From Gammaproteobacteria bacterium (GTDB taxonomy: Bacteria > Pseudomonadota > Gammaproteobacteria > HK1), in contig JAJFJV010000019.1 in assembly GCA_021773635.1 (NCBI GenBank), forward strand, positions 62,001 through 126,000: DNA of 64,000 bases, read 5' to 3'. Positions 1 through 64,000 of this stretch are shown piece after piece. Both the position numbers and the translations under genes were made by a program. The notes below the pieces were generated by a model. That model was not told where the DNA came from, did not search any database, and saw nothing but the letters and a program-made list of their open reading frames with translations. Numbering within the stretch: position 1 is the first letter of the stretch; each line of letters opens with the position of its first letter.

Positions 1-239
1 CTTTCCTGCATCCCCATCGCCGCCTCCACAGCCTGTTCCGCAGTCGGAAAGGTACACATAATCTCATCGCCAATGGTCTTGATAAAAGCACCCTGGTGGC
101 GGTCGATTTGTTCCGACATCAGCGCCAGACATTGGGCCACAAGTTCACGGGCGGTACTGTCGCCCAAGCTGTCGTAGAGTTGCGTACTGCCGCTGATATC
201 AGCGAAAACGATAGCGAGGGTCGTTTTTTTTCGGCTCAT
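1..239 (-). CDS. Class III adenylate/guanylate cyclase, N-terminal part (cut by window edge)
   Basis: Reading leftward from the ATG at 237-239, about 79 codons are present before the window ends. The start of a class III nucleotide cyclase catalytic domain is visible: a beta strand ending in FADISGST with the first metal-binding Asp, then a helix, then FIKTIGDEIMCTF with the second metal-binding Asp. Family knowledge: this domain makes cAMP or cGMP from the NTP as a dimer. Whether an FHA or other domain follows cannot be seen. It lies 25 bases downstream of the PPIase gene on the same strand, so the two may be co-transcribed. No clear Shine-Dalgarno precedes the ATG. A second, unrelated cyclase (class I) lies at 7448-10315. 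Confidence 0.85.
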   Translation of the reverse strand, partial: MSRKKTTLAIVFADISGSTQLYDSLGDSTARELVAQCLALMSEQIDRHQGAFIKTIGDEIMCTFPTAEQAVEAAMGMQE

Positions 240-264
240 ACCGGAAGATTCAGGGAGTCGATGG

Positions 265-1293
265 CTATTTTGGAGCAGCCTTATGCCCGGATTCTGCAAC
301 CCGTAACCGCAACCGCCATTCCTCCAGTCTTTCCTTTGCCACGGTCGCACCGTTGGCTGTACGAATCTCGCTCAGTGCACCCTTGGCCGCCTGCAGGGCG
401 ATATTCTTGCGTAACAGCGTACGGATCTGGCCTGACACCTGTTCCAGTGGCAGCGCCTGTCCGGAGACCAGCGCACCCCGCTTGATGAGATGCACGCCAT
501 CTTTTTCCTGCACGGGGGGGGCGAGGTCGTTTTCCTTCAGTTTACCGAGCATTTCCCGGATGTCAGGCTGCAGGGTAGAGAGCTTGAGCAACCCCATATA
601 ACCATCGTTTATGCGACTGGCCGCATGTTGGGAATGCTTTTCCACGGCTTTTCTGAAAGAAAGCTTGCCAGCACGTATAGCCTTGTCGATACGTGCAGCC
701 TCGGCGGTCACCCTGACAACTTCCTCCACTTTGGCATCGGCGGAGACAGGCAAAAATATCTGCCACAGATGGATCCGGTCACCAATGCGAAACTGCGCCT
801 GATTCTGCTCGTAAAAGGCCTTTACCTGCTCCGCCGAGGGATAGCTTTCCGGCAATTTTTCCAGTGCCTTCTTGCGCAAATAGGTATCCACCAGCACCTG
901 TTCCGAGCGCTGTCGCATCAGGTAAGCAACCCGCGGATCATGGTGCCAATTCTCCGCTTTTGCCACCGACACCACCGCACGGCGTGCCAACTCACGATCG
1001 ACAAAACCGGCAAACAGCTTTTCATCCTCCAGCACCTTTTTACGCTGAGGCGGTTTGAGCAGCCCGAACAGGGTCTCAAGATCAGCGAATACCAACCCTG
1101 TATCCTGACTCACACTGCCCGGAGGCGGCGTACCTGCCTTGACGGCCGACAGGGTCGACGGTGTGCCCTGTTTTTCCTTGCTATCCGAACCACCGCCAAA
1201 GAGATCGCTAAAGGAAAAAGCCGAAGCCATTGCCGGCAACAGCAGCAGGATCAGCGCAAGGACGGGGGGACGAACAATAGCGTGCGACATCAT
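265..1293 (-). CDS. Secreted parvulin-type peptidyl-prolyl isomerase
   Basis: The product is about 342 residues. The start is taken at the ATG pair 1288-1293, because GGAGAG lies about 10 bases upstream and a signal peptide follows at once (hydrophobic core, cleavage near ASA-FSF). The mature part has a SurA/PpiC-like helical N-domain. A parvulin core follows, from about residue 170, with DRIHLWQIFLP, the SFRKAVEKHSQ segment and a GVHLIKRG end strand. Family knowledge: such proteins fold or chaperone exported proteins in the periplasm. The open frame runs about 40 codons further upstream, but that segment lacks a signal peptide and has unlike composition. The next gene downstream is the cyclase. 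Confidence 0.8.
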   Translation of the reverse strand: MMSHAIVRPPVLALILLLLPAMASAFSFSDLFGGGSDSKEKQGTPSTLSAVKAGTPPPGSVSQDTGLVFADLETLFGLLKPPQRKKVLEDEKLFAGFVDRELARRAVVSVAKAENWHHDPRVAYLMRQRSEQVLVDTYLRKKALEKLPESYPSAEQVKAFYEQNQAQFRIGDRIHLWQIFLPVSADAKVEEVVRVTAEAARIDKAIRAGKLSFRKAVEKHSQHAASRINDGYMGLLKLSTLQPDIREMLGKLKENDLAPPVQEKDGVHLIKRGALVSGQALPLEQVSGQIRTLLRKNIALQAAKGALSEIRTANGATVAKERLEEWRLRLRVAESGHKAAPK

Positions 1294-1537
1294 GATTTCG
1301 ATACTCTCCGGGACAATGGGTGGCGGTAGTTTGTGGGGCCGGGAAATAGCTGTCAAACCGTTCATCCCCGGTTTGCGGGGCAGGTCCTTTACCCGATTCC
1401 GGGCGATCAATAACATAGCGGTACCCGTCGCGAGGACCTCTCGCCGTTATGGCCTGGGCAATGGTCACATCCCCATGACCACGAACTGGAGCTACAAATC
1501 ATGTACCAAAGCAACCGGATTCTGCGCTAGTTTTCCG

Positions 1538-2323
1538 ATGTCTGCCCCCCGCCCCTTTTCCTGGAGCTCCGCGGCGAGCAGCGAGACGGGCGCGGTACGC
1601 CGCATCAATGAGGACGCGTTACTCGAGCGACCCGACATCGGCCTGTGGGTGGTTGCAGACGGGATGGGGGGGCATGATGCAGGGAATGTTGCCAGCCAGC
1701 TGATAGTCGAGTGTCTGGATGACTTTAGCGCCGGTCCACGCCTTGGCAACAAGGTGGAGCGGCTGGAAGCTCGCCTGACAGAAGTTAACCAGCGCTTGCG
1801 AAATCTGTCTACGGAGCGTGGCGTACAGACCATCGGCAGTACGGTGGCTGTGCTGCTCATTCACGACTCATTTGCGCTCTGCCTGTGGGCTGGTGACAGT
1901 CGCATCTACCGTTTCCGGGATGGCCGACTCAAAAAACTTGTTCAGGATCACACGCTGGTGGAAGAGATGGTGCAAAGCGGCCTTTTGGGTCGGGAAGAAG
2001 CAGACAAACATCCCCAGGCCAATATCATTACCCGTGCGATCGGCGCCATGGACCCCGTTTATCTGGATATGGAGATCTATGAACTGCGAGATCGGGATAT
2101 TTTTCTGCTGTGCTCGGACGGACTGGACAAGGAAGTTGAAGAGGACGAGGTTGCGGCAGTGATCGCCCGGACGCCGATCCCGGAATTGGCAAATTCCCTG
2201 ACTGCCCTCACCCTGTCCCGGGGGGCGCGGGACAATACCACCGTCATCGGCTTGCAGGTACACGAAAATTGCAAGCTGGCAACGACCGCAGGCGCCCAGG
2301 ATACCCGGGGCATTAAGCGCTGA
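1538..2323 (+). CDS. PP2C-family Ser/Thr protein phosphatase
   Basis: The product is 261 residues, normal for a stand-alone bacterial PP2C (Stp/PppA type). The motifs occur in order: SETGAVRRINEDA (first acidic metal ligand), VVADGMGGH, the GST beta-hairpin, WAGDSRIYRFRDG, SDGLDKEV and GARDNTTVIGL with the last metal-binding Asp. It should dephosphorylate Ser/Thr phosphoproteins in a Mn/Mg-dependent way. The ATG at 1538 is chosen because the PP2C fold begins directly after it; an in-frame ATG at 1475 is possible. Its stop codon overlaps the kinase start (TGATG), so translation is coupled and the kinase is its likely partner. Confidence 0.92.
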   Translation: MSAPRPFSWSSAASSETGAVRRINEDALLERPDIGLWVVADGMGGHDAGNVASQLIVECLDDFSAGPRLGNKVERLEARLTEVNQRLRNLSTERGVQTIGSTVAVLLIHDSFALCLWAGDSRIYRFRDGRLKKLVQDHTLVEEMVQSGLLGREEADKHPQANIITRAIGAMDPVYLDMEIYELRDRDIFLLCSDGLDKEVEEDEVAAVIARTPIPELANSLTALTLSRGARDNTTVIGLQVHENCKLATTAGAQDTRGIKR

Positions 2324-4854
2324 TGATTAAATTTGACGCACTGCTCAAAGACTTTCTTCGGGGGCGCGCCCAACTGAAGGATATTGAAGCAGCAATCGAG
2401 AAGATCCTGGCAACATTCCCTGATGACACGCAGAAACTGAATGCCGCCCTGTGCAAGGCTCGCGAACAGGGCCTGCCAGACCACGCCTATAACACCCTGC
2501 GCACTAAAATCCCTGGGGCCGATGGAGCATCGGACCTCAATGCCACGCGGCTAAGCCCGGGGCGCGCAAATGCGGGCCACAGCCAAACAGTCCGGAGCGC
2601 GCCGGAAAAGCATCAGGAGTTTCGGGAAGGCTCCGTCCTTCGCGAGCGCTTTCGCCTGCTCTCAACCCTGGGCGAGGGTGGTATGAGTACGGTCTGGAAG
2701 GCCCTGGACCTGCTGAAAGAAGAAGCCCGGGACCCAAACCCCTACGTCGCCGTCAAATTACTTTCGGACGATTTCCGTGAGCACCCGGAGGCATTTATTG
2801 CACTGCAGCGGGAGTCCAGCAAGGCCATGCGGCTGGCCCACCCGAATATTGCCACGGTTTACGACTTTGACCGCGACGGCCACACCATCTACATGACCAT
2901 GGAGGTCCTGGAAGGCAAGGATCTCACCGCCGTCATCCGCCATATCCCTGCCGAGGGCCTGCCGGCAGATGAGGCGATGAATCTTATCGAGCAACTCGCT
3001 TCCGGACTCAGCTATGCCCACGCGGCCAATCTGGTCCACTCGGATCTAAAGCCAGGCAATGCCTTTCTCACCAGGGAGGGAGTGGTCAAACTACTCGACT
3101 TTGGTATCGCGCGAGCCTCCAAAACCCACGGCGATGAAGGCGGCGAGATCACGCTATTCGACCCCGGAAAACTGGGTGCACTCACCCCTGCCTACGCCAC
3201 CCTGGAGATGTTCGAGGGCCTGGAGCCGGACCCGCGCGATGATATCTACGCCCTCGCAATTATCAGTTACCAGTTGTTCAGTGGCCGCCACCCCTATGGA
3301 AGACAGAGCGCCCCAAAGGCCCTCAGGAAAAATCTTTCACCGGCACCAATTTTGCGCCTCAACAAACGCCAGAATCGCGGCCTGTTACGTGCCCTCGCCC
3401 TGCACCGTAGCGAGCGCACCGCCTCTGTAGATGAATTTCTCGAAGAGATACGACCGCGAAAAAGCTACACCCGACAAATTGTTGCCGCGAGCATCGCGGG
3501 GATGCTGCTGACCACGGGGCTAGCCTATAAGCCGGTCAGTGAATTCAGCAAGGCAGGCAAAGAGGAAGCCGTAATCGGCCTGTTACTCGGTGGAGATACC
3601 AACGACATACGCGCCGGGCTTGAACAATTGCGCACTTTCGATCACACCGGGCGGCGCCACATCAAGCAAGACGAGCGGGCACGCAGCGCATTGACCGGCT
3701 ATTACCTTGGCCTGAAAGACAAGGCGGTCGCCACCTATGACTATCCGGTAGCGGAAAGGGCGCTCAATACCCTCAGCGCCCTGTATCCGGACTCCGCCAG
3801 GGTGTTTAAAGCCCAGAGTGAACTGAAGGCTCAAAAGGAGGCCCTGCTTGCCACCCTCGATGAGCAATACCGGCTCCACTTGAAGCGGGGCACCCTGCTA
3901 CCCATGGAAAAAAAGGAGGACATCCACGATGTGCGCCGTATTATCGCCCGCATTGACCCGGACAATCCGCTACTCAGGGATCCCCGGCTACCGCTACGCT
4001 ACGAGGACCTGATTCAGACAGCGATGAAGGCCAATAAAAAACAACGGACACAGGCTTTGCTGATGGCCACCGCCACCTACCTGCCGAAGAACAAGGCACT
4101 CAGCCGGCTACGCCTTGAAGTTGCAGGGAAATTAAAGCGCCGACAGCAGAACCTGCTGATAGCAACGCTCCAAAAACGGCTGCGGCGGCAGGAGAACAAG
4201 CTGGCATCTTTAAAAGATTTTCAGCGGGCGCGCAAAGATTTGGTTCAGCTTGTGGCGCTCAATCCTGAAGACCCGCTGCTCCGAAGGCTGCAAGGCAAAT
4301 TGAAAATGGCTTTTCAGCGCGCCATTGAGGGCGATATTCGTAACCGACGCTGGAAATCCAGTGAATCCCTGCTATTTCAATTCGCCACACTTTTTAACCT
4401 CTCCGATCTGTTAAAACACCGCGCATCTCTTTCCAGTGCAGAGGCCACGGCAGGCTTTCAGCTGGCGATAACCCCGGAACGCGAGGTGGCCATCGGCCGC
4501 CGCCAGGATACGATACGAGGCCTGCTAACCGGGCCACCGTTGCCTGATAACTGGGAAAATGCCCTGCGTGCGCCGTTCAGGGAATTGATCGCCCTGCTAC
4601 CGGCTGGTGACCCGCGTCTGCAACCCGTCGTTGCCCAAATTGCCCAACACTACCTGGCGCAACCACAACGTTCCCGTGGTGCGAATCGCTTTGCCGAGGC
4701 GCTCGCCCTGTTAAAACGCGGACCCACACCCTTGCCGGCTGCCAGTCCAATCAATGCCTCCGTGGAGATCATTGGCGCGGGTCTGTCGATACGCGACGAT
4801 ACCCGTATGGATGCCTTTCCCCGGGGCGATATTTCCCCACCAGAACCGGGATAG
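2323..4854 (+). CDS. Transmembrane Ser/Thr protein kinase (non-RD type)
   Basis: The product is 843 residues. An N-terminal helical region (1-100) precedes a Hanks-type kinase domain at about 108-375. The domain has GEGGMSTVWKA (P-loop, 117-127), AVKLL with the ATP-site Lys near 145, H-S-D-LKPGN (239-246) and DFG (259-261). The HRD arginine is replaced by Ser and the usual APE is degenerate (ATLEM), so it is a non-RD kinase that should not need activation-loop phosphorylation. One membrane segment lies at about 385-401. A roughly 430-residue, basic, helix-rich C-terminal part with TPR-like spacing follows; its side of the membrane is presumed to be the periplasm. It is translationally coupled to the PP2C gene and heads a run with the next two membrane or secreted proteins. 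Confidence 0.9.
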   Translation: MIKFDALLKDFLRGRAQLKDIEAAIEKILATFPDDTQKLNAALCKAREQGLPDHAYNTLRTKIPGADGASDLNATRLSPGRANAGHSQTVRSAPEKHQEFREGSVLRERFRLLSTLGEGGMSTVWKALDLLKEEARDPNPYVAVKLLSDDFREHPEAFIALQRESSKAMRLAHPNIATVYDFDRDGHTIYMTMEVLEGKDLTAVIRHIPAEGLPADEAMNLIEQLASGLSYAHAANLVHSDLKPGNAFLTREGVVKLLDFGIARASKTHGDEGGEITLFDPGKLGALTPAYATLEMFEGLEPDPRDDIYALAIISYQLFSGRHPYGRQSAPKALRKNLSPAPILRLNKRQNRGLLRALALHRSERTASVDEFLEEIRPRKSYTRQIVAASIAGMLLTTGLAYKPVSEFSKAGKEEAVIGLLLGGDTNDIRAGLEQLRTFDHTGRRHIKQDERARSALTGYYLGLKDKAVATYDYPVAERALNTLSALYPDSARVFKAQSELKAQKEALLATLDEQYRLHLKRGTLLPMEKKEDIHDVRRIIARIDPDNPLLRDPRLPLRYEDLIQTAMKANKKQRTQALLMATATYLPKNKALSRLRLEVAGKLKRRQQNLLIATLQKRLRRQENKLASLKDFQRARKDLVQLVALNPEDPLLRRLQGKLKMAFQRAIEGDIRNRRWKSSESLLFQFATLFNLSDLLKHRASLSSAEATAGFQLAITPEREVAIGRRQDTIRGLLTGPPLPDNWENALRAPFRELIALLPAGDPRLQPVVAQIAQHYLAQPQRSRGANRFAEALALLKRGPTPLPAASPINASVEIIGAGLSIRDDTRMDAFPRGDISPPEPG

Positions 4855-4869
4855 GAGGGCGGTCTGGCG

Positions 4870-5853
4870 ATGGACAAATCCCCCCTTCGAAAACTGGCCG
4901 AGGCCTATGCCCGGGAAAAACTCAGCTTGGAAGATTATCGTGAGCAGCGCCGTCGTTTACTGGATGCGCTTGAGGATGGTGATATAGAACTGCCAAAAAC
5001 ATCGCCTGATGCCCTCCCCGTCCCTTCAGAAGACGAAGCCACGAGGCCATCCCGCATTATTCCATCAGCCCTTACCATCACGGGTGCCCTGTTGCTCGCT
5101 CTGCTCACCTGGATATGGCTGCCCGGCACCGTTTCAGAAACCGCGCCGGGCAAGATCGCTACACCCGCCGCGGCACCGGTCGACACCTCTCCGGCACAAA
5201 GGCTCCTGGAGCGCTTCCTGTCGGCAAACCAGTGGGATAACGCCGCACTCGCCTCCTTTGAAGCACACTGGAGAGAACTCCCTGAAAATAACCAACTTTG
5301 GGTGCGCACGAAGCCCGTATTTCAGCATATGGAGAACGCGCTGAACCGGGAATTGAATGCACAAAAAGCCCTCACCGCGCTGGCGGTCCCAACCGCAAAT
5401 CAGGTCAGCATCAGCCAACTCATTGCGTTTGGCGTGATGCTCGGTGTAGACGGACTGGAGCCGGCTTTTTCAGTCCCGGAGGAGATGCCCCTGGAAGCCA
5501 CTGAAAGTCCATCCGCGCTTAGCCCGAAAAACAGGGTTGCTGGCGAAATAGCTGATTTAAACGGTGCCCGCTGGCTCGATACCCAGGCCGACGAGCGCTT
5601 CAGCCTGCAACTCTTTGCGGTCAATCATTTGCGCACGGTAGAAAGCCTCATCGCCCGCTTTCCTGAACTGGAACTGAAACTCGTTCCTCTGGAGCGAGCC
5701 AATCCCCGATATCGTCTGCTCTATGGCGTCTTTCCAAGTCATGACGCCGCATGGGCTGCCTACAATACCTTGCCGGCGGCCATCCGCTCGCAGCAGCCGC
5801 AACCCGTAGTCAAAACAGTGCAGGAACTCAAGACCGGCTTGGGGAAGCTCTAA
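4870..5853 (+). CDS. Single-pass membrane protein with SPOR-like C-terminal domain
   Basis: The product is 327 residues. A short charged N-terminal helix (KLAEAYAREKLSLEDYREQR, SHOCT-like) is followed by an acidic linker and one membrane span (about 72-92, ALTITGALLLALLTWIWLP). A Pro/Ala linker and a roughly 200-residue outer part follow. The last 80 residues (FSLQLFAVNHLRTVESL, then YRLLYGVFPSHDAAWAAYNTLP) have the beta-alpha-beta pattern of SPOR domains, which bind denuded peptidoglycan. The gene starts 15 bases after the kinase stop with GGAGGG upstream, so it is in the same operon. It may be a cell-wall sensor or a substrate of the kinase; that is inference. Confidence 0.72.
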   Translation: MDKSPLRKLAEAYAREKLSLEDYREQRRRLLDALEDGDIELPKTSPDALPVPSEDEATRPSRIIPSALTITGALLLALLTWIWLPGTVSETAPGKIATPAAAPVDTSPAQRLLERFLSANQWDNAALASFEAHWRELPENNQLWVRTKPVFQHMENALNRELNAQKALTALAVPTANQVSISQLIAFGVMLGVDGLEPAFSVPEEMPLEATESPSALSPKNRVAGEIADLNGARWLDTQADERFSLQLFAVNHLRTVESLIARFPELELKLVPLERANPRYRLLYGVFPSHDAAWAAYNTLPAAIRSQQPQPVVKTVQELKTGLGKL

Positions 5854-5953
5854 TTTATTCTGGGCGAAGTAGATTGTGGTCCAAAATGTTCAGCTTTGAG
5901 GCGCTACTCGCAGACCTACCATCGATGGCTGTTCACACCGACAAAACGATAAA
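5854..5953. repeat. Dispersed repeat, copy 1
   Basis: This stretch starts right after the SPOR-protein stop codon. It matches 18324-18420 closely: 54 of the first 59 bases are identical, beginning TTTATTCTGG and including AATGTTCAGCTTTGAGGCGC. Similarity then fades, and a shared ACGATAAA ends both copies. No transposase is nearby. The nature of the element is unknown to me. Confidence 0.7.
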
Positions 5954-6040
5954 CCCCAGATCCAGGAAGAAAAGCAAATTTAGGAAAGCCACGATTCACC
6001 CAAGTTATCCTGAATCCAAATTCATCGGAGAACCTATAGC

Positions 6041-6976
6041 ATGATTTCCCTACGCCCCCTGACCACGCTACTCCTGCTCAGCTTGCTGGCGGGCAGTAAC
6101 GTCTACGCCACCGAATCCCGTTATCGCAGCTGGAACAAAGAAGATAAAGTACAAAACATCGTGGACCAATTGCGTAAGTTGGTCACCAAGGCAGAAAGGG
6201 AACGCGCTGCCGACCGCCGCTTTCTGCGCGACCTCCGCGCCCTCATCAGCACTTATGACAAGCCCTGGCGCCAGGAAGTCCTGCATGACAATTTTCATGA
6301 CGGTGATTTCAGCCACGACCCGAGGTGGCTGGTCAGCAGTGGAAGCTTCTTCGTCGATCGCAAGAGCGGTCTGCGCAGCATCGTGGAAAAACCCCCGGCA
6401 GCGAGGGCTCCCGCGCAGAAAACCGGGCAGTCTGGTAATTCTGGCGATATTGGAGCCGACTTGGCCGCCGCCATCTTCGGCGCAATACTGGAATCTCCCA
6501 CCCAAAAACCAAAACCGACAACCACGCCTCAGCCAGAGAGTCCACAGGGCAATCCCGCCACTATCGAAACCTCCGTCAACCTCAGCAATGCCTTTGCCTT
6601 ACAGCTCGAACTTCGCTCCGGACAGACTGGCGAAGGCCTGGAACTGGGCATAGAGAACAAGGGAGGGGGCTACTGGCTCGTCTATCGTCCCGGCAATCCG
6701 GGACGTTACGAGCTACTACGCACCACGTCACGGGGCATGGCAATGGTGGAGCAAATCGACCATGGCCCCACGCTTGAAGACGGGGCACGCCATCAACTGA
6801 ACTGGACGCGCGATGGCGCCGGATTTATGCGGATCAGCGTGGACAACGCCCTGCTCATGGAGGTGGCTGATCGGAGCTTTCGCAAATCCTTCGACCGCCT
6901 TGTGGTACGCAACCTGGGAGGCGATTTTGCCATCCAGGAACTTTCCCTCATGGGCGTGGAGAAGAAGCGCCGCTAA
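6041..6976 (+). CDS. Secreted protein of unknown function, LamG/concanavalin-like fold suspected
   Basis: The product is 311 residues with a signal peptide (LLLLSLLAGSNVYA, cleavage near residue 23). GGAG stands 9 bases before the ATG. A charged helix (about 30-75) precedes a beta-rich body that opens with a DNFHDGDFSHDPRW strand pair. A low-complexity Ser/Pro/Gln insert follows at about 120-170. The rest is alternating strands (FALQLELRSGQ, YWLVYRPG, ISVDNALLMEVAD, DFAIQELSLMGV) resembling LamG or glycan-binding jelly rolls. The gene lies in line with the phosphatase-kinase-SPOR genes but after a 187-base gap carrying a repeat, so operon membership is uncertain. I do not recognise a named family. 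Confidence 0.65.
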   Translation: MISLRPLTTLLLLSLLAGSNVYATESRYRSWNKEDKVQNIVDQLRKLVTKAERERAADRRFLRDLRALISTYDKPWRQEVLHDNFHDGDFSHDPRWLVSSGSFFVDRKSGLRSIVEKPPAARAPAQKTGQSGNSGDIGADLAAAIFGAILESPTQKPKPTTTPQPESPQGNPATIETSVNLSNAFALQLELRSGQTGEGLELGIENKGGGYWLVYRPGNPGRYELLRTTSRGMAMVEQIDHGPTLEDGARHQLNWTRDGAGFMRISVDNALLMEVADRSFRKSFDRLVVRNLGGDFAIQELSLMGVEKKRR

Positions 6977-7039
6977 CCTGCTTTTGGTTGTTTTTTGGCG
7001 TTATAACCAGATGGTATGGCCAAGCGTGGCTTTCGCACG

Positions 7040-7320
7040 TCCATGTGCTTCGCGGCATAGGGCCGTTTTGTGCAGGGACGCACTTTTATCCACGGATAGA
7101 TTTATGTCGCGAAGGGCAGGACGCCCGGGAGCGGCTATGCTGCGGTGGCATATGTACAGGGATGTACGGTAGTAGGGCAATGCAGGAGCAATTGCCGATG
7201 GATGCCAAGGAGCAGCCCCTAGCCTGGCGCCGCTCTCGCACATTTTGTGCAGGGATGCACTTATTCCGCGAGGGCAGGGATGCCCAAGAGCGGCCCATGT
7301 GCTTCACGGCATAAGGCCGT
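7040..7320. repeat. Cluster of short palindromes with a constant AGGGAY centre
   Basis: The 470-base gap before cyaA holds no credible gene. It contains at least five mini-hairpins whose 4-base arms differ but pair, around an AGGGAT, AGGGAC or AGGAC centre: GTGC/GCAC (7070 and 7248 areas), GGGC/GCCC (7116 and 7273 areas) and GTAC/GTAC (7155 area). A larger two-part unit is present twice. One part is CATGTGCTTCRCGGCATA and the other is the TTTTGTGCAGGGAYGCACTT part, at 7040-7134 and, in swapped order, at 7243-7320. I know similar repeats as common spacer DNA in gammaproteobacteria. Confidence 0.75.
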
Positions 7321-7447
7321 CCCTGGCCAAAGCTATAGAAAACTTTTTGTGGGCCGCTAAACAGAGCAAGTCGTCGCGTGTTGTGCAGGAAATATCCGCT
7401 TCCTTTCCGGGCGACAACACCGACACCACGCTATCAGGAACCAATTG

Positions 7448-10315
7448 GTGAGCAAACAAAGCCCCGCTGCCATTCCACCCGCACCGGGCCCTATCCCGGA
7501 TCACGCGCCGGATCGCACCAAATTGCGCGAGATCAAACGGCGCTTTCTGCTTTGCAACCATGAACGACTGGCGCGCACCTTTGGTTTACTAGGTCCGAAG
7601 CAGCAGGAATATCTTTCACTGCTACCGCTGCTTTTCCACTGCAATCATCCCCTGTTTCCAGGTTACGTCAGCAACGACACGCCGGCGGGTATTTCCGATT
7701 ACACACCCGATCGAAAAACCCTGGGGCTGGCGCGCCAAATGGCAAAAAGCTTTGATTTTCGTCGCCATCCGGTGCGCCAGCGCATGATTTACGGGATCTA
7801 TCTTATGGGTAGCAGCGGCACCATTGCCTACTCTCACGAGAGCGATCTGGATATATGGATATGTCATCAACCCGGGCTGAACGCCACCGCAAAGAAGGAG
7901 CTGAAGAAAAAATGTGAGCTGATCAGCCGCTGGGCTGAAAGCGTGGACCTGGAGGTTCACTTCTTTCTCATGGTGGATGAAGAGTTTCGTGCCGGTGGAC
8001 TCAGCGCACTCTCCACCGAAAGCAGCGGTACTGCCCAGAAGCAACTTTTACTCGATGAGTTCTACCGTACCGGCCTGCTGCTCGCCGGACGCTATCCCGT
8101 CTGGTGGCTGGTGCCCCCTGAACAGGAAAAAAATTACGCCCGCTTTGTTGAAGTTTTGTACCACAAACGATTCATAAAAAAGGGTGAATGCCTGGACTTT
8201 GGTCCCGTCAACGCCATCGCACCCGGGGAATTTCTTGGAGCGGCCCTTTGGCAGCTCTACAAGGCGGTCACTTCCCCCCACAAATCCCTCCTCAAGATTC
8301 TCGTCCTGGAGTGCTATGCCACCTCCTTCCCGGATATTGAAACCCTCAGCGTTCGCTACAAAAAAGCGGTCTACGGGGGGAACAACAAGCTGGATGATCT
8401 CGATCCCTATGTGTTGATGCTGGAACTGATCGCAGAACATCTGAACGCACATGAAGATACGGAACGTCTCCAACTTGCCCAGCGCTCCTTTTACTTCAAG
8501 GTGGAAATTCCCCTTAGCCGGCGCTCGACCCTGAAAGAGCGCAGCTGGCGTTATAAATTATTGCAGCGCCTGGCAACACGCTGGGGTTGGGATCAGGCCC
8601 AGCTTCACCTGCTGGATACCCGTGAGCACTGGAAAATCGGGGCGGTTATAGATGAACGCCAACACTTGATCCGCGCCCTCACCCACAGCTACAAGCTACT
8701 CACCCGGGTAGCCGATCAAACTGCGGACAAGAGCATGGTCAGCGACCATGACATGACCGTCCTGGGACGCAAGTTATTTGCCGTCTTTGAACCCAAGGCG
8801 GGCAAGATCGATATCATTAACCAGGGAATTTCCCAGGATCTCACTGAAGCCCACCTGCTCCTGCAGCGCAATAACTCCAGGAAAAGCAGCATGAACTGGA
8901 GCCTGCACCGGGGCATATCAACAACGGATGAAAAAACCCTCGGCACCTCGCTCAAACGCAGTCATTCCCTGCTGGAACTGGTGGCATGGTGCCAGTTTAA
9001 CGGTCTGCTGAGTTCACGCACCCGGCTGAACCTGGAGCCGGCTGACAGCCACCCATCGAGCCGGGAAATCGAACAATTATGCACCGACCTTCGGCGCCAT
9101 TTTCCAAGCTCTCGAGCAGGCCATGCTGCGGTGGAAGAGCTGGAGCGGCCACCACAGCTGCTCCGCGGCGTACTGGTGATCAATCTGGGCGTGGATCCCA
9201 TGGAGCACTACACCCGACAAGGTATGAGCCTTACCAGCAACAAGGTAGACGCCCTGAACTATGGTAATCGCGAGGAAAACCTCGTGCAGACCGTGGACTA
9301 TCTCCATCTGAACAGCTGGGGTGAGCTGATGAACTTCCATTTCAGCGGACTGGAAGGCCTGATGGAATGTCTGTGCAAGTACCTGCGCAGTCTTGGTATG
9401 GACAGTCAGCCTTCGGAAATCCCGGTTGTCTGCCTCTGCTACACCCCGGGATATGCAGAATCCATTAGCTATCGCCTGCGGGATTTGCTGGCCTCCCTTA
9501 CCCACTGGTATCTAAAACCGTCCAGGAAAACACGCCGACGCTACGTACTCCGGGCCCACTCCCAATATCACACCTTCCTGGCGACCGCGGGAAATATCCA
9601 TCCCGAGTTCTCGGGATCCGCCGCAAAACTCAGGACTACGCTACAAGGTGCCAACGAGAAATTCACCACCACGACTTTCGATCCGGCCTCATCGGGCCCG
9701 GGACCACTGGCCGAAATCTTTAAAGTAAACAAGAAGGATGTGGTGCAGTGCTTCTATCTTCGCCAGGGCAATGCGGCCCAGCTCTATATCCTGGACGAAT
9801 TCGGCACGCTGTTTCAGGACCGGGTCCATTTTTTTACCGAGACCGCCCTGCAGCACCATTTCCAACGTTTCTTCAGGGCCATTGGTCAACGCCGAAACGA
9901 GGCAACTGGGCCACTGCGTACTGCCTATTACTTACTTAACAAAAAGGGCGTTCCCACCGCCTATAGCCTGCAGACACGCCCTGTACCGGTAGAGTCTGAC
10001 GCCCCACCACCGCTGCATATTCAGGTCATTGCCCAGGTCATCGGCGGCAAAACGGAATTCACCGTGTACTGCAACGGCAAGGAATTTTCCACGCTGGAAT
10101 ATGGTCAGGAGGTATTTCAGCAGGTCGCAGTATATGTACTGGAACATCGTCATGGCCGGGAAAAATATCCGGTTTACATCACCGACATCGACCTCTCCGC
10201 CCTGCATCTGGAGGACGGCACAGCGGGGGGCTTACAGACTATCCATTACCTCCGCTATAAACGGCGCATTGAGCAGCACCTGAATAGCACGCTGGCGGGC
10301 CTTGAGGAAACCTAG
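7448..10315 (+). CDS. cyaA: Class I adenylate cyclase
   Basis: The product is 955 residues, somewhat longer than the enterobacterial enzyme (about 850). The N-terminal half carries the nucleotidyltransferase-type catalytic motif LMGSSGTIAYSHESDLDIWI, with GS and the paired metal-binding Asp residues near 120-140. The flanking RQRMIYGIYLMG and LEVHFFLM strands are typical of CyaA. The C-terminal half is the regulatory domain. The enzyme makes cAMP from ATP in the cytosol. The start could be TTG 7445 or GTG 7448; the GTG is preferred because AGGAA ends 7 bases before it. It is monocistronic and meets the next, opposite gene tail to tail with a four-base overlap. Confidence 0.95.
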   Translation: MSKQSPAAIPPAPGPIPDHAPDRTKLREIKRRFLLCNHERLARTFGLLGPKQQEYLSLLPLLFHCNHPLFPGYVSNDTPAGISDYTPDRKTLGLARQMAKSFDFRRHPVRQRMIYGIYLMGSSGTIAYSHESDLDIWICHQPGLNATAKKELKKKCELISRWAESVDLEVHFFLMVDEEFRAGGLSALSTESSGTAQKQLLLDEFYRTGLLLAGRYPVWWLVPPEQEKNYARFVEVLYHKRFIKKGECLDFGPVNAIAPGEFLGAALWQLYKAVTSPHKSLLKILVLECYATSFPDIETLSVRYKKAVYGGNNKLDDLDPYVLMLELIAEHLNAHEDTERLQLAQRSFYFKVEIPLSRRSTLKERSWRYKLLQRLATRWGWDQAQLHLLDTREHWKIGAVIDERQHLIRALTHSYKLLTRVADQTADKSMVSDHDMTVLGRKLFAVFEPKAGKIDIINQGISQDLTEAHLLLQRNNSRKSSMNWSLHRGISTTDEKTLGTSLKRSHSLLELVAWCQFNGLLSSRTRLNLEPADSHPSSREIEQLCTDLRRHFPSSRAGHAAVEELERPPQLLRGVLVINLGVDPMEHYTRQGMSLTSNKVDALNYGNREENLVQTVDYLHLNSWGELMNFHFSGLEGLMECLCKYLRSLGMDSQPSEIPVVCLCYTPGYAESISYRLRDLLASLTHWYLKPSRKTRRRYVLRAHSQYHTFLATAGNIHPEFSGSAAKLRTTLQGANEKFTTTTFDPASSGPGPLAEIFKVNKKDVVQCFYLRQGNAAQLYILDEFGTLFQDRVHFFTETALQHHFQRFFRAIGQRRNEATGPLRTAYYLLNKKGVPTAYSLQTRPVPVESDAPPPLHIQVIAQVIGGKTEFTVYCNGKEFSTLEYGQEVFQQVAVYVLEHRHGREKYPVYITDIDLSALHLEDGTAGGLQTIHYLRYKRRIEQHLNSTLAGLEET

Positions 10316-10599
10316 CCCAACAAACTTCCGACTATTGCCGCCCATTCTGTATCGAGATCATCCCTGCACACCGGCCTGCCCGCCCGCCCATACCAGTAAG
10401 CAGCATTGCCCGAATCACCTTCCCGCCGATGCAGGTAAGCGTGTACCCAGGCCGCATCACTCCCACCATCCGCCTGGACCACACGATGCGCGGAGTCCCA
10501 GTCCCCCCGCCCCTCGGTCCATAGCGCCAGAAGCGCAGGGCTCAAGCTTTCGGGGCATGTGGCCGCTGACAGGGATGTACGAAACTGCTGAAGATTCAT
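10312..10599 (-). CDS. Small conserved protein of unknown function
   Basis: The product is 95 residues, with AAGGA 7 bases before the ATG. The centre reads WVHAYLHRREGDSGNAAYWYGRAGR, a conserved pattern in small gammaproteobacterial and betaproteobacterial hypothetical proteins. It has no signal peptide or membrane segment and looks like a compact helical cytosolic protein. It is convergent with cyaA (stop codons overlap at 10312-10315) and divergent from the ion channel gene 33 bases away. No function is assigned. Confidence 0.75.
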   Translation of the reverse strand: MNLQQFRTSLSAATCPESLSPALLALWTEGRGDWDSAHRVVQADGGSDAAWVHAYLHRREGDSGNAAYWYGRAGRPVCRDDLDTEWAAIVGSLLG

Positions 10600-10632
10600 C
10601 GTCTATTCCTTAAATTAAATGCGGGTTGGGCT

Positions 10633-11619
10633 GTGGCCGACAACATCGACAAACCGTCACTACAGAGACGAACCTACCAGATCCTGGAGGTTGCCCGGCC
10701 AGGCGATCGCAGCAGTCGCATAGCAGACATAGCTCTGGTGGCTCTGGTCGCCAGCAATGTGCTGGCGGTTATTCTTGAGTCTGTCGGCTCCCTGGCGCAA
10801 GCCTACGGTACTTTCTTCAGCTGGTTCGAAAGTTTTTCAGTGGCAATTTTCACTATCGAGTATGCTCTGCGCCTGTGGACATGTGTCGAGGATCACCGAC
10901 TCCCGGATCGCCCTCCCCTGTTCGTTCGCCTGCGGTACATGTTCTCGCCGCTCGCGCTCCTCGATCTGGCCGCCTTCCTGCCCTATTACCTGTCCATGTT
11001 CTTTGGCATCGACCTGCGCTTCCTGCGCGCCCTGCGTCTGCTGCGCCTGTTCAAGCTGGCCCGCTACTCTCCTGCATTGTCCCTGGTGGGCGCGGTGTTT
11101 GCCGCCGAGGCACGGGCCTTTGGCATAGCACTCTCGCTACTCGTGGTGGTTATTATCTTTGCCTCCAGCGGAATCTATCTTGCCGAGCAAGCGGCTCAGC
11201 CGCAGGCTTTTAGCAGCATTCCCGCCGCCATGTGGTGGTCGATAGCCACCCTGACCACGGTCGGCTACGGCGATATCACCCCCATTACCACTATCGGCAA
11301 GCTCTTTGGCGCCTGCGTCATGATTGCGGGTATCGGTATGGTGGCTCTGCCTGCAGGCCTGCTGGCTTCAGGCTTTTCCGAGCAACTTCAGCGCCGTCGC
11401 GAACACTTCAGCCGCGAAGTGACTCATGCCCTGAAAGATGGGGTGATTGACGCTGACGAACGCCATTTGCTGAACAAGCTAAGCAAGGAACTGGGCTTCA
11501 GTGAGCAGGAAGCACTGCATCTCCTCGACAGCGTTGCCCGCAACGACGGACATCGGCAGACTCATTGCCCCCACTGTGGTGAGGATCTGCGCTCGGGGAC
11601 GGGGCATCCCCCGAAATAG
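10633..11619 (+). CDS. Voltage-gated-type potassium channel with zinc-ribbon-like tail
   Basis: The product is 328 residues with a six-helix Kv-like layout. S1-S3 lie in about 35-125. S4 carries repeated Arg residues (RFLRALRLLRLFKLAR, 138-153). A pore helix precedes the selectivity filter TVGYGD (about 213-218), and S6 follows. The cytosolic end has an acidic helical segment (HALKDGVIDADERHLLNKL) and a CPHCGEDL motif that could hold half a zinc site. It should conduct K+ across the inner membrane. The start is GTG 10633 with only a weak ribosome site. The gene is convergent with the MFS gene 6 bases away. Confidence 0.88.
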   Translation: MADNIDKPSLQRRTYQILEVARPGDRSSRIADIALVALVASNVLAVILESVGSLAQAYGTFFSWFESFSVAIFTIEYALRLWTCVEDHRLPDRPPLFVRLRYMFSPLALLDLAAFLPYYLSMFFGIDLRFLRALRLLRLFKLARYSPALSLVGAVFAAEARAFGIALSLLVVVIIFASSGIYLAEQAAQPQAFSSIPAAMWWSIATLTTVGYGDITPITTIGKLFGACVMIAGIGMVALPAGLLASGFSEQLQRRREHFSREVTHALKDGVIDADERHLLNKLSKELGFSEQEALHLLDSVARNDGHRQTHCPHCGEDLRSGTGHPPK

Positions 11620-11625
11620 ACCGCG

Positions 11626-12900
11626 CTATAGCCTCGCCTCGGAAGCCCGGCGGGGGATCAAAAGCCATATCAGGGCACCGATCTGCAACGTCAATGCCAC
11701 CGCAAAGGCAGCATGGTAACCCGCCGGCGCGTAGCCCCCGCCCGCCACTGGCGCCCACTGATTGATGATCCCGCCTATGCCCCACTGACCGGCAAAGGCG
11801 AGCATAAAGACGAACACATTGAGACCGGTATTCACACGGCCCGCCAATTCACTGGCAAAGCGCTGGGAAAGCGCCGCATAGGGCAGAATTCCCGCAGTAC
11901 CAAAGAAGCCGAAGGTCATCCATAACAATAGCGGTGAGGTGCCGGGAAATAACACGATGGCCAGTTGGCTGAGCATAAAAATACCCATCGCGGCAACTGC
12001 CACCCGCGCGGTGGAAATTCCCCAGCGGCCCAGATGGGCTGCGAGCATGCCCATACCCAAAAAGCCCGCCACCATGGCGACGCTGATAAGAAACAGATGG
12101 GTCGCCACCGCCGCTCGTGACAGGCCCGCCACATCCGCCAGCCAGGGCCCGGTCCACAGGCCCTGGATAGAGAGAAAACATGTTTGGGAAAGAATGGTCA
12201 GGGGGGCAACGCGCCGAAACAGGGGATGACCGAATACCAATCTCAGCCCCTGCCAGAGGCCGGGAATTGGCACCGCCGTCGATTCGGGCCTGGGCGCCTC
12301 CGGGACCATGGTGTAGACCAGTCCGGCCACCGCCAGGCTGAGCACGGCCAGCAAGCCAAAAACGCCACGCCAGTCCAGTACTCCAAGCAGCATCTCTACC
12401 GGCAGGGTGGCCGCCATCGCGCCCAGCCCACCCGAGGCCATGATGATGCCGTTTACCAGCGGCAGCGTGGAACGGGGAAACCACAGCACCATGGCCTTGA
12501 AGGCCCCCATCAGGCAGGCACTTACCCCAAGACCAATCAGGGCGCGCCCAAGAACCAGGCTGGAAAGCCCTTCCCCAAGGGCAAAGATCGCAGCCCCCGT
12601 GGCGGCAATCAACAGCAGCAGGCTTTCCACCCGGCGCGGGCCAAAGCGATCCAGCAGAAAACCCAGCGGCACCTGGAAGAAGGCAAAGCTCAGGAAATAG
12701 GCACTGCTCAGCAACCCCAGGGCAGCTGCATCCAGACCCAGGGACGCCACCAGATCAGGGGCAATGACCGCATTAATGGTGCGGTACAGGTAGGACAGGA
12801 AATAGCCCGCCGCGAAGGGCACCAACAGGGCCAGCGCCACGCGCGATGGCGGGGCACTCAAGCCGTTAGCTGCGGAGACCACCAGCCCATGTTCGAACAT
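11626..12900 (-). CDS. MFS transporter
   Basis: The product is about 424 residues with twelve predicted membrane helices. The helix 2-3 loop reads [14 protein letters not shown], which is the MFS signature. The start is ATG 12898-12900 (a TTG two codons upstream is open), so it overlaps the end of leuC by 35 bases and is probably co-transcribed with it. There is no clear Shine-Dalgarno, which suggests translational coupling. The substrate cannot be read from the sequence; the overlap with leuC hints at an organic acid or amino-acid-related solute but does not show it. Confidence 0.87.
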
Positions 12901-14287
12901 CGACAAAATGGCCGGCGATGGCAGCGGCCGCGGCCATCGCGGGGCTCACCAGATGAGTCCGTCCACCCGGCCCCTGACGGCCTTCAAAGTTTCGATTGGA
13001 GGTGGACGCGCAGCGCTCACCAGCTCCCAGCCGGTCTGCATTCATCGCCAGACACATGGAGCAACCGGGCTCACGCCACTCGAAGCCCGCGGCGATGAAG
13101 ATCTGGTCCAGCCCTTCGGCCTCTGCCTGCTGCTTCACCTTTCCGGAACCCGGCACCACCAAGGCGAGCTTTAGCCGCTCCGCCACCTGCCGCCCCTCGA
13201 CTACCCGGGCGGCGGCACGCAGATCCTCAATGCGTGCGTTGGTACAGGAACCAATGAATACCGTGTCAATTTCAATAGCCGTGATCGGCGTACCCGCTGC
13301 CAGCCCCATGTACTCCAGCGCTCGCTGCATACCGGTCCGGCGTGTCGCATCCACCTCGGCCGCCGGATCGGGCAGGCTGGCAGACACCGGCAACACCATT
13401 TCAGGGGAAGTTCCCCAGGTTACCTGCGGTTCGATTCGGGTGCCGTCGATGTGTAGCTCGCGATCAAAGGCCGCGTCGGCATCACTGCTGAGCTCCGCCC
13501 ACGCCACCACCGCCTGCGTCCAGGCCTCCTCTTGCGGCGCCTGGGGGCGACCCTTCACATAATCGATGGTCTTCTCGTCTACCGCCACCAGGCCGGTGCG
13601 TGCACCCGCCTCGATGGTCATATTGCAGAGCGTCATACGCCCTTCCACGCTGAGGCCACGAATAGCCTCACCGGTATATTCAATGGCAAAACCGGTCCCG
13701 CCGGCGGTGCCCATCTCGCCAATAATCGCCAGTGCGATATCTTTCGCCCCGACACCCTCAGGCACCGGGCCACTCACTTCCACCCGCATATTTTGTGATT
13801 TCTTCATCACCAGACATTGGGTCGCCAGCACGTGCTCCACCTCGGAGGTGCCGATACCGATGGCCAGTGATGCCAATGCGCCATGGGTGGAGGTGTGGGA
13901 ATCACCACACACCAACGTACTGCCCGGCAAGGTAATACCCTGCTCCGGACCAACGATGTGTACGATGCCCTGGCGTGGATCACCCATGCCGTACAACGGA
14001 ATACCGAAATTCCCGCAATTCTCCTCCAGGGTCTCTACTTGCAACCGGGCCACCGGGTCGCTAATACCCTGCTGCTGATTCCGGGTCGGCACATTGTGAT
14101 CCGCAACGGAAAAATTGGCCTCTCGCCGCCACAACTCGCGACCGGCCAGACGCAGCCCCTCAAAAGCCTGGGGCGAAGTCACCTCATGGATCAAATGGCG
14201 ATCGATATAGAGGAGGGTACTACCATCCTCGTTATTACAGACTGCGTGGTCATTCCAGAGTTTGTCGTAAAGCGTCTGTCCCGCCAT
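12866..14287 (-). CDS. leuC: 3-isopropylmalate dehydratase large subunit
   Basis: The product is 473 residues, the normal LeuC length plus a short C-terminal tail (TWAGGLRS) after the usual FVDVR. It starts [11 protein letters not shown] at ATG 14285-14287. [11 protein letters not shown], the iron-sulfur ligands in [13 protein letters not shown] and [11 protein letters not shown], and [12 protein letters not shown] are all intact. It isomerises 2-isopropylmalate to 3-isopropylmalate together with LeuD in leucine synthesis. Unusually, leuD and leuB do not follow; the next gene is an overlapping MFS carrier. The partner genes must lie elsewhere, or this is an extra copy. Confidence 0.95.
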
Positions 14288-14390
14288 GGATGTCTCCGCC
14301 GCCACTGCGGCCACTATAAAAAGGGGCGTATTGTAGCCCAATGACTAAATCGGGATCGGTGCTTAACCAGCGCCATGAGACCCAAAACGC

Positions 14391-14421
14391 AAAAAGGCCG
14401 GGATACTGGCTCCCGGCCTTT
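14391..14421 (-). terminator. Rho-independent terminator
   Basis: An 11-bp perfect stem (AAAGGCCGGGA with TCCCGGCCTTT) closes a 7-base loop. On the minus strand five T residues follow. It ends transcription of the small gene 14484-14765. Confidence 0.85.
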
Positions 14422-14483
14422 GGGTATCACTACTGATCTCGGCTTTTAAAGCACCAACCAGATTCAGAAAGTCCCGATAGCGA

Positions 14484-14765
14484 TCACTCAGGCAATCGCC
14501 TTTTGGCTGCGTGGAGGACCCGTTGATGTTCAAAATAAACCGTAAACTCCGGATAGTGCCAGCGACTAATGGGCGGTTCACCGACGGCGGAAACGATCTC
14601 GGCAGGTTCCCCCCAGCCGGCACGTACGTCGTCCATACTGGCCCCGCGGACAGGTGCTCCTGATAGGGCATCAGCCTTCGCGAGAGGCAGGGTGATTACT
14701 TCGGCAACGGCGAGATCGAAGCTACCAAGGCATGCTAGCAGTACAACTACGGGCAGGATTTTCAT
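14484..14765 (-). CDS. Small exported protein of unknown function
   Basis: The product is 93 residues with a signal peptide (VVVLLACLGSFDLAVA, cleavage near 21). The mature part has GASMDDVRAGWGEP followed by GEPPISRWHYPEFTVYFEHQRV, a layout resembling the small SmpA/OmlA-like fold of periplasmic or lipoprotein factors: a helix, then strands ending in a YF pair. I know close relatives as uncharacterised gammaproteobacterial proteins. It stands alone with its own terminator. Confidence 0.75.
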   Translation of the reverse strand: MKILPVVVLLACLGSFDLAVAEVITLPLAKADALSGAPVRGASMDDVRAGWGEPAEIVSAVGEPPISRWHYPEFTVYFEHQRVLHAAKRRLPE

Positions 14766-14875
14766 GGATCAGAGGATAGAAAAGCCTGCCCCGTTTTTCC
14801 AGCTAACACGACGCCAATCTGCCCTGTAAAGTGTCGAACAATGCACACTAACCGACCTGGCAGGCTCGCTGGCGT

Positions 14876-16042
14876 TCAAGTTCCGGCAACCGGCTTGTCA
14901 TCGGGATGTAACCAGCGCCAGCAAATCAGCAATGCCACGCTGCTGAGAAATGCGGCAACCAGATAAGTGTTCTCCCCACCCAAGCTGCCCCAGAGATAGC
15001 CACTCGCCAGGCTTCCAGCTGCCCCCCCGGCCCCGAAACTCAGGCTGCTGTAGAGCGCCTGGCCCCGTCCCTGCAAGCGACCGGTGAAGAAGCGATGCAC
15101 CAGTTGGATAGCCACCGCGTGATAAATCCCGAAGCTGGCGGCATGGAGTACCTGTGCAGCAATGAGCACCGACAGCTTATCCACAAAAAAGGCCACCAGT
15201 AGCCACCGCACGGCGGTCAACGCAAAGCTCAGGAGAAACAACCGGCGCAAGAGGTAGTGCCCAAACAAACGGTGCATGATCAGAAAAAGCGCCACCTCAC
15301 TGACCACCCCCAGAGCCCATAGCTGACCAATAAGCCCCCGCGGATAGCCAAAATCCTCGAGGTAAATGGAATAGAAGGCGTAATACGGTCCGTGGCTGGC
15401 CTGCATCAGGGCACAGGCGACAAAAAAGGCCATCACCGTGGGTTTCCGGAGCACCCTGAACAATGACTCTTTCGGGACGGGCAACTCAATTTCCGTGACC
15501 CTGGGCGCTATCAGACTGGCAAACCAGATGCCCACGGCGAGGAGAAGCACTACCGATGGCAGCAGACCAATGCCGTAGTGCTCGAGCAGATAACCCAGGG
15601 CCACGACTGCGAGAATAAATCCCACCGAGCCCCAGAGCCGAACCCAGGTATAGCGGTGGCTATGCTCACCGAGGCAATTCAGGGTAATCACCTCGAATTG
15701 CGGCAAGGCCGCGTTCCAGAAAAAACCAAAGGCCGCCAATACCAGTGCCAGTCCCCAGAAAGAATCGCTGAGAAATATCCCGGCGAAGGCAACGGCCGAC
15801 AAAAAAGCTGCGAGACGAATAATCGCCAGCCGATTACCGCGCTTGTCGGCAATCCAGCCCCACACGTTGGGCGCGATGATCTTGGTGACCATAAGGATCG
15901 CCATCAGGGTACCGATGGCGCGCGGCCCGAAATTCAGCGAGGAAAGATAGAGCCCCCAGTAGGGAATCAGGGCGCCCAGGGTGGCGAAATAAAACAGATA
16001 GAAGGCGGATAGCCTCCAGTAGGGTACGCCCGGAGCAACCAA
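14876..16042 (-). CDS. MFS transporter of the HcaT/LacY-like group
   Basis: The product is 388 residues with about twelve membrane helices. The N-terminal GVPYWRLSAFYLFYFATLGA and the NVWGWIADKRGNRLAII loop are typical of the HcaT (3-phenylpropionate permease-like) branch, whose substrates are mostly unproven. The start appears to be TTG 16040-16042 with AGGATAAGAG just upstream. No ATG is suitably placed. It lies 44 bases downstream of aroC on the same strand and could be co-transcribed with it. Confidence 0.85.
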   Translation of the reverse strand: MVAPGVPYWRLSAFYLFYFATLGALIPYWGLYLSSLNFGPRAIGTLMAILMVTKIIAPNVWGWIADKRGNRLAIIRLAAFLSAVAFAGIFLSDSFWGLALVLAAFGFFWNAALPQFEVITLNCLGEHSHRYTWVRLWGSVGFILAVVALGYLLEHYGIGLLPSVVLLLAVGIWFASLIAPRVTEIELPVPKESLFRVLRKPTVMAFFVACALMQASHGPYYAFYSIYLEDFGYPRGLIGQLWALGVVSEVALFLIMHRLFGHYLLRRLFLLSFALTAVRWLLVAFFVDKLSVLIAAQVLHAASFGIYHAVAIQLVHRFFTGRLQGRGQALYSSLSFGAGGAAGSLASGYLWGSLGGENTYLVAAFLSSVALLICWRWLHPDDKPVAGT

Positions 16043-16086
16043 GCTCTTATCCTGCCCGCAAAGGGGTTACGCCGAAGCGCATCCGC

Positions 16087-17184
16087 TCATGGGTGAGCGG
16101 GAATACGCGGAGTTTCCGAATGTACCCCGGCATTCTGGGCGCGATGACGCAACAAGTGGTCGAGCAGCACGATGGCCATCATGGCCTCGGCTATCGGCGT
16201 CGCGCGAATGCCCACGCAAGGGTCGTGGCGACCGTGGGTCACCACCTCCACCGACTCTCCCTGGAGATTCACGCTGCGTGCCGGCAAGCGCAGGCTGGAA
16301 GTGGGCTTCAGGGCAATGCTGGCCACCACATCCTGACCTGAGGAGATTCCCCCGAGGGTGCCACCGGCATGATTGCTGAGAAAGCCTTCCGGGGTAATTT
16401 CGTCGCGGTGTTCCGTCCCCTTCTGGGTGACCGACTCGAAGCCGTCACCGATCTCCACGCCCTTGACCGCATTGATACTCATCAACGCATGGGCAAGGTC
16501 CGCATCCAGGCGGTCAAAGACGGGCTCGCCAAGGCCAGGGGGAACCCCGGTGGCTATCACATTGATGCGTGCCCCGATGGAGTTGCCCTCTTTGCGCAAG
16601 GCATCCATATAAACCTCCAGCTCCGGCACCAAGGCCGCATCCGGGGAGAAAAACGGATTCTGCTCCACCTGATCCCAGTCCAGGGTGGCGGGACGCAGGG
16701 GGCCGAGCTGGGCCAGATAGGCACGGATTTCAATGCCGCAGGACTCGCGCAGGTATTTTTTGGCAATCCCGCCAGCCGCCACCCGCATCGCCGTCTCCCG
16801 CGCCGAGGAACGGCCGCCCCCACGATAATCACGAAGACCGTACTTCTGCTGGTAGGTGTAATCCGCGTGCCCCGGGCGGAACTGCTCACTGATATTGGAG
16901 TAATCCTTGGACTTCTGATCGGTATTTTCAATCAGCAGTCCGATGGGCGCACCGGTGGTCAAACCCTCAAACACGCCGGAAAGGATGCGCACCTGATCGA
17001 GTTCCCGTCGCTGGGTGGTATGGCGGCTCTTGCCCGGACGACGACGCTCCAAATCATCCTGCAAATCGGCCTCAGTCAGCGCCATCCCCGGCGGACAGCC
17101 ATCTACCACGCAACCAATGGCAGGCCCATGACTCTCGCCAAACGAGCTCACCGTGAACAATTTTCCAATGCTATTTCCAGACAT
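16087..17184 (-). CDS. aroC: Chorismate synthase
   Basis: The product is 365 residues, the usual length. It starts [20 protein letters not shown] at ATG 17182-17184, and the family signatures [19 protein letters not shown] and [14 protein letters not shown] are present. It converts EPSP to chorismate with reduced FMN, the last common step of aromatic synthesis. The open frame extends upstream, but that part is non-homologous and covers the divergent promoter region with the CDF gene. In many relatives prmB lies directly upstream of aroC; here prmB sits about 2.9 kb away beyond the insertion-like region 18190-20081. Confidence 0.96.
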
Positions 17185-17271
17185 GGGCAATAGTGTAGCC
17201 GCTTGCATCGCGCCGTCCCACCACCGGGTGTGGAGAATATCCCCCCGGATGCGGGTTAAGCTGTGGGCGAC

Positions 17272-18189
17272 ATGAGTGACCACCACCATCACAATCATGG
17301 CCATAGCCTTGCGGGCACCGATGAAAAGCGAGTGTTGCAAGCATTGCTGCTGACCGGCGGCTTCATGCTGGTAGAGGTGGTGGGCGGAGTCCTTTCCGGC
17401 TCCCTCGCGCTGCTGGCCGATGCCGGTCACATGCTTGCCGATACCGTGGCCCTCGGACTCGCCTGGCTGGCGATACGAGCGGCGCGCAAGCCGGCCGATG
17501 AACGGCGCTCCTATGGCTATCAGCGCTTTCAAGTGCTGGCCGCCTTCGTCAACGGCGGCGCGCTATTTCTGGTGGTGGCCTGGATCGGTGTAGAGGCCGT
17601 GGATCGGCTACTGGAGCCGAGACCAGTGCTCGGCGGCATGATGCTGGTGGTCGCCATCATCGGCCTGCTGGTCAATCTCGCAGCCTTTGCTCTGTTGCAT
17701 GGTGGCGGGCGGGAAAATATCAATATCCGGGCCGCCGCACTGCACGTGCTGGGGGATCTGCTGGGCTCCGTCGCGGCCATCGTTGCGGCGCTGGTGATCC
17801 TCTGGACCGGCTGGTTTCCCATCGATCCGCTGCTCTCGGTGTTGGTGGCCGCACTAATTCTCCGCAGCGCGTGGGCGGTAGTGCGTCAATCCGGACACAT
17901 ATTGCTGGAGGGAACGCCCAGTGATATCAATTCCGAAATTGTTAGCCAGGTACTGAGTGAAACGGTGCCGGGTATCAAGGATGTCCATCACCTGCATGCC
18001 TGGTCCCTGACGCCAGAAAAGCGCATCGTCACCCTGCACGCCCGCGTGGAGGAAGGTGCGGACGAGTGCGCGGTGATACTGGGAATCAAGGCCGAGCTAT
18101 CGGCACAATTTCAGGTCGATCATGTCACCGTCCAGATCGAACGTGGCCACTGCCTGGATGAAGACTGTCTGCACGAGCGCAAACATTAA
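17272..18189 (+). CDS. Cation diffusion facilitator (zinc/cadmium exporter)
   Basis: The product is 305 residues from ATG 17272 (a GTG at 17263 is also open). A His-rich N-terminus ([10 protein letters not shown]) is followed by six membrane helices. The paired metal sites are HMLADT in helix 2 and HVLGDLLGS in helix 5, the H-D/H-D set of Zn-type CDF proteins (ZitB/CzcD). A cytosolic ferredoxin-like domain ([22 protein letters not shown]) ends the protein with a His/Cys tail. It exports Zn2+ by proton antiport. It is divergent from aroC. Confidence 0.92.
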
Positions 18190-18323
18190 AGGGGTCTCTA
18201 ATAACCCGTCACACCAGCGGGGCCTGTCCCGCCGGAATGAAGACTTGAACTGTTAGTACAGGGTGTCCACTAAACCGCAGGAACTATCCCGTCCGTTCGA
18301 ACGACTTGATAGGGAGGCTTTGA

Positions 18324-18420
18324 TTTATTCTGGACGAAGTAGATTGTGATTCAAAATGTTCAGCTTTGAGGCGCTGATCGCACGTAATAGCTGGCTATTG
18401 CGAAGAGCAGCAACGATAAA
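18324..18420. repeat. Dispersed repeat, copy 2
   Basis: This is the counterpart of 5854-5953 and again lies shortly after the 3' end of a gene. It contains a small hairpin (AATAG, CTGG, CTATT). The tail up to about 18475 (ending in AGATCAGAGCTTCC) may also belong to the element but is not shared with copy 1. Confidence 0.7.
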
Positions 18421-18532
18421 GATGGACACTTTGGGCGCAAGATATCGAGTTCACGAATAGATCAGAGCTTCCTTAGGTCGGCCATCATTCGAAACACGGA
18501 AGAAGTCGAAGTACTTTTGTGTACGCTAACTC

Positions 18533-18631
18533 TTAGCCCTTCTTGGCAGCTTTTTCAGCCCGCTTTTCTTTCAACGTCTTTGCCGGCTTCTTCTTGGCCT
18601 CTTTATTTCCTTTATCCTTTCCCTTTGCCAT
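18533..18631 (-). CDS. Very small Lys-rich protein
   Basis: An open frame of 32 residues with start ATG 18629-18631 and stop TAA. An AGAGGAAAA ribosome site lies at the right distance upstream. The composition is extreme: about 14 Lys, with KEAKKKPAKTLKEKRAEKAA, predicted as a highly basic helix. I recall similar short Lys/Ala proteins, unannotated or hypothetical, in other proteobacteria. It could bind nucleic acid; that is a guess from charge. The rest of the gap 18190-18771 holds repeat DNA and no other gene that I can support. Confidence 0.6.
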   Translation of the reverse strand: MAKGKDKGNKEAKKKPAKTLKEKRAEKAAKKG

Positions 18632-18771
18632 GTCATTTTCCTCTTGTGGTTAATGCTTCATTCACCGCAATGCTTGGCCTAACGCCTAACGTTCAAGCTG
18701 TGCGGTGCAAACAATTAGAACACGGGAAGTTGAGTCTGCCCCCTATTGCCTTTTAAAGCCAATCATATTCA

Positions 18772-19914
18772 TTAACGAAATTTGTGTGGATATTCTTTCT
18801 CGCGGTTTTGAAATGAAATAATTTTTGGATTTTGAATTACTCCATTACGGATTTCTATGGATTTTGAAATTGTTTTATTCTCTTTCCACATATTTGGCCC
18901 TCCAATAACTTTTGGCAACAATGGAAGCAATGCTTTTGAAATTTCCCATGAGGCAGAATCCCAATAAAAACTAGGACTGTGATCTACTGCATAATAATAT
19001 TTATCTTCCACTTCAAACATCGGGTTTTCAAACGATGTCGGTTTGGCACACCAAAACCCCATTCCTTCGTCACAGCTTATATCAATAATCAGAGTGCCTT
19101 TCATCAACTTATCTGCGTCATGTTCGGATACAAACATTTTAGGATGGTCTGTATCTTGAAGGGTTCCGTTAACAATTATTTGAACATCTGATAATGCTTC
19201 TGAAAATGGACGGGTAACGCCGTCAGATTCAACTGCAAGTAAATTTCCCGAATCATCATTTTTCATTTGTTTAAACGTTACTCCGGGCAATTGATCACTC
19301 ACATCTGTTGCTACCCGACCCGTATAGACCGTAATGTCATGAAATCCTTGACCTTGCAATGCATATACCGCCCCCCGACTCACCGATCCGAAGCTGAGCA
19401 CGACTGCTTTTCGTGGTTTTCCATAATTGCCAACAATTCCGACAAGACTTATCGCATGATTTACTCCAGCATAGCCTGCCATTTCATTGTTTTTATAAAA
19501 AACATGCATAGCCTTATCGCCTGTTCGGCTCCATGTAAACATCTCTTCCCACGCAATAAGGGTTAATTTTCTTTCAATTGATACTTGGGTAATTTCTTTC
19601 TGTTGTACACAATGCGGCCAACCCCAGACAATTGCTCCGGCTCGCACCTGAGACAAATCTTTTGCCAGAGGTTTTGGCATTAGCACACAATCGGAACCTT
19701 TCAGTATTTCTTCTCTGGAAGAAACTCGCCCTGATGTAAGTTTGGCTAAGGTGTTATCACCCATGCCAAACCTCAACCCATAGCCTTCTTCGAAAGTGAT
19801 TTGTTTTCGTTCTCTCTGAGGAATGAGGTTTATATGTTCCGGATGAATGGCTACTCGTTTCTCGTTCTCTTTCAGCGATTTTCTAATCACGCCCACAGTT
19901 AAGAGTTGTGTCAT
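18772..19914 (-). CDS. N5-(carboxyethyl)ornithine synthase-like dehydrogenase (alanine dehydrogenase family)
   Basis: The product is 380 residues, starting MTQLLTVGVIRKSLKENEKR at ATG 19912-19914 with AAGGGGA upstream. The N-terminal part matches the AlaDH/PNT fold (ENEKRVAIHPEH). The Rossmann domain carries VVLSFGSVSRGAV, and NHAISLVGIVGNYGK and IIDISCDEGMGFW are typical of the CEOS group. The known reaction is NADPH-dependent condensation of pyruvate with ornithine or lysine. The gene is much richer in A+T than everything around it and is flanked by repeats, so it was probably acquired by transfer. The exact substrate is unproven. Confidence 0.8.
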   Translation of the reverse strand: MTQLLTVGVIRKSLKENEKRVAIHPEHINLIPQRERKQITFEEGYGLRFGMGDNTLAKLTSGRVSSREEILKGSDCVLMPKPLAKDLSQVRAGAIVWGWPHCVQQKEITQVSIERKLTLIAWEEMFTWSRTGDKAMHVFYKNNEMAGYAGVNHAISLVGIVGNYGKPRKAVVLSFGSVSRGAVYALQGQGFHDITVYTGRVATDVSDQLPGVTFKQMKNDDSGNLLAVESDGVTRPFSEALSDVQIIVNGTLQDTDHPKMFVSEHDADKLMKGTLIIDISCDEGMGFWCAKPTSFENPMFEVEDKYYYAVDHSPSFYWDSASWEISKALLPLLPKVIGGPNMWKENKTISKSIEIRNGVIQNPKIISFQNREKEYPHKFR

Positions 19915-19971
19915 ATTTTTTCCCCTTGCTTCATTTAACCGGCGGTCTCTAGTTCCTTCCGGTTGCTTCGG

Positions 19972-20086
19972 TCGGTAGCCTGGATGCAACAAAGTAAAAT
20001 ACAGGAAAAATATCCGCTTACGGTGTCAACCAACCCAGGCCCCATTTCCCGGATTCCGTTTCCCTTCATCCAGGCTACGGGCTACT
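19972..20086. repeat. REP-like inverted pair
   Basis: GGTAGCCTGGATG (19973-19985) and, inverted, CATCCAGGCTACGG (20067-20080) followed by the CCCGGATTCCG part of the same repeat type. It sits between the transferred gene and prmB. Confidence 0.55.
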
Positions 20087-20999
20087 GGTTGTAATCCGCC
20101 AACTCTGCGGCATTTAGCAAGAAGATATTCTCCCCGCCGCGGACAAAATCGAGCCACAGGAAGGGTAGCTCCGGGTAGGCAGCAGTCAGGGCCGGGCGAC
20201 TCTCACCCACCTCTACCACCAACACGCCATCAGGAGCCAGATAGCCGCCGGCCTCACGCAATATCCGGTGTACGCAGTCCAGACCATCCGCACCGGAGGC
20301 GAGGCCCATGGCCGGTTCGTGGTGGTACTCATCGGGCAAGGCTGCTACCGAGGCATCACTGACATAGGGGGGGTTACTGACAATCAAGTCAAAAGTCCCA
20401 TCCACTTGGGAAAACAGGTCCGATTCCACCAATACCACCCGCTCTTTAAGGCCCAAGGCCCCGATATTCTGGTGCGCAACCGCAAGTGCCTCGGGCGAAA
20501 GATCAACGCCGACCACTTCAGCCTCTGGAAAAGCCTGGGCACAGGCCGCTGCGATGCAGCCACAACCCGTACAAAGGTCGAGGATGCGCCCCACCTCGAC
20601 CCCATCCAGCCAGGGTGAAAACCCACTCTCTACCAGCTCTGCAATGGGGGAACGGGGTACCAGCACACGCTCATCCACGTAGTAGGGGCTGCCGGCAAAC
20701 CAGGCGGTGTGGGTGATATAGGCGGCGGGGATGCGTTCTTCGATGCGGCGCAGCAGATTGGCCAACACCTGCTCCCGCTCCGGCTGCGTTAAAACTGCGT
20801 GCCAAAGCTCCGCGGGCAAGCCGGGCTCCAGATGAAGCGTACCGAGCACCAGGGCCAGGGCCTCGTCCAGCGCATTGTCGGCGCCGTGACCAAAACACAG
20901 GCCCGCCTCATTGAAACGGCTGGTACCCCAGCGCACAAAATCGGCGGGGGTGCGCAACTCGGCGCGGACCGCCTCCATAGGGATCGCTTGGCTGGACAC
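20082..20999 (-). CDS. prmB: Ribosomal protein uL3 N5-glutamine methyltransferase
   Basis: The product is 305 residues. The start is GTG 20997-20999, with GGAG 6 bases upstream; an internal ATG (20976-20978) is the alternative. An N-terminal helical domain precedes the SAM-binding motif ILDLCTGCGCIA, then VVGVDLSPEAL and the catalytic NPPY (SNPPYVSD). The PrmB-type PRSPIAELVESGFSPWL segment distinguishes it from PrmC. It methylates a Gln of L3 during 50S assembly. Confidence 0.93.
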   Translation of the reverse strand: MSSQAIPMEAVRAELRTPADFVRWGTSRFNEAGLCFGHGADNALDEALALVLGTLHLEPGLPAELWHAVLTQPEREQVLANLLRRIEERIPAAYITHTAWFAGSPYYVDERVLVPRSPIAELVESGFSPWLDGVEVGRILDLCTGCGCIAAACAQAFPEAEVVGVDLSPEALAVAHQNIGALGLKERVVLVESDLFSQVDGTFDLIVSNPPYVSDASVAALPDEYHHEPAMGLASGADGLDCVHRILREAGGYLAPDGVLVVEVGESRPALTAAYPELPFLWLDFVRGGENIFLLNAAELADYNQ

Positions 21000-21050
21000 T
21001 GTGTACTCCGAATTCAGGGAGATATCACTGCGCTCCCATTAACTAGAATC

Positions 21051-21136
21051 CGTCATACCGGGCTTGAACCGGTATCCAGTCAGCACTTGAAAAACTGGAT
21101 TCCGGCGCAGCAAAAAACGCTGTCCGGAATGACGGG
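21051..21136. repeat. Extragenic repeat with GTCAT(A/T)CCGG ends
   Basis: CGTCATACCGGGC at the left and GGAATGACGGGGC at the right form inverted ends around CTGGATTCCGG and GCGCAGCAAAAAACGC. The GCGCAGCAAAAAA core recurs at 24451-24480, so the two are one family. Confidence 0.6.
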
Positions 21137-21222
21137 GCCTTTTCTTGATTTTCATGCCTCCCAAGCTTCCATACATCCGTTGGTTCAAGCAGGACAACTG
21201 AGAAGGATATATAAAGCAGGGC

Positions 21223-22824
21223 TTAAAGCGAAAAGCCCGGGATACTGCCATGATCCACTTCATCAATCTGCTCGGGCTGCAGAAATTTTTCCGCATACTG
21301 GAGATAAATCTTCTCGCGCACGAAGATATCGAAGAGGTCCGGATCAATGTGCTGGTTCTGCTTCATGCGCCCGAGGATGGTTAGCGCCAGCGATAGCGGC
21401 ATGGCCTTTTTGTACGGCCGGTCACCCGCGGTCAGCGCCTCGAAAATATCGGCGATTCCCATGGCCCGTGCCTGTACCGACATCTGCTTACCGGTGAGTC
21501 CCTTGGGATAGCCCGTGCCATCCATGTGCTCGTGATGCCCGCCGGCAAATTCCGGTACGCGCTGCAAATGTTTTGGGTAAGGCAAGGATTCCAGCATCTT
21601 GATAGTGGCAACGATGTGGTAGTTGATGACCTTCCGCTCCTCTGCGGTAAGGGTTCCACGTACCACCGTGAGGTTATAGACCTCATTCTCGGTCAGCAGC
21701 GGCTGCTCCACACCCTCGTTATCGGTGTAACGGTAGTCGGCGATGCGCCGTACCCGTGCCTGGGCCTCGTCACTCATGGCCTCACCGCCGACATTACAGG
21801 TGCGCAGAAAGTCGAGATCCGCATCCAGCTCCGCCAGACGCCCGGCCACTCCCTCATCCGCCGCCGCCCCTTCCAGCTGCGCGCGCAAAATTTGATTTTC
21901 CAGTTGCTGCTTAAGCAGCGCGACACGGCTTTCTACCAGCGCTATGCGATCAAAAATGGTCTCCAGCTTGGTGGCCTTGTCCACCACGTACTCCGGCGTC
22001 GTGACCTTGCCACAATCGTGCAACCAGCCCGCTATCTGCAGCTCGTAGCGCTCTTCATCGCTCATGGAGAAGTCCCGCAGCGCTCCGTAGTCCACCTTCG
22101 CCATGGCATCAGCCAGCATCAGGGTGAGCTCGGGCACCCGTCGACAGTGACCACCGGTGTAGGGAGACTTGTCATCAATGGCGTTGGCCATCAATTCGAT
22201 GAAGGATTCGAACAACACCCGCTGCTCATCGATAAGCCGTTTGTTGGTGAGTGAGATCGCCGCCTGGGAGGCTAGCGACTCCACCAGTCCCTGGTCTTCC
22301 TCGGTAAACGGGATCACGGTCTCGCCATCGGCATCCCGTGCATTGATGAGCTGAAGAACGCCAATCACCGCGTCCTCGTGGTTGCGCATGGGTACCGTCA
22401 GAAAAGAAATGGAGCGATAGCCCGCCTTGCGATCGAATTCCCGAGTGCCGGAGAAATCAAAATCCTCGGAAGCATAGGCATCGGGGATATTGACCGTTTC
22501 GACGGTTACTGCCGCCCGCGCCGCCACCATATGATCGTTGGGCTCGCCATCCGCACTGTAGAGGTCGAGGGGCGGCAGTGTGATGGCTTTGCCGCTGGTG
22601 CCACCGAGATGGAGGCCCAGCGACTCGGTAAACATTGTCTCAAATACAAGCTGGCCCTCATCAGACGTGGAATAGAGGGTGCCGCCATCGGCGTTGGTGA
22701 GCTCCCGGGCATTCTGCAGGATGAGCTCCAGCAGACGCGAATTATCCTTTTCCGAAGACAGCGCGAAGCCTACCTCCGTGAGCCTGCGGATAAGATCAAT
22801 GGGGGACGAGTTTCTCGTACTCAT
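21223..22824 (-). CDS. GAF plus HD-GYP phosphodiesterase
   Basis: The product is 533 residues. The start at ATG 22822-22824 is chosen because the GAF domain begins soon after; the upstream 34 codons look non-coding. GAF spans about 20-195 (ELTNADGGTLYSTSDEGQLVFE and SFLTVPMRNHEDAVIGVLQLIN). The HD-GYP domain follows with YTGGHCRRVPEL, WLHDCGKV and HHEHMDGTGYPKGL, an intact HHExxDGxGYP signature. An insert of about 100 residues with a coiled coil separates the HD and GYP halves. It likely degrades cyclic-di-GMP in response to a ligand bound by GAF. Confidence 0.92.
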   Translation of the reverse strand: MSTRNSSPIDLIRRLTEVGFALSSEKDNSRLLELILQNARELTNADGGTLYSTSDEGQLVFETMFTESLGLHLGGTSGKAITLPPLDLYSADGEPNDHMVAARAAVTVETVNIPDAYASEDFDFSGTREFDRKAGYRSISFLTVPMRNHEDAVIGVLQLINARDADGETVIPFTEEDQGLVESLASQAAISLTNKRLIDEQRVLFESFIELMANAIDDKSPYTGGHCRRVPELTLMLADAMAKVDYGALRDFSMSDEERYELQIAGWLHDCGKVTTPEYVVDKATKLETIFDRIALVESRVALLKQQLENQILRAQLEGAAADEGVAGRLAELDADLDFLRTCNVGGEAMSDEAQARVRRIADYRYTDNEGVEQPLLTENEVYNLTVVRGTLTAEERKVINYHIVATIKMLESLPYPKHLQRVPEFAGGHHEHMDGTGYPKGLTGKQMSVQARAMGIADIFEALTAGDRPYKKAMPLSLALTILGRMKQNQHIDPDLFDIFVREKIYLQYAEKFLQPEQIDEVDHGSIPGFSL

Positions 22825-22975
22825 GCTCTCTGCCCGATAGCTGGCCGGTATCAATCCCTGACTTGCGTACCCTGAACAGCCGGAAAAGATGGGGCTAATA
22901 ATGACCCGCAACACGGTACGTGGCAACCGCCTGACACCCTTGTGGATCAGGCTGTGGCCGCATTAGGATGGCGGT

Positions 22976-23728
22976 ATGGGCAAACAACCTCCCCGTCACA
23001 GGACTCACCACCTCACTGCATTTTTGCTGCTGCTGGGTTCCCTGTCGCTGGCCTGGAGTATAGCGGCGGGTGCGGCGCCGCTACCCTCCACCTTTAAGGC
23101 CCATTTCAATCTGTACTCGGGTGATTTACGTGTCGGAGAGACCACCTGGACACTTAAATCCGTCGGCAAGGATCGCCGTTTATACCAATCGCAGAGCAAT
23201 GCCACCGGCCTGATATCCCTGTTTCGCCAGCGCAAGATCCTGGAACAAAGCGAATGGCATGAGAAAGACGGCATCCTGCTGCCGCTTAGCTATCTCTATG
23301 AGCGCTCCGGCGGCTCCCGGGAGCGACGCATGGAAATCGCCTTCGACTGGCAGCAAGGTATCGCTCACCATACCATCCGTGGCGACACCTGGCGCCTGCC
23401 GATACAGAAAGGCACCGTGGACAAGCTCTCCTATCTGCTGCTGCTAATGCGCGATCTCACGGACGGCAAGCGCGAGATGCGTTATCCCATAGCCGATGGT
23501 GGCCGCCTCAAAACCTACCACCTCAAAGTCATCGGTGAAGAACTTCTGGAGACCGCCCTGGGGCCACTTAAAACCCTGAAGGTCCAACGTCTGCGTGAAA
23601 GCGGCAAACGAAATACGGTGGTGTGGTGTGCCATACGCTATGGCTATTTCCCAGTCCAGATTGGGCACCGCGAGAAAGATGGCACCCGTGTAGTCCTGCG
23701 TATTAACTCGCTTGAGGGGCTCCCGTGA
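22976..23728 (+). CDS. Exported DUF3108 protein
   Basis: The product is 250 residues, with AGGATGG upstream and a signal peptide (AFLLLLGSLSLAWSIAAGAA). The mature part matches the DUF3108 family: FKAHFNLYSGDLRVGETTW, the LISLFRQRKILEQSEW middle and the RYGYFPVQIGHREKDGTRV end. These are periplasmic beta-rich proteins of unknown role. It overlaps the DsbA-like gene by 4 bases (GTGA), so they are translationally coupled. Confidence 0.87.
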   Translation: MGKQPPRHRTHHLTAFLLLLGSLSLAWSIAAGAAPLPSTFKAHFNLYSGDLRVGETTWTLKSVGKDRRLYQSQSNATGLISLFRQRKILEQSEWHEKDGILLPLSYLYERSGGSRERRMEIAFDWQQGIAHHTIRGDTWRLPIQKGTVDKLSYLLLLMRDLTDGKREMRYPIADGGRLKTYHLKVIGEELLETALGPLKTLKVQRLRESGKRNTVVWCAIRYGYFPVQIGHREKDGTRVVLRINSLEGLP

Positions 23729-24360
23729 GCAGTGCGCTTCTCTACTACGTACTGGATCCCATGTGCAGCTGGTGCTGGGGTTTCCGGCCCGAGTTTGAGG
23801 CCCTGTGTCTAAAACTCCCCGCTGGCACCCGGATACGCTATGTGATGGGTGGGCTCGCAACCGACAGCGACGAGCCCATGGACCCGCAGACCCGGAGCTA
23901 CGTGCAAGGTGCCTGGGACGCGGTGGAGGCCCGTACCGGGGCGCGCTTTAATCGGGATTTCTGGAGCCGCTGCAAACCCCGGCGCTCAACCTACCCCGCC
24001 TGCCGCGCGGTGATTGCTGCAAGTGAGCTGGACGAAGGTGGGGCGGCGAACATGATTGAGGCGATTCAGCACGCCTACTATCGGGATGCACGCAATCCCT
24101 CGGATAACAGCACCCTCATCGCCCTCGCCGTAGAACTCGGGCTGGATGAGGCCCGCTTCAGCCAATTACTGACCGCCCCCGAAACCGAAGCGGCACTACA
24201 GGCCGACCTCGCGCTGTGTCTTGAGCTTGGCGTCTCGGGTTTTCCCAGCCTGGTGCTGGAACACGACAAACAACGCACTATCCTGCTGTCGGGCTATGGC
24301 AAGGCGAGCGACATCCTGAAGCGACTGGAGACGGCGCTAGCTACAACTAAAAAAACGTAG
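23725..24360 (+). CDS. DsbA-family thioredoxin-fold protein
   Basis: The product is 211 residues from GTG 23725. A thioredoxin fold with a helical insert carries DPMCSWCWGF near the N-terminus (CxxC at about 14-17) and the cis-Pro loop GVSGFPSLVLE. It has no signal peptide, so it is probably cytosolic, like FrnE-type disulfide isomerases. It is coupled to the upstream DUF3108 gene. Confidence 0.87.
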   Translation: MSSALLYYVLDPMCSWCWGFRPEFEALCLKLPAGTRIRYVMGGLATDSDEPMDPQTRSYVQGAWDAVEARTGARFNRDFWSRCKPRRSTYPACRAVIAASELDEGGAANMIEAIQHAYYRDARNPSDNSTLIALAVELGLDEARFSQLLTAPETEAALQADLALCLELGVSGFPSLVLEHDKQRTILLSGYGKASDILKRLETALATTKKT

Positions 24361-24383
24361 GACGGACCGCTAGAGATATCCAA

Positions 24384-24553
24384 ACGTCATCCGCGCTCCA
24401 CAATCCTTCCGTCATCCCGGCCAAACGAAGTGCGCGCCGGGATCCAGGAAACGGAAGCGCAGCAAAAAATTCACCGTCTTATCTTGATAGTGTGGTGGAT
24501 CTCATTGCCATGCCTGTACGCTCTGGATTACCCGTTTCCACGGGCAATGACGG
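24384..24553. repeat. Extragenic repeat pair (GTCATCCCGGCC type)
   Basis: The gap between the DsbA-like gene and the dehydrogenase is filled with CGTCATCC, CCGTCATCCCGGCC, CCGGGATCCAGG and, at the far end, CGGGCAATGACGGC in inverse sense. It belongs to the same family as 21051-21136. Confidence 0.6.
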
Positions 24554-24573
24554 CAAGGTGAGTGGGCTCCACC

Positions 24574-25464
24574 CTATGGCTGATTAAGCAGACGAATCAG
24601 ACTGGAGGTATCCCAGCGCCCACCGCCACGGGCCTGCAACGTACTGTAAAACTGGTCCACCAGCGCCGTCACCGGTAGCAAAGCCCCACGCTTTTTTGCC
24701 TCCCGCAGGCAAATCGCCAGATCCTTGCTCATCCAGTCCACAGCAAAGCCAAAATCAAACTGATCCGCCAGCATGGTCTTGCCGCGGTTATCCATCTGCC
24801 AGGACTGGGCCGCCCCTTTGGAGATCACATCCAGTACCCGCTCGCCATCGAGTCCGGCACGTTGGGCAAAGTGCATGGCCTCGGCGAGGCCCTGTACCAG
24901 TCCGGCGATGCAGATCTGATTGACCATTTTAGTGCGCTGTCCGGATCCCACCGGCCCCATCAGGGTCACCGCCTTGGCATAGCTGTCGATAACTACCTCC
25001 ACCCGGGTGAAAACCGCCGCCTCACCGCCCGCCATTACCGTCAGGGCCCCGGTCTCCGCCCCTACCTGCCCACCGGATACGGGTGCATCAAGAAAGTGAA
25101 ACCGCCCCGCTTGCGCGCATGCCTCCAGTTCTTCCGCCAACTCCGCTGAGGCCGTGGTGTGGTCGACAAATACGGCCCCTGCAGCCATACCGGAAAATGC
25201 CCCGGACTCACCCAGCACCACCGCACGTACGTCGTCATCATTGCCAACGCAGGAAAACACCACATCTGCGCCCCGGGCCGCGGCCGCCGGAGTATCCGCG
25301 GAAGTGCCGGGATAGCTGCTCAGCCAGGCCTCGGCCCGTTTCCGGGTCCGGTTATATACCGTGACTTCATAACCCGCTTGGGCCAGATGCCCCGCCATGG
25401 GAAAACCCATGGTTCCAAGGCCGAGAAAAGCCACTCTGCGAACCGCATTCTGAATATCAGCCAT
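24574..25464 (-). CDS. NAD(P)-dependent beta-hydroxyacid dehydrogenase
   Basis: The product is 296 residues, with GGGGAG upstream of the ATG. The Rossmann motif VAFLGLGTMGFPMAGHLA lies at the N-terminus. The substrate motif DAPVSGGQVGAETGALTVM and the catalytic Lys region (KMVNQICIAG) belong to the 3-hydroxyisobutyrate/tartronate semialdehyde reductase family (GarR, MmsB, GLYR). It has the Asn-Arg pair after the second strand (VYNRTRKRAEAW), which favours NADP. The substrate is not certain. It is divergent from uup. Confidence 0.88.
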   Translation of the reverse strand: MADIQNAVRRVAFLGLGTMGFPMAGHLAQAGYEVTVYNRTRKRAEAWLSSYPGTSADTPAAAARGADVVFSCVGNDDDVRAVVLGESGAFSGMAAGAVFVDHTTASAELAEELEACAQAGRFHFLDAPVSGGQVGAETGALTVMAGGEAAVFTRVEVVIDSYAKAVTLMGPVGSGQRTKMVNQICIAGLVQGLAEAMHFAQRAGLDGERVLDVISKGAAQSWQMDNRGKTMLADQFDFGFAVDWMSKDLAICLREAKKRGALLPVTALVDQFYSTLQARGGGRWDTSSLIRLLNQP

Positions 25465-25530
25465 TACATTCTCCCCATCACTTCGATGTTAGAATTTCGC
25501 GTTTCCCTGTCAGCATAGCGAATACTTTAC

Positions 25531-27405
25531 ATGCCGTTGTTGCGTGTCAATGAAGTAAGTGTGGATTTTGGCGGACCGCCAATTCTCGATCGCATCTCCC
25601 TGGAACTCCGCCGCCGCGAGCGGGTGGCGCTGGTGGGACAAAACGGCACTGGAAAATCCACCCTGCTAAAGCTGATTGCCGGCATCATCGACAGTGACGG
25701 CGGCGAGCTGCGTTTCCGCACCGGTGTACGGGTCAGTTTTCTTGGCCAGGAAGTGCCCGCCGAACTTCAGGGCACGGCCTCGGAAGTGGTCTGTGCTGGC
25801 CTCGGGAACTTGCAACAGGCACTCACCGAGTACCACCACACCCTGGATGAAAATCCAACTCCCGAAGCGCTGGCCCGGGCCTCAAATGCCATCGAGGCCG
25901 CCGGTGGCTGGAATGCCGCACACCGGGTCGAGCGCGTACTGTCGCGCCTGTCGCTGGATCCGGAGGCAGACTTTCGCAGTCTTTCCGGCGGTATGCAGCG
26001 CCGGGTTCTGCTGGCGCGCGCGCTGGTGGAAGAGCCGGATATCCTGCTACTGGACGAGCCCACCAATCATCTCGATCTCGACAGCATCGCCTGGCTGGAA
26101 GAATTTCTGCTGGCCACCACCTGCACCCAGATGTTCGTCAGTCACGACCGCACCTTTGTAAATAATCTGGCCACCCGCATCATTGATCTTGACCGCGGCC
26201 AACTGAGTTCCTGGCCCGGGGGTTACGCCGACTATATACGCCGAAAGGCCATCGCACTGGAGGAAGAGAATCAGCATGCGGCTGCCTTCGACCGCAAGCT
26301 GGCCCGTGAAGAACGCTGGATCCGCCAGGGCATCAAGGCGCGGCGCACCCGCAATGAGGGTCGGGTACGGGCCCTGGAAAAGCTCCGCCGGCAACGCCAG
26401 CAGCGCCTTGAGCGCATGGGTTCCGCCCACTTCTCTCTGGCGGTCGGCAACAGCTCGGGCAAACGCGTCATCGAGGCCCGCCACATCAACTTTGGCTACG
26501 GCAACAAACTCGTCGTCAAAGATTTTTCCACCAATATCCTGCGCGGTGATCGGATCGGCATTATTGGCCCCAACGGTGCCGGCAAGAGCACCCTGCTGCG
26601 CCTGCTGCTCGGCTCCCTGGAGCCACAAAGTGGTCAACTCCGCACCGGCACCGGTCTTCAGACCGCCTATTTTGATCAACAACGCGCCGCTCTGGACCCC
26701 GAAAAACCGGTCTGGGAAAACGTCGCTGACGGTAACGATCACGTGGAGGTAAACGGCAACTCACGCCATGTGCTGGGCTATCTTGAGGACTTCCTGTTTG
26801 CCCCGGCACGCGCCCGAACGCCGGTAAAAGCACTCTCGGGCGGTGAAAAAAATCGTCTGCTGCTGGCCCGTCTGTTCAGTCTGCCGGCCAACCTGCTGGT
26901 GATGGACGAGCCCACCAATGATCTCGATGTCGAAAGTCTGGAATTGCTGGAAACCCTGCTGGTTAACTATGCGGGCACCCTGCTGCTGGTTAGTCACGAC
27001 CGCAGCTTTATGGATAATGTCGTCACCAGCATTCTCGCCTTTGAAGGCGATGCCGGAATCAACGAGTACGTGGGCAGTTATCAGGACTGGCTACGCCAAC
27101 GGGTTGAACCAGTCCGGGTGAAAGACAAGACATCTACCGCCAAGGCATCTGCCCCCAAAACGGCTCCCGTAGCCAGCTACCGAAAAAAACTCAGCTACCG
27201 GGAACAGCGTGAGCTGGAAGCGCTCCCCGAACGCATCGAGACCCTGGAAACGGAGCAGGAGACCCTACACACCCGCATGGCAGACCCGGATTTCTACCGC
27301 CAACAAAGTGACGAGGTGTCTCTCAGCCGCGAGCGCTTGAAACAACTGGAAAAAGAACTGGCCACCGCCTACGGACAGTGGGAACAACTGGAAGCAAGGA
27401 AATAG
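25531..27405 (+). CDS. uup: ABC-F ATPase Uup
   Basis: The product is 624 residues with two ABC ATPase domains. The first has Walker A GQNGTGKST, signature LSGGMQ and Walker B ILLLDEPTNH. The second has GPNGAGKST, LSGGEK and LLVMDEPTN. A linker of about 80 residues is rich in Arg/Lys/Glu (EERWIRQGIKARRTRNEGR). A C-terminal coiled coil (from about 560) is typical of Uup and binds DNA or ribosomes. There are no membrane segments. It acts on ribosomes or on branched DNA intermediates. No Shine-Dalgarno is evident. Confidence 0.94.
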   Translation: MPLLRVNEVSVDFGGPPILDRISLELRRRERVALVGQNGTGKSTLLKLIAGIIDSDGGELRFRTGVRVSFLGQEVPAELQGTASEVVCAGLGNLQQALTEYHHTLDENPTPEALARASNAIEAAGGWNAAHRVERVLSRLSLDPEADFRSLSGGMQRRVLLARALVEEPDILLLDEPTNHLDLDSIAWLEEFLLATTCTQMFVSHDRTFVNNLATRIIDLDRGQLSSWPGGYADYIRRKAIALEEENQHAAAFDRKLAREERWIRQGIKARRTRNEGRVRALEKLRRQRQQRLERMGSAHFSLAVGNSSGKRVIEARHINFGYGNKLVVKDFSTNILRGDRIGIIGPNGAGKSTLLRLLLGSLEPQSGQLRTGTGLQTAYFDQQRAALDPEKPVWENVADGNDHVEVNGNSRHVLGYLEDFLFAPARARTPVKALSGGEKNRLLLARLFSLPANLLVMDEPTNDLDVESLELLETLLVNYAGTLLLVSHDRSFMDNVVTSILAFEGDAGINEYVGSYQDWLRQRVEPVRVKDKTSTAKASAPKTAPVASYRKKLSYREQRELEALPERIETLETEQETLHTRMADPDFYRQQSDEVSLSRERLKQLEKELATAYGQWEQLEARK

Positions 27406-27420
27406 CTGGCGCGTATGTCC

Positions 27421-27502
27421 GCTCCGTAGCTTGGATGGAGCGATAGTAAAATCCGGGAGTGAAGTGCGTACTAGGACAAGTGCCGCTGACTGGATACCGG
27501 GA
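27421..27502. repeat. REP-like sequence
   Basis: CCGTAGCTTGGATGGAGCG followed by AATCCGGGAG, then CTGGATACCGGGAAGCG. It resembles the GTAGCCTGGATG repeats at 19972-20086. Confidence 0.45.
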
Positions 27503-27538
27503 AGCGATTTCCCGCCTCAGTGGTAAAAACAGAAGCTC

Positions 27539-27745
27539 CTAAGCATCCAGATCCGGAATCAATTTACTCTCAAGATGGGCAATGGTGTCTTTCAACCGCA
27601 GTTTGCGCTTTTTCAGTCTGCGTACCTGTAGCTGGTCCAGCGGTGGCTGCTCGGCCAGACGGTGTAGCACATCATCCAGATCCCGGTGTTCGGTGCGCGC
27701 AGATTCAAGCTGTCGACGGAGGTTGTTCGATTCATCTTCAGGCAC
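27539..27745 (-). CDS. YdcH-like (DUF465) small protein
   Basis: The product is 68 residues from GTG 27743-27745, chosen because a perfect AGGAGGT stands 5 bases upstream; longer open-frame starts have none. It is one antiparallel helical hairpin: NNLRRQLESARTEHRDLDDV, a turn at PPLDQLQ, then VRRLKKRKLRLKDTIAHLE. This matches the YdcH/SlyX-like family. The function is unknown. Confidence 0.85.
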   Translation of the reverse strand: MPEDESNNLRRQLESARTEHRDLDDVLHRLAEQPPLDQLQVRRLKKRKLRLKDTIAHLESKLIPDLDA

Positions 27746-27851
27746 GGCCCACCTCCTCTCTGTTACGGATGCCCGGAGAAGCATAACAGCCCCGCCCTGC
27801 CATGGCGCCTGTTAAACTCCATTTCTGTCAATTCACACAAGGAAATGCCCC

Positions 27852-28334
27852 ATGCCGTCTTTCGATGTTGTCTCCGAGGTCGACCTGCAAGAACTGCGCA
27901 ATGCAGTGGACCAGACCAACCGGGAGGTGGGCAACCGCTTCGACTTCAAGGGCACTGATGCCCGCGTAGAACAGGCAGAACACGAACTCACCGTTCACGC
28001 CGCAGCGGAATTTCAGGTGGACCAGGTGCGTGACATCCTGCAGGGCAAGATGGGCAAGCGCAAAATTGATGTGGGTTGTCTGGAATGCGGTGAAATAACC
28101 GAGGTGGGCACTGCCGCACGACAAACCCTCGTGGTACGCCATGGCCTCGATCGGGAGATGGCGAAAAAGGTCATCCGCTTGATCAAGGACAGCAAGCTAA
28201 AGGTGCAGACCGCCATCCAGGAGGAACAGGTCCGGGTCACGGGGAAAAAGCGTGACCACCTGCAACAGATCATGACCACCCTGCGTGAAGCAAAACTCGA
28301 CCTGCCCCTGCAGTTCATCAATTTCCGCGACTAG
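27852..28334 (+). CDS. yajQ: YajQ-family nucleotide-binding protein
   Basis: The product is 160 residues, full length. It has two ferredoxin-like halves: MPSFDVVSEVDLQELRNAVD with NRFDFKGTD, and the second half with AKKVIRLIKDSKLKVQ and ending LPLQFINFRD. Family knowledge: YajQ proteins bind cyclic-di-GMP or tRNA/GTP and in some bacteria act on a LysR regulator. AAGGAA precedes the ATG. In this window it adds to the c-di-GMP set. Confidence 0.95.
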   Translation: MPSFDVVSEVDLQELRNAVDQTNREVGNRFDFKGTDARVEQAEHELTVHAAAEFQVDQVRDILQGKMGKRKIDVGCLECGEITEVGTAARQTLVVRHGLDREMAKKVIRLIKDSKLKVQTAIQEEQVRVTGKKRDHLQQIMTTLREAKLDLPLQFINFRD

Positions 28335-28417
28335 CCCCAGGGATGGGGTGTATGCCGCCAGATGTCGGGAACAGATGGCGGCGAAACTTCAGGAACGGGG
28401 CAACAACCGGCAGCCTA

Positions 28418-29197
28418 TCAGCTCTTGATACCCACACCCTTGTGCAGTAACCACAGCGCCGCAGCACCCAGCAGGCCGATAAAAACAAGGATGATGACCA
28501 AGGCGCTGCCAGACTCGATATCGCTGACCCCCAGCATGCCGTAACGTAGTGCATTAACCATGTAGAGCATGGGATTAAACAGTGACACTCCCTGCCAAAA
28601 AGGCGGCAACATCTCCACCGAATAGAAGACGCCACCCAGATAGATCAACGGGGTCAATACGAAGGTGGGGATAATGGAAATATCGTCAAAGGTACGGGCA
28701 AATACCGCATTGATAAAGCCCGCCATGGCAAACAGGATGGAGGTCAAAAGCACCACTGAAATTACCAACGGCCAGTGGAAGACTGAAAGCTCAACAAAAG
28801 CAGCAGAGACCATCGTTACCACCAATCCGACTACTAGCCCACGGGCCACCCCACCACTGACGTAGCCGGCCAGAATGATCCAGCTGGGCAAAGGGGCAAT
28901 AAGCAATTCCTCAATATGTCGCTGGAACTTGGTGCTATAAAAAGATGACACCACGTTGGCATAAGAGTGACTGATCACCGCCATCAGAATCAGCCCGGGA
29001 ACGATGTAATCAATATACCCGAAGCCCGCCACCGGCCCGATGCGTGAGCCGATGAGCTTGCCGAAGATGACGAAATAAAGTGCGGTGGTAATGGCTGGCG
29101 GCAGGATCGTCTGTGGCCAGATGCGCATAAAACGGCGCACCTCTTTGGCCAAAATGGTTCGATAACCCGTCAGGTAGGGATTCACTGCCTTATTCAT
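28418..29197 (-). CDS. ABC-2 type exporter permease (YadH-like)
   Basis: The product is 259 residues with six membrane helices. The family signature lies around FYSTKFQRHIEELLIAPLPS, and FVLTPLIYLGGVFYSVEMLP follows. The start at ATG 29195-29197 overlaps the ATPase stop by 8 bases; a GTG at 29204-29206 is also possible. Together with the upstream ATPase it forms a two-gene ABC exporter like E. coli YadGH. The substrate is unknown. Confidence 0.9.
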   Translation of the reverse strand: MNKAVNPYLTGYRTILAKEVRRFMRIWPQTILPPAITTALYFVIFGKLIGSRIGPVAGFGYIDYIVPGLILMAVISHSYANVVSSFYSTKFQRHIEELLIAPLPSWIILAGYVSGGVARGLVVGLVVTMVSAAFVELSVFHWPLVISVVLLTSILFAMAGFINAVFARTFDDISIIPTFVLTPLIYLGGVFYSVEMLPPFWQGVSLFNPMLYMVNALRYGMLGVSDIESGSALVIILVFIGLLGAAALWLLHKGVGIKS

Positions 29198-30110
29198 GAT
29201 TTTCACGCAACAATTTCAGGAACACCTGCTCCAGGCGGTTATGTTTGTTGCGCATGCTCAACACCTCCACCCCCACCGCAGAAAGGGCAGCAAATAGCGG
29301 ATTAAGCCCCGCGCCGGTGGGAATCTGCACTTCCAGGGTATGGGGATCGGTCAGCTCACAGTGATAGCCATCTAACTTAGGTAAAAGCTTGAGCTCCGCG
29401 GAAAGATTCAGCACCAGATACTCACCATGGGTCTGCGCCAACAGCTCACGCATCCCACCCTGCTCCACAATCCGCCCGTGGTGAATCACCGCAATACGCC
29501 GGCACAGGCTCTCCGCCTCCTCCAGATAATGGGTGGTGAGAATAATGGTAGTGCCTTCGCGATTACGGCACTGCAGGAATTCCCACATGGCGTGACGAAT
29601 CTCGAGATCCACCCCGGCCGTGGGTTCATCCAGAATCAGCAGACGTGGCTCATGCACCAACGCACGAGCGATCATCAACCGCCGTTTCATGCCACCAGAG
29701 AGATCCCGCGCCTGGGTACGGCGCTTGTCCCAGAGCTCCAGTTCACGCAAATATTTTTCCGCCTGCTGGCAGGCTTTATCGCGCGGAATCCCATAATAGC
29801 CGGCCTGGTTAATGAGGATCTCCTCCACCGGCTCGAAGACGTTAAAGTTAAACTCTTGGGGCACGATGCCAATGGCGCGCCGTGCCGCCCGCCAGTCACT
29901 ATCCAGATCGTGGCCAAAGACCGCCACCCGGCCGGCACTCTTGTTCACCAGCGAGGCGATAATACCGATGGCAGTACTCTTGCCCGCGCCATTGGGTCCC
30001 AGCAGGGCGTAGAAATCCCCCTCTTCCACCCGCAGATCGATGCCACCCAGGGCCTCAACGCCCGTGGCATAGGTTTTTTTCAGCCCCTGAACAGAAAGTG
30101 CGGGTATCAT
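29190..30110 (-). CDS. ABC exporter ATPase (YadG-like)
   Basis: The product is 306 residues from ATG 30108-30110. Walker A GPNGAGKST, a Q-loop in GIVPQEFNFNVFEPVEE, signature LSGGMKRR, Walker B LLILDEPTAGVD and the H-loop TTHYLEEAE are intact. A C-terminal extension of about 80 residues is typical of the YadG group. It powers the overlapping permease gene. Confidence 0.92.
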   Translation of the reverse strand: MIPALSVQGLKKTYATGVEALGGIDLRVEEGDFYALLGPNGAGKSTAIGIIASLVNKSAGRVAVFGHDLDSDWRAARRAIGIVPQEFNFNVFEPVEEILINQAGYYGIPRDKACQQAEKYLRELELWDKRRTQARDLSGGMKRRLMIARALVHEPRLLILDEPTAGVDLEIRHAMWEFLQCRNREGTTIILTTHYLEEAESLCRRIAVIHHGRIVEQGGMRELLAQTHGEYLVLNLSAELKLLPKLDGYHCELTDPHTLEVQIPTGAGLNPLFAALSAVGVEVLSMRNKHNRLEQVFLKLLRENHE

Positions 30111-30170
30111 TTCGCAACTTCCCGGCAAAGAGCCTGTCCCATGGTGCTGGCACTACCGATCTGAACTGTC

Positions 30171-32297
30171 ATGAAAAAAATTCTGCTCATTACTCTGTTG
30201 GCCCTGTTTGGCCTGGCGCTGGTCTTTCTGGAACCCGGGCAATACCTGAATTTCGCCTATCTTAAGGCCCAGCAAGCCAGCATTGGCGAATACTACGCCG
30301 CCCATCCCGGACAAACCGCGGCGTTGTATTTTGCCGGCTACATCTTGGTCACCGCGTTGTCTATCCCGGGTGCCGCCATTATGACCCTGGCCGGCGGACT
30401 GGTCTTCGGTTTGGGTTGGGGTACTGTACTGGTCTCCTTTGCCTCCAGTATCGGCGCCACGCTGGCCTTTCTGGTGGCCCGCTTTCTGCTCCGGGATACG
30501 GTGCAGCGCCGCTTTGGGGCAAACCTGCAGGCACTCAATGCCGGCATGGAGAAAGATGGCGCATTCTACCTGTTCACCCTGCGACTTATTCCGGTATTTC
30601 CCTTTTTTGTCATCAACCTTGCCATGGGGCTGACCCCGATCCGCACGCTCACCTACTATCTGGTGAGTCAGGTGGGCATGCTGCCCGCTACTCTGGTATA
30701 CGTAAATGCGGGCACCCAGATCGCTACGCTGGAATCCGCCGCCGACATCCTCTCACCCCAGCTCATCGGCGCCTTTGCGCTGCTGGGGATCTTCCCCTGG
30801 CTCGCGCGCCTGTTGGTACAAGGCATCAAGAGATATCAAATCATGAAGAACTATCCAAAGCCGGAAAAATTCGACCGTAATCTTATTGTCATCGGCGCCG
30901 GTTCCGGTGGTCTGGTGGCCTCCTATATCGCCGCAGCACTAAAGGCAAAAGTTACGCTGATTGAAAAGAACAAAATGGGAGGGGATTGTCTGAATAGCGG
31001 TTGCGTGCCCTCCAAGGCGTTGATTTCCTCAGCCCGCTTCGTTGCCCGTTTGAAGCGAGCCAATGACTTTGGAATTCGTTCGGCCAGCGCCGATTTTGAC
31101 TTCGCCGATATCATGGAACGGGTACAGCGGGTTATCACAGATGTCGCGCCCCATGACTCGGTGGAACGCTACACAAAACTGGGCGTAGAGGTGATTGAGG
31201 GCGAGGCACGCATGACCTCGCCTTATAGCGTAGAGGTCAACGGCCAGACCCTGACCACCCGCGCCATTATCATCGCCACTGGGGCGCGGCCCTTCGTGCC
31301 ACCGATTCCGGGCATCGCCGATATCGACCCGCTCACCTCCGATAACCTCTGGGCGCTGCGCGAGCTACCCAAACGTCTGGTGGTGCTGGGCGGCGGCCCC
31401 ATCGGCTGTGAATTGAGCCAGGCCTTTGCGCGTCTGGGCAGTGAAGTCACCCAGGTGGAGATGGCCCCGCGCATCATGCTGCGCGAGGACCCAGAGATAT
31501 CCGAATTCATGACCAAACGCTTTGAGGAAGAAGGCGTGCAGGTACGCACTGGCCATCAGGCCAAGTCCTTCCATCTCGAGGGCAAGCAGAAAATCCTGGT
31601 GTGTGAACATGAAGGCAAAGAAGTCCGCTTTGAGTTCGATCAGGTGATCGTCGCCGTGGGTCGTGCGGCCAACACCCAAGGTTTTGGCCTTGAGGAGCTG
31701 GAGATCCCCTTAAGCAAAACCCGCACCATCGAGGTCAATAAATACCTGCAAACCAGCTACCCCAATATCTACGCCTGCGGCGATGTCGCCGGGCCTTACC
31801 AATTCACCCACACTGCCGCCCATCAGGCTTGGTACGCGGCAGTGAATGCGCTGCTTGGCTTCAAGAAATTTGCCGTGGATTACTCGGTAATTCCGTGGGC
31901 TACCTTCACCGAACCTGAGGTGGCACGGGTCGGCATCAACGAGCAGGAGGCCAAGGAAAAGAACATTGCTTACGAAGTCACCACCTTCGGCATCGATGAT
32001 CTGGACCGCGCCATCGCCTCGGGTGAGGATGAGGGCATCGTGAAAGTGCTCACCGTCCCGGGCCGGGACCGCATCCTCGGAGCCACCATCATGGGCGAAC
32101 ACGCCGGCGAGCTGATCACCGAATTCATCGCCGCCATGCGTCACAAGCGTGGACTAAAGAGCATCCTCAGCACCATCCACATCTACCCCACCCTGAGCGA
32201 GGCCAACAAATTCGTTGCCGGTGAATGGCGCCGTGCCCACGCCCCGGCAGGTTTGCTGAATCTGGTGGAACGCTTTCTCAGCTGGCGGCGGGGATAA
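30171..32297 (+). CDS. VTT (TVP38/DedA-like) membrane domain fused to FAD disulfide oxidoreductase
   Basis: The product is 708 residues. Residues 1-225 form a VTT-type membrane domain: several hydrophobic spans, FVTALSIPGAAIMTLAGGLVFG-like re-entrant motifs and the RLIPVFPFFVINLAMG segment. From about 235 a complete pyridine-nucleotide-disulfide oxidoreductase follows. Its FAD motif is VIGAGSGGLVAS, its redox disulfide is in GGDCLNSGCVPSKAL (near 272 and 277), its NAD(P) motif is VLGGGPIGCELSQAF, and a dimer domain with HIYPTLSEA ends it. The enzyme half resembles mercuric reductase and dihydrolipoamide dehydrogenase, but no MerA C-terminal Cys pair is seen. The electron acceptor is unknown. 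Confidence 0.9.
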   Translation: MKKILLITLLALFGLALVFLEPGQYLNFAYLKAQQASIGEYYAAHPGQTAALYFAGYILVTALSIPGAAIMTLAGGLVFGLGWGTVLVSFASSIGATLAFLVARFLLRDTVQRRFGANLQALNAGMEKDGAFYLFTLRLIPVFPFFVINLAMGLTPIRTLTYYLVSQVGMLPATLVYVNAGTQIATLESAADILSPQLIGAFALLGIFPWLARLLVQGIKRYQIMKNYPKPEKFDRNLIVIGAGSGGLVASYIAAALKAKVTLIEKNKMGGDCLNSGCVPSKALISSARFVARLKRANDFGIRSASADFDFADIMERVQRVITDVAPHDSVERYTKLGVEVIEGEARMTSPYSVEVNGQTLTTRAIIIATGARPFVPPIPGIADIDPLTSDNLWALRELPKRLVVLGGGPIGCELSQAFARLGSEVTQVEMAPRIMLREDPEISEFMTKRFEEEGVQVRTGHQAKSFHLEGKQKILVCEHEGKEVRFEFDQVIVAVGRAANTQGFGLEELEIPLSKTRTIEVNKYLQTSYPNIYACGDVAGPYQFTHTAAHQAWYAAVNALLGFKKFAVDYSVIPWATFTEPEVARVGINEQEAKEKNIAYEVTTFGIDDLDRAIASGEDEGIVKVLTVPGRDRILGATIMGEHAGELITEFIAAMRHKRGLKSILSTIHIYPTLSEANKFVAGEWRRAHAPAGLLNLVERFLSWRRG

Positions 32298-32335
32298 CCA
32301 CAGCGAGGGTGCCGCCACCTTGTGCGGCATTTCTG

Positions 32336-32965
32336 CTAGCGCATTCTCTGCCCGCGCCGCTGCGTCTGATGTGCCGCAAACTCTTCTGGGCTGAGCTTGC
32401 CATCTTTATCGGCATCGATGTCTGCAAAGACCGGCATATTGACTGCGTTCCTCAAACGATAGCCCTGCTGCGCCCGTTCGGCCATGTGCTTTCCGCGGGC
32501 CTCGGTGAACTCACCTTCATCAATCCCGCCATCGCCATTCAGATCGTAGTCGGAAAAGGTTGGCATTCGCCCACCCCTGGCGGGACCCCGGCTCTGGCTA
32601 CCCGTGCCCCCACCTATGCCCAGGCTTATCCCCTGGCGCCCCTGCCTTTGCATCTGCATACGTTGCCCGGCAGCTAGTTCGTCGATAGTTAACTGGCCAT
32701 CTCCATTGGCATCGAAAATAGTGAAGGAGGGTGGCTTGACAGCACCCCGCATCGGCCGATCCTCCGCAGCGCGAGCAGCTATCCGGGCCCCGCGCACAAC
32801 ATCAAACTCGTCCTCGCTGACGAGGCCATTGCCATCCTTGTCGTAGGTAGCAAAAGGGATGGGGCCACGAGCAGGAATTTCACCCGCGTGTGCCCCTGGC
32901 AGGAGCATGCCGACCGCTAACAGCAGTGCAAGTCCGGGCACAATAATTTTGCAGGATGTAGACAT
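32336..32965 (-). CDS. Exported four-EF-hand calcium-binding protein
   Basis: The product is 209 residues, with a strong GGGAGGT before the ATG and a signal peptide ending near AHA-GE. Four EF-hand loops are readable: [39 protein letters not shown] and [13 protein letters not shown], each with the expected Asp/Asn/Glu ligands. A Gly/Arg/Gln-rich linker lies in the middle. It is presumed to be a periplasmic Ca2+ binder. It is divergent from gnd. Confidence 0.88.
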
Positions 32966-33118
32966 GATTCACCTCCCAATGGCTCTTTCCAAAGTATAGT
33001 AAGGGGCAGTCAGCAGCATAGCCTCATTCTCCACCAGCCCTTCTTCGCCGAAGGCGATGGGATTACCATAGGCCCTTCTCACAACACCACCTCCACGACC
33101 AGTCTCAGGGAAAAAGTA

Positions 33119-34567
33119 ATGGAACAGGCAGACATCGGACTCATTGGCCTCGCGGTGATGGGCCAGAACCTTGCGCTCAATCTCAATGACCATGGCTTCA
33201 AGGTGGCGGTTTACAACCGCACCTACGCGAAAACCAAGGCATTTCTGGCGGGCACTGCGGCGGGCACGCAGATTATCGGTAGTGAATCCCTTGCTGATTT
33301 CGTAGCCAGCCTTGCCAAGCCACGCAAGATTTTGTTGATGGTCCGGGCCGGTGAAGTGGTGGATAAATTTATTGATGCCCTGGTGCCGCATCTGGAGGCC
33401 GGTGACATCATTCTCGATGGTGGCAATTCACGTTATGTGGACAGCAACCGCCGCACCCGAACCCTGGCGGAAAAGGGCCTGCTCTTTCTCGGTGTCGGCA
33501 TCTCCGGTGGTGAAGAAGGTGCGCGCCACGGCCCTTCCATCATGCCCGGCGGGAACAAGAAGGCATGGCCCGCAGTGAAGCCATTATTACAGGCCATTAC
33601 CGCCAAGGTGGGCGATGAGCCCTGCTGCCAGTGGGTCGGAGAAGACGGTGCCGGCCATTACGTAAAAATGGTGCACAACGGCATCGAATACGGTGATATG
33701 CAGCTCATCTGTGAGGCCTACCAGTTATTGCGCGAGGGCCTTGGGCTCAGCGCCGACGAGATCGCCAAGGTGTTCGCTGAATGGAACGATGGTGTGCTCA
33801 ATTCCTATCTGATTGAGATCACCGCCAACATCCTTACGCAGCGTGACGAAGACGGCAGTCCGCTGGTGGACAAAATTCTGGATACCGCAGGGCAGAAAGG
33901 CACGGGCAAATGGACCGGCATCGATGCCCTGGATCTCGGTGTGCCGCTGACCCTCATCGGTGAAGCGGTGTTCGCCCGCTGCCTGTCGGCACGCAAGGAT
34001 GAACGAGTTGCCGCAGCAAAGGCTCTGCCTCGTGTTCAGGGTAATGGCCCCAAACACCGGGCCAGCTATATTACTCACGTCCGCGATGCCCTCTACGCCG
34101 CCAAGATCGTTTCCTATGCCCAGGGCTTCATGCTGCTCGCAGAAGCCGCTAACGAATATGGCTGGAAGCTGCATTACGGCAATATCGCACTCATGTGGCG
34201 CGGTGGCTGCATCATCCGCAGCCGTTTCCTGGGTGACATTAAAAAGGCCTATGAACAAAATCCAGCTCTGGAAAATCTGCTGCTGGATGACTTCTTCAAG
34301 GGCGAAATGCTGGCCGCCGAGGCCGGCTGGCGCAAGGCAGCGATGCTCGGCATTGAACTCGGTATTCCCACCCCGGCCATGACCTCGGCACTGGCCTTCT
34401 TTGATGGCTACCGTAGCGCCACGGTGCCGGCCAATCTGCTCCAGGCCCAGCGCGACTATTTCGGTGCCCACACCTATGAGCGCGTGGATGCGCCGCGCGG
34501 AGAATTCTTCCACACGGACTGGATTGGCAGCGGCGGAGACATCTCCTCCGGCCAATACGATGCCTGA
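33119..34567 (+). CDS. gnd: 6-phosphogluconate dehydrogenase (decarboxylating)
   Basis: The product is 482 residues, the long dimeric form. It has an NADP Rossmann start ([20 protein letters not shown]) with [26 protein letters not shown], and the catalytic Lys in [19 protein letters not shown]. The tail reaches FHTDWIG. It oxidises 6-phosphogluconate to ribulose 5-phosphate and CO2. AGGG stands before the ATG. It is first in a gnd-zwf-pgl run. Confidence 0.96.
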
Positions 34568-34584
34568 TTAAGCTTATGCAGCAA

Positions 34585-34601
34585 GGCGGGCACGGCCCGC
34601 C
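34585..34601. repeat. Short GC hairpin between gnd and zwf
   Basis: GGCGGGC, loop ACG, GCCCGCC forms a 7-bp perfect stem. No T-run follows, so it is more likely a repeat or an mRNA stabiliser than a terminator. Confidence 0.5.
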
Positions 34602-34639
34602 CTACGGAAATTACCTCCGCTTAACGGAAAACAAACACC

Positions 34640-36124
34640 ATGACCGAAGCCTGTACCTACGTCATCTTTGGCGCCGCCAGTAACCTGTCGCGACAAAAAC
34701 TCATGCCCGCCCTCTACCATCTGGAGGAAGCCGGCCGTCTGCCCGAGGACACCATCATCCTGGGCTCGGCCCGGCGACCCTGGTCGCGCGAGGAGTGGCA
34801 AAAAGAAGTGCGTGGCATGATCGAGGAACGCGGCCGCGGCGGTATCGATGAGGCGATATTCAAACGCTTCTGTGAGCGCCTGTATTTTTTCGAGGGGGAT
34901 CTCACGGATCCTGAGATGTATGTACGCCTCGAAAAGCGCCTGCACAATGGCGAGAACTTCCCGTCCAACGTAGCCTTCTACCTATCCATCCGGCCGGCGG
35001 AATTTGGTGTGGTCAGCCAAAACCTTTCGGAGGCAGGACTGCTTAACGAAGAGCACGGCTGGCGCCGGGTGGTCATTGAAAAACCCTTTGGCTACGACCT
35101 ACAAAGTGCACGCGCCCTGCAAACCCGAATCACCCGCTATATGCGTGAGGATCAGGTGTTTCGTATCGATCACTACCTCGGCAAAGGCACGGTGCAAAAC
35201 GTACTGGTATTTCGTTTCGCCAACGTCATGATGGAGCCACTGTGGAATCGTAATTACATCGACCACGTACAGATCACCCACTCCGAGACCCTTGGTGTCG
35301 GTGGCCGTGCCAGCTATTACGATGGCTCCGGCGCCCTGCGCGATATGGTGCAGAGTCACCTGTTGCAATTGCTCACCCTGGTGGCCATGGAACCACCCGT
35401 CTCCATGGAGGCCGAGGCCTTACGCGATGAAAAGGTGAAGGTACTGCGTTCCATGCGCCCGATTCCGCAAAGCGCAGTCAATGCCCACGCATTTCGTGCC
35501 CAATACGCCCCAGGCGTAGTTGAGGGCAAAAAGGCACTGGGCTACCTACAGGAAGAGGATATCCCCGAAGAAAGTGTCACTGAGACCTATGCGGCGGCAA
35601 AGCTCTACGTGGACAACTGGCGTTGGCGCGGGGTGCCCTTCTATGTACGCACCGGCAAACGCATGGCCCGCGGCCAGTCCATGATCTCAATCTGCTTCCG
35701 CCATCCACCGCAGCAGTTTTTCCGCGCCTCCCAGGTACAGCGACCCACCCCCAACTGGATCCTCATGGGCATACAGCCCACCGAGTGTCTGCGCATGGAG
35801 ATGACCGTGAAGGAGCCCGGGCTGGAGATGAATACCCGCCTGACCAGCCTGGATGCCAGTTTCCGCAATGAGAACGAAGTCATCACCGACGCCTACGAGG
35901 ATCTGTTGCTGGATGTCATTGAGGGAGACCGCTCACTGTTCCTGCGCTACGACGAGGTAGAGGCCGCCTGGTCTATCGTGGACCCCATCCTGCGAGTGTG
36001 GTCCACGGAGCGCGATTACATTGCCACCTACCCCGCCGGGAGCTGGGGCCCCATCGAGAGCCGCCGGCTGTTTGACAAGGCCACCCACCACTGGCGCCAT
36101 ACCCTCAATCCGGAAGAGGAATAG
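34640..36124 (+). CDS. zwf: Glucose-6-phosphate 1-dehydrogenase
   Basis: The product is 494 residues. The NADP motif is [19 protein letters not shown], slightly altered from the usual GASGDL form. The substrate and active-site segment [13 protein letters not shown] contains the catalytic His, and EKPFGYDL is intact. It makes 6-phosphogluconolactone plus NADPH. It lies 72 bases after gnd and 3 bases before pgl, so it is one operon with them. Confidence 0.96.
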
Positions 36125-36127
36125 GCT

Positions 36128-36811
36128 ATGGGCGAAACCCGCTGGCAGCTATTTCCCGACGGGGCGGCCGTGGCCGAGGAGGCCGCCGAGCGGATACTCG
36201 CGGCCGCCACGGAAGCCCTGGCCCGTCAGAACCGTTTTCGCCTGGTGCTGGCCGGTGGACGCACTCCGGAGCAGGCCTTTCGCATCCTCGCCACCGCCAC
36301 GGCAGACTGGCCGAGCTGGGAGATCTATTACGGCGATGAACGCTGCCTGCCCAAGGATCACCCCGAGCGTAACAGTCAGATGGCGGCCAGCGCATGGCTC
36401 GATCACGTAAACATTCCAGCCGGGCAGATTCACCCCATGGCGGCGGAAAAAGGGGCCGAGGCAGGAGCAGGTGATTACGCTACCCTGTTGGCAGACACCC
36501 CGCCCTTCGATCTGGTACTCCTTGGCCTGGGTGAGGATGGCCACACCGCAAGCCTGTTTCCCGGCCACCTTCATCCCGCCGAAGAACGGGTACACGCGGT
36601 ATTTGACGCCCCCAAACCCCCACCCGAACGCATCAGCCTGAGCGCTGCAACCATTGCCGGGAGCCACGCGGTACTGTTTCTCGTCACCGGTGCCGGCAAA
36701 CGTCAGGCAGTCTCCGACTGGAAGACCGGCAAAGCTATCCCGGCAGCCGGCATTAGCTCCCTTAGCGGAGTCGACATCCTCATCGACGAAGCAGCTAACG
36801 CAGCTATTTAA
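36128..36811 (+). CDS. pgl: 6-phosphogluconolactonase
   Basis: The product is 227 residues, with GAGGAA inside the end of zwf as ribosome site. It has the SugarP isomerase-like fold with RLVLAGGRTPEQAF, IYYGDERCLPKDHPERN and LVLLGLGEDGHTASLFPGH, all diagnostic. It hydrolyses the lactone made by Zwf. No edd or eda follows, so the cluster feeds the pentose phosphate pathway. Confidence 0.95.
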   Translation: MGETRWQLFPDGAAVAEEAAERILAAATEALARQNRFRLVLAGGRTPEQAFRILATATADWPSWEIYYGDERCLPKDHPERNSQMAASAWLDHVNIPAGQIHPMAAEKGAEAGAGDYATLLADTPPFDLVLLGLGEDGHTASLFPGHLHPAEERVHAVFDAPKPPPERISLSAATIAGSHAVLFLVTGAGKRQAVSDWKTGKAIPAAGISSLSGVDILIDEAANAAI

Positions 36812-36907
36812 GCTCCCGCCTCTTTCCTCCACCCCTCTGCCCGCCATTTCCAGGTCTCTGGCGATGGGAGAAGCCCCCTGCCCGGCCGTTTCCAAGGGAA
36901 CACCCTA

Positions 36908-37054
36908 ATGAAGTGGTGGGGAATTTTTTCTGTCTCTGCCTGTCTATGCCACCCATGGGAAGGGTGGTGTCTATCGATACTGATGCTGCTTTTCACCTTT
37001 TACGCCGGGCTCACACGTTTTATTCAGAGACGCATTTGTGCCGCAGTGGCATAA
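36908..37054 (+). CDS. Possible small membrane protein
   Basis: A 48-codon open frame (ATG 36908, TAA 37052-37054) lies in the gap after pgl. AAGGGA stands 9 bases upstream of the ATG. The product has one clear hydrophobic stretch (CLSILMLLFTFYAGL) followed by a basic end (RFIQRRIC). The rest of the 288-base gap shows nothing else. Coding status rests on the ribosome site and the amphipathic layout only; I recognise no family. Confidence 0.3.
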   Translation: MKWWGIFSVSACLCHPWEGWCLSILMLLFTFYAGLTRFIQRRICAAVA

Positions 37055-37099
37055 ATACACCCCGAGACAAAACTACTGAATCATGAGGGAGATATGGAA

Positions 37100-37675
37100 A
37101 TGAAACTAAAGAACATTCTGGGCAGGCTGCTATCCATCGCTTTGCTAAGTGCGCTCTTGCCGTTGAGCGCCCAGGCACAAATGGGCAAAGGTATGAAGAT
37201 GCCCTTTGGTGACAAGGCAAGTGTCAGCTATTCACAAAAACTCTGGTCGGCACTCGCCGATGCGCACATGGTGGGACCCAACGCCATCATGTCGAAGCCT
37301 TACAAGGGTCAGCATCCCCACGGCGCGGTACTGGATACCATCGAAGGTCCGGTCACCGTCGGCGGGCATAGCGGCATCGCCATCGTCAAGCGCAATTATG
37401 GCGGCCCTGATGTCAGCATCGCCAACGTAGCCAACAACCCGGCCAAATACCTGAAGGCAGTGACCGTCATGTATGAACGCGAGGATGGTTATGATGCGGA
37501 TAACAAAAACTGGTACTGGGCCAAGTACAAAGCCAATGGTGGCCTCCACAAGAACCCCAAGGGCATGTCACTTGCCGGCCGCGTAGCCAAGGGTATGCCG
37601 AAAGGCTGCATCGCCTGCCACACCGCGGCACCGGGTGGTGATATGGTCTTCAATAACGACCGCTACGCCCACTAA
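37100..37675 (+). CDS. Cytochrome P460-like c-type heme protein
   Basis: The product is 191 residues from ATG 37100, preferred over 37094 because AGGGAG is then correctly spaced. The signal peptide ends near AQA-QM. One heme site, CIACH, sits close to the C-terminus and is followed by TAAPGGDMVF, the layout of the cytochrome P460 family. Known members oxidise hydroxylamine or bind NO via a Lys cross-linked heme; whether this protein has that cross-link cannot be read. The redoxin gene follows 83 bases later. Confidence 0.8.
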   Translation: MKLKNILGRLLSIALLSALLPLSAQAQMGKGMKMPFGDKASVSYSQKLWSALADAHMVGPNAIMSKPYKGQHPHGAVLDTIEGPVTVGGHSGIAIVKRNYGGPDVSIANVANNPAKYLKAVTVMYEREDGYDADNKNWYWAKYKANGGLHKNPKGMSLAGRVAKGMPKGCIACHTAAPGGDMVFNNDRYAH

Positions 37676-37683
37676 AAAATGTT

Positions 37684-37730
37684 GATGCCCACCCCGAGGA
37701 CACGCTTTCGTGTCTCCCGGGATGGGTATC
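37684..37730. repeat. Long imperfect hairpin
   Basis: GATGCCCACCCCGAGGACACG pairs imperfectly with CGTGTCTCCCGGGATGGGTATC around a CTTT loop. The inner GACACG/CGTGTC is perfect. An A-run precedes it on the plus strand, so it has terminator form only in the minus direction, where no gene ends. It could be an RNA processing or stability element. Confidence 0.45.
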
Positions 37731-37758
37731 AGCCCTGTTCTCAGCGAGGCGCCTGGAA

Positions 37759-38283
37759 ATGACGGCAGATACCCCCGGCATCCTCGGTCGGCGAGCTCCC
37801 AAGCTACAGGCGGAGTGGATTGATGCACAGGGTGAAAGCAACAGTTTCCGCATAGCCGACCAGCGACGGCGCTTCATCTACCTCTATTTCTTCCAGGCCT
37901 GGTGTGATGGCTGCCATCGCTACGGCTTTCCCGCATTGCAGCAACTGCTGGCTGAATTCGGGACCCATCCGGGTGTCTGCTTTGCTGCGGTACAAACGGT
38001 ATTTGAGGGTTTCGAGGAAAACACCCGGGATAAGGTAGCCGCACTGCAACAACAATACGATCTCGCCATTCCCATGGGACACGACGCCGGCGATCCGAGC
38101 GGCCAACTGCACTCAGCCATCATGCAGCGCTACCGGACTGGCGGCACTCCCTGGGTGGTCATCATCGATCCGCAACGACGGGTTCTGTATAACGATTTTC
38201 ACGCCGACCCAAAGGCCGTTGCCAGCTATTTCCATCAGCAGCTCGGATCGGCCGAGTCGCGCCCTCTGAACGCCAACGGCTAG
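37759..38283 (+). CDS. Thioredoxin-like redoxin (TlpA/peroxiredoxin type)
   Basis: The product is 174 residues. It has a thioredoxin fold with FFQAWCDGCHRYGFPAL as the CxxC active site (about 49-52), a strand-helix insert, and the cis-Pro loop GGTPWVVIIDPQRRV. There is no signal peptide, so it is cytosolic as read. It lies downstream of the P460-like gene and may serve its maturation or redox state; that is inference. Confidence 0.8.
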   Translation: MTADTPGILGRRAPKLQAEWIDAQGESNSFRIADQRRRFIYLYFFQAWCDGCHRYGFPALQQLLAEFGTHPGVCFAAVQTVFEGFEENTRDKVAALQQQYDLAIPMGHDAGDPSGQLHSAIMQRYRTGGTPWVVIIDPQRRVLYNDFHADPKAVASYFHQQLGSAESRPLNANG

Positions 38284-38303
38284 TCAGCCGGCCTCCAGAT
38301 AAC

Positions 38304-39257
38304 TCAATCCACCTCGGGCAACACCGCCCCGTCACGGGTGTACCAGTCGGCTATCAGACGCCGGGCAATGGAGGGGCGTGAGGGCATTTTTACCTCGCCA
38401 CTGACAAGTGCTGCGGCGTATTCCTCACGAGTGAACCAGCGCGCATCCTCGAGTTCATCATCCCCCGGATTCACCTCCTGGGCGGCCGCCATGGCCTCAA
38501 AACCGAGCATCAGGGAGGATGGAAAGGGCCAGGGCTGAGAGGAATGGTAACGCTGGCCGATAACTCGTACCCCGGCCTCCTCGTAGACTTCACGCACCAC
38601 CGCATCCTCTACGCTTTCCCCGGCTTCCACAAAACCCGCAAGGGCGGAATAAAGCCCCTCGCGCCAGCGTGGCTGGCGCACCAGCAAGCAACTTGACCCG
38701 TGCTCCACCACCACGATGACCGCCGCATCGGTACGCGGAAAATGTTCCCGGCCACAATCGCTGGAGCTGCAGATGCGCACATGCCCATCGGAGCTGCTAT
38801 GGGTGGGTGCCCCGCAGTCGGCACAAAAACGCTGGCGTCCATGCCAATGAGCCATCGCCCGGGCGTAGGCGAGCAGACCCCTTTCATCTTCGCCAAGCCC
38901 CACCGCCGCATCCTTGAGCTGACAGAACTCACCAAACCCGGCCAATTGCTCGGGCACGGCCTCATCGCTACCATCGAGAATGAGGGCGAAATAGCCGCTC
39001 TGGCCATCCTCCCCAAGAAAAACCACCGCCTCGGCAGACGCCAGCCAGGGGTCCACCGCGCCCCGCGATAGCAGAGCGGCTCCCTGTCCGTCTGCAAGCA
39101 ACAGATTGCGTTCCCGCCAGACCGGAACAAAGCGGCTATCCGCCGCCTGCATCCGGCTCTGCAGCCATTCGGGGTCCCGACGCAGCCCGGCGGCGCGGTC
39201 CAGCGCCAGCCCGGCAAAGTAGTTCCTGATATTGCAGTGAGGTGAGTGCTTGTTCAT
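38304..39257 (-). CDS. nudC: NAD+ diphosphatase (NADH pyrophosphatase)
   Basis: The product is 317 residues. The N-terminal domain is typical of NudC, followed by a zinc ribbon (FCADCGAPT and CSSSDCGREHFPR). The Nudix box GFVEAGESVEDAVVREVYEEAG carries all catalytic Glu residues. The SSQPWPFPSSLM motif sets the NADH specificity. It cleaves NAD(H) to NMN(H) and AMP and removes NAD caps from RNA. Confidence 0.95.
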   Translation of the reverse strand: MNKHSPHCNIRNYFAGLALDRAAGLRRDPEWLQSRMQAADSRFVPVWRERNLLLADGQGAALLSRGAVDPWLASAEAVVFLGEDGQSGYFALILDGSDEAVPEQLAGFGEFCQLKDAAVGLGEDERGLLAYARAMAHWHGRQRFCADCGAPTHSSSDGHVRICSSSDCGREHFPRTDAAVIVVVEHGSSCLLVRQPRWREGLYSALAGFVEAGESVEDAVVREVYEEAGVRVIGQRYHSSQPWPFPSSLMLGFEAMAAAQEVNPGDDELEDARWFTREEYAAALVSGEVKMPSRPSIARRLIADWYTRDGAVLPEVD

Positions 39258-39356
39258 GGCTGGATTGTAACCTTTTTTGAACTCCAGCCTGCCGTCTGGA
39301 GAGCTGGAAACGCCTCACAGTTTATCCACAGCTTGTCATAAGCATCTCCCCAGAAC

Positions 39357-39372
39357 ACACAACATATAGCGT
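39357..39372 (+). promoter_or_regulatory. NrdR box 1
   Basis: ACACAACATATAGCGT agrees with the NrdR consensus (acaCwAtATaTwGtgt) at 14 of 16 positions. It lies 142 bases upstream of nrdJa. Confidence 0.8.
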
Positions 39373-39388
39373 TTTTTATTCAGCTGGC

Positions 39389-39404
39389 CTACAATCTGTA
39401 GTGT
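39389..39404 (+). promoter_or_regulatory. NrdR box 2 overlapping a -10-like element
   Basis: CTACAATCTGTAGTGT agrees with the consensus at 12 of 16 positions and lies exactly 32 bases from box 1, the known tandem spacing. TACAAT inside it (39390-39395) is a good -10 hexamer, so NrdR would block RNA polymerase directly. Confidence 0.75.
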
Positions 39405-39498
39405 TTGGCCTGAATAGTATCGACCACACCCTATCCAATAATTATGTCGCCAGGGGGCGTTGCCTTTTCCACGCCCCCGGAGCCCCGGGGAGGAATAG

Positions 39499-41646
39499 AT
39501 GGACCCAGTACACCAGCCCGTTTCGAACGCTGCACTCAACGATGAAAACATCGAAATCCCGCTGCAGAATGCATCGCTGGATATCTGGGACAAGAAATAT
39601 CGCCTTAAGACCAAGGAAGGCGAGGCCGTGGATGAAGCCATCGACGATACCTTTCAACGGGTAGCCCGCGCGCTGGCCGATGTGGAGGACACGCCGGAGA
39701 AACGTGAATACTGGTTTGAACGCTTCCTGCACGCCCTGCGTCATGGCGCCATCCCCGCCGGACGCATTATTTCCAATGCCGGGGCCTGGGAACACAAACC
39801 GGCCACCTCCACCATTAACTGCACCGTCTCCGGAGCCATCCAGGACTCCATGAACAACATCCTCGGCAAGGTCCATGAGGCGGGTCTGACCCTCAAGGCC
39901 GGTTGTGGTATCGGCTACGAGTTTTCCACCCTGCGCCCCAAAGGCGCTTATGTTTCCGGTGCAGGGGCCTACACCTCCGGCCCCCTTTCCTTCATGGATA
40001 TCTACGACAAGATGTGCTTCACGGTGTCCTCCGCTGGCGGCCGGCGTGGCGCACAGATGGCCACCTTCGACATCGGCCATCCCGATGCCCCGGACTTCAT
40101 CCGCGCCAAACGCGAGGATGGCCGCCTGCGCCAGTTCAACCTGTCGCTGCTCATTACCCGGGAATTCATGGAGGCGGTGAAACAGGACCGTGACTGGCAA
40201 CTGGCCTTTCCGGTCACGGCTAAAGAGGCGGAAGATGGCAGCGTGGATCTCACTGCCGGAGATATCATCTGGCGCAGCTGGCCGGTACACAAAAACTACG
40301 TCGTCAACGATGACGGAGAGGTGGCCTGTGCCGTCTACCAGACGCTGAAGGCACGCAAGATGTGGGACCTTGTCATGTCATCGACCTATGATTTTGCCGA
40401 ACCCGGATTCATCCTCATCGATGAAATCAACGAGATGAACAACAACTGGTTCTGCGAAGAGGTACGTGCCACCAATCCCTGCGGAGAGCAGCCGCTGCCC
40501 CCCTACGGCTCCTGCCTGCTGGGATCGGTCAACCTGACCCGCTTTGTGCGCCAGCCCTTTGGCGAGGATGCACACTTTGACTGGGATGGTTTTCGCGAAA
40601 CCGTGGCTACCTTCACCCGCATGCTGGACAACGTGGTAGAGATCAACGGCCTGCCGCTGGAACAGCAGCGTCAGGAAATCACCGAGAAACGCCGCCACGG
40701 CATGGGCTTTCTCGGTCTGGGCTCCACCCTCACCATGCTGCAAATGAAATACGGAGAGCCAGACTCACTGGACTTTACCGGGCAGGTGGCACGGGAGCTG
40801 GCCGTTGTGGGCTGGCGTACCGCAGCAGAGCTCGCCCGCGAGAAGGGTCCGGCGCCGCTGCTGCAAAAATCCTTCAGCGTAACGACGGAAATGCTTCGCC
40901 AACGCCCGGAAATGGTGGCAGACGGTTACCAGGCCGGGGATGAGGTGGACGGCAAGCTGTTATTTGCCCGCTACAGTCGCTACATGCAGCGTCTGGCCGA
41001 GATCGAGCCGGAGCTGGTGGATGAACTGGCCGAGGTGGGCGCACGCTTTACCCACCACAGCTCCATCGCCCCCACCGGCACCATCTCGCTGTCGCTGGCC
41101 AATAACGCCAGCAATGGCATTGAGCCGAGCTTTGCCCACCACTACTCGCGTAACGTCATTCGCGAGGGCAAGAAGAGCAAGGAGAAGGTGGACGTCTATT
41201 CCTTTGAACTGCTGGCCTACCACGCCCTGGTGGACCCGAAGGCCATGCCCGGCGCCGGCCTGCCAGATTATTTTATCAGCGCCGATGACATCAGCCCCAG
41301 GGCTCACGTGGATGTCCAGGCCGCGGCACAAACATGGATCGACTCCTCCATTTCCAAAACCGCCAACGTCCCCACGGATTTTCCCTATGAGGATTTCAAG
41401 GACATTTATCTCTATGCCTACGAGAAAAAACTCAAGGGCTGTACCACCTTCCGCTTCAACCCGGAGGCCTTCCAGGGCGTGCTGGTGAAGGAGCAGGACC
41501 TGGAAAACACCACTTATTGCTTCACCCTTGAAGACGGCACATTGATTGAGGCCAAGGGCAACGAAAATATTGCCTACGACGGTGAAACACACACCGCCGC
41601 CAACCTCTACGATGCGCTTAAAGAGGGTTACTACGGAAAATTCTAG
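39499..41646 (+). CDS. nrdJa: Class II (adenosylcobalamin-dependent) ribonucleotide reductase, large part NrdJa
   Basis: The product is 715 residues, with GGGGAGGA before the ATG. The reductase barrel has NCTVSG with the first redox Cys, a dimer-free class II core (GCGIGYEFSTLRPKGAYVSG), the finger loop NPCGEQPLPPYGSCLLGSVNL and the phosphate-binding SIAPTGTISLSLANNASNGIEP. The C-terminal redox cysteines are missing here because they are encoded by the next gene, as in Pseudomonas. It reduces ribonucleotides with B12, with or without oxygen. The promoter carries paired NrdR boxes. Confidence 0.93.
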   Translation: MDPVHQPVSNAALNDENIEIPLQNASLDIWDKKYRLKTKEGEAVDEAIDDTFQRVARALADVEDTPEKREYWFERFLHALRHGAIPAGRIISNAGAWEHKPATSTINCTVSGAIQDSMNNILGKVHEAGLTLKAGCGIGYEFSTLRPKGAYVSGAGAYTSGPLSFMDIYDKMCFTVSSAGGRRGAQMATFDIGHPDAPDFIRAKREDGRLRQFNLSLLITREFMEAVKQDRDWQLAFPVTAKEAEDGSVDLTAGDIIWRSWPVHKNYVVNDDGEVACAVYQTLKARKMWDLVMSSTYDFAEPGFILIDEINEMNNNWFCEEVRATNPCGEQPLPPYGSCLLGSVNLTRFVRQPFGEDAHFDWDGFRETVATFTRMLDNVVEINGLPLEQQRQEITEKRRHGMGFLGLGSTLTMLQMKYGEPDSLDFTGQVARELAVVGWRTAAELAREKGPAPLLQKSFSVTTEMLRQRPEMVADGYQAGDEVDGKLLFARYSRYMQRLAEIEPELVDELAEVGARFTHHSSIAPTGTISLSLANNASNGIEPSFAHHYSRNVIREGKKSKEKVDVYSFELLAYHALVDPKAMPGAGLPDYFISADDISPRAHVDVQAAAQTWIDSSISKTANVPTDFPYEDFKDIYLYAYEKKLKGCTTFRFNPEAFQGVLVKEQDLENTTYCFTLEDGTLIEAKGNENIAYDGETHTAANLYDALKEGYYGKF

Positions 41647-41701
41647 CGGTTTGCCCGCGCAGCCCAGCTAGCCAATATTCGCCCCAAAGGGAGATAGCCC
41701 A

Positions 41702-42400
41702 GTGGCAATCAATATCGAAAAACCTATCATCAAATACAGCGTCAAGAGCACCGAGAGTGTTGCCGAAGAGCTCGCTCCAAAAGCGAAGCCAAGTGCTGAC
41801 GTTATACAGATGCATGAAAAGCTGAAGCGGCCGGAGCGGCTTATCGGCTCCACCTACAAGGTAAAAACCCCGCTATCGGATCATGCCCTTTACGTCACCA
41901 TCAACGATATCGTGCTCAATTCCGGTACCGAACACGAGCAACGGCGTCCCTTCGAGATCTTCATCAACTCCAAGAACATGGAGCACTTTCAGTGGATCGT
42001 TGCCCTCACCCGTATCATCTCAGCGGTCTTTCGCAAGGGCGGAGATGTCACCTTCCTGGTAGAGGAATTACACTCGGTATTCGATCCCCGCGGTGGTTAC
42101 TTTAAAAAAGGCGGGCACTACATGCCCTCCCTGGTTGCCGAGATTGGGGATGCCATCGAGGCCCACATGCAGATGATCGGCATGATCGAACCCGAGGGGC
42201 TGGATGAGCATCAACAGAAACTGGTGGAGCAGAAGAAGCAAGAATTTGAGGCCCATCAGTCCCGGAGCAACAATATCGACGATGGGGATAATGGATTTCC
42301 GGACGCAGCGACACTCTGTACCAAATGCAGCACCAAGGCGGTGATCCAGATGGACGGCTGCATGACCTGTCTGAATTGCGGGGATTCCAAATGCGGATAG
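41702..42400 (+). CDS. nrdJb: Class II ribonucleotide reductase, small part NrdJb
   Basis: The product is 232 residues from GTG 41702, with GGGAG upstream. The body (RPFEIFINSKNMEHFQWIVA, RIISAVFRKGGDVTFLVEEL) is the TSCPD-type domain usually found at the end of one-piece NrdJ/NrdZ. The tail holds six Cys (CTKC, CMTCLNC, CG end) that shuttle electrons to the active site. It works as a complex with NrdJa, encoded 55 bases upstream. It is convergent with mtaB. Confidence 0.92.
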   Translation: MAINIEKPIIKYSVKSTESVAEELAPKAKPSADVIQMHEKLKRPERLIGSTYKVKTPLSDHALYVTINDIVLNSGTEHEQRRPFEIFINSKNMEHFQWIVALTRIISAVFRKGGDVTFLVEELHSVFDPRGGYFKKGGHYMPSLVAEIGDAIEAHMQMIGMIEPEGLDEHQQKLVEQKKQEFEAHQSRSNNIDDGDNGFPDAATLCTKCSTKAVIQMDGCMTCLNCGDSKCG

Positions 42401-42418
42401 GTGGCTGTATATAACCGC

Positions 42419-43735
42419 CTATTTGAGATGCTCAGCTTGGAGGCCGGTGACACCAAGGCCGGTAATCCGCACGGTCTCCATACCGATCACCCCGGTCTCC
42501 CCCGGCAACTCCACTCGCAGGTAGTTATCGGACCAGCCGGCGCTTGATCCCTTTCCGCTGGCCGCCTCAAACAATACCCGCAAATCCTGTCCCACCTGGG
42601 CGCTGCGAAAGTGCTCATTTTTCTCGCTGACCAGGCGCTTGGCCATACGCACGCGCTGCTTCTTGATATCCCCGGGCACCCGGTCCCCAAAGGCCTCGGC
42701 CGGGGAGCCAGGGCGTACGGAATAGGGAAAGGCGTGCAGGTAGGTCAGCGGCGCCGCCCGCAATCGTTCCAGAGTCTGCTCAAAATCATCCCCGGTTTCG
42801 CCGGGGAAACCGCAGATCAAATCACTGCCAATGCCGCAACCCGGGATTGTTTCAGCAATACGCTCCACCAATTCACTGAAATCCACCGCTCGATAACGCC
42901 GCCCCATGCGCTCCAGCACCCGATCGCTACCGCTTTGCAGCGGGATATGGAAATGGCGTGCAAAACGATGGTCCGAGGCCATCAGATCGATTAAATCAAG
43001 ACCTATGCTGGCCGGTTCGATAGAGCTAAGCCGCAGACGTTCAAGCCCCGGCACCTCCAGCAGGGCACACAAAAGACGGGGCAAATTCCACCCGGATTCG
43101 GCCAGATCAAGACCGTAATCCCCTACATGCACACCGGAGATCACCACCTCCGTATAACCACCTGCCACCAGATTGCCCACCTGGTCAATTATCTGTTGCG
43201 GTCCACGACTGCGTGAATGCCCGCGGGTCTGGGGAATAATGCAATAGCTGCATGCCTGATTGCAGCCATCCTGCACCTTGACCACCGCCCGACTGTGGCT
43301 AAGCATATCGGTCACCGGCACATCGAGAAAATCACTCTCCGTGTCTACCGGGGAAACGGCTACCCGCTGACCGTCCCGCTCCACCGCGGCAAGCTCATCA
43401 ACGATACGCGCCCGGTCCGGGGTACCCAGCACCAGGGATACACCAGACAAGCGGGCAATCTCCCTGGGTGCGCGCTGAGCATAACAACCGGCTACCACAA
43501 GTTTCGCTTCAGGATGTTCCTTGCGCAGACGCCGAATGGCCTTGCGCGCGCTGGCATCGGCACGTGCGGTAACGCTGCAGGTATTGACCACGTAGACATC
43601 CGCGGCCTCTCCAGGGGCAGCCGTTTCATAGCTCTCGTCACCCTCCAGCAGGGTGCGCATAGCCTCAGTATCGTATTGGTTAAGCCGGCAGCCAAAGGTA
43701 CGAAAGGCAACCCGCTTGCTGGTATCTGCAGCCAT
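42419..43735 (-). CDS. mtaB: tRNA ms2t6A37 methylthiotransferase
   Basis: The product is 438 residues. The N-terminal UPF0004 domain carries three Cys (FRTFGCRLNQYD, VVNTCSVT, VAGCYAQ). The radical-SAM core has CNQACSYC, and a TRAM domain ends the protein. The GCRLNQ...NTCSVT pattern sorts it with MtaB rather than MiaB or RimO. It adds a methylthio group to t6A37 of ANN-decoding tRNAs. Confidence 0.93.
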   Translation of the reverse strand: MAADTSKRVAFRTFGCRLNQYDTEAMRTLLEGDESYETAAPGEAADVYVVNTCSVTARADASARKAIRRLRKEHPEAKLVVAGCYAQRAPREIARLSGVSLVLGTPDRARIVDELAAVERDGQRVAVSPVDTESDFLDVPVTDMLSHSRAVVKVQDGCNQACSYCIIPQTRGHSRSRGPQQIIDQVGNLVAGGYTEVVISGVHVGDYGLDLAESGWNLPRLLCALLEVPGLERLRLSSIEPASIGLDLIDLMASDHRFARHFHIPLQSGSDRVLERMGRRYRAVDFSELVERIAETIPGCGIGSDLICGFPGETGDDFEQTLERLRAAPLTYLHAFPYSVRPGSPAEAFGDRVPGDIKKQRVRMAKRLVSEKNEHFRSAQVGQDLRVLFEAASGKGSSAGWSDNYLRVELPGETGVIGMETVRITGLGVTGLQAEHLK

Positions 43736-43808
43736 ATCTGGACCTCAGTCATCGTTCAGGCGAAAACGTCGCGCATCATAACAGGGCAAAAGTGCTGCAT
43801 AGCGGCTT

Positions 43809-43838
43809 TTGACAAGCAGAAGGCTTGGCGACTACGCT
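43809..43838 (+). promoter_or_regulatory. Sigma-70-like promoter
   Basis: TTGACA (43809-43814) and TACGCT (43833-43838) are separated by 18 bases, upstream of the PhnD-like gene. Confidence 0.5.
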
Positions 43839-43880
43839 TTTAATCACAGGCTTGGTTTCGGGGCGGCGGCCCTGCCAGAT

Positions 43881-43896
43881 CGAACGTCGACGTTCG
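43881..43896. promoter_or_regulatory. Perfect 16-base palindrome, candidate operator
   Basis: CGAACGTCGACGTTCG lies 42 bases downstream of the -10 element and 41 bases before the PhnD-like ATG. Its position in the leader suits a dimeric repressor. The regulator is unknown. Confidence 0.5.
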
Positions 43897-43937
43897 TCCC
43901 GACCAATAATAATCGTATTTATTAAGGGAGTGATGCC

Positions 43938-44816
43938 ATGCTGAAACTCAAACGTATACTCGACACTCTGTTATCCATCGCTGCCTTGGCCGCGGTATTG
44001 CACATCCCCGTAGCCAGCGCGGCAAATCCCAAGGTACTTAAAATCCTGTTACCCCCGGTCGCCGACGCCCAAAAGGCGTTATTTGACTTCCAGCCCATGG
44101 CGAATTTCCTCGAAAAACACTTAAAGATACGTATCGAAGCTGACGTGGCCACCAGCTACAACGAGTCGGTTCATGCGCTGGAAACCAAACGTGCGGATGT
44201 CGCTTTTCTCGGTGCCTTCTCCTACGTGACAGCCCGTGAGCGAACCAAGGAGAAAGTTGAACCTCTGGTAGTCGGTGTCACAAAATCCACCGGCAAGAGT
44301 ACCTACCAGAGCGTCATCATCTCCCGTGCCGCACTGAAAATTCGCCATCCCAAACAGTTTGGACGTCGACACACCTTTGCCTTCAACGATCCGGTATCCA
44401 CCTCCGGCTATCTGGTACCCCAGTGGCATATGAAAAACCTCGGCATGGACCCCAACAAGGATTTGGGAGGGGTACGCTTTACCGGCAGTCACGATGCTAC
44501 CGTTACTGCGGTTAACTTCGGTGAGGTGGATGGGGGCGCGGCCGATATACGCGCCTTTGAATACCTGTTGAAACAAGGGCTCATCAGTCCCCACAGGATA
44601 AAGATTATCTGGAAATCACCGGACCTCCCGGGTTATCCGGTCACTGTCCGTTCAGAACTTCCCGCGGCTATCAAGTATCAGTTGCTGAAGGCCTTCATGG
44701 GATTTCCCCGCGACCAGGCCAACTTTGATCCCGCCATTTCTCACTATGAACCCGCCTTTGACGAACAGTACAACCTGATTCGCGAGATCCGCGGGGAACT
44801 CGGCGGCCGCATCTAG
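43938..44816 (+). CDS. Orphan PhnD-like periplasmic binding protein
   Basis: The product is 292 residues, with AAGGGAG before the ATG and a signal peptide (cleavage near ASA-AN). It follows the phosphate/phosphonate binding protein family (PhnD): LLPPVADAQKALFDFQPMANFLEKHL, then DVAFLGAFSYVTA, SVIISRAALKIR, FAFNDPVSTSGYLVP and EVDGGAADIRAFEYLL. The STSGYLVP loop normally binds the oxyanion. No permease or ATPase of that transporter is adjacent, so it may be a sensor or a scavenging protein rather than a transporter part. Confidence 0.85.
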   Translation: MLKLKRILDTLLSIAALAAVLHIPVASAANPKVLKILLPPVADAQKALFDFQPMANFLEKHLKIRIEADVATSYNESVHALETKRADVAFLGAFSYVTARERTKEKVEPLVVGVTKSTGKSTYQSVIISRAALKIRHPKQFGRRHTFAFNDPVSTSGYLVPQWHMKNLGMDPNKDLGGVRFTGSHDATVTAVNFGEVDGGAADIRAFEYLLKQGLISPHRIKIIWKSPDLPGYPVTVRSELPAAIKYQLLKAFMGFPRDQANFDPAISHYEPAFDEQYNLIREIRGELGGRI

Positions 44817-44927
44817 CACCCTACGCTTCCCGGGGTGGCATGCCGCCCCGGGAACCCCTCTCTCTCCAGTAATCCACCAAGCGGGTGGATTCCCCGGCTG
44901 TGCCGCCGCTACAATGGCGCCGCCCCC

Positions 44928-46223
44928 ATGAATGACATCCCACAGAAGATTGGCAAGTACACCCTCGCCGAAGAGCTTGGGCGGGGTAGTATGGGGGTGG
45001 TTTATTCGGCCCACGATCCCTTTTCTGACCGGATGGTGGCACTCAAGGTCGCTCATCCCCAGTTCACCGACAAGAGCCACGAGGGTGAACGCTTCCGCAA
45101 GCTTTTCTTCAACGAGGCCCATGCCGCGGGAAGCCTGGATCACCCCAACATCCTGCATATCTACGATGCCGATATGGCGGGGGATCTGTGCTATATCGTG
45201 ATGGAACATGTGGCGAGCGCCAAGACCCTGAACGAGTACTGTGCGCCTGATACCTTACTCCCGGCACGAGCGGTGGTTGGCATCATCTACAAGCTCGCCA
45301 AGGCCCTGGACTATGCCCATCGTCAGGGCGTTATACATCGCGATATCAAGCCCAACAATATCCTGCTCACCATGGATCATGATGTCCGGCTCGCGGATTT
45401 CAGCATCGCCATGATCACCCGGGCCGACAACAAAAATACCCAGTTCACCGGTTTTCTCGGCTCCCCGCTGTATATGTCTCCGGAGCAGATACTGGAGGAC
45501 ACGCTCACCCAGAGTACCGACATCTTTTCCCTCGGGGTGGTGATGTATCAGGCGCTCAGCGGCCACCAGCCCTTTCGCGCCGGTAACCTCAACGCCATTA
45601 GCCACAAGATCACCCATGAGGAGCCGCCGCCCCTTGGTCAATACCGCAACGACCTTCCGGATGGCCTGGCCTACACTGTAGGCCGCATGCTTAAGAAAAA
45701 CCCCGCCCGACGCTATGCCAGTGGGCTTGAGCTTGCCGCCGATCTTGCCCTGATTTATGAGGATCTGGATGGCGTCGCGACCGAGGATGCACTGCGTGAA
45801 AAATTCAGCTCTATCAAGCAGCTAGGCTTCTTCAAGGGCTTCGGGGAGCAAGATATCTGGGAGTTGGCACGCTCCTGCAACTGGCACAATTATCCCGTAG
45901 GCAGCACCATCATCCGTGAAGGTGAGGCCGATCATTCCTTTTACATCGTGCTCGCCGGTCTCGTGGGTATCGAAAAAAATGAACACGAGGTGGATCAACT
46001 CCAGGAGGGTGATTGCTTTGGTGAAATGGGCTATCTGAGCAAGGCCAGGCGCAGTGCCACGGTCACAGCGAAGACCGATGTCTCGCTGATGCAGGTCAAC
46101 GCCGCCACCATCGACAGCGCTGCAGAGAGTACCCAGTTACGCTTTCACAAAGTCTTCGTCCGCATCCTCATCGCCCGCCTCTCCGACACCACCGCCGCCC
46201 TTGCCCGCCTCAACCCGGTCTAG
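44928..46223 (+). CDS. Ser/Thr protein kinase fused to cyclic-nucleotide-binding domain
   Basis: The product is 431 residues from ATG 44928; earlier in-frame codons lack kinase similarity and no strong Shine-Dalgarno is seen. The kinase domain (10-280) has GRGSMGVVY, K40, HRDIKPNN (137-144) and SPEQ, but DFS (157-159) in place of DFG. A CNBD (about 303-415) follows, with EGEADHSFYIVLAG and a phosphate-binding cassette FGEMGYLSKARRSATV that keeps the Glu and Arg needed for cAMP or cGMP. It has no membrane span. It likely couples cyclic nucleotide level to protein phosphorylation. The fetAB genes follow 15 bases later. Confidence 0.9.
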   Translation: MNDIPQKIGKYTLAEELGRGSMGVVYSAHDPFSDRMVALKVAHPQFTDKSHEGERFRKLFFNEAHAAGSLDHPNILHIYDADMAGDLCYIVMEHVASAKTLNEYCAPDTLLPARAVVGIIYKLAKALDYAHRQGVIHRDIKPNNILLTMDHDVRLADFSIAMITRADNKNTQFTGFLGSPLYMSPEQILEDTLTQSTDIFSLGVVMYQALSGHQPFRAGNLNAISHKITHEEPPPLGQYRNDLPDGLAYTVGRMLKKNPARRYASGLELAADLALIYEDLDGVATEDALREKFSSIKQLGFFKGFGEQDIWELARSCNWHNYPVGSTIIREGEADHSFYIVLAGLVGIEKNEHEVDQLQEGDCFGEMGYLSKARRSATVTAKTDVSLMQVNAATIDSAAESTQLRFHKVFVRILIARLSDTTAALARLNPV

Positions 46224-46238
46224 ACCTCACCCTACGCC

Positions 46239-46853
46239 GTGACCCTGCTGGACATACAAAACCTTCGCCCCTGCATTTTTACTCGGGCACTGAATTTGAG
46301 CCTTGCCAACGGCGAGAGCATCGGTCTTGGCGGATCATCCGGGAGTGGGAAATCCCTGCTGCTGCGTGCCATTGCAGACATGGATCTGCACGAGGGCGAT
46401 GTCTTGCTCGATGGTGTATCCCGGTCAGCTTTTAGTGCCCCCGAATGGCGCCGCAAGGTAGGCTTACTACCCCCTGAAAGCCGCTGGTGGAGGGATTCCG
46501 CGGGTGAGCATCTGCGAATGCCGACTGCCGCCCCACTCGATGAACTGGGGCTCAACCCATCCATCCTTGAACAGCCAGTGACGGAGCTTTCCTCCGGCGA
46601 ACGCCAGCGCCTCGCCCTCGCCCGCCTGATAGCCAACAACCGACCCCGGGTATTATTGCTGGATGAACCCACCGCTAACCTCGACAGCTTGAATAGCCGA
46701 CGCATTGAGGAACTGGTTGCGGCCTACCGCCATGCCACCGGGGCCGGCGTAATCTGGGTAAGTCACGATCCGGACCAACTGCGACGGGTCAGTAACCGTC
46801 AGTACCGCATTGAAGCCGGCGAGCTACATTCCGTCGGGGAGGCCGTCCAGTGA
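46239..46853 (+). CDS. fetA: FetA-like ABC ATPase
   Basis: The product is 204 residues from GTG 46239. It has Walker A GGSSGSGKS, signature LSSGERQRLALARL, Walker B VLLLDEPTANLD and H-loop WVSHDPDQ. The small size and the following UPF0014 permease identify the FetAB (YbbLM) iron exporter type. It overlaps fetB by 4 bases (GTGA) and lies close behind the kinase-CNBD gene, so it is likely co-transcribed. Confidence 0.87.
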   Translation: MTLLDIQNLRPCIFTRALNLSLANGESIGLGGSSGSGKSLLLRAIADMDLHEGDVLLDGVSRSAFSAPEWRRKVGLLPPESRWWRDSAGEHLRMPTAAPLDELGLNPSILEQPVTELSSGERQRLALARLIANNRPRVLLLDEPTANLDSLNSRRIEELVAAYRHATGAGVIWVSHDPDQLRRVSNRQYRIEAGELHSVGEAVQ

Positions 46854-47641
46854 TTCCTGTCGGCCCTCTGGAACTGGGTATTGCCGGATTTCTCGTCCTG
46901 CTCACCGGTATTTGCGCCCACCTCCTGCGCCTCGGCATCAGCCGCAACATCGCCATTGCCGCGGTGCGCACAGTGGCCCAGTTACTGCTCATCGGTCTGG
47001 TGCTCAAGGCCCTGTTTGCCAGCACCAACGCCCTGTTTATCGGCCTCCTGTCCCTGCTCATGCTGGCCATCGCCGGACGTGAGGTGCTGGCACGCCAGCA
47101 CCGGCGCCTCAAGGGCTGGTGGGGTTACGGCATTGGCACCACATCAATGTTCCTGTCCTCCTTCACGGTCACCATCCTGGCCCTGCAGGTCATCATCGCC
47201 CCCGATCCCTGGTACACCCCCCAGTACGCCATCCCCCTGCTTGGCATGCTGCTTGGCAACACCATGACCGGGGTCTCCCTGGGGCTGGATCGCCTTACTG
47301 AGGGAGCGTGGGAGCGGCGTGAGGTCATCGAGGCTCGCCTGATGCTGGGAGAGAGCTGGAACGAGGCCGTTGGCGATATCCGCCGCCAAAGTATTCGTAG
47401 TGGCATCATGCCCATCATCAATTCCATGGCTGCTGCGGGGGTGGTCAGCCTGCCGGGCATGATGACCGGACAAATACTCGCCGGCGCCTCACCGGTACAT
47501 GCAGTGAACTACCAAATCCTGATCATGTTCCTCATCTCGGCCGGCACCCTGCTCGGCACCATGGGGGCCGTCTGGATGGGCTCGCGTCGCCTCTTTGACC
47601 ACCGCGAACGTCTGCGCCTGGACCGCTTGCATCGCCCCTGA
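46850..47641 (+). CDS. fetB: FetB-like permease (UPF0014)
   Basis: The product is 263 residues with about seven membrane helices. It has the UPF0014 marks AAVRTVAQLLLIGLVLK, GNTMTGVSLGLDRL and MPIINSMAAAGVVSLPGMMTGQILAG. In E. coli FetAB exports iron under oxidative stress. The start GTG overlaps fetA. Confidence 0.92.
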   Translation: MIPVGPLELGIAGFLVLLTGICAHLLRLGISRNIAIAAVRTVAQLLLIGLVLKALFASTNALFIGLLSLLMLAIAGREVLARQHRRLKGWWGYGIGTTSMFLSSFTVTILALQVIIAPDPWYTPQYAIPLLGMLLGNTMTGVSLGLDRLTEGAWERREVIEARLMLGESWNEAVGDIRRQSIRSGIMPIINSMAAAGVVSLPGMMTGQILAGASPVHAVNYQILIMFLISAGTLLGTMGAVWMGSRRLFDHRERLRLDRLHRP

Positions 47642-47732
47642 TACCACCGGTAAAGCCATGGCCCGTGCTTCTGAACCCGCTTTTTCCGATGCTAAGATAG
47701 GCCTTACCCGCAAGCTTATGGAAAGCGATTTA

Positions 47733-49301
47733 ATGCCTCGGAAGACAAGGATACGAGCCAGCGCAATCCTCACCGCCGTACTCTGGGTTTGCGGCGCCCT
47801 GCAGACCCATGCGGCGGTCCCGGCAGGCAATGCACTGGAGTTGCTGCTCCACTGCGCGCCCTTTGAGGCAGCCCGGGGCAGCTGTGACTTTCGCCTGCGT
47901 CAGGCCAAAGCGGTACTGGAATTTGAGGCTCGTCTGGGAGAGTTCCCCCTGCCAAAACCCCGTTTTATCTCCTATCCGCAGCGCGGGGATATCACGGCAA
48001 TCCTGTTTCTGGTGGATACCAGCGATCCGGGGCGCGGCACAGTGGTAGCCAAAAATTCTCAACAGATCCTGAAACTGATGGCACATGGCAAGCCACACCA
48101 GCACTTTGGTCTCGCCCGCTTCGATGCCGACTACCACCTCCTCAGCCCGCCCGGAAGCAGCCCCGGCCAACTGCGCAAAGCTACCGCGGCAATCCGCGCC
48201 AACGGGCGCACCACCGAGCTCTATCGCAGCGCCCTGCAGGCACTGGACACCCTGGCGAACTATCCGGCCCGGCGACGCGCACTATTCATTTTCTCCGATG
48301 GCATTGCTGAAGACCGGGCCTACTTTCACCGTGACGTCGTAGACAAGGCCCGCCTCCACGGAATTACCATCTACGGACTCGGCTTTGCCCGCTCAGTATC
48401 ACAATCGGTCGCACTCCAGACCCTGCGTCGCCTGAGCGATGAAACCGGCGGGCTTTTTCTGGCAGCCAACCCCAAGCTGCAGTTACCGGCAGACTTTATG
48501 GCTGATCCCTTCGCCGCCCTGGATCGCGGTGGCCGGATTGTCCTCGACCTGTCCACGGCCATGACTACCGACTTGGGAAAAGAGGCCCCGCTTACCGTGG
48601 TGGCCCGTACCGCCGGAGGCAGCTATCCCGCCACCGTAACCGTTCAATTACCACCAGCGCCAACACCCAGGGTGCCGGCAGAACCCGTCCCCGCTCCGTT
48701 AGTTGTGCAAACGCCCCCGCCGGTTTCCATCCCCGCACCAATGCCTGCACCGAGACCGGCAACGCCGGTAACAAAGAGCGTCAACCCCCTGCTCTGGCTC
48801 AGCCTGCTGGGGGCCTTTGCACTGGTCGGCGGCTCGCTCGCCTTCCTGCGCGTTCGTCGCCGTTCCGATAGCACCCACACCGGTTCCAAACCCAAGGCAG
48901 ATGAGCCGCCGCCTATACAGGCCTTCGTGGAACTCAGGGACGGGAGCGACCGACAGGTTGATATCACCACCGACTGCTTTCGCATCGGGCGACACTCGGA
49001 TAACGACCTCACCCTGGAAGATAGCTCTCTCTCCCGCCACCACGCGGAGATTCGGCGTCAGAAGGAAGGGAGTTTCCGCCTTAGTGATCTGAACTCCCTG
49101 AACGGCGTGTACGTCAACGGCGTGCCGGTGGATACCGCGATCATCAAGGACGGAGACGCCCTGGAGCTGGGTGATGTCAGTATGGATTTTGGCACCCTGT
49201 CCGCGCAAGACAATGAAGTGACAAGGATGGTAAAAAGCACAGGCCCGCGTACCCCGGCCACCTTTGGTCGCGATGATGAAACCGAGGTGAATGAAGACTG
49301 A
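47733..49301 (+). CDS. Membrane-anchored VWA-FHA protein
   Basis: The product is 522 residues from ATG 47733 (GGAAA upstream; ATG 47718 also open). A signal peptide (1-27) precedes an exported VWA-like domain (about 85-270) whose metal site is altered (LVDTSDPGRG instead of DxSGS). A Pro-rich linker (305-345), one membrane span (352-374) and a cytosolic FHA domain (396-480) follow. The FHA phosphothreonine pocket is intact: FRIGRHSDNDLTL, SLSRHHAEI and LNSLNGVYVNG. The acidic tail contains Thr residues that kinases could mark. It should link an envelope-side event to phosphoprotein binding inside. It follows the kinase-CNBD-fetAB run. Confidence 0.87.
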   Translation: MPRKTRIRASAILTAVLWVCGALQTHAAVPAGNALELLLHCAPFEAARGSCDFRLRQAKAVLEFEARLGEFPLPKPRFISYPQRGDITAILFLVDTSDPGRGTVVAKNSQQILKLMAHGKPHQHFGLARFDADYHLLSPPGSSPGQLRKATAAIRANGRTTELYRSALQALDTLANYPARRRALFIFSDGIAEDRAYFHRDVVDKARLHGITIYGLGFARSVSQSVALQTLRRLSDETGGLFLAANPKLQLPADFMADPFAALDRGGRIVLDLSTAMTTDLGKEAPLTVVARTAGGSYPATVTVQLPPAPTPRVPAEPVPAPLVVQTPPPVSIPAPMPAPRPATPVTKSVNPLLWLSLLGAFALVGGSLAFLRVRRRSDSTHTGSKPKADEPPPIQAFVELRDGSDRQVDITTDCFRIGRHSDNDLTLEDSSLSRHHAEIRRQKEGSFRLSDLNSLNGVYVNGVPVDTAIIKDGDALELGDVSMDFGTLSAQDNEVTRMVKSTGPRTPATFGRDDETEVNED

Positions 49302-49302
49302 T

Positions 49303-50637
49303 TCAATCCTCCGGCAGTTGCTTCTCGCACCACTGAAATATCCATCCAGGCTCTCCGCCCGCCACCGCAAACGGCGCACACACCCACAGGCCGGCAACCG
49401 CCGCCAACTCTCCGCCACTGTAAATCAGCGGAATCCGGGAACGCTCCCAGGGCGGGATACCTGCTTCCTGAAAGAGCTTTTTCAGGCGTTGACCGTGAGT
49501 CCGGCCATCCGGGCAACAACGCTCACCCCCCTGCCGAAAACGGACCTCCAGCATCGCTGATTCAGAAAGACGCAGACCTTTACCCCGCGTCTGGCGGGCT
49601 CGCAAGGTGCCATGGGGAAGCCGTAACACCTCATCTGGCCGCCAAACCAGACGCACCCCGGCAGCGGGCGGTGATGAACGCGGGACCATGGCATAGAGCC
49701 GGCCACGATAACGCCGCAGTTCAACCCCCGGCCAACTCACCAACGGCATACGATCAACCCCTGCCGCCAGCAAACCATGCCAGATCTCATTGAGCTGAGC
49801 GCTGCTGGGGACCGCAAAACCACCGGCCTGCAACCAGTGGCGCAGCACATTGGCGCGCCGCAATTCCGGCAAACGGCGCAGGGCCTCGCAACACAGGCTA
49901 TCCGGGTCAGCAGAACCCATTTCCGCCAGGTCCGCACTCGCGTAATCGGCCAGCAGTTCCGCCGCCTCCGCCTGATGTCGCGCCACCCGTCCCAGCACCT
50001 TGGCCAGTGCCGGCCAAGGCTTTTGCAGTGGTGGTAACACCTCGTGACGCAGGAAATTACGCCGATGCGCCACGTCCCGATTGCTCCCATCCTCGACCCA
50101 CTGCAAGCGCTGGCGGACCACGTAGGCATGAATACTGTCACGGCTCATGTCCAGTAACGGTCGGCCAATCCAGCCCTGACCAAAGGGACGCCAATGAGGC
50201 ATGGCCGCGAGCCCGCGGGGGCCGGCGCCCCGAAACAGCTGCAGCAATACCGTCTCCGCCTGGTCCTCACGATGATGCGCCGCCAGCAGCATATCGCCGT
50301 CGGCGACCATGCCCTCGAGGGCTTCATAGCGTACCCGTCGCGCCGCCGCCTCCACACTCTCGGTCCCCTGCCGAACTACACGCACTCGCAGCACCCGGCA
50401 TGACAGGCCAAACTGTGCACTGATGCGCTCACAGTGGCGCGCCCAGCTATCGGCCTGTGCTTGAAGTCCGTGATGAACATGGACGACCCCCAACGCCGCC
50501 CCAACCGGCCGGCTGCGACTCAGAGCGTGCAGCAGGGCAGTGGAATCCGCACCTCCACTAAAAGCCACCCAGTAGCGTTTTACCGGAGGGCCGGCCGCCA
50601 GGGCGTGGGCCAGGGAATGTAAAGAGAAGTCAGACAA
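49303..50637 (-). CDS. tilS: tRNA(Ile)-lysidine synthase
   Basis: The product is 444 residues. The PP-loop FSGGADSTALLHAL, the HHREDQAETVLLQLFRGAG motif and the RNFLRHEVLPPL segment are intact. The C-terminal TilS domain ends near GLWVCAPFAV. It modifies C34 of the CAU-anticodon tRNA-Ile. The only available start is TTG 50635-50637. In many relatives tilS follows accA directly; here two GAF genes on the other strand lie between them. Confidence 0.94.
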   Translation of the reverse strand: MSDFSLHSLAHALAAGPPVKRYWVAFSGGADSTALLHALSRSRPVGAALGVVHVHHGLQAQADSWARHCERISAQFGLSCRVLRVRVVRQGTESVEAAARRVRYEALEGMVADGDMLLAAHHREDQAETVLLQLFRGAGPRGLAAMPHWRPFGQGWIGRPLLDMSRDSIHAYVVRQRLQWVEDGSNRDVAHRRNFLRHEVLPPLQKPWPALAKVLGRVARHQAEAAELLADYASADLAEMGSADPDSLCCEALRRLPELRRANVLRHWLQAGGFAVPSSAQLNEIWHGLLAAGVDRMPLVSWPGVELRRYRGRLYAMVPRSSPPAAGVRLVWRPDEVLRLPHGTLRARQTRGKGLRLSESAMLEVRFRQGGERCCPDGRTHGQRLKKLFQEAGIPPWERSRIPLIYSGGELAAVAGLWVCAPFAVAGGEPGWIFQWCEKQLPED

Positions 50638-50728
50638 GCATATCTACCGGGCTGAGGGTTAATCGAAGCGCTGATAATTCATGTACGGTGGAAACCGTGC
50701 CCAACCAGGGTTTCCCTGGAAGAAGTAC

Positions 50729-50750
50729 CCGATTGCGTGCGGGCAATCGG
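50729..50750. repeat. Hairpin in the tilS-GAF intergenic region
   Basis: CCGATTGC and GCAATCGG form a perfect 8-bp stem with a 6-base loop. A smaller CAGGG/CCCTG stem lies just before it. No T-run follows, so it is not a standard terminator. Confidence 0.4.
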
Positions 50751-50875
50751 CATTATAGCGACTCGTCACCAATCAATGGCAGGACGCCTGTGATGGAATT
50801 CTTGTGGAAGTGGCAGTCTAGGGACTAGGATTAGCACATAGATGCGAAATCTCGAACGCTAAAAGAATAATAAAT

Positions 50876-51520
50876 ATGACTGAAGACCAGAACCCGGATG
50901 CCGACGACCACAGCCGGCTTGGCCTTGAGAATATCCGGCTGGGTGAGGAAATCAGTGTTTTACGCAGCTTTATAGAGGCCCTCGGCGAGGTCATGGCGGC
51001 GGTTGAGGACCCGCAACCCGATGTTCAGGTAATTGAACTGCTCAACGAGATACTGGGCATCACCATGAAATTGACCCGGGCCCAGGATGGCTCACTGCTG
51101 GCGCGGGATGAGGATACAGAGGAGCTGGTTTTCATCCTCGTCCGGGGCGAGGTGGCAAGCAAGGAGCTGCTGTGGCGACGCATCCCGCGCGGGCAGGGCA
51201 TCGCATCCTGGGTAGTTGAAAACCGACGTGCCACTATCGTCAATAATGTGCAAATGGATGATCGCTTTGATAACCATCTGGACCAGGAACTGGACTTTCA
51301 TACCCAGGCGGTGCTGGCCGCACCAATTATCGGGGGCGGCAAGGTGCTCGGAGTTATCGAGTTGCTGAACAAGGAAGAAGCCAAGCTGTTCAGCCTGAGT
51401 GATCAGACCCATCTGGGGCTGGTCTGTCGCTTTGCCGGGGAATTACTGGAGTCCCTGTTGCAGCATCAGAATCTCGGGGTGGAGGACACCCTGACGCAAG
51501 CTCTACCATCAAAACAATGA
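50876..51520 (+). CDS. GAF-domain protein, copy 1
   Basis: The product is 214 residues. A short N-terminal coiled coil (LGLENIRLGEEISVLRSFIE) precedes one GAF domain with the runs DGSLLARDEDTEELVF, GQGIASWVVENRRATIVNN and QAVLAAPIIGGGKVLGVIELLN. There is no output domain. It shares clear paralogy with the next gene: the same VVENRRATIVN, QMDDRF and LAAPIIGGG blocks. It may be a soluble sensor partner for a kinase or cyclase. Confidence 0.83.
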   Translation: MTEDQNPDADDHSRLGLENIRLGEEISVLRSFIEALGEVMAAVEDPQPDVQVIELLNEILGITMKLTRAQDGSLLARDEDTEELVFILVRGEVASKELLWRRIPRGQGIASWVVENRRATIVNNVQMDDRFDNHLDQELDFHTQAVLAAPIIGGGKVLGVIELLNKEEAKLFSLSDQTHLGLVCRFAGELLESLLQHQNLGVEDTLTQALPSKQ

Positions 51521-51581
51521 ACACAGATGACGGCAGGGATCGCCCCAACTGAAACCGAATCAGGCAGAGGGGGATATGCAA

Positions 51582-52187
51582 ATGGAAGTACCAGCAGCGG
51601 AAGGGCCGCTCCAACTGGCGGCGGAAAACCAGCGCCTGACCCGGGAACTGCATGCCTTGCGCCAATTTATCGATGCCCTGGAAAACCTTACCGAGGCGGT
51701 GGAGCATCCCAAGGGTGAAGGCGAGGTCATGGACCTGCTTACGGATATCCTTGGCAACGCCCGACAGACCATTCGTGCCAAAGACGGTTCACTCTTGGTG
51801 CTGGATGAAGACTCGGGGGAACTCTCCTTCGTACTAAGCCAGGGGGCCATCCCGCAGGAACAACTCGCCTGGCGGCGCCTGCCTCCGGGCAAGGGCATAG
51901 CCGGCTGGGTGGTGGAAAATCGCCGCGCCACTATCGTCAACGATGCCCAGATGGATGATCGCTTCTATGCCCACATCGATGAAGAACTGCATTTCAAGAC
52001 CCGCTCCATTCTCGCTGCCCCCATCATTGGTGGCGGTCAGGTGCTGGGCGTTATTGAAGTCCTGAACAAAGAAGACGAGGAACCTTTTACCGTAGACGAT
52101 CAAACCCTGTTGACGCTGATGTGTCGCTATGCCGGAGAGTTGCTCCACACCTTGATTCAGCAAGACAAACAGCAGTTGTCCGCCTGA
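51582..52187 (+). CDS. GAF-domain protein, copy 2
   Basis: The product is 201 residues from ATG 51582, better spaced than 51576 from AGAGGGGG. It is a tandem duplicate of the previous gene with the same layout (coiled coil, then GAF), for example GKGIAGWVVENRRATIVND and LAAPIIGGGQVLGVIEVLN. The N-terminal helices and C-terminal tail have diverged. The gene pair is divergent from tilS and convergent with accA. Confidence 0.83.
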   Translation: MEVPAAEGPLQLAAENQRLTRELHALRQFIDALENLTEAVEHPKGEGEVMDLLTDILGNARQTIRAKDGSLLVLDEDSGELSFVLSQGAIPQEQLAWRRLPPGKGIAGWVVENRRATIVNDAQMDDRFYAHIDEELHFKTRSILAAPIIGGGQVLGVIEVLNKEDEEPFTVDDQTLLTLMCRYAGELLHTLIQQDKQQLSA

Positions 52188-52206
52188 GCAATCGCCCAGC
52201 GGAAAA

Positions 52207-53163
52207 TCAGCTCTTGAACTCTCCGTAGGCGCTTAGCCGCCGGTAACGGGCCTCCACCAACTCCGCTGGCTCAGTGCCCGCCAGCTGTTCCAACTCCTCC
52301 CTGATAGCCTGTTTCAAGGCAAGCGCCATGGCCTCGGGGTCCCGGTGGGCACCTCCCAGTGGCTCCTCAACCACTCGATCTACCAGACCCAGCTTGCTGA
52401 GTCGACCGGAAGTAATTCCCATGGCCTCGGCCGCATCCTGGGCACGAGCACTGTCTTTCCACAAGATAGCCGCACAACCCTCGGGCGAGATCACGGAGTA
52501 AGTGCTGTAACCCAGCATCAGCAGGCGGTCGCCCACCCCGATGGCCAATGCCCCCCCGGATCCACCCTCACCTATCACGGTGCAGATGATCGGTGTCTTC
52601 AGCCCGGATAACACATAAAGATTTCGCGCAATGGCCTCGCTCTGACCACGCTCCTCGGCATCGATACCCGGATAGGCACCCGGGGTATCGATAAAGGTCA
52701 GTATGGGCAGGCCGAAGCGCTCTGCCATCTGCATCAGGCGCAGGGCCTTGCGGTAGCCCTCCGGGCGCGGCATACCAAAGTTACGCTCCAGCTTTTCCTT
52801 GGTCACCCGCCCCTTCTGCTGACCGATGATCATCACCGGAATACCGTCGAGGCGCGCCAAACCGCCAACGATGGCGCCATCGTCAGCAAAACTGCGATCT
52901 CCATGCAGTTCCTGAAAATCGGTGAATATCTGCGGAATATAGTCCAGTGTGTAGGGCCGCTGTGGATGGCGTGCCACCTGCGCAATCTGCCAGGGCTTCA
53001 GGTCGGCATAGATGGAGCGCGTCAGCTCCCGGCTCTTGCCCTCCAGACGGGCAATCTCCTCACCGATATTGATATCGCTGTCGGTACCCACATGGCGCAA
53101 GGCCTCGATCTTTGCCTCCAGCTCGGCGATGGGCTGTTCAAATTCAAGAAAGTTAAGGTCCAT
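52207..53163 (-). CDS. accA: Acetyl-CoA carboxylase carboxyltransferase alpha subunit
   Basis: The product is 318 residues, full length. [20 protein letters not shown] opens it, [21 protein letters not shown] and [23 protein letters not shown] are diagnostic, and [17 protein letters not shown] forms the carboxybiotin pocket. It transfers CO2 from biotin to acetyl-CoA with AccD in fatty-acid synthesis. Confidence 0.96.
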
Positions 53164-53243
53164 GGCGGCGAACTATAGCAAATATCCCGTAGTCCAAGCA
53201 GTGCTACGGGGCTCAAAGCAGATGTTGGTTTTTTAGCCACTTA

Positions 53244-53257
53244 TTGATCCAGATCAA
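53244..53257. promoter_or_regulatory. Perfect FNR/ANR-type box
   Basis: TTGATCCAGATCAA matches the consensus TTGAT-N4-ATCAA without error. It lies 66 bases before the histidine kinase ATG. A possible -10 (TAGGTT or TATAAA at 53280-53290) stands 32-37 bases from its centre. It is identical, including the CCAG spacer, to the box at 60890. Confidence 0.8.
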
Positions 53258-53322
53258 GGTCATTATCCGAGCTTCCTGCTAGGTTATAAAAGATTCTCCA
53301 TCTTATTTGAGAGTACGCAGGG

Positions 53323-55194
53323 ATGCCTAAAACCCGTATCCGGCCCTACAAATTGCTATCGATCATCGTCGCACTGGCCACTGGCGTGCTGGCCATCGAC
53401 CTGACCCAGCCGCTCGGAGTCGCCGGGGGGGAGCTTTATCTTCCCGCCATGCTGCTGGCGCTGTGGCTACCGTCCTTCGCATGGATATTTACTATCGCCG
53501 TACTCTGTACCTTGTACACATTGTTTGGCCACGCCTTCGCCCCCTTTGCCGGCATGCCCCTCGCCTACCTCGACCATCGCCTGATCTCGCTGGCAATCAT
53601 CTGGGCCATCACCCTGGCTGGCTGGTTTTTAAAACGTGGTGAGACCGCACTCAGTGAAAGCGAAATGCGCTATCGCCGCGTGGTGGATATGGTGAGTGAC
53701 GGGATTTTTGTCATCGACCGACACAGCATCATGCGCTACGTCAGTGATCGGGGCGCCGACATTTTTGGCTTCACCCCCCGCGAGTTGATCGGACACCCCC
53801 TTGCCCGACTCATGGATGCAGAAACTTTTCAGCGTCACAAGCAGGGAATGACCCGATATCTGGAGACTGGCAAACCACAGTTGCCATGGCGCGGGGTCGA
53901 GGTGGAGGGCAGGCACCGGGATGGTAGCCGGGTGCCACACTGGCTCCAGATTGAAAAATACACCGAACACGGCCAACAGTATTTTATCGGCACCCTGCAT
54001 GACCTGCGCGATCACCATCGTTTGCTCGCCTCCCTGAACCAGCAGGAATGGGCACTCGGTGAACGTACCAAGGAACTCGATTGCCTGTACCAGCTTTCGC
54101 TGCTCGCTAGCCGTCCCGGGATCAGCCTCGCGGAACTCTGCGCGTTGACGGTGGAGCTGCTGCCGGCCAGCTGGCAGCATCCCGCCATCGCCCGCGCCTG
54201 CATCTATTTCGATGACGAGAGTTACCACACCGAAGAGTATGCCGAAACCCCCTGGTGTCAAACGGAAGAATTAGTGGTCAAGGGACATGTCCGCGGCAGC
54301 GTCAGTGTTTGCTATGAGGAAAACCCGCCCCTCGCTGGCAAGGACTCGTTCCTTGAGGAAGAGCACGCGCTGCTAGAAGAAGTGGCCACGCGCCTTGCCC
54401 TGGCCATTACACGACGCGAGGCAGAAATCGAACTGGAACAGCTAAATGCGGAACTGGAACAGCGGGTAGAAAAACGAACCGCTGAGTTGCAGTTACTCAA
54501 TCACGAGCTGGATGCCTTCGCCTATTCGGTCTCCCACGACCTGCGTGCACCGCTGCGCAGTATCGACGGCTTTAGCCAGGCCCTGATGGAGGATCATGCC
54601 GACGGCCTCGACCCCGAAGGCCTGCACTATCTCGAGCGCGTCCGCGGGGGCACCCAGCGCATGGGCAAGCTCATCGACGATTTGCTGGTGTTGTCACGTA
54701 CTACACGCATGACCCTAGAGCCTCAACCAGTCGATCTCTCGCGCACCGCGCTGCAATTGCTGGCGGAATTACAAAGTACCGAGCCCAAACGCACGATGGA
54801 GTTGCAGGTTGCCCCGAAGCTGGAGTTACGGGGCGATGCCAGTGCATTGGTAATCGTGCTGCAAAACCTGCTGGGAAATGCCTGGAAATACACCCGCCAC
54901 GTCCCCACACCGCGCATCGAGGTCGGCATGCGTACCATTGATGGCCAGCCAAGCTATTTTGTTGCCGACAATGGGGTCGGTTTCGACATGCTTCATGCGG
55001 GACGATTATTCGCCGCCTTTGAGCGCCTGCATCCAGCCGAAGAGTTCCCGGGTACCGGCATCGGACTCGCCATCGTACAACGCCTGATCCAACGCCATGG
55101 TGGCCGGGTCTGGGCCGAGGCCGAGGTAGACAAGGGCGCCTGCTTCTACTTCACTGTAGGTGAGTATCCGACCACAAAAACCCCCGGGTCATAG
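53323..55194 (+). CDS. Membrane PAS histidine kinase
   Basis: The product is 623 residues. Three or four N-terminal membrane segments (about 10-103, a MASE-like sensor) precede a PAS domain (115-230) and a GAF-like region (250-365). A coiled coil (368-392) leads to HisKA with SVSHDLRAPLRS (His about 405). An HATPase with NLLGNAWKYT, DNGVGFD and GTGIGLAIV follows. The layout is like bacteriophytochrome-type kinases that pair with Rcp1-like regulators, and such a regulator is the next gene. An FNR box in front suggests control by oxygen. Confidence 0.92.
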   Translation: MPKTRIRPYKLLSIIVALATGVLAIDLTQPLGVAGGELYLPAMLLALWLPSFAWIFTIAVLCTLYTLFGHAFAPFAGMPLAYLDHRLISLAIIWAITLAGWFLKRGETALSESEMRYRRVVDMVSDGIFVIDRHSIMRYVSDRGADIFGFTPRELIGHPLARLMDAETFQRHKQGMTRYLETGKPQLPWRGVEVEGRHRDGSRVPHWLQIEKYTEHGQQYFIGTLHDLRDHHRLLASLNQQEWALGERTKELDCLYQLSLLASRPGISLAELCALTVELLPASWQHPAIARACIYFDDESYHTEEYAETPWCQTEELVVKGHVRGSVSVCYEENPPLAGKDSFLEEEHALLEEVATRLALAITRREAEIELEQLNAELEQRVEKRTAELQLLNHELDAFAYSVSHDLRAPLRSIDGFSQALMEDHADGLDPEGLHYLERVRGGTQRMGKLIDDLLVLSRTTRMTLEPQPVDLSRTALQLLAELQSTEPKRTMELQVAPKLELRGDASALVIVLQNLLGNAWKYTRHVPTPRIEVGMRTIDGQPSYFVADNGVGFDMLHAGRLFAAFERLHPAEEFPGTGIGLAIVQRLIQRHGGRVWAEAEVDKGACFYFTVGEYPTTKTPGS

Positions 55195-55281
55195 CTGTAC
55201 CCGGTTCCGCCACGGAATTGGCATAGCGAACAGCCTTGCCCACGGGCTAAAAAAGCACCTGGCGCAGGCTCAGGAGGCACC

Positions 55282-55728
55282 ATGCCCAGTTCAACGCACA
55301 TCCTGCTGGTGGAAGATAACCCGGACGATATAGAACTCACCCTGCGCGCCTTTCGCCAGCACCAGCTTGGTAACGAGATCAGCGTCGTCCGGGACGGGGT
55401 AGAGGCGCTGGATTACCTCTATGCCCGCGGCCAATACGCCGGGCGTAACGGTAACTGCCTGCCCACCCTCATCCTGCTCGATCTCAAGCTGCCGAAACTC
55501 CACGGCATAGAAGTCCTCAAGGAAATCCGTGCCCAACCGATAACCGAGTGTCTGCCCGTGGTGATACTTACCACCTCGGACGAGGAGAAAGATATCGTGG
55601 AGAGCTACCGCAACGGCGCCAATAGTTATGTACGCAAGCCGGTGCGCTATGAGGATTTTGTCGCCGCGGTGCGAGAGCTCGGCCTGTACTGGCTGCTGCT
55701 CAACACCCCGCCTAAAAAACGTGCCTGA
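55282..55728 (+). CDS. Rcp1-like single-domain response regulator
   Basis: The product is 148 residues, with AGGAGG before the ATG. The receiver domain has ILLVEDNPDDIELTLRAF, phospho-acceptor Asp in LILLDLKLPKLHG, TTSDEEKD and YVRKP. The long alpha4-beta5 region is Rcp1-type. No output domain is present, so it passes or drains phosphate. The kinase lies 87 bases upstream and the GGDEF-EAL regulator 6 bases downstream. Confidence 0.92.
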   Translation: MPSSTHILLVEDNPDDIELTLRAFRQHQLGNEISVVRDGVEALDYLYARGQYAGRNGNCLPTLILLDLKLPKLHGIEVLKEIRAQPITECLPVVILTTSDEEKDIVESYRNGANSYVRKPVRYEDFVAAVRELGLYWLLLNTPPKKRA

Positions 55729-55734
55729 GAGCTT

Positions 55735-58245
55735 ATGGCCGATGCCCTGAAAGTACTGGCCGATGCCCTGAAAGTACTGCTGGTAGAGGACAATGAGGCC
55801 GATGCCGAGTTGGTTCTGCGCGCGCTGAAAAAAGCCGGCCACAGGCTTGTCTCCCGCCGCGTGGAAAACGCCACCGGGCTGGAAGCAGCACTCGGGGAAA
55901 TGGACTGGGAGCTGGTGCTGTGTGATTACCACCTGCCCGGATTTTCACCCGAGGAAGCCCTCAGCCTGCTGCACGGTAGCGGGCAGGATCCGGCGGTTAT
56001 TCTCATGTCGGGGGAGGTAGGAATTGCCGAGGTCACCGGCCTGATGCGCGCCGGTGCCCATGACTTCGTTGCCAAGGATGACCACGAGCGCTTTCTCCCG
56101 GCAGTGGAGCGGGAATTGCACGCGGCACGCGACCGCCAGCTGGTCAGGGAGAGTCATGAGGAGGTAGAGAAGCTCTCCCGGGTGGTGGAACAGACCCCCA
56201 ATGCGGTCGTCATCACCGATCCCGAAGGGCGTATCGAATACATCAATTCCAGCTTCACACGTATCAGCGGCTATCAGTCCAACGAGGTACTGGGAGAGAA
56301 TCCGCGTCTCCTTAAATCCGGCGAAATGCCGGCAGCCGTCTACAAGGATCTGTGGGCAACCGTATTGGATGCCGAAGTCTGGCAAGGCGAGCTCTGCAAC
56401 CGCAGCAAGGACGGGCGCCTTTACCACGTGCAGGCCAGTATATTCCCGCTCCTCGACCATCACGGCAAACTGAGCCATTTAATTGGCATTCAGACCGATC
56501 TCAGCGAGCGTATCCGCGCCGAGAAGGCCTTGCGCACCAGCGAACAGCGCTATCGCAGCCTCTACGATGAAACCCCTGCCATCTTTCTCACCCTGAATCC
56601 GGAGGGCACCCTGCTCTCGGTCAACCGCTTTGCCGCCGAAGAACTGGACTACGCGGTAGAGGATCTGGTCGGTCAGCAGGCCGCCCTGATCCTGCCGGAA
56701 GAGGAGGTCTCCAATTTCGAGCAACGTCTGGCCGACTGCATCCAGCGCGGTGGCGAGATTCTTGGCTGGGAACATCAGCAGGTGCGCCGAAACGGCAGCG
56801 TGCTGTGGGTACGGGCCACCGCCCGGGCGCAGATTCATCCCCAGGGAGGCGCCACTATTTTGATGGTATGCGAGGACATCACCAAGGCTCACCGCCTCGC
56901 CAAGCAACTTTCCTACCAGGCCAGTCACGATGCGCTCACCGGGCTGGTTAATCGTGAGGCCTTCACCTCCCGGCTCGAACGGGTGTTGAAGAATGTACGC
57001 GGCAATGATGGCCGCCACGCCCTCCTTTACCTGGACCTCGATCAATTCAAGGTTATTAATGACACCTGTGGCCATATTGCCGGGGATGAATTACTGCGTC
57101 AGCTCAGCAACATACTCAAATTGGGGGTGCGCAAGCGCGACACCCTCGCGCGTCTGGGGGGCGACGAGTTTGGGGTGCTCATGGAACATTGCAGCCTGAA
57201 GCAGGCACGCCGGGTTGCCACCAGCCTGCGCCGTGGAGTGGACGATTTCCATTTTCTCTGGGACGACAAAAGTTTCAGCCTTGGAGTAAGTATCGGCCTG
57301 GTCCCCATCGATACCAGCAGCGGCGACATCACCAGCCTGCTAAGCGCCGCCGACACCGCATGTTATGCGGCCAAGGACGCCGGTCGAAACCGCATCCACG
57401 TTTACCATGAAGAGGACGCAGAACTGGCGCGCCGGCATGGTGAGATGCAGTGGGTATCGCGCATCCACGAGGCCCTGGAAGAGAACCGCTTGCAGCTGTG
57501 GATGCAAACCATCATGCCCATTAGCGACAGCGACAATAGCGGGCTGCACTACGAAATACTGCTACGCATGGTCGACAAGGAGGGGGGCCTGATTCCCCCC
57601 GGGGCCTTTCTGCCGGCGGCGGAGCGCTACAACCTTTCAGCGCGCATCGATCGCTGGGTAGTCAAAACCATCCTTTCCTGGCTTTCCCAACACCCGGCAC
57701 ACCTTGAAAAGCTGCATCTTTGCGCCATCAATCTCTCCGGTCATTCCCTCAGTGAGGAGGATTTCCTCACCTTCATTACCCGCCAGCTTGACGATACCCA
57801 GGTGCCGCCGGAGAAACTGTGTTTCGAAATCACCGAGACCGCGGCGATTGCCAATCTTGCGGCAGCCACGCGCTTTATCCGCGTACTCAAGGAGTGGGGT
57901 TGCCACTTTGCCCTGGACGATTTTGGCAGCGGACTTTCTTCCTTCGCCTATCTGAAAAATCTGCCGGTGGACTACCTCAAGATCGACGGTATCTTCGTGC
58001 GCGACATTGTCGAAGATCCCATTGACTGCGCGATGGTTAAATCCATCAATGAGATCGGGCAGGTCATGGGCAAAAAAACCATCGCCGAGTTCGTGGAAAA
58101 CCCGGCGATTCTGAAGAAGCTCAATAATATCGGGGTTAATTTCGCCCAGGGCTACGGCATCGCGAAACCGGTACCGCTCAGCACCGCGGCCTTTAAAAGC
58201 CCCGACGGAAAACCTCTGCTGAATGTGGTAAAAAACCGCTTTTGA
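55735..58245 (+). CDS. Response regulator with two PAS, GGDEF and EAL domains
   Basis: The product is 836 residues: receiver (about 12-130), PAS (145-255), PAS (270-385), GGDEF (395-560, RLGGDEF intact near 474) and EAL (575-830). In EAL the first motif reads EILLR instead of EALLR, but the metal and catalytic residues in INLSG, FEITE, DDFGSG, KIDG, AEFVE and QGYG are kept. Both cyclic-di-GMP synthesis and breakdown are therefore possible. A 21-base tandem duplication sits at the very start. The upstream kinase is the likely phosphate donor. Confidence 0.93.
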   Translation: MADALKVLADALKVLLVEDNEADAELVLRALKKAGHRLVSRRVENATGLEAALGEMDWELVLCDYHLPGFSPEEALSLLHGSGQDPAVILMSGEVGIAEVTGLMRAGAHDFVAKDDHERFLPAVERELHAARDRQLVRESHEEVEKLSRVVEQTPNAVVITDPEGRIEYINSSFTRISGYQSNEVLGENPRLLKSGEMPAAVYKDLWATVLDAEVWQGELCNRSKDGRLYHVQASIFPLLDHHGKLSHLIGIQTDLSERIRAEKALRTSEQRYRSLYDETPAIFLTLNPEGTLLSVNRFAAEELDYAVEDLVGQQAALILPEEEVSNFEQRLADCIQRGGEILGWEHQQVRRNGSVLWVRATARAQIHPQGGATILMVCEDITKAHRLAKQLSYQASHDALTGLVNREAFTSRLERVLKNVRGNDGRHALLYLDLDQFKVINDTCGHIAGDELLRQLSNILKLGVRKRDTLARLGGDEFGVLMEHCSLKQARRVATSLRRGVDDFHFLWDDKSFSLGVSIGLVPIDTSSGDITSLLSAADTACYAAKDAGRNRIHVYHEEDAELARRHGEMQWVSRIHEALEENRLQLWMQTIMPISDSDNSGLHYEILLRMVDKEGGLIPPGAFLPAAERYNLSARIDRWVVKTILSWLSQHPAHLEKLHLCAINLSGHSLSEEDFLTFITRQLDDTQVPPEKLCFEITETAAIANLAAATRFIRVLKEWGCHFALDDFGSGLSSFAYLKNLPVDYLKIDGIFVRDIVEDPIDCAMVKSINEIGQVMGKKTIAEFVENPAILKKLNNIGVNFAQGYGIAKPVPLSTAAFKSPDGKPLLNVVKNRF
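55738..55779 (+). repeat. Exact 21-base tandem duplication at a gene start
   Basis: Two perfect copies (55738-55758 and 55759-55779) encode ADALKVL twice directly after the ATG of the GGDEF-EAL regulator. The frame is kept. The receiver's first strand begins inside the second copy. Confidence 0.95.
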
Positions 58246-58275
58246 CGACCTGGAGCAGTGTCCCTGACAGGCTCC

Positions 58276-59877
58276 TTAAATCAACGCCAGCTTGCGGGCA
58301 AGGTTATCTATTCCCGCCACCTCTCTGGCAGTAATGCAGTAGCCCTCTTCATTTGCCCCCGGAATTTCACGCCGGGCAAGCTGCTGCTCCAGCACCGAGA
58401 GATCCGCCTCGGAGGCATCCCCGCCCTTACGCGTGCGCTCGGCAACCCGTCGGCGCAAAGTGGCCTCATCAGCCTCACAAAGCAGGATGTGATAGGGAAC
58501 ACCCAGCTTCGCGGCCAGTTTCTGGAATCCAAGGCGCTGCCAGTACTGTAAAAAAGTGGCATCCACCAGTACGCTGAAACCAGACTGCAGGATGCCGGCG
58601 GCCAATTTCTCCATGTGTGCATAGGTCCGGTGAGTCGCCGCGGCACTGTAAATACCCCCATTTTTCGGGCTGCCACTCTTCGTGCCGGCGGCCAATCCAT
58701 GCAGGCGCTTGCGCTCCACATCGGCACGCACACGAATGACCCCGTTGAGAGCCAGCAAACCCCCACTCAAGGTGGATTTCCCGGAGCCGGAGACGCCACA
58801 GCTAATCACCAGTGCCGGAGAGCGCTTCCTGGTGTACTGGAGCGCAAGGGCAAGATGATCGGCCACCTCCCTTTGCGCAACATCTTGTTCCGCGCCAGCC
58901 CCCAACTGCCGTCCCCGAATAGCCGCCACTTTGGCGCGCACCATGGCACGGTAGACAAGGTAGAGGGGCAGTACCGCCAGCCCGGCATAATCGCCACTGC
59001 ATTCCAGCCAGGCATTGAGAAAATGCGCAGAAAATTCAGGATAACCCCGGTAATCAAGATCCATCACCAGAAAAGCCACCTCCCCCATGACATCACCCCA
59101 GCGCAGTGCAGGGTTGAACTCGAGGCTGTCGAAAGGCACCACCCGACCATCCAGCAGTACCAGATTGCCAATGTGCAGATCGCCATGGCATTCGCGCACC
59201 CGTCCCGAGTCCTTCCGCCTCCGGTAACACGATCCGGCTTCCAGTGCTGTTTCCACCCATTGGCGCAGGGGCAGCAGTTGTTTGCTATATCGCTCGTCGG
59301 GGTCTGCTGCCAGCACGGAGAAATTGTTCATCGTGTTCTCGAGCAGACACTCAGGGGAGCCCCACGATGACCCCGCTCCAGCCACCGCTGCATCACCATG
59401 GAAAGCCGCAACCGATTCCGCCAGATGAACCACCTGCGCCAGGGTCAGGGCCCCGCGCGCCAGTACCCGATCGAGTTCGGCATCTGCAGGAAAACGCCGC
59501 ATCTTCACCGCAGACTCAATGGTCTGCCCCGCGCCGTCGATTTCAGGCTCCATCTCGCTGCCACTGATGGCAATGACCGCAAGATAGAGTTCCGGAGCGA
59601 TACGCCGATTGAGACGCAGCTCCTCCGTGCAGAAGTGGTGGCGCTTTTCCAGAGTATGAAAATCCAGAAAGCCCAGATCCACCGGCTTTTTGAATTTATA
59701 GGCAAAAGGTCCGGCCAGCAGGACGATAGAGATGTGGGTCTCGACTATGCGCCAGTCATCGGTGGGATGTGGAAAGGCCCGTGCTGCCCGCAAAGCATCG
59801 ACCAAGTGCCGCAGGCGTGCACCGGCATCTCCGGAACTCTGGCTATCTACCGATTTCACGCTTTCCCCAACAGACAA
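58276..59877 (-). CDS. Aminoglycoside-phosphotransferase-like domain fused to AAA/P-loop kinase
   Basis: The product is 533 residues from TTG 59875-59877 (GTG 59857-59859 is an alternative). Residues 1-335 form an APH-like kinase with YKFKKPVDLGFLD, the catalytic loop ECHGDLHIGNLVL and FDSLEFNP. Residues 350-533 form a P-loop kinase with CGVSGSGKSTLSGGL, a VRADVERKRL base-binding segment and a lid with several Arg (RRRVAERTRKG). This two-domain type is widespread in proteobacteria with no settled substrate; it is not evidence of drug resistance. Confidence 0.87.
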   Translation of the reverse strand: MSVGESVKSVDSQSSGDAGARLRHLVDALRAARAFPHPTDDWRIVETHISIVLLAGPFAYKFKKPVDLGFLDFHTLEKRHHFCTEELRLNRRIAPELYLAVIAISGSEMEPEIDGAGQTIESAVKMRRFPADAELDRVLARGALTLAQVVHLAESVAAFHGDAAVAGAGSSWGSPECLLENTMNNFSVLAADPDERYSKQLLPLRQWVETALEAGSCYRRRKDSGRVRECHGDLHIGNLVLLDGRVVPFDSLEFNPALRWGDVMGEVAFLVMDLDYRGYPEFSAHFLNAWLECSGDYAGLAVLPLYLVYRAMVRAKVAAIRGRQLGAGAEQDVAQREVADHLALALQYTRKRSPALVISCGVSGSGKSTLSGGLLALNGVIRVRADVERKRLHGLAAGTKSGSPKNGGIYSAAATHRTYAHMEKLAAGILQSGFSVLVDATFLQYWQRLGFQKLAAKLGVPYHILLCEADEATLRRRVAERTRKGGDASEADLSVLEQQLARREIPGANEEGYCITAREVAGIDNLARKLALI

Positions 59878-59903
59878 CCCCTGGTCAGACGGCGGCAGGA
59901 ACT

Positions 59904-60731
59904 TTAGTGGGACATCAGTACCGGGGCGGTCATATTCTGCAACATATGCTTGGTGATCCCTCCCAGCACCAATTCGCGCAGGCGGGAGTGGCCATAGCCG
60001 CCCAGGACCAGCAGATCGGCTCCCATGTCCACCGCATGCGCGAGCAATAGCTCACCCGCCTGGGAGTCTTTTCCCACCAGCACTGTGGTCTCCACCGCAA
60101 CGCCGTGGTGACGCAGATGAGTCGCGATCTGGGCCTGAGAACTATCATCTTCATCGTCGCTATCAGGGACCACAACGACCACCTCCACCCGTTCGGCCCG
60201 GGCCATCAGTGGTAACGCATCCGCCACCGCGCGCACCGCCTCGCGGCTACCATTCCATGCAATCAGTACGCGCTCCCCCACGGGCCCGGAGAAACCACCC
60301 GCCGGGACGACCAGCACCGGGCGACCCGACTCCAGCACGACATTGTCGGCGAGTCCGCCACTGACACAACGGGGGTCTTCATCATCCGCCTGCCCCACGA
60401 CCATCAGATCGACATGACGGGCAAAGCGATTAAGGCAGGATGCCACCCCCCCTTCGAGGGCAACATATTTCGTCTTCAGCTTTCCACGTTCCACCAGCTC
60501 GCCGAAAAGCCGTTCCGCCTCGGCGCGCTGGGCATCCAGGGCAATGCGCTGCTCCTCTACCAGCCCCGGGGGGACACCACCCTCAATATAGATGGGAATC
60601 TCGATGCTGGGAATGACATAAAGCCCCGTGAGGCTGGCACCGTGAGCGATTGCAAGGTCAAGGGCGACATCCACCCGGGCGCGGCAGGCGCGACAGTTGT
60701 CCACATGTACCAGTATGTCTCGAATGGCCAT
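59904..60731 (-). CDS. Tandem-domain universal stress protein
   Basis: The product is 275 residues from ATG 60729-60731, with GGAGGA upstream. It has two UspA domains, the first opening MAIRDILVHVDN. The second contains ERVLIAWNGSREAVRA and ends with GGYGHSRLRELVLGGITKHML, the ATP-type GxG(9)GS/T-like motif with some changes. It is divergent from the cytochrome c gene, and the FNR box at 60890 lies between them. Usp genes under ANR control are known in Pseudomonas. Confidence 0.92.
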   Translation of the reverse strand: MAIRDILVHVDNCRACRARVDVALDLAIAHGASLTGLYVIPSIEIPIYIEGGVPPGLVEEQRIALDAQRAEAERLFGELVERGKLKTKYVALEGGVASCLNRFARHVDLMVVGQADDEDPRCVSGGLADNVVLESGRPVLVVPAGGFSGPVGERVLIAWNGSREAVRAVADALPLMARAERVEVVVVVPDSDDEDDSSQAQIATHLRHHGVAVETTVLVGKDSQAGELLLAHAVDMGADLLVLGGYGHSRLRELVLGGITKHMLQNMTAPVLMSH

Positions 60732-60889
60732 CTCTCTCCTCCAATGATGCTTGTCCTGCTCCAAGCATAGCCGCTGAATTTGACCCGTGGTAGATGGATT
60801 ATTGTTCTTGAGAACGAGCCCTTAATTGCCTAGGATTAGCCAATGAACAATGCATAAAAACAGGCCTTGTGGAGGTATTTGCAACTTCC

Positions 60890-60903
60890 TTGATCCAGAT
60901 CAA
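60890..60903. promoter_or_regulatory. Perfect FNR/ANR-type box of class II promoter geometry
   Basis: TTGATCCAGATCAA is centred exactly 32 bases before the centre of a TATAAA -10 element (60926-60931), as expected for a site at -41.5. It faces the diheme cytochrome gene and may also serve the divergent Usp gene. Confidence 0.88.
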
Positions 60904-60925
60904 GGCGGGCACACCCCCCGGGGAC

Positions 60926-60931
60926 TATAAA
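60926..60931 (+). promoter_or_regulatory. -10 element of the cytochrome promoter
   Basis: TATAAA, with no good -35 hexamer in front; the FNR box takes that place. Confidence 0.7.
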
Positions 60932-60973
60932 GCACGCAGTTCATTGTAAAACCACTATTCAAGGGAGCAGGAC

Positions 60974-61708
60974 ATGAACGCACGAACCCACCATCGTTCC
61001 ACCAAACCACGCATGGGTCTACTGCTGGCAGCAGTGCTCAGCTTCATGCTTGCTCCGCTATCGGCGGCGGAGCTGGAATCCTCCATCGCCCGCGGTGGCC
61101 AACTCTATGACAAGTGGTATGCCGTCATCGACGCTGACGCCCCCAAGGCCTCCCATCCCGCCTATCCGGCGGGCAAGAAATACGCCAAGAAGGCCAAATC
61201 CAACTGGCGCTGCAAGGAGTGCCATGGTTGGGATTACTACGGCAAAGATGGCGCCTATGCCTCCGGCAAGCACAACACGGGCATCAAGGGTATTAATGGC
61301 ATGGCGGGTGCGGATACCGTCGCTATCATCAACGTGCTGCAGGACAAGACCCACGCCTATGCAGGAAAAATGGATGCGGCGGACTTCACCGACCTGGCCA
61401 ACTTTGTCAGCCGTGGCCAGGAAAATATGGATCAGTACATCGATCGGGCGAGCAAAAAGCCCCGGGGCAATGCGGTGAAGGGTGAGGCCTACTTCAATAC
61501 CCTTTGCGCCCAGTGCCATGGAAAAAATGGCGACCAGCCCAAGGATATGAAAAAGACCCTGGGCAAACAGATGGGCAATCCCTGGGAGGTGATGCACAAA
61601 ATCCTCAATGGGCAGCCAGCCGAGCAGATGCCCGCACTGCGCGTACTGGATCGGCAGATCACCGTGGATATCATGGCCCACCTGGCCACCCTGCCGAAAA
61701 AGAAATAA
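60974..61708 (+). CDS. Periplasmic diheme cytochrome c
   Basis: The product is 244 residues, with GGGAG before the ATG and a signal peptide cleaved near SAA-EL. Two heme sites are present: CKECHGWDYYGKDG in the first domain and CAQCHGKNGDQ in the second. Candidate Met ligands lie in AGKMDAADF and AEQMPAL. Such proteins carry electrons to reductases or oxidases. It is first in the FNR-box operon, and a terminator-like hairpin separates it from the NapC-type gene. Confidence 0.9.
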   Translation: MNARTHHRSTKPRMGLLLAAVLSFMLAPLSAAELESSIARGGQLYDKWYAVIDADAPKASHPAYPAGKKYAKKAKSNWRCKECHGWDYYGKDGAYASGKHNTGIKGINGMAGADTVAIINVLQDKTHAYAGKMDAADFTDLANFVSRGQENMDQYIDRASKKPRGNAVKGEAYFNTLCAQCHGKNGDQPKDMKKTLGKQMGNPWEVMHKILNGQPAEQMPALRVLDRQITVDIMAHLATLPKKK

Positions 61709-61727
61709 TCCGGCAAGAGGCAAAGCC

Positions 61728-61755
61728 GAAGGCCCCCTGACCCGGGGCCTTCTTT
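61728..61755 (+). terminator. Terminator or attenuator between the two cytochrome genes
   Basis: GAAGGCCCC and GGGGCCTTC form a 9-bp perfect stem around a 7-base loop, and TTT follows directly. The short T-run suggests partial read-through into the next gene. Confidence 0.7.
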
Positions 61756-61784
61756 AATTCGTCCCGCACCTCAGGGAAGAGCAC

Positions 61785-62369
61785 ATGCATTTTTTGCGAC
61801 GCAGCTGGCGCTGGTTCTGGCACCCCACCCGGCGTTATACCCTGGGGGCAATTTTCCTGGTAGGTGCCGCCGCCGGCATCATTTTCTGGGGTGGCTTCAA
61901 TACCTACATGGAGTACACCAACTCGCTGGAATTTTGTACCTCATGCCACGAGATGGAGCGCTGGGTGTACCGCGAGTATCAGGAAACCATTCATTACAAA
62001 AATCGCACCGGTGTACGGGTAGTGTGCTCGGACTGCCACGTACCGAAGGAATGGACCCCCAAGCTGATACGCAAGGTCAAGGCCACCAATGAATTGTTTC
62101 ACTGGGCTTTAGGCACTATCGACACCAAGGAAAAGTTTGAGGCCAAGCGGTTGGAGTTGGCGGAAAACGTGTGGAGAAGCATGAAGGCCAATGACTCCCA
62201 CGAATGCCGCAACTGCCACTCCTTCGAGGCCATGGACTTTGAACGCCAGCAACGCCGCCCGCGCAAGAAACACCCGGTGGCCAAACGCGAGGGCAAAACC
62301 TGCATCGATTGTCACAAGGGTATCGCCCACTCGCTGCCCGAGGGCTACGAAGCGGAAGACGAGGACTGA
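61785..62369 (+). CDS. NapC/NirT-type tetraheme cytochrome c
   Basis: The product is 194 residues. One N-terminal membrane anchor (about 20-40, LGAIFLVGAAAGIIFWGGF) precedes four CxxCH sites: CTSCH, CSDCH, CRNCH and CIDCH. The pattern NSLEFCTSCHEM is typical of the quinol-oxidising NapC/NirT group, which hands electrons from the membrane pool to periplasmic partners. The preceding diheme cytochrome is the likely acceptor. GGGAAG stands before the ATG. Confidence 0.92.
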   Translation: MHFLRRSWRWFWHPTRRYTLGAIFLVGAAAGIIFWGGFNTYMEYTNSLEFCTSCHEMERWVYREYQETIHYKNRTGVRVVCSDCHVPKEWTPKLIRKVKATNELFHWALGTIDTKEKFEAKRLELAENVWRSMKANDSHECRNCHSFEAMDFERQQRRPRKKHPVAKREGKTCIDCHKGIAHSLPEGYEAEDED

Positions 62370-62403
62370 ACCTCACTCCGATTTTAACGGACTGCCTGCA
62401 GGC

Positions 62404-62592
62404 TCAAAGCAGATACAGGGCCAGCAGTAGCGCGACCAGCGCTATTCCCTGAAAAACCACACGGGAAATCATGAACTGCTCGCTGTGCTGGCGATCATAT
62501 TCACCGCCACGAGCCATGGAAACAATGCCGGTACCCAGGGCCACCACCGTGGCTACCAGGGCAAGTAGAACGACACTCGTCAGTGCATCCAT
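62404..62592 (-). CDS. HIG1-like twin-transmembrane protein
   Basis: The product is 62 residues, with a perfect AAGGAGG before the ATG. Two membrane helices flank the loop MARGGEYDRQHSEQFMISRV, the hallmark of bacterial HIG1-domain proteins (hypoxia-induced gene family; in mitochondria Rcf1 and HIGD bind cytochrome oxidase). It is convergent with the NapC-type gene, which fits a respiratory setting. Confidence 0.82.
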   Translation of the reverse strand: MDALTSVVLLALVATVVALGTGIVSMARGGEYDRQHSEQFMISRVVFQGIALVALLLALYLL

Positions 62593-62748
62593 TGCAGCCT
62601 CCTTCGGCGCGAATAACGCCGTATCACGATGCTCTGTTCACAAGCATAGTTGAGGAAAGCACGATGAACAGCCCGGGGAGAAGATGGCCTTGCGCCATCT
62701 GGCCTTGGGTACTGCAACACCACCCGGGTGGGACAGCAAGACGCGGTG

Positions 62749-64000
62749 TTAGTCGACTAGCAACTTTTCCACTTCCGCAGCACTTACCGGCCGGCTATAA
62801 AGATAACCCTGCGCCTCTTCACAGCCCGCCTGCTGGAGAAATTCCGCCTGCTCTACGGTCTCCACGCCCTCCGCGATGACCGATAGCGACAAGTTTTTTC
62901 CCAGCGCAATAACTGCCTTAGAGATGGCCATATCGTTGGCATCTTTCGGGATATCACGTACAAAAGACTGGTCTATCTTGAGCTTGTGGATGGGTAACTG
63001 CTTGAGGTAACTCAGCGAGGAATAGCCGGTGCCAAAGTCATCAATGGCCAGCGTAACGCCCATTTCGCGCAACTCCGAAAGCTCAACCACGGCCTGCTCG
63101 GCCCCCTGCATGATGAAGTTTTCAGTCACCTCCAGTTCCAGCCTGCTGGCCGCCAGACCCGAACGTGCCAACGCCTCCTTTACCTCACCCACCATCCCTC
63201 CACGCTGCAGCTGCTTGCCCGACAGATTGACCGCAATACGTCCAAAATCCAGCCCCTGCTCCAACCACCGGCTGCCCTGGGCACACGCAGTATTCAACAC
63301 CCACTCGCCCAGGCTATGAATGAGCCCGCATTCCTCCGCTATCGGGATAAACCAGGCGGGTGAAATGGTTCCCAAGGTCGGGTGTTGCCAGCGAACGAGG
63401 GCCTCGACGCCAACAATGCGGCCGCCGGGAAATTCCACCTGGGGCTGGTAAAGAAGATACAGTTCATCCCTCGCTACGGCCTGCCACAGGTCATTCTCCA
63501 TGGCGACCCGTTCGAGCGTGTTGCTGGTAAGTTCGGCAGTATAGAACTCATAGGTATTGCGCCCGGATTCCTTGGCGCGATACATCGCGGCATCGGCATT
63601 GCGCACCAGACTCGCTGAATCACGGCCATCATCAGGATAAATGCTGATTCCCACGCTCACGCTGATGTGAACCGGCTGCGCCTCCAGCGTGACGGGTTTC
63701 CTGAGGGTGTCCATGAGCTTCTCCGCCATCACCGCGACACTATGCGGACCCGGAAGGTTCTCCAGCAACACCACAAATTCATCCCCGCCGAGACGCGCCA
63801 CGGTATCTTCCCGACGAAGGCGTTTTTTTAGCCGACCCGAAATCTGGCACAACAGCTCATCGCCCATCGAGTGGCCCAGGCTGTCATTAATATTCTTGAA
63901 GCGATCCAGGTCGAGAAATAGCACTGCCAGCTTGCTGTCGTGACGCTCGGCATGCCTGACGGCATGCGCCAGCCGCGCATTGAAAAGCAGGCGATTCGGT
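62749..64000 (-). CDS. GGDEF-EAL protein, C-terminal part (start beyond window)
   Basis: About 417 codons are visible; the frame stays open to the right edge (PNRLLFNARLAHAVRHAE), so the true start lies outside. The GGDEF domain is intact (AVLFLDLDRFKNINDSLGH, RLGGDEFVVLLE). The EAL domain is intact (GVEALVRWQHP, AVNLSGKQL, LEVTENFIM, IDDFGTGYSS, KIDQSF, AEGVET, EEAQGYLYSRP). It is predicted to make and/or break cyclic-di-GMP. Sensor domains upstream cannot be seen. Confidence 0.93.
   Translation of the reverse strand, partial: PNRLLFNARLAHAVRHAERHDSKLAVLFLDLDRFKNINDSLGHSMGDELLCQISGRLKKRLRREDTVARLGGDEFVVLLENLPGPHSVAVMAEKLMDTLRKPVTLEAQPVHISVSVGISIYPDDGRDSASLVRNADAAMYRAKESGRNTYEFYTAELTSNTLERVAMENDLWQAVARDELYLLYQPQVEFPGGRIVGVEALVRWQHPTLGTISPAWFIPIAEECGLIHSLGEWVLNTACAQGSRWLEQGLDFGRIAVNLSGKQLQRGGMVGEVKEALARSGLAASRLELEVTENFIMQGAEQAVVELSELREMGVTLAIDDFGTGYSSLSYLKQLPIHKLKIDQSFVRDIPKDANDMAISKAVIALGKNLSLSVIAEGVETVEQAEFLQQAGCEEAQGYLYSRPVSAAEVEKLLVD

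Follow-up and report, generated by a model that had tools for sequence, protein, structure and literature searches.

Can a cyclic nucleotide govern protein phosphorylation directly in a bacterium? The eukaryotic effectors of cAMP and cGMP are largely kinases; those known from bacteria are mainly transcription factors. The question is raised by a gene in a gammaproteobacterial stretch of 64,000 nt (the window, by which we mean the whole stretch of DNA that was analysed), the product of which joins a Ser/Thr kinase to a cyclic-nucleotide-binding domain (CNBD). The open reading frame at 44928-46223 on the plus strand starts with ATG and translates into 431 aa, in which the Pkinase and cNMP_binding matches both lie far over the Pfam cut-off and no transmembrane-like segment was found (maximal 19-residue Kyte-Doolittle mean 1.24). 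The soluble Hanks-type kinase with a C-terminal CNBD that an earlier note had read from the letters alone thus holds, in its coordinates and in both domains. An in-frame GTG is located upstream at 44835, and the similarity of the relatives starts only near MNDIPQKIGKY. Close orthologues (L055 and L056, 87-89% identity, in other genomes) both have DFS at the position of the DFG motif, so the fusion is not a chance product. The features of the gene are as follows.

44928-46223, plus strand: soluble Ser/Thr kinase with C-terminal CNBD (ORF, Pfam; orthologues L055 and L056)
44958-45716, plus strand: PknB-like protein kinase domain, residues 11-263 (Pfam PF00069, E 4.6e-48)
45396-45404, plus strand: DFS codons, D157-F158-S159, replacing DFG (GATTTCAGC; read from the sequence, 28/28 in its own clade)
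45405-45485, plus strand: activation segment up to the SPE motif, residues 160-186 (alignment)
45759-45875, plus strand: helical linker and N3A-like lead-in to the CNBD, residues 278-316 (AlphaFold2 helices 278-282, 286-297 and 307-316)
45885-46121, plus strand: CNBD, residues 320-398 (Pfam PF00027, cNMP_binding, E 1.4e-17)
46017-46064, plus strand: phosphate-binding cassette FGEMGYLSKARRSATV, residues 364-379, with Gly365, Glu366, Gly368, Arg375 and Ser376 (alignment of 184 fusions)
46125-46211, plus strand: long C-terminal helix of the CNBD, residues 400-428 (AlphaFold2)

The AlphaFold2 model of the protein reached a mean pLDDT of 85.6 and a pTM of 0.65, with low confidence at residues 164-168; the placement of its domains relative to each other is uncertain. 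PknB is the best PDB match of the kinase domain by sequence (E 2.7e-42) and also the nearest kinase fold of the model (28-33% identity, TM 0.83-0.91 on target), and the nearest solved structures of the CNBD are Plasmodium PKG and PKA regulatory subunits (PKA-R). The residues that define Hanks-type kinases (PF00069) are all there (K40, E63, H137-R138-D139, N144 and D157), with Ser159 at the place of the usual DFG glycine; this leaves the class assignment standing because active DFS kinases exist, TbDYRK being one. The window protein is a Hanks-type kinase joined to a canonical CNBD, and phosphotransfer activity is predicted from its residues.

The search for homologues with the same fusion and for their neighbours, proposed in the earlier note, yielded a large family. 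In a scan of relatives with one genome per species, 465 stretches were found to encode relatives and 78 distinct loci kept, nearly all labelled Gammaproteobacteria and mostly from metagenome assemblies; full fusions from these loci and from the relatives' genomes were aligned, 140 at first and 184 later. The family layout is a PknB-like kinase followed by a single CNBD in ~430 aa, to which the window protein conforms, most of its residues aligning end to end with the 184 members. A spread sample of the class Gammaproteobacteria comprised 369 genomes, of which at least 71 carry the fusion, by a hand count of end-to-end matches among the matches listed; in a sample of the phylum the end-to-end matches with E <1e-75 were, among the matches listed, confined to this class. 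The source genome (2.55 Mb) contains eight kinase matches, thirteen CNBD matches and three proteins with both: the window protein and two paralogues, one on contig C14 (L017) with DFG and the cassette FGEMGYLARARRTATI, and one on contig C22 (L016) with DFG and the degenerate cassette FGESGFIAGKVRPVGI.

Whether the CNBD is likely to bind a cyclic nucleotide depends on its cassette, which the earlier note had called apparently competent. This description was borne out at the level of residues, the Gly, Glu and Arg of cNMP binders being found in FGEMGYLSKARRSATV, which lines up with PKA-type cassettes at every residue: Glu366 corresponds to PKA Glu200, Arg375 to Arg209, and Gly344 in the beta2-beta3 loop to Gly169, and the residues of a canonical cassette (PF00027; G365, E366, R375 and G344) are all present. 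Gly344 and Gly365 occur in all 184 fusions, Glu366 in 183 and Arg375 in 175 (28/28 in the clade of the window protein), and position 368 is Gly, Ser or Ala in 180. In the relevant passages of Kannan 2007 (PMC2246266), the co-conserved counterparts of Gly169 and Arg209 are tied to cAMP binders. The nucleoside-binding PKA-R of kinetoplastids carry Glu and a polar residue at the positions of Gly368 and Arg375 (PMC10959531), substitutions absent from the window protein. We therefore predict, from the cassette, that the domain binds cAMP or cGMP, and the Ser that follows the Arg is equally compatible with both.

A supply of cyclic nucleotide is expected in the same cell. Both cyclases that the earlier note had placed in the window were recovered, the class I gene intact and the class III gene with its end only.

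1-371, minus strand: class III cyclase with C-terminal FHA domain, partly inside the window and crossing its left edge
7445-10315, plus strand: class I adenylyl cyclase, presumed source of cAMP (Pfam PF01295, E 2.7e-122)

The matched domain of the class III cyclase lies at C11:61751-62230, and the gene runs left on this contig (L022:1093-2121). Two further class III cyclases are located elsewhere in the genome, making three in all, together with a CRP-type CNBD regulator. Class I cyclases produce cAMP, and all three class III cyclases show, in a motif reading by eye, Lys and Asp at the usual ATP-selecting positions; this pattern is typical of adenylyl cyclases, making cAMP the expected ligand. 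Of 71 genomes with the fusion, 63 have a class III cyclase, as against 26 of 49 genomes that lack a strong match (p 1.6e-5 by Fisher's test), a comparison confounded by ancestry and genome size. The FHA class III cyclase gene is divergent from a PP2C-like phosphatase gene (1139-2323, plus strand), which is directly followed by the gene for a second Ser/Thr kinase of 843 aa with a C-terminal extension (2323-4854, plus strand), a setting that suggests that cAMP synthesis is controlled by phosphorylation.

Among the genomic links that tie this architecture to cyclic nucleotides, the most direct is a gene pair found in two relatives: downstream of the kinase-CNBD gene, in the same orientation, lies a gene for a class III cyclase-AAA-TPR protein, at a distance of ~195 nt in L133 and ~32 nt in L134.

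L133:2025-6653 and L134:1538-6012, same strand: kinase-CNBD gene and class III cyclase-AAA-TPR gene

In L134, a gene for a cyclopropane-synthase-like methyltransferase comes after the cyclase gene. Other contexts differ. Kinase-CNBD genes of the sister clade usually flank pgi (encoding glucose-6-phosphate isomerase), often near genes for a CBS protein and for phosphonate metabolism: pairs around pgi were seen in L078-L131 (e.g. L084:5989-12030, where both kinases have DFS; pgi in 40 loci), frequently with CBS-domain and PEP mutase genes alongside. In L057-L060, L064 and L065, a window-type orthologue is followed by genes for a CheY-like receiver and a metallo-beta-lactamase-fold hydrolase, which could be a cyclic-nucleotide phosphodiesterase.

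On this basis we favour, with a probability of about 0.6, a soluble PknB-type Ser/Thr kinase that is regulated through its own CNBD by a cyclic nucleotide, most probably cAMP; the reading draws directly on the architecture, the catalytic residues, the cassette, the DFS clade, the cyclases of the genome and the gene pairs of L133 and L134. Some observations run against it. The cassette of the L016 paralogue in the same genome is degenerate, six genomes with the fusion have neither a class I nor a class III cyclase, and on the tree of 184 fusions a single loss of the cassette Arg accounts for a subclade with seven members (L043, L148 and L150-L154; example cassette FGEAGFIHPSESPESV), with sporadic losses elsewhere. 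This subclade retains the fused domain, which tells us that a CNBD can persist without canonical binding, and it possibly senses another ligand or none. Loss of the cyclases did not predict loss of the cassette: the six cyclase-less genomes keep the Arg, and the genomes in which Arg-less members occur have cyclases.

These same genomes and this subclade fit an alternative in which the kinase is active and the CNBD serves as a dimerisation or docking module, or as a sensor of some other ligand, with cyclic nucleotides having no direct effect; the modelled helix 400-428 could dimerise as in CRP. We regard this as the strongest competitor, though an unlikely one, since the near-universal Glu366, Gly344 and Arg375 are hard to explain without selection for binding a cyclic phosphate, and the adjoining cyclase gene in L133 and L134 also weighs against it. 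A ligand other than the expected one, cGMP instead of cAMP, would make the protein a bacterial analogue of PKG in its ligand too. This appears rather improbable given the cAMP-producing class I cyclase and the ATP-selecting residues of the class III cyclases, and CRP, with a Ser at the same place after the cassette Arg, responds to cAMP. What speaks for cGMP is that this residue is Thr or Ser in 161/184 fusions, as in PKG, that Plasmodium PKG provides the nearest solved CNBDs, and that the equivalent Ser of Bd1971 can contact guanine N2 (PMC6717892).

Does the Ser in the DFG motif leave a working kinase? The Ser that the earlier note had reported is indeed encoded, S159 being read directly from the sequence, and its treatment there as a feature of this one protein is superseded: DFS is fixed in a large clade in which the other catalytic residues are kept. 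Of the 184 aligned fusions, 133 have Ser and 51 have Gly at position 159, and on a tree built without this column and rooted only at the midpoint, the state changed ~9 times and the basal members are mostly DFG. The clade of the window protein has DFS in 28/28 members (branch support 67) and is nested in a 29-member clade with a support of 99; a sister set of ~100 sequences, frequently encoded as tandem kinase-CNBD genes, is nearly all DFS. The motif is common to the orthologues and a large clade, which rules out a mistake in sequencing or assembly and also an isolated pseudogene. DFS as a universal trait of the fusion family was dropped on wider sampling: the first set (124/140 DFS) had been gathered largely via conserved peptides, and the 44 whole-genome additions are mostly DFG. 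Readable non-fusion kinases of the same class, many of them mutually related, have DFG in 30/30.

Lys40, Glu63 and Asp157 are invariant in 184/184 fusions, as are HRD and Asn144, both of which the collection pattern itself required; Thr171 in the activation segment is retained in 151/184. A clade-wide DFS combined with conserved catalytic residues argues for function and not impairment, and the motif looks like a selected, active state in kinases that themselves look active. The sole experimental DFS precedent that we found is TbDYRK of Trypanosoma brucei, in which the natural Ser is needed for activity, S856G leaving 13% and S856A 70% (PMC7136023). That the window protein is a pseudokinase scaffold, with DFS and the CNBD serving allosteric binding without catalysis, is very improbable: a non-consensus DFG glycine is one feature of some pseudokinases, but the invariant catalytic residues, HRD and Asn and the active TbDYRK all speak against it.

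Further hints as to function come from the genes around the kinase.

44829-44852, plus strand: GC-rich hairpin without a T run between a phnD-like gene and the kinase gene (seen in the sequence; unscored as a terminator)
44910-44915, plus strand: TACAAT, 12 nt from the ATG and kept in L055 and L056, a weak candidate for a -10 element without a good -35
46239-46853, plus strand: FetA-like ABC transporter ATPase, 16 nt past the kinase gene (Pfam/NCBIfam)
46850-47641, plus strand: FetB-like permease, UPF0014 (Pfam E 2e-84)
47742-49301, plus strand: VWA protein with C-terminal FHA domain, start codon uncertain (Pfam FHA E 6.2e-20, VWA_2 1e-7)

Scans for sigma-70 promoters and intrinsic terminators returned nothing at the TACAAT or the hairpin, and a start of the operon upstream of the kinase gene is only suggested. 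The kinase gene is likely co-transcribed with the gene for the FetA-like ATPase. The order kinase-fetA is common to L055, L056, L061 and L062 (with a gap of 165 nt in L055), fetB comes next in most relatives of the window's taxonomic family, and the VWA-FHA gene is kept in L055, L056 and L062, i.e. wherever the contig extends that far, outlining a putative kinase-fetA-fetB-vwa/fha operon. Conservation of this operon across the orthologues at large did not hold: it is restricted to the taxonomic family of the window, and the neighbours vary elsewhere. FHA domains bind phosphothreonine, so the VWA-FHA protein would be a reasonable first candidate for a partner or substrate of the kinase. Elsewhere in the window, the G+C content dips to 44% at 18001-20000, compared with 55-63% in the remainder, around an alanine-dehydrogenase/PNT-like gene (18772-19992, minus strand), and this region is possibly of foreign origin.

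How does the protein compare with known systems? It resembles PknB of Mycobacterium tuberculosis in domain fold, sequence and the activation-segment Thr but lacks the transmembrane/PASTA part, has DFS for DFG and carries the additional C-terminal CNBD. The earlier note had seen in it a counterpart in layout to cyclic-nucleotide-dependent kinases, which is fair as an analogy and fails as a statement of descent. PKG, notably that of Plasmodium, also has CNBD and kinase on one chain, but there N-terminal tandem CNBDs, two to four in number, precede an AGC kinase, whereas here a PknB-like kinase precedes a single C-terminal CNBD; the differing domain order and type of kinase led us to reject kinship. 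CRP/CAP shares the cassette Glu and Arg-Ser, with cAMP expected in the same cell, and differs in having a DNA-binding domain where the window protein has a kinase output. Bd1971, a cNMP-EAL phosphodiesterase of Bdellovibrio, is likewise a bacterial enzyme with a fused CNBD, for which cAMP sensing was demonstrated (PMC6717892), but its CNBD is N-terminal and its output is c-di-GMP hydrolysis. TbDYRK, similar in its natural DFS, is a eukaryotic DYRK without a CNBD.

The kinase-CNBD architecture as such is already known from surveys: a passage of Kannan 2007 names 'kinases' among the domains attached to bacterial CNBs under 'Other_bacterial' (PMC2246266), and a passage of a second survey names the CNBD among the domains of Planctomycetota STKs (PMC11032199). 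The gammaproteobacterial family, DFS and cyclase neighbours are undescribed in these passages, and the literature searched yielded no description of the DFS clade, of tandem genes at pgi or of members linked to a cyclase. Searches of the open-access literature likewise turned up no bacterial kinase-CNBD fusion that had been studied by experiment.

For the cAMP-controlled kinase that we favour, the following mode of action can be proposed. The C-terminal CNBD would hold the cytosolic PknB-like kinase in one state until a cyclic nucleotide, most likely cAMP, enters the cassette; the bound nucleotide would then displace the N3A-like and C-terminal helices, altering their contact with the kinase lobe and thereby switching phosphotransfer. 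Inhibition of the apo form and activation by the ligand are most likely, as in PKA and PKG, although this sign is guesswork. The DFS motif most likely keeps the activation segment near DFG-in, limiting the Asp-Phe flip and holding the catalytic Asp in place, in which case control would come from the CNBD rather than from DFG flipping. Tentatively, and well below our confidence in the kinase itself, one may extend this to a picture in which cAMP-dependent kinases, arisen independently of PKA and PKG from a PknB kinase and a bacterial CNBD, are widespread in Gammaproteobacteria. One large branch would be primed by DFS, leaving the output to the cyclic nucleotide alone, and FHA partners, the FHA class III cyclase among them, would connect phosphorylation and cAMP in a closed loop.

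A conserved family with intact cyclic-nucleotide cassettes, present in at least about one-fifth of the sampled gammaproteobacterial genomes, makes direct control of bacterial protein phosphorylation by cAMP a testable proposition. Furthermore, the DFS clade, with its DFG sister proteins as controls, constitutes a natural evolutionary test of the role of the DFG glycine.
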